From: an uncultured Alphaproteobacteria bacterium
Lineage (GTDB): Bacteria; Pseudomonadota; Alphaproteobacteria; CAAHEQ01; UBA3637
DNA length: 33,126 nt
Direction of reading: 5' to 3'
Assembly: GCA_949286245.1 (NCBI GenBank)
Contig: CASECF010000019.1
Location: forward strand, 1 to 33,126
The notes under the pieces are model-generated. The model did no database searches. It had not been told where the DNA came from and was given only the letters and a program-made list of their open reading frames with translations. Positions 1 to 33,126 of the stretch are shown here, piece after piece; position 1 is the stretch's first letter, and every line of letters begins with the position of its first letter. Made by a program: the position numbers and the translations under genes.

Positions 1-9
1 GAGCAGACA

Positions 10-330
10 ATGAATAAACTCTCCAAAGAAGATTTGGGTGATATGTTCCAAGCCATATTGCCGATACAGCAAAAACAAGTAGCCAAAGATTTGACCGCCA
101 AAGTCAGTGAGTATGACAATAAGAAGGATAAAGACGATGCGGTCAAAGAGGAAATTGATAACGCCAACCAAACCATATCGCGTATATCTGGCGAGCTGGA
201 GCAAAAAGGCGTCAGCAAAATGTATTTCCCCTCCATCAGTCGTTCACTCCGTTTCAGCGGTAATCAACAGCAACAACAGTCGCAATCACGCAACCCTCAG
301 CAATACAATCGCGGTGGAGAAGGGCGTTAG
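10..330 (+). CDS. Hypothetical protein, possibly C-terminal part
   Basis: A 106-residue, charged and mostly helical-looking protein. Lys/Asp/Glu-rich residues 25-50 are followed by a Gln/Asn/Ser-rich tail (residues about 84-105) typical of disorder. No signal peptide, membrane segment or family motif is visible. The frame is open back to the window edge and no convincing Shine-Dalgarno precedes ATG 10, so this may be the end of a longer gene that starts outside the window. A hairpin followed by a T-run lies just after the stop, so the transcript probably ends there. I do not recognise the family and assign no function. Confidence 0.55.
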   Translation: MNKLSKEDLGDMFQAILPIQQKQVAKDLTAKVSEYDNKKDKDDAVKEEIDNANQTISRISGELEQKGVSKMYFPSISRSLRFSGNQQQQQSQSRNPQQYNRGGEGR

Positions 331-340
331 CTTCAAGCAA

Positions 341-382
341 AAAAATCTCCCGCTTGACTTACCCCTTAAGGGAGCTTTTTTT
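341..382 (+). terminator. Candidate rho-independent terminator
   Basis: CTCCC at 347-351 pairs with GGGAG at 370-374, followed by a run of seven T (376-382). The loop is long and contains a second self-complementary stretch (CCCTTAAGGG). It sits just after the stop of the first gene. Confidence 0.6.
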
Positions 383-409
383 ACTGTCCAACTTTCGGGG
401 GACAGTTCA
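383..409. repeat. Hairpin resembling an IS3-family terminal inverted repeat
   Basis: ACTGTCC (383-389) and GGACAGT (400-406) form a perfect 7-bp stem around a 10-base loop. Read on the minus strand, the 27 bases begin with TGAACTGTCCCCCG and end in GTTGGACAGT. That pattern is like the ends of IS3-family (IS150-type) elements. No transposase or partner repeat is visible nearby, so it would be a solo end or footprint. The resemblance is from memory and has not been checked by a search. Confidence 0.3.
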
Positions 410-414
410 CTTTT

Positions 415-451
415 GGTGGGTTTTGTTTTAATGACTAACAAAAGGATGTTC
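415..451 (+). promoter_or_regulatory. Leader element shared with the gene at 29131 (copy 1)
   Basis: GGTGGGTTTTGTTTTAA (415-431), then nine unrelated bases, then AAAGGATGTTC (441-451), which includes the Shine-Dalgarno AAAGGA. The same two blocks in the same order, with an eight-base spacer, precede the small lipoprotein gene at 29131. The function is unknown. It could be a promoter/leader, a protein- or RNA-binding site, or a dispersed repeat. Confidence 0.6.
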
Positions 452-453
452 TT

Positions 454-813
454 ATGAAACGTATTTTAATAATGATGACAACTGTGTTGTGCCTTAACGG
501 ATGTACAACACACTTAACGGACTTATCGATGATATCAAATAAAAATGTTAACTTGAACAAAGTTGATATCGATCAACTTCCTCAAAAAAAGAATATTGAA
601 GGAGAAGATACCAAATTTGTCTTTCTGTTTATTCCCTTTGGGCAACCAACACTCAAAGGAGCATTAAATGATGCTTTGGAAAAAGGCGAAGGAGATTTAA
701 TGGTTGATGCTTCAATCTCTGCAACAAGCTGGTGGTTTTTAATCGGTCAAACCGGTTTAAAAATTAAAGGAGATGTTGTCAATACAAAAGGAGACATAAA
801 ACATGAAGATTAA
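454..813 (+). CDS. Small lipoprotein, tandem paralog A
   Basis: A 119-residue protein with a short lipoprotein signal peptide. A basic start and hydrophobic stretch end in the lipobox LNGC, so Cys17 should be acylated. The mature part carries an IEGEDTKFVF block, then ALNDALEKGEGDLMVD, and ends with a WW-containing hydrophobic strand (SWWFLIGQ). The next gene encodes the same layout, so the two are paralogs from a tandem duplication. The Shine-Dalgarno AAAGGA at 441-446 fits ATG 454. The 3' end overlaps the next start by 11 bases. It belongs to a recurrent small-lipoprotein type whose role I do not know. Membrane placement is predicted from the lipobox, and the inner versus outer leaflet is not decided. 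Confidence 0.8.
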   Translation: MKRILIMMTTVLCLNGCTTHLTDLSMISNKNVNLNKVDIDQLPQKKNIEGEDTKFVFLFIPFGQPTLKGALNDALEKGEGDLMVDASISATSWWFLIGQTGLKIKGDVVNTKGDIKHED

Positions 814-1153
814 ATTTTTTTCTATGATATCACTCATATTTTTATCTGCCTGTACGGTTAATCACGGTGATTTTACGGTTTTGAGCAATAAAATTGTATC
901 AACCCAAGATTTTGATATGGGGTCAAGCCAAAGAGTACGTCATATCGAAGGAGAGGACACAGCCCACATGATCGTTATATTTCCGACCGGAACACCACGA
1001 TTAGAAGCGGCATTAAATAATGCTTTTGAAAAAACAGATACGGATGTCATGACAGACGTGACCGTCCAAAGCTGGTTCTGGTGGATCCCCTATGTTTATG
1101 GGAATATGGGGTGGAAAGTGACCGGCGATGCGGTAAAAACCAGAAGTAATTAA
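803..1153 (+). CDS. Small lipoprotein, tandem paralog B
   Basis: A 116-residue lipoprotein with signal peptide and lipobox LSAC (Cys17). It aligns with the upstream gene in the same order: a SNK motif after the Cys, HIEGEDT, an ALNNAFEKTDTDVMTDV block and an aromatic FWWIP segment near the end. Sequence outside these blocks has diverged clearly, so the duplication is not recent. AAAAGGAG at 786-793 precedes ATG 803, which lies inside the end of the upstream gene, so translation is probably coupled. A strong hairpin after the stop closes this two-gene unit. Function unknown. Confidence 0.8.
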   Translation: MKIKFFSMISLIFLSACTVNHGDFTVLSNKIVSTQDFDMGSSQRVRHIEGEDTAHMIVIFPTGTPRLEAALNNAFEKTDTDVMTDVTVQSWFWWIPYVYGNMGWKVTGDAVKTRSN

Positions 1154-1156
1154 ACA

Positions 1157-1187
1157 AATAAAGGCGGATCAATCCGCCTTTATTCTT
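1157..1187. terminator. 12-bp perfect-stem terminator
   Basis: AATAAAGGCGGA (1157-1168), loop TCAA, then the exact reverse complement (1173-1184). The stem starts four bases after the stop of the second lipoprotein. The T-tract is interrupted (TTTATTCTT), so termination efficiency is uncertain. Confidence 0.8.
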
Positions 1188-1293
1188 AAAATGCCATTTT
1201 AATAAGATTTTAGTTTAAATAATCATGGAGCACAGAGACGACAGAGTTAAAATATAAAAAATAAGAAATATTTTCTCTTTTTTTTAGGAGTAC

Positions 1294-1322
1294 TTGTCAT
1301 TATCTAATTTTATGTATATAGT
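1294..1322 (+). promoter_or_regulatory. Sigma70-type promoter for sodB operon
   Basis: TTGTCA (1294-1299), exactly 17 bases, then TATAGT (1317-1322). Each hexamer matches consensus at five of six positions. The predicted start near 1329 gives a leader of about 20 bases carrying AAAGGAG (1337-1343) before ATG 1349. No Fur-like or other operator is obvious. Confidence 0.75.
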
Positions 1323-1348
1323 ACCACTTAAAACAGAAAGGAGACAAA

Positions 1349-1960
1349 ATGACAATTTCACTTCAACCCCTTCCCTATGCCCCAAACGCATTGGAACCAT
1401 TTATCAGTGAAAAAACCATGTCATTCCATTACGGGAAACACCACGCTACTTATGTTAAGAACACAAATGATTTAATACAGGGGACAGATCTTGAAAACGC
1501 TTCTTTGGAAACGATTATATTTGAGGCGGCTTCGGACAGTGTCTACACAGCGTTATTCAATAACGCCGCTCAAGCTTTTAATCACACTTTTTTTTGGAAT
1601 AGTTTAACCGATCAACCGAGCAAAAAAGAAATTCCGAATCGTCTGTTAGAAATGATTCAAGCTGATTTCGGCTCTTTGGAACAATTTAAAGCAGAATTTC
1701 AAAAAAAAGCGGTTGCACAATTCGGAAGCGGATGGGCCTGGTTGGTTTTTGAAGAGGGGCACCTCAAAATCATAACAACAGGGAACGCGAATACCCCACT
1801 CGTTCATCCGACACAAAAACCATTATTGTGCATTGATGTTTGGGAACACGCCTATTACTTGGATTACCAAAACGCTCGGCTTAATTTTGTTCAAGCGATT
1901 TTGGAACACTTGATCAACTGGGATTTTACCCTTAAAAACTTGGAAAAAGAGGAGAAATAA
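1349..1960 (+). CDS. sodB: Iron-type superoxide dismutase
   Basis: A 203-residue enzyme that dismutates superoxide to oxygen and hydrogen peroxide. All four metal ligands of the Fe/Mn family are in place: His27 in FHYGKHH, His79 in NHTFFWN, Asp163 and His167 in DVWEH. The Gln in AAQAFNHTF, four residues before the second His, is the position that carries the active-site Gln in iron-type enzymes, so Fe is more likely than Mn. No signal peptide, so cytoplasmic. Length is normal for the family. It is the first gene after a strong promoter, and the galE start codon follows its stop immediately, so these genes are probably cotranscribed. That is an unusual partner for sodB. Confidence 0.95.
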   Translation: MTISLQPLPYAPNALEPFISEKTMSFHYGKHHATYVKNTNDLIQGTDLENASLETIIFEAASDSVYTALFNNAAQAFNHTFFWNSLTDQPSKKEIPNRLLEMIQADFGSLEQFKAEFQKKAVAQFGSGWAWLVFEEGHLKIITTGNANTPLVHPTQKPLLCIDVWEHAYYLDYQNARLNFVQAILEHLINWDFTLKNLEKEEK

Positions 1961-2923
1961 ATGCGTATTTTAGTCGTTGGAGGAGCAGGATATATTGGCA
2001 GTCATGTTGTCAAAGCACTTTTGGATTCAAACATAACGGTTCGTGTTTTTGATAATTTATCAACCGGTCAAGAAATCAATCTCTTCCAAACGGCTGAATT
2101 TATAAAAGGAGATATATTGGACGCAGACGCTCTTTTAAAAGCACTGGACGGGGTGGACGGCGTTGTTCATTTAGCCGCCAAAAAAGCGGTGGGCGAATCC
2201 ATGGAATATCCCGAAAAATACGCTCAAAACAATATAACCGGTACACTCAACCTGCTCAATGCCATGGTTCAACAAAAAGTAAACTATTTTGTTTTTTCTT
2301 CATCGGCGGCCGTTTACGGCATGCCGAAAGAAACAGTTTTGGATGAAACGGTTCCCGTTAATCCGATTAACTTTTACGGTTTCACGAAGTTAGAAATTGA
2401 ACGATTTTTGGAATGGTATGACCGATTAAAAAACATTAAATTTATTTCTCTTCGCTACTTTAACGCTGTTGGATATGATGAAACGGGAACTATTAAAGGA
2501 CTTGAAAAAAATCCACAAAACCTCCTTCCGATCATTATGGAAACGGCCATCGGACAACGAAAGTCTTTCTCTATTTTCGGGAACGATTATCCGACACGGG
2601 ACGGAACGTGTATTCGAGACTATATCCATGTTTCGGATTTAGCTTCTGCTCATGTTCTGGCACTTCAATACTTAACACAAAATAACCAAAGTCAAATTTT
2701 AAATTTGGGAACCGGCAGAGGGTTAAGCGTTTTGGAAATGGTGAAAAAAACAGAAGAACTTCTCAATCTGTCCTTAAACTATCGTTTTGCCGATCGTCGT
2801 CAAGGAGATCCGGCGATCCTGACGGCTTCTGCCCAAAAAGCAAAAGAAGTACTCGGATGGGAACCGACACATAGTAGTTTGGAAAACATCATTCGATCGA
2901 CTTATCGCGTTTATCAATCCTAA
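1961..2923 (+). CDS. galE: UDP-glucose 4-epimerase-like extended SDR
   Basis: A 320-residue NAD-dependent nucleotide-sugar epimerase, expected to interconvert UDP-glucose and UDP-galactose (or the N-acetyl forms). The N-terminal Rossmann motif GGAGYIGSH is at residues 7-15, the SSSAAVYG segment at 113-120 supplies the catalytic Ser, and Tyr139-x3-Lys143 (YGFTK) is the catalytic pair. CIRDYIHVSDLA and the NLGTGRG block are typical of GalE. Substrate specificity (Glc versus GlcNAc) cannot be read from this. GAGGAG lies at the end of sodB, six bases before the ATG. The following methyltransferase and two glycosyltransferases suggest that it supplies sugar for a local glycan. Confidence 0.92.
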   Translation: MRILVVGGAGYIGSHVVKALLDSNITVRVFDNLSTGQEINLFQTAEFIKGDILDADALLKALDGVDGVVHLAAKKAVGESMEYPEKYAQNNITGTLNLLNAMVQQKVNYFVFSSSAAVYGMPKETVLDETVPVNPINFYGFTKLEIERFLEWYDRLKNIKFISLRYFNAVGYDETGTIKGLEKNPQNLLPIIMETAIGQRKSFSIFGNDYPTRDGTCIRDYIHVSDLASAHVLALQYLTQNNQSQILNLGTGRGLSVLEMVKKTEELLNLSLNYRFADRRQGDPAILTASAQKAKEVLGWEPTHSSLENIIRSTYRVYQS

Positions 2924-2940
2924 ATTTTGGGGAAAACCAT

Positions 2941-3660
2941 ATGAGTTTTTTAACCAGAAACGTCACAACAAAAATCTATTTTATACTCGACCAACTATTG
3001 CCACCGATTGTACGAGACAACCGTCTTTTAATGAGTTTTTTAATTCGTCTTTTATATAAGGAAGCAACACCTTATTTTTTAACGTTCAAAGAAAAATTTC
3101 CCACCTTAACGGATGAAGAATATCTGGATATTTACAAAAAAACAGAACCCTATCAAATAAAACGTCCGACTGATTGCAACGATCTTTGTGTCCAAAAAAT
3201 TTTAAAAGAAATCGTCGGTCAAACCGTCTTAGATACTCCGTGTGGCAGAGGATATCTGGCACAAAAGATACGGGAGCAAGGCGACTATCGTGTCTCCGGC
3301 TTTGATTTATATATCTCGGATCAGTTAAAAAAAGAAAATCCCGATATTGAATTTTCTGAGGGATTTATCGAAAAAATGCCCTATCCCGATCATTTTTTTG
3401 ACACCGTTATTTGCACGCACTGTTTGGAACATGTTCGAGATATGCGTGTCGTCCTCAATGAACTACGGCGCATCACAAAAAAAAGACTGATTATTGTCGT
3501 GCCGAAACAGCGTCCTTACAAATATACATTTGATTTACATATTCGATTTTTCCCTTACACATTTTCATTTTTAACGGCTCTTGGCCCCATACCAACCGAT
3601 CATTCTTCAACATGCTTGGTATTGGGTGGAGATATTTATTATCAAGAGGATTTTAACTGA
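2941..3660 (+). CDS. Class I SAM-dependent methyltransferase
   Basis: A 239-residue protein. An N-terminal helical part of about 90 residues precedes a Rossmann-type methyltransferase domain. Motif I, VLDTPCGRGYLA (residues 96-107), binds S-adenosylmethionine. FDLYISD (121-127) carries the acidic residue after strand 2, and VICTHCLEHV (156-165) is the post-motif block typical of the Methyltransf_11/UbiE-like group. The acceptor is unknown. Sitting between galE and two glycosyltransferases, it may methylate a sugar or lipid-linked glycan (inference). A GGGGA-type ribosome site precedes ATG 2941. Its TGA stop overlaps the next ATG by one base (TGATG), which implies translational coupling. Confidence 0.85.
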   Translation: MSFLTRNVTTKIYFILDQLLPPIVRDNRLLMSFLIRLLYKEATPYFLTFKEKFPTLTDEEYLDIYKKTEPYQIKRPTDCNDLCVQKILKEIVGQTVLDTPCGRGYLAQKIREQGDYRVSGFDLYISDQLKKENPDIEFSEGFIEKMPYPDHFFDTVICTHCLEHVRDMRVVLNELRRITKKRLIIVVPKQRPYKYTFDLHIRFFPYTFSFLTALGPIPTDHSSTCLVLGGDIYYQEDFN

Positions 3661-4427
3661 TGAAAACACTCATTGTTATCCCCACATATAATGAAGCTCG
3701 AAATATTCCATCTCTTCTTCCTCAAATTTTAAATTATGTACCAAAAGCGCATATTTTGGTTGTTGATGATCATTCTCCGGACGGAACGGGAGAACTCGTT
3801 GATTCTTATATTTCCGAAAATCGTTTTAACAAACAATTATTCATCCTGCATAGAGAAAAAAAAGAGGGATTGGGAAAGGCGTACATCGCCGGTTTTCAAT
3901 GGGGCCTTGATAGGGGATATGATCTTTTTGTCAGCATGGATGCAGACTTTTCGCATGATCCCAAATATCTACCTGCTTTATTAAAAGAGATGCAAACAAA
4001 TGATCTGGTTATCGGCTCACGTTATATCTCGGGCGGAGGTGTCGTTAATTGGTCACTGCTTCGAAAAATTATTTCTCGAGGCGGTTCTTTGTATGCGCGG
4101 ATTCTTCTCCTGTCCGGTATTCATGATTTAACGGGAGGATTTAACTTATATAAAGCTGAAAATTTAAAAAAAATACAGTTAAATCATATTCTCTCAAACG
4201 GATATTGTTTTCAAATCGAAATGAAATTTCGGCATCAATTATTGAACTTAAAAATCAAAGAATCTCCGATTATTTTCCATGACAGAACTCTCGGGCAATC
4301 AAAAATGAGCAAAAATATTTTTAAAGAGGCCATTCTCAAAACCGCCCTGCTCGGCATCAGTCGTTTTCGTCTCAAACGTCATCTGAGCACTGTTGAAAAA
4401 TCCAAACTGGCTCTTTCTTCGGAGTAA
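3660..4427 (+). CDS. Polyprenyl-phosphate mannosyl-/glycosyltransferase (GT2, DPM1-like)
   Basis: A 255-residue GT-A fold glycosyltransferase of family 2, in the group of dolichol/polyprenyl-phosphate mannose synthases. It would move a sugar from a nucleotide donor to a polyprenyl phosphate on the cytoplasmic face. Motifs: VIPTYNEARNI (6-16), VVDDHSPDGT (34-43), and SMDADFSHDP (92-101), which holds the metal-binding DAD. SRGG and the DLTGGFNLY segment follow, as in DPM1. There is no C-terminal membrane domain, so this is the short soluble form. The GT-C gene immediately downstream is the natural user of its lipid-linked sugar product. Confidence 0.9.
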   Translation: MKTLIVIPTYNEARNIPSLLPQILNYVPKAHILVVDDHSPDGTGELVDSYISENRFNKQLFILHREKKEGLGKAYIAGFQWGLDRGYDLFVSMDADFSHDPKYLPALLKEMQTNDLVIGSRYISGGGVVNWSLLRKIISRGGSLYARILLLSGIHDLTGGFNLYKAENLKKIQLNHILSNGYCFQIEMKFRHQLLNLKIKESPIIFHDRTLGQSKMSKNIFKEAILKTALLGISRFRLKRHLSTVEKSKLALSSE

Positions 4428-4469
4428 TTCGTTTTTAATATCTCTTCATATACAAATTCAGGAAACAAC

Positions 4470-5990
4470 ATGTATTCATTTATCCAAAAACACATTATCA
4501 TTTTTTCACTTATAATCTGCTTTTGTCTTTATCTTCCCCTCATGTTCACAAATAATGTCGGACATGATGAAATTTGTTCCTTAATAATGGCAAATCTTCC
4601 CTTTACGGATTTATTTCATCTTGTCTTAGAAGACGGACATCCACCTCTATTTGCTATTTTGCTTAAATTTTGGATGATGGGAACAGACATGTACCACCTG
4701 TTTTTTATTCGGTGTTTTCCGCTTCTCTGGATTTTTTTAACAGCTCTTTTGGGTGTTTTTCCGATTAAGCGCCTCTTCGGATACAGAGTCGGGCTGCTCT
4801 TTTTCCTGACCGTTCTTTTTATGCCGGGGACATTGTTTTTGGCTCTCGATATTCGCATGTACGGTATGGCTCTGTTCGGTATTACCGCTTCTCTTGTTTA
4901 TGCTTGTGCGATTGTGCAAGACAACAAAAAATCGGATTGGCTTAAATTGGGATTTGTCACTCTTTTAGCAATCAACACGCATTATGTGGCTGCTTTTACG
5001 GTCGGACTCACCTATATCTTTTGTTTTGCCCGTTTTTTTATTCCACCGACACAAAATAAAAGAAAAGCCCTTCAACTGTTGGGATTGGGATGTATTCTTT
5101 TTATCTTATATATTCCTATCTTATATTTATTTCATATCCAATCTCAAAATATGTATGACTTATGGTTTCCGAAACTGGAATATATCGAAAGCGTCTTCTC
5201 GTTTTTGATGCGCGGAACAATCCTTCGAAACATTCATCAAGCCATGCTTTTCTTTGTACTTGTCCTCATGGGAACTCTTTACTTTTCCATCTTATATTTT
5301 TGTCTCAATTATAAAAAAATCACGGTTCATTCCGTTCAAAAACAAAACATCCTGATGGTTTTATGCGTTTTTCTCTCTTCTTTTATCGGAATGATTTTAA
5401 TTTCGTATTTTGTCAGACCCATGTTGATTTGGCGTTATCTGACCCCCCTGTACGGATGTTTAATTTTAGTAGGAGTCTTTGTTTTTGCTCATGATAAAAA
5501 ATTAACAACGACATATTTGGCCCTTTTATTTTTATCTCTCATGTCTTGGTATCCCTTTTCCTTCGCACAAATATATGATCCTTTAAATAAAGGCTTTACA
5601 CAAAAAATCACTCAAGATTCGGGGAGTATTGTACTGGCCAATTCGAGTCATACATTTTATTTAATGAAATATTATAAACCATCACCTGTCTTTTATCTGC
5701 CGTTTCAAAAAGAACTCATTTTTAATAAAAACCTTTTTAAAGAACATCAAATAAAAAGACAGGATATTCCCACATTAGAAAAAGCGCTTCATCAAAAGAA
5801 ACTCTACTATTTTGCAACTGAGGGGCAACATTTATGTAATACTTATTTAAAAAATCAATATGATAATGGTTCATATTGTCTGAAACAAATCAACAAAGAT
5901 GAATTATGTGCTCTCATCCTTTTTTCGGAGCATACCGGATATTCCTTTGATTCGGAACTTGTACAAGCTTTTTGTGAAAAAGTCTCCTAA
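4470..5990 (+). CDS. Integral membrane glycosyltransferase, GT-C/ArnT-PMT-like
   Basis: A 506-residue polytopic membrane protein with roughly ten or more hydrophobic helices in residues 8-390 and a soluble periplasmic-type tail. The first external loop contains GHDE (31-34), and a second acidic site lies in LEDGHPPL (53-60). This is the layout of GT39/GT83 enzymes, which use polyprenyl-phosphate sugars. It probably transfers the lipid-linked sugar made by the upstream GT2 enzyme to lipid A, another glycan or a protein on the periplasmic side. The acceptor cannot be predicted. AGGA six bases before ATG 4470 fits. A 42-base gap separates it from the upstream gene in the same direction. Confidence 0.85.
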   Translation: MYSFIQKHIIIFSLIICFCLYLPLMFTNNVGHDEICSLIMANLPFTDLFHLVLEDGHPPLFAILLKFWMMGTDMYHLFFIRCFPLLWIFLTALLGVFPIKRLFGYRVGLLFFLTVLFMPGTLFLALDIRMYGMALFGITASLVYACAIVQDNKKSDWLKLGFVTLLAINTHYVAAFTVGLTYIFCFARFFIPPTQNKRKALQLLGLGCILFILYIPILYLFHIQSQNMYDLWFPKLEYIESVFSFLMRGTILRNIHQAMLFFVLVLMGTLYFSILYFCLNYKKITVHSVQKQNILMVLCVFLSSFIGMILISYFVRPMLIWRYLTPLYGCLILVGVFVFAHDKKLTTTYLALLFLSLMSWYPFSFAQIYDPLNKGFTQKITQDSGSIVLANSSHTFYLMKYYKPSPVFYLPFQKELIFNKNLFKEHQIKRQDIPTLEKALHQKKLYYFATEGQHLCNTYLKNQYDNGSYCLKQINKDELCALILFSEHTGYSFDSELVQAFCEKVS

Positions 5991-6016
5991 ATTTTAAAGG
6001 AAACAAAATAAAAAAC

Positions 6017-6045
6017 TTGATTTTTTTGAAAAAGTCGCGTATACT
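6017..6045 (+). promoter_or_regulatory. Promoter for tRNA-Leu
   Basis: TTGATT (6017-6022), 17-base spacer, TATACT (6040-6045). The predicted start near 6052 lies six bases before the mature tRNA 5' end. A GTCGCG stretch just upstream of the -10 is G/C-rich in an otherwise AT-rich region. Confidence 0.7.
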
Positions 6046-6057
6046 CTTCCGAAGAAA

Positions 6058-6142
6058 GCGGTTATGGCGGAATTGGTAGACGCTCAGCGTTGAGGTCGCT
6101 GTGGAGAAATCCGTGGAAGTTCGAGTCTTCTTAACCGCACCA
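6058..6142 (+). tRNA. tRNA-Leu (anticodon GAG)
   Basis: An 85-base type II tRNA with CCA encoded. The acceptor stem GCGGTTA/TAACCGC is perfect. The anticodon stem CAGCG/CGCTG encloses the loop TTGAGGT, giving anticodon GAG, which reads CUC/CUU. A long variable arm (GGAGAAATCC) precedes the T-arm, whose loop is TTCGAGT. It is followed directly by a terminator hairpin. Confidence 0.95.
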
Positions 6143-6144
6143 AA

Positions 6145-6169
6145 GACCACCCAAACGGTGGTTTTTTTT
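6145..6169 (+). terminator. Terminator of tRNA-Leu
   Basis: ACCACC (6146-6151), loop CAAAC, GGTGGT (6157-6162), then a run of T. It begins four bases after the CCA end. Confidence 0.85.
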
Positions 6170-6272
6170 ATGACTATTTGCAGGTTAAAATCAGCACGCC
6201 CTTCATTTGTTTTAACTCAAACGGTGGTTTTTGAATATTTTCAGATTAAAATTAGCCCCTCTGATTTGTTTT
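6152..6272. repeat. Degenerate 66-bp tandem duplication after the tRNA
   Basis: CAAACGGTGGTTTTT occurs at 6152 and again at 6218. Each copy is followed by similar blocks in the same order: a GA-TATTT-CAG stretch, TTAAAAT-AGC, and ATTTGTTTT. The first copy contains the right half of the tRNA terminator, and the second keeps the GGTGGT arm but not the left arm. It looks like an old tandem duplication that has drifted. There is no coding potential. Confidence 0.65.
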
Positions 6273-6386
6273 CCGTTTTCTTATTTTGTTGGGGGATGAC
6301 GAAAATAATTTAAAAAACCTTTTTATATAAAATAAGACATTCATTATTTTTTTAACTTCCAAAATATTGGATTTTAAATAAAAATC

Positions 6387-6415
6387 TTTTCAAAAAAAAT
6401 TTTTTTTGATATACT
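6387..6415 (+). promoter_or_regulatory. Candidate promoter of the Hpt-regulator-kinase operon
   Basis: TATACT at 6410-6415 is a good -10. The -35 at the right distance (17 bases) is TTTTCA (6387-6392), four of six. The leader is about 35 bases and carries AAGGAG before ATG 6457. Confidence 0.5.
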
Positions 6416-6456
6416 GACAAAAAACAAAAAAGATATATGTAAAAAAGGAGAATTAT

Positions 6457-6918
6457 ATGTCTGATTTTTCTGAATTACCCCCTATTTTTCAACAGAAAAA
6501 AGAGACGACATCATCTCAAAATGAAGTCAATTCAATGGAGAAAAAAGCTTCTGATGTTATTGCCGATTTGGCTCAAAAATACCCAAGTTGGGCTATCACG
6601 GATGTCCTCAAATTAAAAAAATCCTTGAACGACGCCAAAAGCCTTTCCGGTGAGGCAAGAATACACTTGATCCAAACAGAACTTTACAAAACAGCTCATG
6701 ATATTAAAGGTCAAGGAGCTACCTTTGGTTATCCTCTTATGACGGAACTTGGAGCACATTTATGTCGTTTTATTAAATCATCCTCCAAGTTTGATCGAGA
6801 AGAAATGGATCAAATTAAGCAGGATATTGATGATATGGAAAGAGTCATTCGTGAAAAAATATCCGGAGACGGAGGACAAGTCGGCTACTTAATTTTAGGT
6901 CGTCTGCAAGGAGAATAA
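6457..6918 (+). CDS. Hpt (histidine phosphotransfer) domain protein
   Basis: A 153-residue cytoplasmic protein. After a polar N-terminus (about 30 residues), the rest is helical. TAHDIKGQGATFGYP (79-93) carries the phospho-accepting His81 with the Lys and Gly spacing of Hpt domains. Hpt proteins shuttle phosphate between receiver domains. It is the first gene of a three-gene operon with an OmpR-type regulator and an EnvZ-like kinase, and only one base separates its stop from the regulator start. The kinase has no receiver of its own, so an Hpt partner is not needed for the simple His-Asp route. It may therefore link the regulator to another kinase or act as a phosphate sink (inference). Confidence 0.85.
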   Translation: MSDFSELPPIFQQKKETTSSQNEVNSMEKKASDVIADLAQKYPSWAITDVLKLKKSLNDAKSLSGEARIHLIQTELYKTAHDIKGQGATFGYPLMTELGAHLCRFIKSSSKFDREEMDQIKQDIDDMERVIREKISGDGGQVGYLILGRLQGE

Positions 6919-6919
6919 T

Positions 6920-7597
6920 ATGGAATCGCGCCCCCATATTTTGGTTGTGGATGATGATTCTCGTTTGAGACGCTTATTGAAGAAATATTTAAGTGAGAAC
7001 GGGTTTTATGTTTCAGAAACCGCTAATACGGTTGAGGCGACACAAGCTTTATCTTTATTTTGCTTTAATATTTTAATTATGGATGTCATGATGCCCGGTC
7101 AAAATGGGCAAGAATTCACTAAAGAATTAAGAAGTAAAAACGTACAAACACCTATTTTAATGCTCACGGCCATGGGAGATACGGATAACCGCATTTCGGG
7201 ATTGGAGGCCGGTGCCGATGATTATTTGGGAAAACCTTTTGAACCTAAAGAACTTCTTTTAAGAATCAACAACATTTTAAAAAGACAATCTAAAATCCAA
7301 ACCAATCAAAACATTCTTTTCGGAGAGTGTTCATATTCCCCTCAAAAAGGAATATTAACAAAAAATGGATCTCCTGTCTTTTTAACAAATACCGAACAAG
7401 ATCTTCTCAAAATTCTGGTTCAAAAAATCGGGAATATCGTTTCCAGAGAAGAATTGGGCACTCTTCTCGAAACAGATAATTTAAGAACGGTTGATGTCCA
7501 AATTACGAGATTACGCAAAAAAATTGAAACAGATATCAAAAAACCATTTTGCATTCAAACCGTTCGTGGTCAAGGCTATATGTTGGTGTCCAAATGA
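6920..7597 (+). CDS. OmpR/PhoB-family response regulator
   Basis: A 225-residue two-domain DNA-binding regulator. The receiver domain (about 5-120) has the acidic pair in VVDDD (9-13), phospho-acceptor Asp55 in MDVMMPG, LTAMGDTD with the switch Thr, and the conserved Lys in LGKPFEP. A winged-helix DNA-binding domain follows (about 130-223), ending in TVRGQGYML. The stop overlaps the kinase start codon (ATGA), a common coupling for cognate pairs. Target genes are not evident. The type IVb pilus operon about 3 kb downstream is a possible but unproven target. Confidence 0.93.
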   Translation: MESRPHILVVDDDSRLRRLLKKYLSENGFYVSETANTVEATQALSLFCFNILIMDVMMPGQNGQEFTKELRSKNVQTPILMLTAMGDTDNRISGLEAGADDYLGKPFEPKELLLRINNILKRQSKIQTNQNILFGECSYSPQKGILTKNGSPVFLTNTEQDLLKILVQKIGNIVSREELGTLLETDNLRTVDVQITRLRKKIETDIKKPFCIQTVRGQGYMLVSK

Positions 7598-8991
7598 GCA
7601 AAAAGTGTTTTTTCCCCTTCTTTTTAATGAAACGTTTATTAGAATGGTTCCATTTTGCTTTAAAATCATTTAAGATTCGCGTTCTGCCACAAAGTCTTCT
7701 GCCTCGTTTTATTCTGATCATTTTACTGCCTCTTATTTTATTACAAGCCATTGTTGTTTTGTTTTTCTATGACAGGCACTGGGATACGGTTAGTCGTCGT
7801 CTGGCGGCCGATGTTTCGGGAGAAATCCAAACAGTTGCCGATTTTATTTTGACACAAAACCCCTCTCAAGAAAGCCTCGATCTTTTTTTCAACAGTCTTT
7901 CGAGTAATTTAATGCTTAAGATGACATTCGATAAAAACACTTACTTAACAGAGCAAAAAACACCATTTGGGGGAACAACCGAAAACTTAACCAGTGCCTT
8001 ATTGGCACTCAAATATCCTGTGAATATGGCAGAAACAATTGACAGACAACAAATTATATCCATTCAATTACCATCGGGTGTCTTAACAACCGTTGTTCCT
8101 CGGAAACGGTTCTTTAGTTCAACCGTTTCCGTATTTTTAGTGTGGATGATTGGTTCATCCATTCTCCTGTTTTGGATTGCCTTTTTGTTTATGAAAAATC
8201 AAATTCGCTCCATTGAACGTCTTTCAAGAGCCTCCGAATTGTTCGGCATGGGCCAAATTATTTCATTTAAGCCGGAGGGAGCCACGGAGGTCAAACGTGC
8301 CGGCGCCTCATTTGTCTTAATGAAAAACAGAATTCAAAAATATCTGACGGAACGAACAGCCATGTTAGCCGGCGTCTCTCATGATTTAAGGACACCCCTC
8401 ACCAGAATGAAGCTCCAGTTATCCATGATGCCGCAAGATGATTCAACAAAGGATTTGGAAGCCGATATTCACGAAATGGAACAAATGCTCAACGGATATC
8501 TTGCCTTTGCCCGTGGTGAGGGGAAAGAAAAGGCACAACACCTCAATATCAATGTACTAATCAAAGATTTGGTTGAAAAACAAATCAAAAGCGGACAAGT
8601 CATAGATCTTCATCAAGAAGAAAATCTCATGGTTTCAGGGCGCTTAAACGACTTGATGAGAGCTTTTAACAATATTTTGACAAATGCCGGTCGCTATGCG
8701 ACAAGAACCGGTGTTCGCATCGGGAAACGCAATCAAATGGTTTCCGTTGTCATTGATGACAATGGCCCCGGTATTCCCGAAGAAAAAAGAGCCGATGTCT
8801 TCAAAGCTTTTTATCGACTAGATGAATCCAGAAACAGTGAAACGGGCGGCGTTGGTCTTGGAATGACCATTACAAAAGATATCATTTTATCTCACGGCGG
8901 TGACATTCAATTATCTCAAAGTCCGCTCGGTGGTCTTCGCGTTCAAATCACATTACCACTCGTACAAACCCAATCCGTTTCAAAAGAATAG
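7594..8991 (+). CDS. EnvZ-like sensor histidine kinase
   Basis: A 465-residue inner-membrane kinase from ATG 7594, which overlaps the regulator stop as ATGA. That start is chosen over an earlier in-frame one inside the regulator gene. Two membrane helices (about 38-58 and 178-200) flank a periplasmic sensor of about 120 residues. A HAMP-like segment is followed by the dimerisation/phospho-acceptor block AGVSHDLRTPLTR with His263. ATP-binding motifs are in order: N box (NNILTNAGRYA), G1 (DDNGPGIPEE), F (FYRLD) and G2 (GVGLGMTI). The signal is unknown. No attached receiver is seen, so it should phosphorylate the adjacent OmpR-type regulator directly. Confidence 0.92.
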   Translation: MSKKCFFPFFLMKRLLEWFHFALKSFKIRVLPQSLLPRFILIILLPLILLQAIVVLFFYDRHWDTVSRRLAADVSGEIQTVADFILTQNPSQESLDLFFNSLSSNLMLKMTFDKNTYLTEQKTPFGGTTENLTSALLALKYPVNMAETIDRQQIISIQLPSGVLTTVVPRKRFFSSTVSVFLVWMIGSSILLFWIAFLFMKNQIRSIERLSRASELFGMGQIISFKPEGATEVKRAGASFVLMKNRIQKYLTERTAMLAGVSHDLRTPLTRMKLQLSMMPQDDSTKDLEADIHEMEQMLNGYLAFARGEGKEKAQHLNINVLIKDLVEKQIKSGQVIDLHQEENLMVSGRLNDLMRAFNNILTNAGRYATRTGVRIGKRNQMVSVVIDDNGPGIPEEKRADVFKAFYRLDESRNSETGGVGLGMTITKDIILSHGGDIQLSQSPLGGLRVQITLPLVQTQSVSKE

Positions 8992-9521
8992 AAACACTTT
9001 TGAGCTTTATTGATTGATCTTTCAACAATCCCCCCTCCTTCATAACTCCTTTCCAACATACCCTTTCATAGAAGGGACAGAGAATTTAAAAAATTTTTCT
9101 ATATTGATCAATATGATCATACAATAAATAGGGTGGGCTTCAAATATCTTTTGAACAACGCTTGGCGTATTTCAGATTCGATAGATCATAATAAAACATC
9201 ATACAGTATTGACCTTCTCTGTACATAAACATCAAAACCCGCCTTTAGATCGATCAAAATAAATTTATGATTGATAGGTGTCGATATTTTCTCCACGATC
9301 TCTCACAATAAATCACGATCCCTCACAACAACTACCGCTCTTCAAAAGAGTTTTCTCATATTCTTCAAAAGATACATCACCTCTTTCCCATAACCACCCT
9401 CTAAATAGGTTATTTTGCCTCTCGACAGGCCTCAAAATTTGAACCGATTGGGAGCGTTTTGTCATTCTCACCGTTATAAGCTTCACTAAACCACACCTCT
9501 AACGCATGATTTTCCGAATAC
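8992..9521. other. Gene-free interval with overlapping palindromes
   Basis: No ORF here has a believable start and composition. It holds the 14-bp perfect palindrome ATATTGATCAATAT (9101-9114), partly overlapped by TATGATCATA (9112-9121), and further TTGATC/GATCGATC motifs to about 9280. A near-repeat CACGATCYCTCACAA occurs twice (about 9284 and 9307). These could be operator sites. No clear terminator follows the kinase gene. Confidence 0.5.
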
Positions 9522-9551
9522 AAAAAAGCCTCCCTGAAGAGAGGCTTTTTT
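9522..9551 (-). terminator. Terminator of the VirB2-like gene
   Basis: AAAAAAGCCTC (9522-9532) and its reverse complement (9541-9551) form a stem over an eight-base loop. A T-run follows the hairpin when read on either strand, so it may act in both directions. It lies 16 bases past the stop of the minus-strand pilin-like gene. Confidence 0.85.
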
Positions 9552-9567
9552 CGAAAAACGCTTTCGA

Positions 9568-9921
9568 TTAATACAATGTATCGTCGAAGCTCGATGTATC
9601 GCCTGCTTGTTGAGCAGAATCTGCTTGTGTGACGTAGTCAACAACAGCACCGGCAATAGCCACGATAGCCAAACCGACAGCCAAAGCAGCCAACCAAGAC
9701 CATTTGACTTTTCCGAAAATAGCACCAAAACCGAGACCAACCAGACCGAAACCACCGACAACGAAGATCACGGAACGAACGTTTTTAAATGTTGTCACCA
9801 TACGAGACAAAATAGTATCAAAAACGTTATTGCTACCCCCTAGCTGAGCCATAGCATCTCCGGCAACGAAGCAAACACCGATTACTGCCGCAAACACAAG
9901 ATATTTTAAACATTTGTTCAT
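9568..9921 (-). CDS. VirB2/TrbC-family pilin-like protein
   Basis: A 117-residue protein with a Sec signal peptide ending AMA-Q (cleavage after about residue 25). The mature protein of about 92 residues has a short amphipathic stretch, two membrane helices (about residues 49-70 and 74-96) separated by the basic loop FGKVKWSW, and a short polar tail. This is the layout of VirB2/TrbC pilins of type IV secretion and conjugation systems. It lacks the prepilin-peptidase motif of type IV pilins. AAAGGAG lies six bases before the ATG, and a well-formed promoter and a terminator bracket it as a single-gene unit. It is divergent from a type IVb pilus operon. No other VirB genes are in the window, so it is either an orphan or encoded apart from its machine. 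Confidence 0.8.
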   Translation of the reverse strand: MNKCLKYLVFAAVIGVCFVAGDAMAQLGGSNNVFDTILSRMVTTFKNVRSVIFVVGGFGLVGLGFGAIFGKVKWSWLAALAVGLAIVAIAGAVVDYVTQADSAQQAGDTSSFDDTLY

Positions 9922-9982
9922 AGGACACTCCTTTAAAATAGTTCATCTATTGTTAAGACCCAATTTCTTGAACCTTACATTT

Positions 9983-10011
9983 ATATTACTCCCTTTTTGC
10001 TCTTTTGTCCA
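9983..10011 (-). promoter_or_regulatory. Promoter of the VirB2-like gene
   Basis: Reading the minus strand, TGGACA (10011-10006), 17 bases, then TAATAT (9988-9983). The predicted start near 9976 gives a leader of about 55 bases with AAAGGAG before the ATG at 9921. Confidence 0.75.
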
Positions 10012-10318
10012 GTACTTTTTTATTTTGTGCGATCAAAAGATTTATTTTTACCTAAAACGAATTTTTTAAAGAAAAAAAAGAATTTAAAATCAACTGGTAA
10101 AAGAGGATCTTAATCAAATTGCAAATCTTATTTTCTCATTTAAAAAAGTTTTTCAAACTTCATATTTCTCTATTTTACAATCTGTTTTTCTAATTGAGAA
10201 GAAAAAAAATAACGGACAATAAAAAAAATAAAATGAATATTTTTAATATGTTAAAACAAAAAATATCTTTAAACGTCCTCTTTCCTCTGTTTTATTGATA
10301 TTGACCATAAAAATGCTC
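10012..10318. other. AT-rich divergent intergenic region
   Basis: About 300 bases between the divergent promoters, dominated by A- and T-runs. I see no gene, hairpin terminator or clear operator. Its composition suggests curved DNA, and it would be the natural place for a regulator to control both the pilin-like gene and the pilus operon. Confidence 0.5.
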
Positions 10319-10347
10319 TTGACACTTATTTAAAAAAAGGTTAAAAA
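10319..10347 (+). promoter_or_regulatory. Candidate promoter of the type IVb pilus operon
   Basis: A perfect TTGACA (10319-10324), 17 bases, then TAAAAA (10342-10347), a weak -10 with four of six matches. Other AT-rich -10 candidates nearby are badly spaced. A strong -35 with a poor -10 would suit activator dependence (inference). Confidence 0.45.
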
Positions 10348-10416
10348 AATATTACTATAGAGATTAAAACATACATTAACTCGTATCAGACCGTGCAAAA
10401 AAGGAATAAACAGAAC

Positions 10417-11796
10417 ATGTTCAACAAAAAGATCTTATTCTCAACGACTCTATACTCCCTTATCGGAATGGCTTTTTTATATACCCCTCCCTCTGTGGCA
10501 AACGGAGTTGGTCCTGCTTGGGATCTGGAGATCGCGCAAGGAGACGGAGATCCGGAAGAGGTAGATCCGGATATTCTTCTTTCCGAAACAGTTGAAGACG
10601 AGCAACTCCAGTCCGAATTGAAAGCAGATGAAAAAGAAGAGGCCTCCGATGAAGCGGTTGCAACAATTACGGCAGAAGGGGATTTTGTTGTTCCAACCTA
10701 TCTTCTTCCTGTGGAAGAAAAGACGGAATCTTCAAAAACAGAGACATCATCGGAAGAAATCACTACTCAACCGACAAAGCAAAAGTCGGTAGTTTCGGAT
10801 GAGAAAGTCGACCTCGCACCCACTCAAAAAACAGTGACCGTGACGACAACCAAAACCGTCAAAAAAGAGCTTCCGATTGTTGTGACAAAAGACACGCAGC
10901 TGATTCCGTTAAGCCCTGTTGAAGCAGCTCGTTTGAAACAAGAAGAGCAAAAAGCGCTTTCTCAGATTAAAGAAGAGAAAACAGAAGGGATTTCAAATTC
11001 TTCCGTTGAAACGACACAGCAAGTGACTTTGCAGGTTCAATCTGATACGGAAGAGATGAAGAAGGAAGAGGCTATCCAAAAGAAGAATGAAAAGGCAGCT
11101 TCCGTAGTATCATCGACTGATTTATTAACATCTTCAAAAGAAAAGAGTTCTCAAAGTGCTTCAAAAGAGTCCATAGATGATGAGGCTTTGGATATAGATG
11201 CCTTATTGGCTCGTGAACAAAATCATGACATTTCCGTCACAAGGACCAATGGGATTCGTCAACAAAGAGGCGTTATCTCAAAAGAGACGCTTCCCTCTAA
11301 GCCCTTATTATTACCTTTAGCCCCTTTGCCGGAGACGCGTAAAGAGGTAGAGGGTATTTTAGAACCTCGTGTTCCTCACATTGTTCCGTCAGAATATGCC
11401 GATCAAATGTTGGAGGCGATATCCGCAAATACGGAAATGCCCTTTATTATGCCACAAGAAATAAAAGTTTCATTTTATCCGAATGCGACTGAGTTTTCAG
11501 GACAAACGATCAAATGGATAAAGGCTTTTTCGGCTGCGGCATTAAATGATCCGAGAAAAGTTATTGATATTCGAATCAGTCGTCAAGATAAACCGCTTCA
11601 ATATAAAAGATATTTAGTTATCAGAAACACTTTGCTTGGAAGTGGATTGTCGACACACCAGATTCAAATTACCTATACGAACAGGTCCCCCAATAGTTTA
11701 ATTCTGCGAATGATACAGAAACCGGAAGAGACGGAAACAATTGTGAGTAAATCTGTTTTGGGAAGATCGACAGAGAAAAAAGCAACAAAATGGTAA
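10417..11796 (+). CDS. Exported pilus-operon protein with OmpA-like C-terminal fold
   Basis: A 459-residue protein from ATG 10417, preferred over an in-frame GTG at 10393 that has no ribosome site. A signal peptide (about residues 1-29, ending SVANG) precedes about 300 residues of Glu/Lys/Ser/Thr-rich, probably disordered sequence. The C-terminal domain (about 342-440) alternates strands and helices and ends with a YLVIRNTLLGSGLSTHQIQI helix-strand pattern. That is reminiscent of OmpA/MotB domains (the RxxxVxxxLxxxGI signature), which bind peptidoglycan. The resemblance is by eye only. It is first in the pilus operon and may anchor the apparatus to the cell wall. It has no clear counterpart among the named R64 pil genes. 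Confidence 0.65.
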   Translation: MFNKKILFSTTLYSLIGMAFLYTPPSVANGVGPAWDLEIAQGDGDPEEVDPDILLSETVEDEQLQSELKADEKEEASDEAVATITAEGDFVVPTYLLPVEEKTESSKTETSSEEITTQPTKQKSVVSDEKVDLAPTQKTVTVTTTKTVKKELPIVVTKDTQLIPLSPVEAARLKQEEQKALSQIKEEKTEGISNSSVETTQQVTLQVQSDTEEMKKEEAIQKKNEKAASVVSSTDLLTSSKEKSSQSASKESIDDEALDIDALLAREQNHDISVTRTNGIRQQRGVISKETLPSKPLLLPLAPLPETRKEVEGILEPRVPHIVPSEYADQMLEAISANTEMPFIMPQEIKVSFYPNATEFSGQTIKWIKAFSAAALNDPRKVIDIRISRQDKPLQYKRYLVIRNTLLGSGLSTHQIQITYTNRSPNSLILRMIQKPEETETIVSKSVLGRSTEKKATKW

Positions 11797-11837
11797 GTCA
11801 ATATTTAAAATTAGATCTAGATATAAAGGAGTTATGG

Positions 11838-12782
11838 ATGAAACAAAACCGAATGAAAATAAAAAAAGTTCTGCTTGCCGGCGTTATGTTCGGTTCGTTT
11901 GGATTTTTGGCCGCATGTGCGAGTGAGCAAAAGACCGTTCGGTGTGATCCGCAATATCAGGAGTCATGTTTTTTAGGTTCTGACGGCGTATATTATTTGT
12001 CCGAAGAAATTCAATATTCGCAAATTGTAGCTCCGCAACCGGTACCTGTTTCGGCTCATTCCATTCCGGCAACCACAACTGATCCACAGCTTCCCAAAAC
12101 ACAAAAGGCGGAAGCAGCATTAACTCCGGGACATAATTTGGCAGTCTCTCAACCGAGTGGTTCACCGGCCGTATCTGTTTTAGAAAAAAGAAAAATAGCA
12201 GAAGCGCAGGAAGCAAAACAGCAACCGTATGCCATACAGGCTCATTTAAAAAAGGAAGTTGAACAAACAACTCAAACAACCGTAACGGAGCAATCCACCT
12301 CCACAACAACGACAACGACGGGAGGTTCTGTCAATCATTCAGTTTCGGATTCAACAAATACCTCTAATGATCACAATCAATCACAAGAGACTGTAAATAC
12401 AGTTTCTTCTTCCGCCTCAACAGAAGCAACGACAACAGAAACAAATGTTCAAGAGGAGGAAACGGTATCGGGAGATCAAACCTCATCATTGCTCGATCGT
12501 GTTTCATATGGAGAGCAAATCCACAACTGGGAAGCTCCTGCCGGAGAGACGTTACGCACACTTTTGATACGTTGGGGAGAGCAATCAGGTTGGACGGTTG
12601 TCTGGAAGATGGACAGAGATTATCATTTAGAAGCCGGCGTTATTTTCCGTGGCACGTTTACGGAGGTATCTGCCGCTCTTATTCGTTCATTTGCACGAGC
12701 AACACCGGCGCCGATCGGAACCTTCTATAGTGGGAATCGTGTTTTAGTTATTAGTGTACAGGAGGATGAAAATGCTAATTAA
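11838..12782 (+). CDS. TcpQ-domain lipoprotein, PilL-like
   Basis: A 314-residue lipoprotein. The start at ATG 11838 is set by AAAGGAG (11825-11831) six bases upstream. The signal peptide ends in lipobox LAAC (Cys27). A long Gln/Thr/Ser-rich linker, with runs of Thr around residues 150-165, leads to a compact C-terminal domain (about 227-312). That domain begins with WEAPAGETLRTLLIRWGEQSG and contains GWTVVW and ALIRSFARA. It matches the toxin-coregulated pilus Q (TcpQ/PilL C-terminal) domain found beside type IVb secretins, which assists secretin assembly or acts as a periplasmic extension of it. The 3' end overlaps the secretin gene by 11 bases. Confidence 0.8.
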   Translation: MKQNRMKIKKVLLAGVMFGSFGFLAACASEQKTVRCDPQYQESCFLGSDGVYYLSEEIQYSQIVAPQPVPVSAHSIPATTTDPQLPKTQKAEAALTPGHNLAVSQPSGSPAVSVLEKRKIAEAQEAKQQPYAIQAHLKKEVEQTTQTTVTEQSTSTTTTTTGGSVNHSVSDSTNTSNDHNQSQETVNTVSSSASTEATTTETNVQEEETVSGDQTSSLLDRVSYGEQIHNWEAPAGETLRTLLIRWGEQSGWTVVWKMDRDYHLEAGVIFRGTFTEVSAALIRSFARATPAPIGTFYSGNRVLVISVQEDENAN

Positions 12783-14436
12783 GACGGTTAAATACGCATT
12801 GTTGTGCGGGGTAATATTAAGTACATTTACCTTAGTTTCCTGTAATAAATATGTTGAAAAAACGAATAAAAAAATTGAAACGTCTTTAGAGCGAGCCGAG
12901 GATTATATGCAACAATCAACGGTTCCGGATATGCCCTTAACCGTTGATACGGTTCGGAAAAAGAATGATATTTGGTTGGGAACATCCAGCGTTAAGATTA
13001 TGGAAGGAGACGCTCTTCCGGGTTGGTTAGAAGCAGATGACGGGATCACCATGTCGATTGCTCAAGAAGCCACACTTCCTCTTTTAGCGCAAGAAATTAT
13101 GGATACGACGGGCATTACCGTTCGGCTAGACGATTTAAAATCTGAGGATGCGATTCCGACTGAAGCCGTTCCAGTTAATTATACCGGAAAGCTCAGTGGT
13201 TTATTAAATTACTTATCCAACCGTTTTGGTGTTTGGTGGCGTTATAAATCAGGTATTATTACCTTCTACACAAAAGAGACGCGTGTTTTCAATATTTATG
13301 CGTTACCGACAGAAACAAACATTACAGCTTCGTTAAGCGGAGCCTCTATGGGAGAAAGTGGCGGTGAAAACAACTCCAGTTCGAGTTTATCCACCTCGGC
13401 GAATCTAGCCCTTTGGGATAGTATTGAGCAAGGGGTTGAACAAGTGGTTGGGGAAGAAGGAAAACTTTCTTTCAGCCGTGTTGCCGGTACGGTGACGGTG
13501 ACGGCCAGTCCGTTTGTTATTCAAAAAGTCGGGTCTTATATTGACAGTTGGAACAGAAAATTATCAAGACAAGTTGCCATTGCGGTTAAGGTGTTGCAGG
13601 TTTCTTTAAATAATGAAGATAATTATGGCCTTGATTTGCGAGCGGTCTTTAACAACACATCGGACATTAGTGCCTCTTACGCCAGTCCGTATTACATTGA
13701 TCCGACAGGTGGTGGCGCTGGTGCCAGTGCAGCCTCCGGAGCAGTTGGGTTGATTTCCATGACATTGATCAATCCGAACTCTAAGTGGAAAGATTCGACG
13801 GCGATCATTCAAGCATTTTCGACACAAGGGAAAACATCTTTAGTGACGAGTACAAGCGTGACGACACTCAACAACAAGGTTGCACCGGTTCAAATTTCCA
13901 CATCGCAAAACTATGTGAAGGAAGTGAATGTGACATCATCCGGAAGTGGTTCGGATCTTAACACGGAAGTGGATATGGAAACGGATACCTTAAACTATGG
14001 TTTCTCCATGGAATTGTTACCACGTATTTTGGATCACGGACGATTGATTTTAATGTTCTCACTTAATTTGACAGACTTAATTTCCTTGGACACCTTCTCT
14101 TCGAACAACAGTGATTCAAATGATAATTCTGATGAAAGTGACGAGAGTGACACGGAGGATACGGGAGATAACGAATCAACAACCGTTCAATTACCAAAAA
14201 TGCAAATGCGTGGATTTATCCAAGAGATTGCGATGAGATCGGGATCAACGCTGGTTCTGAGTGGTTTTGAAAAGGTTCAAGATCAAACGATTTCATCCGG
14301 TATCGGAAAAGCAAAAATGGGTCTTTTAGGTGGTCAAGCATACAATCTGAACACACGAGATGTTATGGTTATTTTACTGACCCCTGAAGTTTTGGAATCC
14401 CCCTTATCTCCCGAAACACGGATGAGAGACTTTTAG
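12772..14436 (+). CDS. pilN: Type IVb pilus secretin lipoprotein, PilN-like
   Basis: A 554-residue outer-membrane secretin. ATG 12772 is preferred because AGGAGG (12760-12765) lies six bases upstream; an ATG at 12766 directly abuts the site. The lipobox is LVSC (Cys24). Periplasmic N-domains include an STN-like segment (LPLLAQEIMDTTGITVRL ... LLNYLSNRFGVWWRY). The C-terminal secretin core (about 340-545) contains the conserved VQLPKMQMRG...GSTLVLSGF...TRDVMVILLTPEV pattern. A Ser/Asn/Asp/Glu-rich insert (about residues 445-470) interrupts the core and may be an exposed loop. Secretins of this type (PilN, BfpB, TcpC) form the pore through which type IVb pili emerge. Confidence 0.92.
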   Translation: MLIKTVKYALLCGVILSTFTLVSCNKYVEKTNKKIETSLERAEDYMQQSTVPDMPLTVDTVRKKNDIWLGTSSVKIMEGDALPGWLEADDGITMSIAQEATLPLLAQEIMDTTGITVRLDDLKSEDAIPTEAVPVNYTGKLSGLLNYLSNRFGVWWRYKSGIITFYTKETRVFNIYALPTETNITASLSGASMGESGGENNSSSSLSTSANLALWDSIEQGVEQVVGEEGKLSFSRVAGTVTVTASPFVIQKVGSYIDSWNRKLSRQVAIAVKVLQVSLNNEDNYGLDLRAVFNNTSDISASYASPYYIDPTGGGAGASAASGAVGLISMTLINPNSKWKDSTAIIQAFSTQGKTSLVTSTSVTTLNNKVAPVQISTSQNYVKEVNVTSSGSGSDLNTEVDMETDTLNYGFSMELLPRILDHGRLILMFSLNLTDLISLDTFSSNNSDSNDNSDESDESDTEDTGDNESTTVQLPKMQMRGFIQEIAMRSGSTLVLSGFEKVQDQTISSGIGKAKMGLLGGQAYNLNTRDVMVILLTPEVLESPLSPETRMRDF

Positions 14437-14448
14437 AGGAGTTTTTAT

Positions 14449-15819
14449 ATGCCTGATCAATCTACGCCGATGATATTGTCCGAGAATATTCCGACTCCGC
14501 CGAGTTTATCGCCCGAATCAGGAAACGGCGGATCGGAAGTCCAGAAAGAGCGATCCAGCATCTCGGTTGACGGTGTCGAATATGCTGTCGGTTTGATGTG
14601 GCAACCGCTTCAAAATCCAGATGATCCTATTCCGGAGATTCGTGAAACAATGGAAGCTGAGCCGGGAATAGATTTATATTGTCTTCGCTCAGCAACTTCT
14701 CCGCAATACGGCGTTGGTCGTAAGTCAAATGGTCATAAAGAAGGAGAGCCATCTGCAGCAGCAGCCGTTGCGGGAGCCTTGGCAGATAAAACATCAGCTT
14801 GTTGTGTATTTAAGGTTCCGGAAGGTTGGTGGTTTGTTGCCATTCGAAATGACCTTATCTTATCGGAAGAAGATGTTCTCTTTAAGACGGAAGAAGAAGC
14901 CCAACAAGCTTTTTTTTCCATGATGGCCGTTCCGGATTGGGAGATACGAATTGCACCACAATCTTGGGGCATTGAGAATTCTGAGGAGATGGATCTTGCA
15001 AAACTGATTAAAAATACACGCAAGATTCGATTGGTTGAATTAAGTGCCATCAAACGGACGCAGATTTTGCTTTTTATCGCAATTGCTATATTAGGGTTAT
15101 TGGGTGGATTGATTTATCTGATCGTTTCTTTATGGAATACGGTTTTCACACAAGAAAAGATTGTTCCCATGCCCATGCCGGAAGTTATTAAGCCGGTAGA
15201 ACCGATTCCTGAAAAACCAAAACCGTGGGAGAAAATTCCGGAAACTCACGTATTTTTAAACAAGTGTTGGAACAACTCATATCAGCTTAGCTCCATCACT
15301 ATTCCCGGATGGCAGCTTGGTATGGTAAGCTGTACGCCAAAGGGTATAATGACCAGTTGGTCAAAGTCGTGGAATCCCGGTGGACGGATTGCATGGTTAA
15401 AGGCGGCACTGAACGAATATAACCTCTCTCCTCGTGTTTCCGTTCAATTAAATGATACGGGAACAAATGCGACCGGTTCTGTTAGTTTTACGGATATTCC
15501 TTTGGTCGCTTCTGTTCCAACATTAACCGAGACGCAAATCAGAGAATCTTTAACAGATATTGCACAAGCAACAAATCTGCCTATTCAATTCTCGAAGCAA
15601 ACGGTTTTGGATCCACCGAACAATGCCGATGGGACAGTTCCCCCAAATCAACAAACTTATGTTTTCTTTTCATTTTCAATTTCATCGAGCTATACGCCAT
15701 GGGAATGGAGAACATTTTTTGACAAATTTTCGGGATTAGATTTACAAAAAATTGAGTTTAATCCAAGTATTGATTCAACAAACAAATGGAAGTATGAGGG
15801 AAGAATCTATGCAAAATAA
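14449..15819 (+). CDS. pilO: Pilus accessory membrane protein, PilO-like
   Basis: A 456-residue bitopic protein. Residues 1-203 are cytoplasmic and include a compact domain (VEYAVGLMWQ ... AQQAFFSMMAVPDWEIRIAP) like the N-terminal region of R64 PilO/TcpD-type proteins. A single hydrophobic helix follows at about 205-228. The periplasmic part starts with a Pro/Glu/Lys-rich linker (EVIKPVEPIPEKPKPWEKIP) and ends in a folded domain (about 260-456). It would join the cytoplasmic ATPase to the periplasmic secretin as part of the inner-membrane assembly. GAGGAG precedes the ATG. Its end overlaps the next gene by 11 bases. Assignment rests on gene order and topology more than on motifs. Confidence 0.75.
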   Translation: MPDQSTPMILSENIPTPPSLSPESGNGGSEVQKERSSISVDGVEYAVGLMWQPLQNPDDPIPEIRETMEAEPGIDLYCLRSATSPQYGVGRKSNGHKEGEPSAAAAVAGALADKTSACCVFKVPEGWWFVAIRNDLILSEEDVLFKTEEEAQQAFFSMMAVPDWEIRIAPQSWGIENSEEMDLAKLIKNTRKIRLVELSAIKRTQILLFIAIAILGLLGGLIYLIVSLWNTVFTQEKIVPMPMPEVIKPVEPIPEKPKPWEKIPETHVFLNKCWNNSYQLSSITIPGWQLGMVSCTPKGIMTSWSKSWNPGGRIAWLKAALNEYNLSPRVSVQLNDTGTNATGSVSFTDIPLVASVPTLTETQIRESLTDIAQATNLPIQFSKQTVLDPPNNADGTVPPNQQTYVFFSFSISSSYTPWEWRTFFDKFSGLDLQKIEFNPSIDSTNKWKYEGRIYAK

Positions 15820-16834
15820 AACTTTATCTTTTTTAGGAGCGCTTTGTCTTTCGGTCACGTTCTTGGTATCTCCGGCTTTATCGGCTTCACAAAAGGAGGC
15901 TCAACCAAAGAAAGAGGCAACTGAGAAAACTCAAAAAGCAGGTGACAAACCATCGATCAGCGCAGTGGATCAAAGAGCTAAGCAGCTTTTGGAGAAAGAG
16001 CTTTCGGAAGCCCCGACAGATGATAAAACATTAGTTGATTTTCCCAATCGTCCCGGACTTGGATCTTTAGAAATGGCTCCGCTCCCCGGTGTTAAGGAAA
16101 GTTTAATCACGGGGCCCGCCTCCATGGAACCTTCTGTTTCAAAAACAGATTTACCGAATGAACAATTGCTGGGTCGAATTACGACTGAAGTTTTCCAAGA
16201 AATGGCTGATTTGGAACGCGGAAATGTCTTTTTGAAATTACAAATGCAAAAAGAACAACTCAAAAACGATTTAGAAAAATTAAAAGCGACGTATCGTCAA
16301 GCTCGTTTGGAGGAAATTGCCAAACGAGAGGATGTTGTTCGTTCTCGAATTCAATGGTGGCAAGAACAAGAAAAGATTCGTTTAGAAATGGAAAAGAAGA
16401 AAGCCGAAACAGAGGCAATAGAACAACAAATTGCAGAAGCCGAAGAATTACGCAATAAATTGCGTGCTGATGCCATCAATAAGCAAAAAGCTACTGCAAA
16501 TAAACAAGATAAATCTGAAAGAAATGATAAAAATCAAGAGGAAGTTATCGTTCAAATACCTCCGTTTTCAAAAAGTTATGAGTTAATGATCATTAAGGGA
16601 ACACGAGGACATTTAACAGCGGGTCTGAAAGATCTCTCCGATAATACGATTTTGGCTGTTCAAGCGGGGGAAGTTTTACCAACCGGACATGCCGTGATTA
16701 AAATAACAACGGATCAAATTGTCGTAAAGCATGCGGATGTAGGAGCTGAGGAGCGATTAATTTTATCCAAGAAAAAAACGATAAAAAAAGATCAATCTCA
16801 AGAGAAACTCCCGACTGAAACTCCGAAGAAATAG
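15809..16834 (+). CDS. pilP: Periplasmic pilus-assembly protein, PilP-like
   Basis: A 341-residue exported protein. ATG 15809 is chosen because GAGGG lies eight bases upstream and a good signal peptide follows (cleavage after PALSA, residue about 26). A central Lys/Glu/Gln-rich coiled coil (about 128-225) leads to a C-terminal beta-rich domain (about 257-322: YELMIIKGTRGHLTAGL ... VIKITTDQIVVKH). That domain resembles the PilP/GspC homology region that contacts the secretin N-domain. A basic tail ends the protein. The start lies within the end of the pilO-like gene, so the two are coupled. The family call is from position, topology and the terminal domain. Confidence 0.75.
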   Translation: MQNKTLSFLGALCLSVTFLVSPALSASQKEAQPKKEATEKTQKAGDKPSISAVDQRAKQLLEKELSEAPTDDKTLVDFPNRPGLGSLEMAPLPGVKESLITGPASMEPSVSKTDLPNEQLLGRITTEVFQEMADLERGNVFLKLQMQKEQLKNDLEKLKATYRQARLEEIAKREDVVRSRIQWWQEQEKIRLEMEKKKAETEAIEQQIAEAEELRNKLRADAINKQKATANKQDKSERNDKNQEEVIVQIPPFSKSYELMIIKGTRGHLTAGLKDLSDNTILAVQAGEVLPTGHAVIKITTDQIVVKHADVGAEERLILSKKKTIKKDQSQEKLPTETPKK

Positions 16835-16882
16835 CCGGAGTTACATTCAGGGACAACCTTCATTTAAAAAGGGGTATAACGA

Positions 16883-19816
16883 ATGGATGATTTAAAAAAA
16901 GAGTCATACGAAACAGATCATTCGGTCGATCAGGATCCTTTTGAGGGAACTGTATCGGATGATACTTCTTTAAAAAAGATAAAGTTTCCATCTTTTTTAT
17001 CTACCTCAGATCAACCCGAATTCAGTAAAAAAAACCGGGAAGTGGGAAAAGAAGAAAATATGTTTTTATCATCTCATGTTTCTTCTCCTTCTTTATCCTC
17101 GTTTTCGGAAGGTGATCCAACACATACGGAGCGAGAAAATTTGAGTTCAGAAATATCATCGGGAATGGAAGCCAATTCTCTCTCAAATTTTTCCCAGCCC
17201 AATGGTATCTTACTTCGTGAAGAGGATGTTTTCCCGACTCCCCAAACAGAAGAAGCGAATCAATTATCTGATCAATCTTTTTCATTAGAGTCTCATTCCA
17301 CTCTCTCTCATCAATCGGATAAGGCTGATTTAGAAGCAAATCCTTTTGAAGAAACAAGTATTTTCTCGGCTCCGACACCGCCTTCTTTTGTAAACCGAGA
17401 AGAAGCTCAAAGAGAAGAGCCTGATCTTTCCAATAAAACAATGGTAGAGCCGGAACCTTTTGAAGAAACAAGTATTTTCTCGGCTCCGATACCGCCTTCT
17501 TTTATAAACCGAGAAGATACTCAAAAAGAAGAGCCTGATCTTTCCGATAAAACAATGGCAGAGTCGGAACCTTTTGAAGAAACAAGTATTTTCTCGGCTC
17601 CGACACCGCCTTCTTTTGTAAACCGAGAAGATACTCAAAAAGAAGAGCCTAATCTTTCCGATAAAACGATAGAAGAGCCAAATCCTTTTGAAGAAGCCGG
17701 TATTTTCTCAACTCCGACACCGCCTTCTTTTGTAAACCGAGAAGAAGCTCAAGAGGGAAAGGAACAATTTAAAGGATCTAATCCGGAGAGCTCAAAAGAA
17801 ACAGATACTCAAGAATTTTTAAATGGTAATACAGAAGATTCGGATCAACCTTCCTCCTCTCAAGAGGCTTCGGCAAAAGAGGTTGAGCAGACTGACGAAC
17901 TATCTGAAAATAAGCCTAAAAAAACTTTTTTTGCATCTATTTTTTCAGGAAAGGACAAGAAAGAAACTTCTTCTGAGATAAATATAAGCAATCAAAAAGA
18001 CGCCGATTTAGGATCGATGGGAGAGACAGAAAAGGAAGAAAATTCAAAATTACAGTCAAGTTCTCAATTTTCTTTATCTGATTCAAATTCTCAGTCAAAA
18101 GGTGAGACATCACAAGAAGGGGGAACCCAATCAACACAATCCATGGAAGTCGTTTCTCAATCAAATCAGAGCTTAGAGCAATCGGTTTCTCCAGCCATTT
18201 CTTCTCCGACCTCTTCATCACAACAGCCGCAACAACCAAATTACTCCTCTCCTAACTTTTTAAAAGAATTATTTGCAAATGGGAATGAGTGTATTACGGC
18301 ACCTTCCGGATCTTTTCCCGTTAAAGAGGACACAAGACTTTTGTTGGCGTTATTTTCAAATGGCCGTTTTTTTGTTTCAGAAACCTATAAATTTGACGGC
18401 AAGGTTCTGGGTTTTGAATATTTAGCTAAAAAGCGACGTTTACAAATCGGTAAGCCGGAATATATTCCGATGGTTGTTTTAAGTAACATCTACGAGTATG
18501 CCTCCAATATTCGTTCTTCCTATGTTGAACAAAACGAAGAAGACCAAGAACAAGCTCGAATGCAAAGAGATTTTGTGACGATTATTTCACGAGCGGCCGC
18601 TAGTAAAGTTTCCGATATTCATATTGTTGTTGCCGATCATACGACTGTTATGTTCCGAATAAACGGCCTTATGCAAACAGAGATGGAATATAATAAAGAG
18701 TGGGGAGAAAGTTTTGTTCGAGCCGCTTTTGCCTCATCGGATATTTCAGATTCGAACTATGCTCAGAATGAATATCAAGCGGCACAAAAATTGGGACGAA
18801 CACCGCTTCGAGGGTCTCACGGAAAATTGGTTTTACCACATAATGTATTAGGTATTCGTCTTCAGTTTAACCCGATTGCTTTCGGATCTCGTTATGTGAT
18901 TATGCGGTTATTATATGCCTCTGATGATGTTGCTTCTGCAGGAGATGTCGAAGCTTTAGGGTTTACCAAAAAACAAGCGGAAACATTCTATCGTCTTCGA
19001 GGAATCCCAACCGGAATGATCGTTATTTCAGGGCCAACCGGATCAGGTAAGTCAACGACCTTGCAACGAAATATGATCGCCATGCTTCAAGAAAGAAATT
19101 ATGAAATTAACCTGATTACGGTGGAAGACCCACCCGAGTATCCTATTCCGGGGGCCAGACAGATGCCGGTGACGAACGCCTCTATTGAAGAAGCGAAAGA
19201 TCGTGAGTTTACAAGAGCTCTCTCTGCCGCCTTGCGTTCAGACCCCGATTCGTTGATGATCGGAGAGATCCGAACTTTATCTGCCGCCGATTTGGCCTTT
19301 CGTGGAGCCTTGTCCGGACATAATGTGTGGACAACACTCCACGCCAACAGTGCTCCGGCCGTTTTAATGCGTTTAAAGGATATGGGAGTTGAAGACTTTA
19401 AGTTGCAAGATCCGGAAATTATGAAAGGGATGCTGGCACAACGTCTTTTCAGAAAAGTTTGTCCGTATTGCCGTGTCCCTGCGTCCACACGTTTGGATCA
19501 TCCTGCCGTTCAGCGTCTTCGTGAGGCTTTTGGAGATATCGGACTTGAGTATGCTTATCTTCGAGGCCCCGGTTGTAAACACTGTGATTTTAGAGGGGTG
19601 AGTGGTCGAACGGTTGTGGCCGAATTTATCACGCCGGACGGAACATTTCTGGATTTAATGCTTAGAGGTGAATCCAAAAAAGCCTTAAATTATTGGATCA
19701 ATGATCTCAATGGTCAAACGTTGCGTGAGGCAGCCCAAGAACGTATGCTGGAAGGCATTATTGATATTGAAGAAGTCGAGAGATGGACAGGCTTTTTGAA
19801 TCAAATTATTGTATAA
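16883..19816 (+). CDS. pilQ: Type IVb pilus assembly ATPase, PilQ-like, with long repeated N-terminus
   Basis: A 977-residue protein in the secretion-ATPase (GspE/PilB/PilQ) family. Residues 1-450 are acidic, Ser/Glu/Gln-rich and predicted disordered. They include four near-identical 38-residue repeats from residue 154, each with a PFEExxIFS core and PPSFxNRE. The catalytic part starts near 455. It has an N2 domain with SDIH (Asp578, His580), Walker A GPTGSGKST (717-725), the Asp box VEDPPEYP (Glu748-Asp749), Walker B LMIGEIR (Glu795), a His box TTLHANS (His820) and a zinc-type four-Cys set (860, 863, 898, 901). All key residues are present, so it should power pilus assembly from the cytoplasm. 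Usual relatives are about 500 residues, so the N-terminal extension is the oddity. Confidence 0.93.
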   Translation: MDDLKKESYETDHSVDQDPFEGTVSDDTSLKKIKFPSFLSTSDQPEFSKKNREVGKEENMFLSSHVSSPSLSSFSEGDPTHTERENLSSEISSGMEANSLSNFSQPNGILLREEDVFPTPQTEEANQLSDQSFSLESHSTLSHQSDKADLEANPFEETSIFSAPTPPSFVNREEAQREEPDLSNKTMVEPEPFEETSIFSAPIPPSFINREDTQKEEPDLSDKTMAESEPFEETSIFSAPTPPSFVNREDTQKEEPNLSDKTIEEPNPFEEAGIFSTPTPPSFVNREEAQEGKEQFKGSNPESSKETDTQEFLNGNTEDSDQPSSSQEASAKEVEQTDELSENKPKKTFFASIFSGKDKKETSSEINISNQKDADLGSMGETEKEENSKLQSSSQFSLSDSNSQSKGETSQEGGTQSTQSMEVVSQSNQSLEQSVSPAISSPTSSSQQPQQPNYSSPNFLKELFANGNECITAPSGSFPVKEDTRLLLALFSNGRFFVSETYKFDGKVLGFEYLAKKRRLQIGKPEYIPMVVLSNIYEYASNIRSSYVEQNEEDQEQARMQRDFVTIISRAAASKVSDIHIVVADHTTVMFRINGLMQTEMEYNKEWGESFVRAAFASSDISDSNYAQNEYQAAQKLGRTPLRGSHGKLVLPHNVLGIRLQFNPIAFGSRYVIMRLLYASDDVASAGDVEALGFTKKQAETFYRLRGIPTGMIVISGPTGSGKSTTLQRNMIAMLQERNYEINLITVEDPPEYPIPGARQMPVTNASIEEAKDREFTRALSAALRSDPDSLMIGEIRTLSAADLAFRGALSGHNVWTTLHANSAPAVLMRLKDMGVEDFKLQDPEIMKGMLAQRLFRKVCPYCRVPASTRLDHPAVQRLREAFGDIGLEYAYLRGPGCKHCDFRGVSGRTVVAEFITPDGTFLDLMLRGESKKALNYWINDLNGQTLREAAQERMLEGIIDIEEVERWTGFLNQIIV
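17342..17760 (+). repeat. Four in-frame 114-bp repeats inside the ATPase gene
   Basis: Units begin at 17342, 17456, 17570 and 17684, a strict period of 114 bases (38 codons). The first three are nearly identical and the fourth diverges toward its end. The period is a multiple of three, so the unit number can change without breaking the frame. Confidence 0.9.
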
Positions 19817-19834
19817 GGAAGTGGAACGAAAGAA

Positions 19835-20965
19835 ATGGCGGATTTAGAAAGATCGAAACGAAGTGCATTAGCTCAAAAGGCGATGTCAACAACCAATGTT
19901 CTAAACCTGTGGTATGCTCATACGGTCGTCCGTTTGTTTACGAGTGATCGATTGGCATTGTATCGTAAACTTATGGCTCTTTTACGCAACCGTTTTTCTT
20001 TGATGGATGCCTTGGATCGAATGTATCAAATTGCTTCAAAAGATGGAAAGAATCCAGATGATAGTATGGCTTTATGCGTTGTAGCTCTTATGCGATCTAT
20101 CCAAAACGGTGATTCTTTTTCGGTTGCCATGAGAGGATGGGCTCCCTCTACGGAAATTTTAATGCTCTCGGTCGGTGATGTTTCTAACTTGGAATTAGCC
20201 TTGGCCAACACAATTAAAGTTGTTGAAGGGATGAACCGTATGAAAGCACCGGTTGTGAATGCTATTGCCTATCCGGCCTTTTTGATTTGTATGGTTATTC
20301 TTTTAATCTGGGGTGTTGGTAAATACATGGTTCCCCCCATGATTGATGCCGTTCCGGGACTTATTTGGACGGGTCTTGCCAAATCATTAGTCGATTTGTC
20401 CTATTTTGTGTCAGATCATCCGGTCATTTTATTTTCCACATTTCCAATCATCTCTATTATTATTATGTGGACATTCCCTCGCTGGAAGGGTCGATTGAGA
20501 GCAAAATTTGACAAGGCTCCGCCATGGTCAATTTATCGAATTTTTATCGGAGTTGGTTGGTTGCTTTCTTTGGCGGCTCTGGTCAAGGCCGGAACTCCGG
20601 TTTCGAAGGCTATGCGATCGCTTCGTGCAGACGCCTCACCTTACTTGCTCTATCGAATTGATCGATCTCTTGTTCATGTCAACAACGGAGATAACTTAGG
20701 TGATGCTTTACACCGAACAGGATTAGGTTTTCCGGATGAAGAGGTGGTGGGAGACTTACGAATTTACGCCGAATTGGATAACTTTCCGGACGCTTTGGAA
20801 CGACTTTCGGATGATTGGTTAGAATCATCTATTCGGGATATTGATCAAAAAGCAGCAATCTTAAACGGAATAGCTATTTTAACAATCGCTGCCGTGGTTG
20901 CTTGGGTTGTTATGGGAACCTTTGAGATGCAAAATCAGATGGTATCCGGTATGGGACTTGGCTAA
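19835..20965 (+). CDS. pilR: Inner-membrane platform protein, PilR/GspF-like
   Basis: A 376-residue polytopic protein of the GspF/PilC/PilR family, the inner-membrane platform on which the ATPase drives pilin assembly. Two cytoplasmic helical repeats (about 40-140 and 235-335) each precede membrane helices. The hydrophobic segments are at about 140-165 (NAIAYPAFLICMVILLIWGV), about 190-212, and about 345-365 (AILTIAAVVAWVVMGTF) at the C-terminus. The repeat-type ALVKAGTPVSKAMRSL segment is characteristic. It follows the ATPase gene by 18 bases and is the last gene before a strong terminator. In R64 the next genes would be the prepilin and its peptidase. Both are absent here. Confidence 0.9.
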   Translation: MADLERSKRSALAQKAMSTTNVLNLWYAHTVVRLFTSDRLALYRKLMALLRNRFSLMDALDRMYQIASKDGKNPDDSMALCVVALMRSIQNGDSFSVAMRGWAPSTEILMLSVGDVSNLELALANTIKVVEGMNRMKAPVVNAIAYPAFLICMVILLIWGVGKYMVPPMIDAVPGLIWTGLAKSLVDLSYFVSDHPVILFSTFPIISIIIMWTFPRWKGRLRAKFDKAPPWSIYRIFIGVGWLLSLAALVKAGTPVSKAMRSLRADASPYLLYRIDRSLVHVNNGDNLGDALHRTGLGFPDEEVVGDLRIYAELDNFPDALERLSDDWLESSIRDIDQKAAILNGIAILTIAAVVAWVVMGTFEMQNQMVSGMGLG

Positions 20966-20975
20966 AGAAACAACA

Positions 20976-21004
20976 AAAAAAACCGCTTTCAAAGCGGTTT
21001 TTTT
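20976..21004 (+). terminator. Terminator of the pilus operon
   Basis: ACCGCTT (20982-20988), loop TCA, AAGCGGT (20992-20998), flanked by an A-run before and a T-run after. It starts about ten bases after the platform-protein stop and should end the operon. Confidence 0.93.
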
Positions 21005-21862
21005 ATGCCCGACTTTATTTTAAATTGACAAAAAAATTTTTCACAAATTAAGACATTTCTATTCTTGATTATGATTAAAATAGTCATTGTTTTCTCAATA
21101 CATAAAAATAAAAGAAAAGGCTTCATTATGATTTGTGTATGAGGCCTTATCACAATTTATATGTTCTACTATACTATTAAGTTTGTTTGGGGTATCATTT
21201 ACGAAAATTATGCATTCATTAAGAGTAGAGATTGTGGATTTCTTCTCACAAGGCAGGATCAGACCAGCATAATTTTATTTATCTCCAGATACATTCATTC
21301 CTGATTTTAATGAAAAATCATACTCTATTCATAATTGAGCTAAAGAGAAAATAAAACTTCAATCCACCCGAAGACAAAAATTATAATTTTTCCGCTCCAA
21401 AATAACAGAAAGAAATAAATTTAAATCATATAGAAATAATTTCACCATTAAAAAGAGACTTTGCGTAAAACACAGGGATACTCATATATAGCTTAAAGCC
21501 TTAAGCACCGTTATCCCACAAACGGGAGAGACCTATCCTGCCAGACGCAATTTGTTGCTACCGACTTGTACTGCTCATTTAACACCATCGTTAATTGCTC
21601 TGCTCTTTTGTCTTGTTTAAGTTGCTCTCTGATATACTACTTAATTTTTTCTATATTCTTAGCTCTCGGCTCCACAGAGTACACCTTACAAGCAAACTCT
21701 CTGATTCGATAGTAATATTTTATATGACGACATCTCTCGTATCTCATTCAACTGATTTTTCCTTTAAGAAATCCCATAAATACCAATATACGATTTTGTG
21801 TGGTATTTTTACTAAAATATATATACTCTTGGCACACCTATCCGACTCACATATCTATCCCT
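21005..21862. other. Gene-free AT-rich region, likely decayed DNA
   Basis: No ORF with a credible start, ribosome site or protein composition. Short hairpins occur, such as GCTTAA-AGCC-TTAAGC (21491-21506) and CCGTT/AACGG just after it. From about 21590 the sequence is T/C-rich, with fragments of hydrophobic reading frames broken by stops in all frames. Some blocks (about 21705-21750) look like a worn version of the repeat that follows. Best read as gene debris, though an unrecognised RNA cannot be excluded. Confidence 0.45.
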
Positions 21863-22047
21863 TCTCTTGACATAATTCTTTGAGTGTTTTTACTCTTTCC
21901 AACCTTTTAGTCTCCTACAATGCTTTTCTTCTATACTTTGGCGCAAATACTATGTGATATTTTAGAGACACATGCTTCTATGATCATGTTTCCAGATCTG
22001 TTGTCCCTACTCTAGCAATAGGGTATGATGCTTTATGGATCATTGGG
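21863..22047. repeat. 185-bp tandem repeat, copy 1
   Basis: Begins TCTCTTGACATAATTC and is directly followed by a second copy at 22048. The first 143 bases differ at about nine positions between copies, and the last 40 or so have diverged more. In one forward frame both copies read a hydrophobic stretch with an MIxFPDLLS motif, interrupted by stops. That suggests the start of a decayed membrane-protein gene, perhaps a transporter. Confidence 0.75.
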
Positions 22048-22232
22048 TCTCTTGACATAATTCTTTGAGTGTTTTTACTCTTTCTGACCTTTTAGTCTCC
22101 TACAATGCTTTTCTTCTATACTTTGGCGCAAATACTATATGTTATTTTAGAGATCCACACTTCTATGATCATATTTCCAGATCTGTTGTCAGGGCTCTCC
22201 CAGTCGTATGTGATGACCTATGGATTATTTGC
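22048..22232. repeat. 185-bp tandem repeat, copy 2
   Basis: Direct repeat of 21863-22047 with no gap. In the hydrophobic forward frame it runs without a stop from about 22096 to 22257 after two stops near its start, ending in a LSTDRKF-like stretch. No ribosome site or full-length gene is present. Confidence 0.75.
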
Positions 22233-22334
22233 CCTCTCAACAGACCGTAAATTTTAACCTATTTGGACACTTTCTCATCCTCATCGCTATCAACTTTACT
22301 GAAGCCCTCCTCTGACAAACGGCTTCCCAGATAC

Positions 22335-22364
22335 AAAAAAACGCCATAAAAATGGCGTTTTTTT
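22335..22364 (-). terminator. Terminator of the Cys-rich lipoprotein gene
   Basis: ACGCCAT (22341-22347), loop AAAA, ATGGCGT (22352-22358), with A-runs and T-runs on the two sides. It lies 20 bases past the minus-strand stop and could also work in the other direction. Confidence 0.9.
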
Positions 22365-22385
22365 CTTGAGATATTTTCGATATTC

Positions 22386-22619
22386 TTATTGAATATAAAT
22401 ATATTGTTCCGGAATTCGAATAGCCTGCGGTTTGGTACGGCACGGAACCGTTCGATTAACAACCGGTCGAACCATTGGACGACATTCCGGCTGACATCTA
22501 TAATCTTGCACAGTCGGAGTCCCACAAACACATTGTTCTTCTAACGCTGCCTCATCCGTCGTTGAACAACCGGCTAAACAAGCACAAACAATACAAAGCA
22601 TTGCAAATTTTGATTTCAT
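22386..22619 (-). CDS. Small Cys-rich lipoprotein
   Basis: A 77-residue protein with a clear lipoprotein signal peptide ending in LAGC (Cys18). The mature part of 60 residues has six further Cys residues (in CVCG, RCQPEC and PCRT) in a Pro/Arg-rich context and ends QYIYIQ. No family is recognised. The spacing could support disulphides or metal binding in the periplasm, but this is speculative. GGAGAAGGAG lies before the ATG. A consensus promoter and a strong terminator bracket it, so it is a well-formed single-gene unit and probably real despite its size. Confidence 0.8.
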   Translation of the reverse strand: MKSKFAMLCIVCACLAGCSTTDEAALEEQCVCGTPTVQDYRCQPECRPMVRPVVNRTVPCRTKPQAIRIPEQYIYIQ

Positions 22620-22648
22620 TATTTTTCTCCTTCTCCAAATACAGAGGT

Positions 22649-22678
22649 ATTATACGCTAAGATATATTCTTTTGACAA
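22649..22678 (-). promoter_or_regulatory. Promoter of the Cys-rich lipoprotein gene
   Basis: On the minus strand TTGTCA (22678-22673), 18 bases, then a perfect TATAAT (22654-22649), about 30 bases before the ATG. Confidence 0.75.
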
Positions 22679-22794
22679 TAAAAAAATGACAAAAAAAATA
22701 AATATTCTTTTTTTTGTTTAAAAATGATCAAAAATTATCCTAATAATGCGTTCAATCCTACAAAAAATGCGAATACTCTCTTCATGAGCAAAAA

Positions 22795-23076
22795 TTAAAC
22801 AGTCATTCGCGCTTCACCATATCGACTTTTTTCGGTTTGATCAAAATAAATTAAAATACACCGACCGTCTTTATGATAAACCCAAATACCAAACTGACCT
22901 TCCTGACGAACAAGCTGAGGAGTTCCCAATTTTTTTTGAATTTCTTTTGGTGTTTTATTTTCAAAATCACTTAATTGTAAAACACGCATATGCTCCTTTC
23001 CCCGCCAATCGGGATGAGATTGACAAGAGCAACACAATAGAAGAACCATAACCGATAATACAAATCGCATAATCAT
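22795..23076 (-). CDS. Small lipoprotein, possibly from a leaderless mRNA
   Basis: A 93-residue protein from ATG 23076 (an alternative start, ATG 23070, is two codons later). The signal peptide MIMRFVLSVMVLLLCCSC ends in a Cys-rich lipobox. The mature domain has KTPKEIQKKLGTPQLVRQEG...IWVYHKDGRCILIYF, a pattern seen in SmpA/OmlA-like small outer-membrane-associated proteins (helix, GxP turn, then paired strands). No ribosome site precedes the start. Instead a perfect -10 ends seven bases upstream, so transcription may begin at or near the ATG. It is the last gene of the hsp33-comEC strand, 41 bases after comEC. An open frame extends further upstream but would run into comEC and lose the signal peptide. 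Confidence 0.75.
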   Translation of the reverse strand: MIMRFVLSVMVLLLCCSCQSHPDWRGKEHMRVLQLSDFENKTPKEIQKKLGTPQLVRQEGQFGIWVYHKDGRCILIYFDQTEKSRYGEARMTV

Positions 23077-23083
23077 AGAAGGT

Positions 23084-23111
23084 ATTATATATTGAAAAAA
23101 ACAAAAAGCAA
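23084..23111 (-). promoter_or_regulatory. Promoter abutting the small lipoprotein start
   Basis: On the minus strand TTGCTT (23111-23106), 16 bases, then TATAAT (23089-23084). Only ACCTTCT separates the -10 from ATG 23076, which places the transcript start at about the first base of the start codon. Confidence 0.65.
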
Positions 23112-23117
23112 GTTTTT

Positions 23118-25190
23118 TCAATCTCTTTTTCGTGATTGGCAATAGCCTCGCCACCATGGACGATCCGGCAACGTATCACAGACACTTTTGACACTTATTC
23201 CGGTTGACGAAATAAAAACTTCATGTGTTTGTCCCTGTTCCAAATCTTCTTTTGTGTAAACCACACCCCGACAAGGTAAGTATTCTTCTGCTTGTCCTTT
23301 TCGTTTTTGAGGCGTCTTAATTAAAAAAGTCAGATCTGCATCGGAACACGCTGATCGGGTTAAAGCAATTTTATATCCTTTGATCATAACAAAATCAGGA
23401 TTAAATCGCTTTTCCAAAACATAATTTTCAGGGACAATCCCCAGTCGTTTCAACCACTGATCCGTCGTCCATCTTTGACGATAACTCTCATTCAACAGTA
23501 ATCCTTTTTCCGGATCTTTTAATGCAAAAGCTCGTCCATTTCCCGACACCATAAAAACAGGGGTAGACACCGTTATAATTGAAAGGGCAGATAAACAGAT
23601 TAAAGCCCATCCTGTCTTCCAAAGCCACCGAGAACGACAAACTGAAATAACCAAAAAACCCATACTAAACAGAAAAAGCCCAAACCCATCAAAAGAGGGA
23701 AGCATCCCATAAGCCCCCGGTAATTCGGCTAAAGCGGAACAAACTGTCTCGATTTGCGACAAGAAAAAACCGGCTCCCTTTAAAAAAACAGATTCAAGAC
23801 CAAACGGCATCAATAAAACAGCCAATACCAAAATCGGCATAATCACAAAAGAGAACAAAAAACCGGTGAGTAAATTACCCAAAATACCATAGAGGGAAAC
23901 TTGATTAAAATAATAAATAACAAACGGGAAGGTCACAAATGTTGCCAATGCCGAAACGACAATGACGCCTAAAGAGGCTTTCATAATAAAGGAGATAAAT
24001 CCTTTTGGTGGTAATTTTTGAGACAAAAACCGCATCATCGGTGCATAAAATCGAACCAGAGCGACAACCGCCATAAACGATAATTGAAAACTAATCGACA
24101 AAATAAGCTCCGGCTGAATCAATAAAATAATAAAAGCCGCCAAAGCAACCGTTCTTAATGAAAAAACCCGTCTATCAAAAGCAACGGCAATCAAGACAAG
24201 AGCAATCATCAAAAATGATCGAACGGCCGGTGTTTGAAAATCAGATAACACCAAATATAAAAAAGAAACAATTAAAGTGATAATCGCAGCTATTTTTTTT
24301 GTATTCCAAAGTTCAACCAATGTCGGGAAAAAGGCTAATCCTCCACGAATGACAAAAAAAATCAAAAGGGCAATCAAACTCATATGGAAACCTGAAACGG
24401 ACAAGACATGCGTTATACCGGCGATTTGATATAATCGATAAACAGAGGGGAGCACCAAATTTTGATCTCCGATGATCAAGGAGACGGCCACACCGGCCTC
24501 ATTCGGCGGTAAAGCAGCTGTTGTTTTTTCTAAAATAGCCTGACGCCAACGATCAATAAAATGCCAGAAACCTCGATCCGATACAGAAGGGGTATATGAC
24601 ATTACTTTTCGAATAACGCCATAAGCTCCCTTTTGTTCAAAAAAAGCCATTCTGGCCGTTTGATATCCACCGATCATAACCGGCATAGAAGGAGGGAATA
24701 AAAAAGCGTGAACGGTTATTTGATCTCCCTTTTGAAATTGAGGGATTTTAAAAGAGGCGGTTAATTGAATACGCTGAGGCGTTTTTTCAGGAGAGAGACC
24801 ATCAATACGAATCTCTTTTAAAATAATTTTCTGACGCTCAAAAGAAGAAATACTGTTTTCTACCGTTCCTTGAACAACCGCAGATGACATCGTTTTGGTT
24901 AAAACGGGCGCTTCAACCCATTTTGTTCGAACCTGTGACCAAAAACATCCAAAAATAAAAAAGAAAAAACACCCGCTCCATAACAACATTCGTTTTGATC
25001 GATAGAAAAGGCACCAAACAATGGCTGAAAGAAGACAAAACACTCCTATGACGCTAAAATTCGGCTCGAATGAGAGGGTTAAATACAAAACACAACCCCC
25101 ACAAAAACAAAGCACATACCATAAAAAAAGCTGTGTTTTTTCTACTGGGGGATTATCTGTTTTATCATCCAAAATCAAGGTAATTTTCAC
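23118..25190 (-). CDS. comEC: ComEC/Rec2-family DNA uptake channel
   Basis: A 690-residue polytopic inner-membrane protein, the channel for single-stranded DNA import in transformation. Two to three N-terminal helices precede an OB-like periplasmic region (about 70-190, DUF4131 type). The Competence domain (about 230-500) contains AGITHVLSVSGFHMSLIAL and many helices. The C-terminal part (about 540-690) corresponds to the metallo-beta-lactamase-like region but lacks the HxHxDH metal motif and ends with an RPWW block, as in many alphaproteobacterial ComECs. The start is GTG 25190, eight bases after the upstream lipoprotein stop. With the pilus operon in the window it is tempting to infer competence, but ComEC occurs widely without that. 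Confidence 0.92.
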   Translation of the reverse strand: MKITLILDDKTDNPPVEKTQLFLWYVLCFCGGCVLYLTLSFEPNFSVIGVFCLLSAIVWCLFYRSKRMLLWSGCFFFFIFGCFWSQVRTKWVEAPVLTKTMSSAVVQGTVENSISSFERQKIILKEIRIDGLSPEKTPQRIQLTASFKIPQFQKGDQITVHAFLFPPSMPVMIGGYQTARMAFFEQKGAYGVIRKVMSYTPSVSDRGFWHFIDRWRQAILEKTTAALPPNEAGVAVSLIIGDQNLVLPSVYRLYQIAGITHVLSVSGFHMSLIALLIFFVIRGGLAFFPTLVELWNTKKIAAIITLIVSFLYLVLSDFQTPAVRSFLMIALVLIAVAFDRRVFSLRTVALAAFIILLIQPELILSISFQLSFMAVVALVRFYAPMMRFLSQKLPPKGFISFIMKASLGVIVVSALATFVTFPFVIYYFNQVSLYGILGNLLTGFLFSFVIMPILVLAVLLMPFGLESVFLKGAGFFLSQIETVCSALAELPGAYGMLPSFDGFGLFLFSMGFLVISVCRSRWLWKTGWALICLSALSIITVSTPVFMVSGNGRAFALKDPEKGLLLNESYRQRWTTDQWLKRLGIVPENYVLEKRFNPDFVMIKGYKIALTRSACSDADLTFLIKTPQKRKGQAEEYLPCRGVVYTKEDLEQGQTHEVFISSTGISVKSVCDTLPDRPWWRGYCQSRKRD

Positions 25191-25198
25191 TCTTTGGG

Positions 25199-25750
25199 TT
25201 ATTTAAATTGATTCGGAATATCATACGTAAGTTTCTGATCCACTTTGCGAATCATCTTATTCATCATTTTTTCAAACGTTTGTTCCTTTTTCGTCAAAGA
25301 GCTTTTCATGGGAATTTCTTCCATTTCAAATCCAATGACCGATTGAGAATAAAGAGTATCCGATCCCTTTATAAAGGATAACACGATTTTATATGTCAAT
25401 CGATAAGACACATTGTCAAATACATACCAAGCCTCATTTTTTCGATCTTCCTGCGTCATATACGCCTCTTCAATCAAAATACGAGCTTTGATGGGGGAGT
25501 TTGTATTATATGCATAAAATCGATTTTTTGCCCAATCTTTTAAAGCCTGCTCGGGAGATACCGGAAGCTGATTTTCAATATGTGGCAATCGATCAAAAGA
25601 AGAAACATGAGAAACAACCTGTATCTCCCCGACATTGAGGGCAATCGGCTGTTTATCTTGTCCCGTATCCACGAAAAATGAATGTAAATCAGGCCCCTGA
25701 CAAGCAACCAGAAAACAAAATCCGATCAAAACACCCACAAATTTGCTCAC
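25199..25750 (-). CDS. Lipoprotein of unknown function
   Basis: A 183-residue protein with a short signal peptide and lipobox LVAC (Cys17). The mature part begins with an extended segment, then SPEQALKDWAKNRFYAYN, a helix-strand region with ARILIEEAYMTQE and paired strands (YVFDNVSYRLTYKIVLSF), and a basic C-terminal helix. It resembles envelope lipoproteins seen beside housekeeping genes in alphaproteobacteria, but I know no function. The GTG start overlaps the Hsp33 stop (GTGA), and comEC starts eight bases past its stop, so the three are one transcription unit. Confidence 0.85.
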   Translation of the reverse strand: MSKFVGVLIGFCFLVACQGPDLHSFFVDTGQDKQPIALNVGEIQVVSHVSSFDRLPHIENQLPVSPEQALKDWAKNRFYAYNTNSPIKARILIEEAYMTQEDRKNEAWYVFDNVSYRLTYKIVLSFIKGSDTLYSQSVIGFEMEEIPMKSSLTKKEQTFEKMMNKMIRKVDQKLTYDIPNQFK

Positions 25751-26583
25751 TCTAACTCCTCCTTTTTAAACGTGTACTCCTGCCCGCAAAATTGACAAGA
25801 AGTTATAATTTGATTATTTTGATACAATTCTTCTCTTTCAATCGGGGTCAATTTTTTTAAAAAACGGAACATTTTATCCCGATGGCAATCACAAGAGAAA
25901 AAAGGCTTTTGCTCATTAAAAATAACCAATTGATGTTCATGAAATAACCGGAATAAAATTTCTTTCGGTGTTAATGTTCCGAACAGCTCGTCATGTTGCA
26001 CACTTTTTGCCAAAATTCTGACGGTTTCCCACAAGTCATTTTGAATCTCATATGGGATCTCTTTTTTATCCGGCATTTTTTGGATCAACAAACATCTGAT
26101 GCGATCCTGATCAGAATCCGTTATGATCAAAGTCGGGATTTGAACCGATAAATCAAAATACGATTGAACCGTTTGAACAAGGGTTTCCCCCGTTAATTGA
26201 ACAATACCCTGATAAGGCTCCTGCCCGATTTGAGAAACGGAAAAAAGCAATTCTCCGGTCGGGAAAAGAGAACGAAACGATATGTCCGTATCCCAAGAAG
26301 CCGTCTGATCATAAACCGCATATCCCCGAATACGATTTTCTTTGGTGACGTCCACATAAACGGACGAAACCTTTTCTTGTCCGCGCAGTTGAAGAGCAAA
26401 ACGACCGTCATACTTTAATCCGTTCGATAAAGCAAAAGCCATAACGGCACATTCATTCAAAACCTTTTTAACCGCCTGAGGGTATTGATGTTTTTCATTT
26501 AATTCTTGAAGAGATTGATCGGCGGCAATAAAAACACCCCGAAACAATCCGCCATCTAACATAAACGATTGTATAATATCCAT
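25747..26583 (-). CDS. hslO: Redox-regulated chaperone Hsp33
   Basis: A 278-residue cytoplasmic chaperone that holds unfolding proteins after oxidative stress. The start MDIIQSFMLDGGLFRG at 26583 fits the family. An upstream in-frame extension has no ribosome site and unusual composition. The zinc-binding redox switch has all four Cys: CDC (231, 233) and CQFC (263, 266). ECAVMAFALSNGLKYDGRFALQL marks the N-terminal fold. Upstream is a near-consensus promoter, divergent from recX. Downstream it overlaps a lipoprotein gene by four bases. Confidence 0.95.
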   Translation of the reverse strand: MDIIQSFMLDGGLFRGVFIAADQSLQELNEKHQYPQAVKKVLNECAVMAFALSNGLKYDGRFALQLRGQEKVSSVYVDVTKENRIRGYAVYDQTASWDTDISFRSLFPTGELLFSVSQIGQEPYQGIVQLTGETLVQTVQSYFDLSVQIPTLIITDSDQDRIRCLLIQKMPDKKEIPYEIQNDLWETVRILAKSVQHDELFGTLTPKEILFRLFHEHQLVIFNEQKPFFSCDCHRDKMFRFLKKLTPIEREELYQNNQIITSCQFCGQEYTFKKEELE

Positions 26584-26637
26584 TTTTATTTCCAATATAA
26601 TTTGACTTGTCTTTAGCGTCTCTGCTTCATGAGAAAT

Positions 26638-26666
26638 ATTATGGAAAAAACAAAATCTCTTGTCAA
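26638..26666 (-). promoter_or_regulatory. Promoter of hsp33 operon
   Basis: On the minus strand a perfect TTGACA (26666-26661), 17 bases, then CATAAT (26643-26638). It gives a leader of about 50 bases. The -10 of the divergent recX promoter lies about 60 bases to the right. Confidence 0.8.
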
Positions 26667-26699
26667 CGTAAAAAAAGTGATCTAAACTGTCTGAACCGT

Positions 26700-26727
26700 T
26701 TGAGACTGTCAAAATCTTTTTTATAAA
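26700..26727 (+). promoter_or_regulatory. Candidate promoter of recX
   Basis: TTGAGA (26700-26705), 16 bases, TATAAA (26722-26727), each hexamer five of six. The leader is about 65 bases. No LexA-type box was recognised. Confidence 0.55.
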
Positions 26728-26797
26728 AGCATTTTTTTAAAAGAGTTTTTTAACTGAATTCTCAAAAAAGAAAACATCACCTTCGGAACCATAATCC

Positions 26798-27337
26798 ATG
26801 ACACCAACCGAACAAAAAAAAGGCCCTCTTTCTCAAAAACCCATAACACACAAACGGTTATACAACATAGCTCTTTTCTATCTGTCTCGATATGATGCCT
26901 CTTTAGAAAAGGTCAGAACCGTTTTAAATCGCCGTATTCAAAAATCAATCCAAGCAGGTCAATCGATCAATCCGGAAGCGGGAAAATGGATTGAAGATAT
27001 TCTCAGGCACCTTTCGGAGCTGGGCTATCTATCTGACGAACGCTACGCTCAAAATCAAATCAGACGCCTTTCCGAGCAAGGAAAATCAAATCAATTTATT
27101 TTAATGAAGTTAAAATCAGCCGGCATCTCGGAAGATATAATCCATCATCTGTTAACAACACTCCCCTCTTCCGAACAAGATCGCGCCGATCATTTCGTCA
27201 AGAAAAAGAAATTGGGTTGCTTTCGGCCTCAAAATCAACAAGACGCTTTTTACATGAAAGATATGGCCACCTTAGGACGTGCCGGTTTTTCTTATGAAAT
27301 CGCCCGAAAAGCCCTCTCTCAAGAAACAGAAGAATAA
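26798..27337 (+). CDS. recX: RecA regulator RecX
   Basis: A 179-residue helical protein of the RecX family, which binds RecA filaments and limits their activity. After a basic N-terminal tail, family blocks are visible: ALFYLSRYDASLEKVRTVL, LGYLSDERYAQNQIR, a GKSNQFILMKLKSAGIS repeat and the C-terminal GRAGFSYEIARKAL helix. Three-helix repeats of this sort define RecX. Length is normal. Only a weak ribosome site (CGGAA) precedes ATG 26798. recA is not in the window. It is transcribed divergently from hsp33. Confidence 0.9.
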   Translation: MTPTEQKKGPLSQKPITHKRLYNIALFYLSRYDASLEKVRTVLNRRIQKSIQAGQSINPEAGKWIEDILRHLSELGYLSDERYAQNQIRRLSEQGKSNQFILMKLKSAGISEDIIHHLLTTLPSSEQDRADHFVKKKKLGCFRPQNQQDAFYMKDMATLGRAGFSYEIARKALSQETEE

Positions 27338-27504
27338 CCTCAATCAAAAAAACATATTTTAAAATATCTCTTAAATAATCTCTCAACGACCATTTAACGA
27401 CGAACCGGTCTCATAAGCAGATCCAAACTGATATACCTTTTCCGGAACCTCAATTTGTTTAAAAAAAGTCTTAAAAAAAGAATGACTTTTTTCTTTTTTT
27501 TTGG

Positions 27505-27510
27505 TATAAG
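27505..27510 (+). promoter_or_regulatory. Extended -10 promoter of the Lpt permease gene
   Basis: TGGTATAAG at 27502-27510 is an extended -10 (TGnTATAAG) without a good -35. The start would lie about 15 to 20 bases before ATG 27534, with AAGGA (27524-27528) as the ribosome site. Confidence 0.6.
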
Positions 27511-27533
27511 GAAAAAAGTTAAGAAGGAATTTC

Positions 27534-28634
27534 ATGAATTTAATACTGTTTCGATATATTTTAAAGCAATTTGCTTTGATCTTTTTTGCGACTCTGTTTG
27601 TTTTAACAGCTATCGTTTTGCTTTTTGATACGATCGAACTGTTAAGAAACGCTGCAAAACGAGAAAATATAGCGTTTATTGACGTGGGGATTTTGGCTTT
27701 ACTGAAATCGCCTCAAATGATTCATATTATTTTACCTTTTGTCACCTTAATCGCCGGTATTATTTTCTTTTTTAAATACAGCAACTCATCCGAACTGATC
27801 GTCATGCGTGCCGTGGGTTTATCGGTATGGAATTTTATCTTACCGATTTTAATGTTTACCCTCATTATCGGTGTTTTTGACGTCACCGTATTCAACCCTG
27901 TCGCATCACTAACGGCCAAACAATTTGAGCGTTTGGAAGAACGAATCGGAATGTCTCGATCCCATCCATTTTCTTGGTCTGAAGACGGATTATGGCTTCG
28001 CGAAACAAAAGACGACAAAACAATTGTCGTGCGTGCCTCTCGTGTTCGACAGAAAGATAATGAAGTTTTACTCGACAAAGTATCCGTTTTCGAATTAACG
28101 AAAGAAGATACGTTTTTGCAACAGATGGAAGCCAATGTCGGTGTTTTAGGTGACGGAAAACTCATTTTAAAAAATGCGTTTGTTATTGATCCGGTTAAAG
28201 AAGACAGTTATACTAAAGCTCAAGCCATTGTTGAAACTGACTTTAACTTAGAGCGAATTTTAGAACGCTTTGATGAGCCACGCACCATGTCCTTTTGGCG
28301 CTTCCCAAAATTTATCCGATTTTTAAAGGACTCCGGCTTCTCCTCAATCAACCATGAAATGTATTTTAACGGATTAATCGCCTATCCGGCATTTTTACTG
28401 GCCATGATCTTTATCGCAGCCGTCTTTGCCCTACCCCCGACAACACGACAAGGAAAATTTCTCATTCGGCTGATCTTAGCTATTCTTTCGGGATTTTTAC
28501 TCTATTTCCTGTCACAAGTGACAAATGTTTTGGGATTATCTCAAAGCTTACCTCTCTTTTTAGCCGCTTGGGGACCATCGTTGATTGTTATCCCTCTCTG
28601 CGTTTCTGCTCTTTTGCATCTTGAAGATGGTTAA
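27534..28634 (+). CDS. lptG: LPS export permease, LptG/LptF type
   Basis: A 366-residue inner-membrane permease of the YjgP/YjgQ family, half of the LptB2FG transporter that extracts lipopolysaccharide from the inner membrane. Six membrane helices are arranged as three, a periplasmic beta-jellyroll domain (about 130-255) and three. The first block, RYILKQFALIFFATLFVLTAI, followed by ELLRNAAKRE and SNSSELIVMRAVGLS, is typical. The DTIELLR/ELLRNA spacing favours LptG over LptF, but the two are close and the partner is not in the window. The gene stands alone, with its own promoter. Confidence 0.88.
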   Translation: MNLILFRYILKQFALIFFATLFVLTAIVLLFDTIELLRNAAKRENIAFIDVGILALLKSPQMIHIILPFVTLIAGIIFFFKYSNSSELIVMRAVGLSVWNFILPILMFTLIIGVFDVTVFNPVASLTAKQFERLEERIGMSRSHPFSWSEDGLWLRETKDDKTIVVRASRVRQKDNEVLLDKVSVFELTKEDTFLQQMEANVGVLGDGKLILKNAFVIDPVKEDSYTKAQAIVETDFNLERILERFDEPRTMSFWRFPKFIRFLKDSGFSSINHEMYFNGLIAYPAFLLAMIFIAAVFALPPTTRQGKFLIRLILAILSGFLLYFLSQVTNVLGLSQSLPLFLAAWGPSLIVIPLCVSALLHLEDG

Positions 28635-28936
28635 CTCTCTTTCGTTTCTGTCATGCAACACATTTTTTTGAAGCTGCTTATCCTGCTCAAAACATAATTT
28701 TGATATTACATTCTTAAACATGTGAACAATTATATGTCTCCAGAACAAATCAATGAACGATAAAACAAAGTAAGGACATACCATCTGATCGGCTGAGAAA
28801 CCCTTCTTTATTAAAAGCGCTTTTTAAAAATCCCCTCTATCCCCCCTCCCCCAAAAACACTTTATAGACTTAACGAATATTTAACTCTTTTTGCCTAAGA
28901 TAAATTCGGATATAGGTTAATTCTATATCTAGGGCG
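28635..28936. other. Gene-free interval after the Lpt permease gene
   Basis: About 300 bases, AT-rich, with C-runs near 28830-28855. No gene, clear terminator or repeat is visible. It leads directly into the structured element at 28937. Confidence 0.5.
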
Positions 28937-29070
28937 TCGAAAACCCTTGTGAATGTAGTCGTTTACATAACGACTTAAAATATTTATGTCGATTTCTGCC
29001 TTGGGGTGGATGTCGGCTAAATAAGGTTATCTGCCAAATAGGCCGAGCCATAACATTCAATGGTTTTCGA
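28937..29070. repeat. Structured inverted-repeat element, possible RNA
   Basis: The outer arms TCGAAAACC (28937-28945) and GGTTTTCGA (29062-29070) pair perfectly. The pairing continues with mismatches through GAATGT (28951-28956) and ACATTC near 29053-29058. Inside is a perfect hairpin, AGTCGTT-TACAT-AACGACT (28957-28975). The remaining interior is G/C-richer than its surroundings, with further short complementary runs (GGCTAAATAAGG, CCAAATAGGCC). It lies just upstream of the leader element and lipoprotein at 29131. It could be a structured 5' regulatory RNA, a small RNA or a short dispersed repeat. No known family is recognised. Confidence 0.55.
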
Positions 29071-29091
29071 ACATCCGCTCCCCTTTTATTG

Positions 29092-29127
29092 GGTGGGTTT
29101 TGTTTTAACTCAGAAGAAAGGATGTTC
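29092..29127 (+). promoter_or_regulatory. Leader element shared with the gene at 454 (copy 2)
   Basis: GGTGGGTTTTGTTTTAA (29092-29108), eight bases, then AAAGGATGTTC (29117-29127) carrying the ribosome site for ATG 29131. Both blocks are identical to those at 415-451. Confidence 0.6.
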
Positions 29128-29130
29128 AAA

Positions 29131-29553
29131 ATGAAAAAACTTTTATTTATTTTAGTAATCGGATTATGAACACCCCTGTCGATCTCTTGTGCCACCATCA
29201 TGAGAGACAACACACAATCAGTTCCCATTAAAGCCAATGTTGAGAAGGTGGATATTAAAATCTCCAATAAATCCGGCGAAGTTATTTTTGAAGGGCAAAC
29301 GCCGACAACCTTAACACTCAAAACATCGGCTCAAAGTGGTTATTTTAACCCCGAAAAATATACGATCATTGCCTCAAAAGACGGGTTTAAAACACAAACC
29401 CGTATTATAGATTGGCATGTGAGCGGCTGGTATTATGTCGGCAATTTTGTCTTCGGTGGCTTAATCGGATATCTAATTATTGATCCAATCACAGGTGATA
29501 TGTACTATCTGGATGAAGAAGTCAATCTCAATATGTCTCCTCTAAAGAAATAA
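29131..29553 (+). pseudogene. Small lipoprotein with in-frame TGA in the signal peptide
   Basis: From ATG 29131 the frame reads a signal-peptide start, MKKLLFILVIGL. It then hits TGA at 29167-29169 and continues without shift as TPLSISC-ATIMRDN. Cys at 29188-29190 fits a lipobox (SISC), and the rest reads on as a complete domain of about 120 residues. That domain resembles PEGA-type small lipoproteins: IKISNKSGEVIFEGQTPTTL and KYTIIASKDGFKTQ, then a hydrophobic GGLIGYLIIDPITGDMYYL segment. Reading only from ATG 29200 would lose the signal peptide and lipobox, and no ribosome site is there. TGA is an ordinary stop in neighbouring genes. So this is a nonsense mutation (a single TGG-to-TGA change would explain it), readthrough or a sequencing error. 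Confidence 0.8.
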
Positions 29554-29565
29554 AAGGAAAAAATA

Positions 29566-29594
29566 AAAAGGGCGATATTTTATCGCCTTTTTTT
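29566..29594 (+). terminator. Terminator of the interrupted lipoprotein gene
   Basis: GGCGATA (29571-29577), loop TTT, TATCGCC (29581-29587), then seven T. It begins about 15 bases after the stop. Confidence 0.9.
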
Positions 29595-29916
29595 GAAATC
29601 AATTGATATTGATAATTTGATCATAATCAATATTTTTCAAGTTTAAAAAATCCCTTTTTTTCTCGATATGTTATTCTAAGCCTCAAAATCTATCTCCAGA
29701 ATATCGTTTATCATCTTTCTTTCCGCCAATAGGTGCCATTTCAAGCAATATACAAAAACCTCAAATCCGATCCTCTTGATACATTGATCAGGAACAATCA
29801 ATAAAATCATAGTCAATCGTTTTTTATAAAATAGATCGGAAATAATATCCCTTGGCTTCATCTAAAAGAAAAAAAAGAAAAAATTTCTTTCCATATTCAT
29901 TCAAATCAAAAATTGA
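29595..29916. other. Gene-free interval with an inverted repeat
   Basis: About 320 AT-rich bases between convergent genes. ATATTGAT (29606-29613) and ATCAATAT (29626-29633) form an inverted repeat with a 12-base gap. Its arms match the halves of the palindrome at 9101-9114. No gene is supported. Confidence 0.5.
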
Positions 29917-30804
29917 TTATTTCCCTCGATTCCAAAAAGAGTTCCGATTGAATCGAAAACTCATTTTTCGAGAGACTTTTTTGAGCTGATCGATCAAACT
30001 TTCTTTCTTTTTTATAGAAGGCATTTTTCCCTTGTCAGAACCGGTATTTCTTTTTAGCATTGCCAAATGAGACAATAAAGATGGATCATCCTGTTGAAAA
30101 GAAGAGGATCTCTCCTTGATCGGTCGACCATCTGCCAATCTATTCATAAAAAACCATTCTTTTGGTGAACAAGAAATTTGAATAGGTTTGGATAATTTCT
30201 GTTCATCGGTTTCAGAAACTCTTTGCGTATGTTTGTATAAAAAGCCGATTCCGTTTTTTAATTTCGGATAAATTTTTGGATCTTGAACAATCTCTTTAAT
30301 GACCCGACGAACATCATAATATCGTGTTTCTTTGGATCTTTCGTTTGAATAACAAAAAAAACGAGTTAAATCCATCAGTTGATCAATTTCTTTATCTCTT
30401 TGAACCATACCGACCCATCGCTCTCCCTCTCTTCCCCAACGTTCTCTTAAATCAGGAAAATCGCTTAAAATATGCTTTATTCTAAAAAGATCGAAACCGG
30501 AAACAGGGATAAACTGATATCGGCTCGGGAAAGTGACCTTATCCAAAAGATCCTTAATTTTATTTTGATTTCGTTTTTCCTTCAGAAGAGGAGATAATAT
30601 TTTTTGTTTATAAAAATCAGAAACAACCGGACAACAAGAAAGCTGATAAGCCAAATCAATCAGGCGCATTCTCGTTTTCCGATTCGCAAAATTTTCAAAG
30701 AAAGAAGCATTCAAAGCCCCCTCAAATAAAACAACCAACTCCTGTGCTTCTCGATGTAAATCAGAGGCAAAAACAACAGGCCTATTATATTTTAAGGACG
30801 GCAT
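29917..30804 (-). CDS. Hypothetical protein, basic
   Basis: A 295-residue soluble, basic protein with no signal peptide or membrane segment. The N-terminal half is mostly helical (LHREAQELVVLFEGALNASF ... MRLIDLAYQLSCCP). The C-terminal third is Lys/Ser-rich and ends in a strongly basic segment (KKVSRKMSFRFNRNSF). AAGGGA precedes the ATG, and it starts 12 bases after the stop of the upstream small gene, so the pair form an operon. I do not recognise the family. The composition could suit a nucleic-acid or effector role, but nothing in the sequence decides. Confidence 0.75.
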   Translation of the reverse strand: MPSLKYNRPVVFASDLHREAQELVVLFEGALNASFFENFANRKTRMRLIDLAYQLSCCPVVSDFYKQKILSPLLKEKRNQNKIKDLLDKVTFPSRYQFIPVSGFDLFRIKHILSDFPDLRERWGREGERWVGMVQRDKEIDQLMDLTRFFCYSNERSKETRYYDVRRVIKEIVQDPKIYPKLKNGIGFLYKHTQRVSETDEQKLSKPIQISCSPKEWFFMNRLADGRPIKERSSSFQQDDPSLLSHLAMLKRNTGSDKGKMPSIKKKESLIDQLKKVSRKMSFRFNRNSFWNRGK

Positions 30805-30816
30805 ATCATATCCCTT

Positions 30817-31176
30817 CTAGACAGGTTGAGTCTTAAGTGTTTGTTTAAATAATTTTTGTTCTAAAGAAGATAAATCCAACGGCAACCGTTTCACATGTTG
30901 AACCGGTACCGCATACATTTTTGAAATGGCAGAAACAGAATGATCAATCTCAGAAATATATGTTTCATCTAAATTTTTTAACAATTTTTGAGCTTTAGGA
31001 TGCAAAAAATCCAAAACAACAACCTCTTCGGAAGATCGAAACAACAAAGCATGCGGACCCCCGTCATAAACAACTCTCGGATGATCAACCTCCCCTTGTT
31101 TTTGTGCAATAGCAAAAACAAGACTTCCAACAGTTGTTGGGAAGACTTCATACGATTTCTCTTGTATTGGATCCAT
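30817..31176 (-). CDS. Hypothetical protein, first gene of a two-gene operon
   Basis: A 119-residue soluble protein. Residues 10-60 read as alternating strands (GSLVFAIAQKQ, HALLFRSSEEVVVLDFL), followed by helices and a basic C-terminal tail. No signal peptide and no known motif. AAGGAG five bases before the ATG and an extended -10 promoter support a real gene. The tight spacing to the next gene suggests joint function. Confidence 0.75.
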   Translation of the reverse strand: MDPIQEKSYEVFPTTVGSLVFAIAQKQGEVDHPRVVYDGGPHALLFRSSEEVVVLDFLHPKAQKLLKNLDETYISEIDHSVSAISKMYAVPVQHVKRLPLDLSSLEQKLFKQTLKTQPV

Positions 31177-31216
31177 TGCCTCTCCTTATCTGATAATACG
31201 GCTCTATGACTTTTTT

Positions 31217-31222
31217 ATTATA
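31217..31222 (-). promoter_or_regulatory. Extended -10 promoter of the two-gene operon
   Basis: On the minus strand TGGTATAAT (ending at 31217) is a perfect extended -10. The -35 region is poor. The start falls about 35 bases before ATG 31176. Confidence 0.7.
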
Positions 31223-31904
31223 CCACAAAATACTTTTTCCCAAAAGAAAAAATAAAAAAGCTTTAAAAATCAATATATAATTCTTTTATATTTAAATGTA
31301 TACATGCAATAAGAAGTGAGTAAATCACTTTTTTATAAAAAGAGGGAATAACAGCAAATCGTTAATTTTTTGATGTCCTTTTTGCGTTATCAAATTTCAC
31401 TTGATTTGGATTATCCTTTAACGAAAAGAAATCTTCAAAGCATTGTGTTTCAAGGTTTTATGACACCACGTCACAAGTTTAGACTCCATCTAAACTCCAG
31501 TATTTTTAATAAGCCTACTCAAACGATTAAACAATCTCCGTTTCTTCCCATTTTGATTGTTCGGTAATTTCCAAATAATCCGTCTATTATCCGGCTCGTT
31601 TCTTAGAGAGATAAAAAACCACACAAAGAGGTATGATCTAAACTTATATCCGAGATAAAATAAGTAGCCGACAACCCATTTTATTCAAAACCTATTTTTT
31701 TCGAACACACTTTGATTTTAAGCGATCTTTTTTACTTTTTTATCTTTTGTTATCGCGTTTTGAGGTCTTTATGTAAATATCAAATAAGAACCATTTTTCT
31801 ATTAAAGAACAGCTATCAGCTTTCTTTAATACTTACCGAGAAACACCTCAAAGCATGCAAATTCCTTTAATCGGCTTTTCCATAGGATCCAAACAAAATA
31901 TTTC
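31223..31904. other. Gene-free interval with one terminator-like hairpin
   Basis: About 680 bases without a supported gene. ATGTATACAT (31296-31305) is a palindrome. AAGTGA-GTAAA-TCACTT followed by T's (31314-31335) looks like a rho-independent terminator with no gene upstream on that strand. A 65-codon open frame at 31370 has no ribosome site and ordinary non-coding composition. The last stretch before 31905 has only weak hairpins. Confidence 0.5.
31314..31335 (+). terminator. Orphan terminator-like hairpin
   Basis: AAGTGA (31314-31319), loop GTAAA, TCACTT (31325-31330), then TTTT. No forward gene precedes it, so it could end a short untranslated RNA starting near 31270, or be chance. Confidence 0.4.
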
Positions 31905-32927
31905 TCAGCGGCGATGAGATTGACGTTTCAAAAGTTCCTTTTGTTTCTGAAAATCTTTTGTTTTCTGCTCTTCCGAACCGTTTAAGAGGGTTCGAACATG
32001 ATGTGTTAATCCCCGCAATACCGCTCCCAAGCCGACTTTTTGTTGAGAAGGCTCTTGTGTCGGACGCAACCCCATTTTTTTCAATTCGGACAAATAGCGC
32101 TCCTTATGATCAAAAGAAACCGGATTACGAACCGCTTGATCCAAATAGAACTGAGCCGTTTGATCCTCTCCCTTCAATTTCAAAAAGGCGGCATACCGCA
32201 ATTGAGCTAAGGGATATTTTTTATCAGCCAAAATTCCTAACGCTTCTGCAGCAATATGGGCTGTTTGATCATCAACTTTTTGTTTTTCCTGCATTGCTAA
32301 AATCCAAAGATGTCGCGAGAAATGAGTTGCGACCTCTCGTTCCTCCGGTGTGGCTGATGACACGTTATCCAACACTTGAGCCATACGCATGATACGGTCA
32401 GGAAGCCCCTGAGTTTCTTTTCCTTCCTGATATAAAGAAAAGCAATCGGCATTTGTTTGCACACACTCTTTTAAATTAAATTTTGAACGTTCTCTCCATC
32501 CGAAATCATGTCCGAATTCTTGCAAAACCCACTCAGCCATGTGATTTTTTTCTTCTTTTTTTTCAAACGGATTTTGAAAATAGCGTTTCATATACTCTTC
32601 AGCTTCCTTGGAATTTTTTTGTTCTTTCATAAGATATGCATATTCCATTTCAGCTTTCGGATATCCCTTATCCGCCAAAGATTTTAAAGAAATAAGCGCC
32701 CATTTAGAGGGAGCCTTTTCAAAACCCTTTTCCTCTCGTCTAACAAGATCGGTCAAAAGCGAAGCCACCAAAGAAATACTTTCTCTGTCGTATTGATCCA
32801 CCGATCGAATGTGCGGTGCTTCTTCTCCGGTCCGTAAAATATAGGAGAAATTTAAATCATCACCATTTTTTAAATAATCTCGAAAAGCCGCCGCATAATA
32901 ATCATATCGTTCTTGAACCGAGCTCAT
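31905..32927 (-). CDS. Sel1/TPR-like repeat protein
   Basis: A 340-residue soluble protein from ATG 32927 (GGAAGAGG upstream). ATG 32948 is an alternative start. Two pairs of Sel1-type helical repeats are visible: SLADKGYPKAEMEYAYLMKE...AEEYMKRYFQNP and ILADKKYPLAQLRYAAFLKL...AQFYLDQAVRNP. These form a scaffold for protein-protein contacts. The end is basic and Gln/Lys-rich. No signal peptide is seen, so it is cytoplasmic or exported by another route. In host-associated bacteria such proteins are sometimes effectors, but nothing here shows that. Its partner is unknown. Confidence 0.75.
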   Translation of the reverse strand: MSSVQERYDYYAAAFRDYLKNGDDLNFSYILRTGEEAPHIRSVDQYDRESISLVASLLTDLVRREEKGFEKAPSKWALISLKSLADKGYPKAEMEYAYLMKEQKNSKEAEEYMKRYFQNPFEKKEEKNHMAEWVLQEFGHDFGWRERSKFNLKECVQTNADCFSLYQEGKETQGLPDRIMRMAQVLDNVSSATPEEREVATHFSRHLWILAMQEKQKVDDQTAHIAAEALGILADKKYPLAQLRYAAFLKLKGEDQTAQFYLDQAVRNPVSFDHKERYLSELKKMGLRPTQEPSQQKVGLGAVLRGLTHHVRTLLNGSEEQKTKDFQKQKELLKRQSHRR

Positions 32928-33029
32928 TTGCCTCTTCCTTTCATTCATAAAAACAAACGCCTCAACAAGAATGACTTCCATCAACATCCGATTCTTCAAA
33001 AAATCATCCTCGCACCTGAATTTCTTTCT

Positions 33030-33035
33030 ATTATA
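33030..33035 (-). promoter_or_regulatory. Extended -10 promoter of the Sel1-like gene
   Basis: On the minus strand TGATATAAT (ending at 33030) is an extended -10 with a perfect hexamer and a weak -35. The leader would be about 95 bases to ATG 32927. Confidence 0.6.
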
Positions 33036-33126
33036 TCATATTTAAAAGAAATGGAAAGAAAAAAATAACTCCACGTATGTATATTATTTATAACTTATTA
33101 AAATTTAAATAAATTATTTAATATTT

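Follow-up and report, generated by a model that had tools for sequence, protein, structure and literature searches.

A TGA codon in the signal peptide of a lipoprotein gene, and a possible two-state leader RNA in front of it, in an uncultured alphaproteobacterium

Introduction

RNAs of the C4 type have been described in phage immunity and, in addition, as scattered sRNAs. The C4 antisense RNA of phages P1 and P7 (RF01695) is positioned upstream of a gene and combines a P1-P2-P3 cruciform with a segment complementary to a ribosome site; according to the available portion of PMC5320573, C4 is cut by RNase P and binds at ribosome sites. The same portion of PMC5320573 describes C4-like sRNAs of Acinetobacter baumannii, which are chromosomal, multicopy, related to C4, and equipped with variable loops thought to set their targets. 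Another multicopy RNA, sRNA-Xcc1 (RF02221), is presented in the available portion of PMC12444791 as an sRNA of Xanthomonas integron cassettes that lies upstream of symE.

Here we describe a locus at which a leader RNA resembling these systems stands before a lipoprotein gene that is interrupted by a TGA codon. The window, meaning the whole stretch of DNA that was analyzed, comprises 33,126 nucleotides and is one contig (G000:C19) of a draft genome, G000, of 1.47 Mb in 84 contigs (94% complete). The leader shares with C4 RNA the cruciform, the segment complementary to the ribosome site, and the position upstream of a gene, but it adds a conserved ∼75-nt 5′ half, which by pairing with the cruciform provides an alternative fold, and it precedes chromosomal, mainly envelope genes. 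With sRNA-Xcc1 it has in common an 87-nt outline and its multicopy nature, but it is a leader, with a start codon usually 15–45 nt past the core. Whereas the A. baumannii RNAs, as described in the available part of PMC5320573, are separate processed sRNAs, the element studied here is joined to a gene and pairs within its own locus. The gene itself resembles an ordinary early nonsense pseudogene in having a single premature stop and an intact remainder, and it differs from one by the signal-peptide position of the stop alone.

Results

The lipoprotein reading frame spans 29131–29553 on the + strand, from an ATG to a TAA (29551–29553), and this 423-base gene has a single match in G000. Its conceptual translation, MKKLLFILVIGL*TPLSISCATIM...MSPLKK*, contains one internal stop, a TGA at codon 13 (29167–29169, + strand) that falls within the signal peptide, in its hydrophobic core. 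Bacterial lipoproteins have a positively charged start, a hydrophobic core, and a lipobox motif, [LVI]-x-[AGS]-C. In the window copy the core contains the stop and the lipobox reads S-I-S-C; its −3 position is codon 17, TCG (Ser, 29179–29181, + strand), where all 11 other orthologues have Leu, and its Cys is encoded by TGT (29188–29190, + strand), as seen in both the translation and the alignment. The next in-frame ATG 3′ of the TGA (29200–29202, + strand) opens a frame of 117 codons, and a product begun there would be without the signal peptide and the lipobox Cys. Behind the gene, a terminator-like stem (29571–29587) and a run of seven T (29588–29594) can be read on the + strand. The window protein matched no family at cut-off in Pfam or NCBIfam.

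When this gene was compared with its counterpart in a congener (G001, contig C36), all 423 bases matched with no gap at 94% DNA identity, and the proteins were 97% identical over the 117 residues from ATG 29200. Orthologues from other genera and from MAGs also align along the full gene length; the 117-residue part has matches in nine of 39 genomes including G000, the two outside the family being weak. Eleven other orthologues were compared (L031, which is the congener, and L032, L033, L034, L035, L036, L037, L038, L039, L040, and L041), and 10 of them entered the protein alignment, L041 being omitted there and otherwise read in its orthologous frame. All 11 encode a Lys-containing start, a hydrophobic core, and a lipobox Cys before the conserved domain, with a lipobox of the form L-x-[SG]-C in which L17 is invariant among the 10 aligned proteins. 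In addition, a C-terminal motif, GWYxGN..GGLIG..DP, is common to the window protein and the exported orthologues. Because every other orthologue encodes the N-terminal signal segment, ATG 29200 was rejected as the ancestral start.

The initial annotation had read the locus as a genuine lipoprotein gene with an in-frame TGA, and the translation and the gapless match to the congener confirm this. The orthologues begin with a signal peptide encoded from the upstream ATG, not at 29200; the domain, the signal-peptide start, and the Cys are in frame as described, but the lipobox is not fully intact, its −3 Leu being lost. The accompanying statement that the gene shows no other decay was too strong, as this Leu-to-Ser change is a second one found in this genome alone. 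The terminator that had been proposed is present as a stem and T run in the sequence; a scan placed the stem on the − strand only.

Where the window has TGA, the congener (TTC) and a further genome, G008 (TTT), encode Phe, and the other orthologues have Phe, Ile, Val, or some hydrophobic residue aligned at this place; Trp occurs in 0 of the 11 other orthologues. From these residues, the ancestral one was most likely Phe, which is two adjacent bases away from TGA. The single-base TGG-to-TGA change suggested initially thus fails, and a Trp (TGG) ancestor was rejected. One orthologue, L041 (MAG E04__bin53, from position 2997), has seven A in place of six immediately behind its start codon, so that its frame is only 25 codons long; the conserved domain is intact downstream. 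This is a second, independent N-terminal lesion, likewise in a single draft.

G000 encodes prfB (RF2; 491 bits against a cut-off of 370), which has its own in-frame TGA within CTTTGAC, a sequence that we take to be the programmed frameshift site of RF2, and five of the 26 genes in the window end in TGA. Rfam listed 40 tRNAs in G000; among the loci read with ARAGORN there was a single tRNA-Trp(cca) and no tca anticodon or other UGA-reading tRNA. One match to tRNA-Sec exceeded the gathering threshold (47.4 versus 47) and was read by ARAGORN as tRNA-Ser(tga). In this 94% complete genome no SelB was found above cut-off, the best score (186.3 bits versus 242.25) coming from a 397-codon frame that, judging by its length, is presumably EF-Tu. 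An alternative genetic code (codes 4/25, in which UGA encodes an amino acid and RF2 is missing) was set aside because prfB is over its cut-off and TGA ends window genes, selenocysteine on the tRNA-Sec and SelB results, and a suppressor tRNA because no UGA-reading tRNA was among those read. Based on RF2 with its frameshift-type site, the TGA gene ends, and the tRNA and SelB results, there is no sign of recoding, and G000 uses TGA as a stop codon.

To G001, the window gene shows 18.0 synonymous and 5.0 nonsynonymous differences, with stop codons left out of the count (dS 0.231, dN 0.015, ratio 0.067). Five neighboring genes gave dN/dS values of 0.116, 0.105, 0.156, 0.022, and 0.093; a further gene, 25747–26712 (0.512), was dropped because its start was listed too far 5′, ahead of the conserved frame, and the gap that breaks the frame is in this extra part; in both genomes the conserved frame itself is open. 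Because the ratio is low and the 423 bases are free of gaps, most of the divergence arose under selection on the protein, and this sequence comparison shows that purifying selection acted on the gene until recently. Base changes that are nonsynonymous or create a stop number four in the 69 bases of codons 1–23 and three in the 351 bases after them (Fisher p 0.016, pooling the changes of both lineages; the one at codon 23 seems to belong to the congener, and without it the excess would be weaker). Signal peptides evolve fast in any case.

Upstream of the gene lies a structured leader RNA of ∼205 nt, the full element running from about 28926 to 29130 (+ strand), just before the start codon, as defined by DNA search, comparison of copies, and folding. 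The leader and ribosome site of the initial annotation are both present, with a leader far larger than a ribosome site alone. A DNA search with 28900–29135 returned copies elsewhere in the family genomes, several of them ending at start codons, and when read side by side these copies are one element preceding unrelated genes. The core, a cruciform resembling those of C4 and sRNA-Xcc1 followed by the next hairpin and a T run (29004–29100, + strand), matches model R1 with 85.2 bits (E 5.6e-17 in G000). R1 was built from 14 sequences (95 positions, 23 pairs), and its structure was drawn from the same sequences, in which 96.2% of cells are paired compared with 28–43% when structures are slid along the alignment. 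Five of the 23 pairs changed on both sides, compared with 1.8 in shuffles (1 of 500 shuffles as high); further pair types showed no excess (11 versus 12.6 in shuffles). In a sigma-70 scan, the sequence ahead of the leader gave no site on the + strand.

Searching the family with R1 gave 196 matches (summed over the genomes) in 38 of 43 genomes and all 13 genera, those used to build the model matching by construction, with two copies in G000 and a maximum of 31 per genome. When genomes were sampled across the class, 10 of 190 had matches, two of these within the family. Every orthologous lipoprotein locus but one carries the element (11 of 12); the exception, L039, retains its 3′ end alone. A similar remnant occurs in the window at 412–451, where the 3′ end of the leader alone stands before a lipoprotein-like gene (454–813) whose counterpart, G001:C90 (L045), has the whole element. 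The second G000 copy (G000:C2:7375–7464, L101) has no long frame that we found after it. Apart from the element, a non-coding, intergenic part of the window at ∼21865–22190, with no large frames, holds a sequence of ∼100 bases in two near-identical copies, as judged by eye. Three element copies occur in a row in L112 (593, 1036, and 1473), each followed by a similar 59-codon gene, and in L069 (1161, 1260, and 1501). Exact DNA patterns of the leader gave 0 and 0 matches in viral_contigs and none in plasmids. Among phages the leader pattern occurred in one unannotated, UNVERIFIED record of 9264 bases, L171 (MT836653.1, "Bacteriophage sp.," human feces), in which the element (576–778) precedes an autotransporter-looking frame of 890 codons; two recombinase-like frames are also present, all of these labels being given by eye.

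Start codons and products behind the element were called with a crude script for starts and signal peptides, which took the downstream ATG for L041 and for the window, where the N-termini are broken. When starts are called in this crude way, an ATG with a match of Shine-Dalgarno type lies 15–45 bases past the core in 58 of 78 copies. The downstream products are lipoprotein-like (19), pilin-like (11), otherwise signal- or membrane-like (16), other (27), or none (5), so envelope-type genes are the majority but not all. An RNA of this leader type thus recurs before many surface-protein genes across the family, and it appears undescribed; we found no description of it in the available portions of the C4 and sRNA-Xcc1 literature, including PMC2864571, PMC5320573, PMC12444791, and PMC12189769.

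Within the window leader, several segments on the + strand can pair with one another. A 5′ arm, TCGAAAACC (28937–28945), is complementary to 29062–29070, and a variable 5′ arm, TGAATGT (28950–28956), is complementary to the P3 loop (29053–29059). The segment GAACATCC (29069–29076) is complementary to the ribosome-site segment GGATGTTC (29120–29127), and its ACATCC part is complementary to the P1 strand in 29004–29013. These complements were examined in 78 of 80 model matches (L038 and L040 were omitted as near copies of L037), a set made up of best-scoring matches, chosen regions, and MAG loci rather than all 196. From it, a larger set of 74 was obtained by dropping one duplicate core or short upstream region and three unparsed elements, and 56 representatives were left after elements more than 80% alike were removed.

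Among the 56 representatives, the longest perfect complement of the P3 loop to its own upstream 125 bases had a mean of 8.50, compared with 5.33 for other loci, and 0 of 2000 label shuffles were as high; complements of at least eight bases were present in 43 of 56 own pairs compared with 1.8% of other pairs. The controls, own downstream sequence (5.70 versus 5.51, 166 of 2000 shuffles) and reversed sequence (5.59 versus 5.50, 518 of 2000), lacked such an excess. The ACATCC segment likewise matched its own upstream stretch (7.46 versus 5.74, 0 of 2000) and, more weakly, the first 45 bases downstream, which hold the ribosome site (6.00 versus 5.26, 0 of 2000); at 46–90 nt downstream there was no excess. 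Because only 15 of 56 reach eight bases, the ribosome-site complement is weak or absent in many copies.

The window leader (28926–29133) has a predicted folding energy of −67.7 kcal/mol, compared with −47.5 (sd 4.2) for shuffles (z −4.77, or −5.25 with our own script), and across 77 elements the median z is −5.9, with 73 below −2. In the lowest-energy fold predicted for the window leader, a long-range helix forms and the ribosome segment GGAUGUUC is paired to GAACAUCC; forcing the C4-like P1 fold gives −59.6. The long-range and cruciform folds share strands and are predicted to be mutually exclusive. We propose from these pairings that the leader most likely would switch between two forms, a long-range one in which the ribosome site would be hidden and a C4-like cruciform in which it would be free; the fold and the covariation are features of the sequences as found, and the switch, its trigger, and its direction are what we infer from them.

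In Rfam, one tRNA and nothing else in the window exceeded its threshold, and the leader had sub-threshold matches to sRNA-Xcc1 and C4, among others. For RF01695 the best score was 32.3 bits against a gathering threshold of 45, with none of 40 family genomes above it; for RF02221 it was 48.8 against 53, again with none of the 40 above and a sub-threshold match in 28. As the element has the paired P1-P2-P3 cruciform and the segment complementary to the downstream ribosome site while scoring below the Rfam threshold, we liken it to C4 RNA without filing it as a member. The element would work like C4 RNA and is probably related to it.

Discussion

We consider it likely that the window holds a recent nonsense change in the signal peptide of a genuine envelope-lipoprotein gene, with loss of export, behind a two-state leader that looks intact. 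Translation from ATG 29131 would halt after 12 codons at the TGA read as a stop, and a restart at ATG 29200 would give at most little, unexported protein; we infer that export is lost in this strain. The low dN/dS, the gapless gene, and the lack of the stop in orthologues make a very recent mutation, one of the options raised by the initial annotation, the best reading. A young null allele is the simplest explanation, and its main rival is an error in the draft. An artefact of assembly or base calling, or a mixed-strain consensus in a metagenome bin, would mean that the gene of the living organism is intact; the draft state of the genome (84 contigs), intact copies in relatives, and an otherwise clean gene (also expected if the protein is still made) are consistent with this. 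A single miscalled base, however, would not account for the difference from the congener codon, in which two adjacent positions are changed. Another derived change sits some ten bases further along, and no other internal stop is present; we regard such an error as rather unlikely.

The other alternatives are less probable still. The 117-codon frame and low dN/dS could also reflect conversion to a cytosolic protein translated from ATG 29200, but we hold this to be improbable, as no Shine-Dalgarno-like sequence stands immediately 5′ of that codon and the window protein belongs with orthologues that encode a signal segment and share its C-terminal motif. Readthrough or recoding of the TGA by a suppressor tRNA, selenocysteine, or an alternative code, with the lipoprotein still made, would account for the conserved sequence downstream of it; the RF2 gene with its own TGA site, the window genes ending in TGA, the tRNA and SelB results, and the lack of a conserved residue type at this position make the readthrough codon suggested earlier very improbable. 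We give equally little weight to an N-terminus that is a contingency site switched off repeatedly. L041, broken differently by its seven-A run, would fit such a site, but the two lesions among 12 loci are different and each is in a single draft assembly, the seven-A run is short, and no repeat tract exists at the TGA, where we see no evidence for the phase-variable codon that had been entertained. The recent nonsense change is accordingly the reading that we retain. By itself the TGA is an ordinary recent lesion or an artefact, and because one genome of the species was examined, it may be absent from most of the population, or in reality. It serves as a caution against inferring recoding from single draft genomes.

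The leader should be judged separately from the TGA. For the leader, the proposal that it represents a class of regulatory RNA with two states, so far undescribed, in Alphaproteobacteria with small genomes seems to us evenly poised between being right and being wrong. Such an RNA would combine an antisense cruciform of the C4/sRNA-Xcc1 type with a target-mimicking 5′ half and a copy-specific arm, in dozens of copies that would set the expression of lipoproteins, pilin-like proteins, and other products of mainly envelope genes. The variable arm (∼10 bases), which differs between copies and is matched within each, would make the pairing copy-specific. Since the 5′ half mimics the target of the cruciform, one RNA would hold antisense, decoy, and target in cis. 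Throughout the family, a relative of C4 seems to have been turned into a 5′ leader that exists in many copies and contains its own decoy. If this is true, uncultured Alphaproteobacteria of the family would have a shared post-transcriptional layer for their surface proteins.
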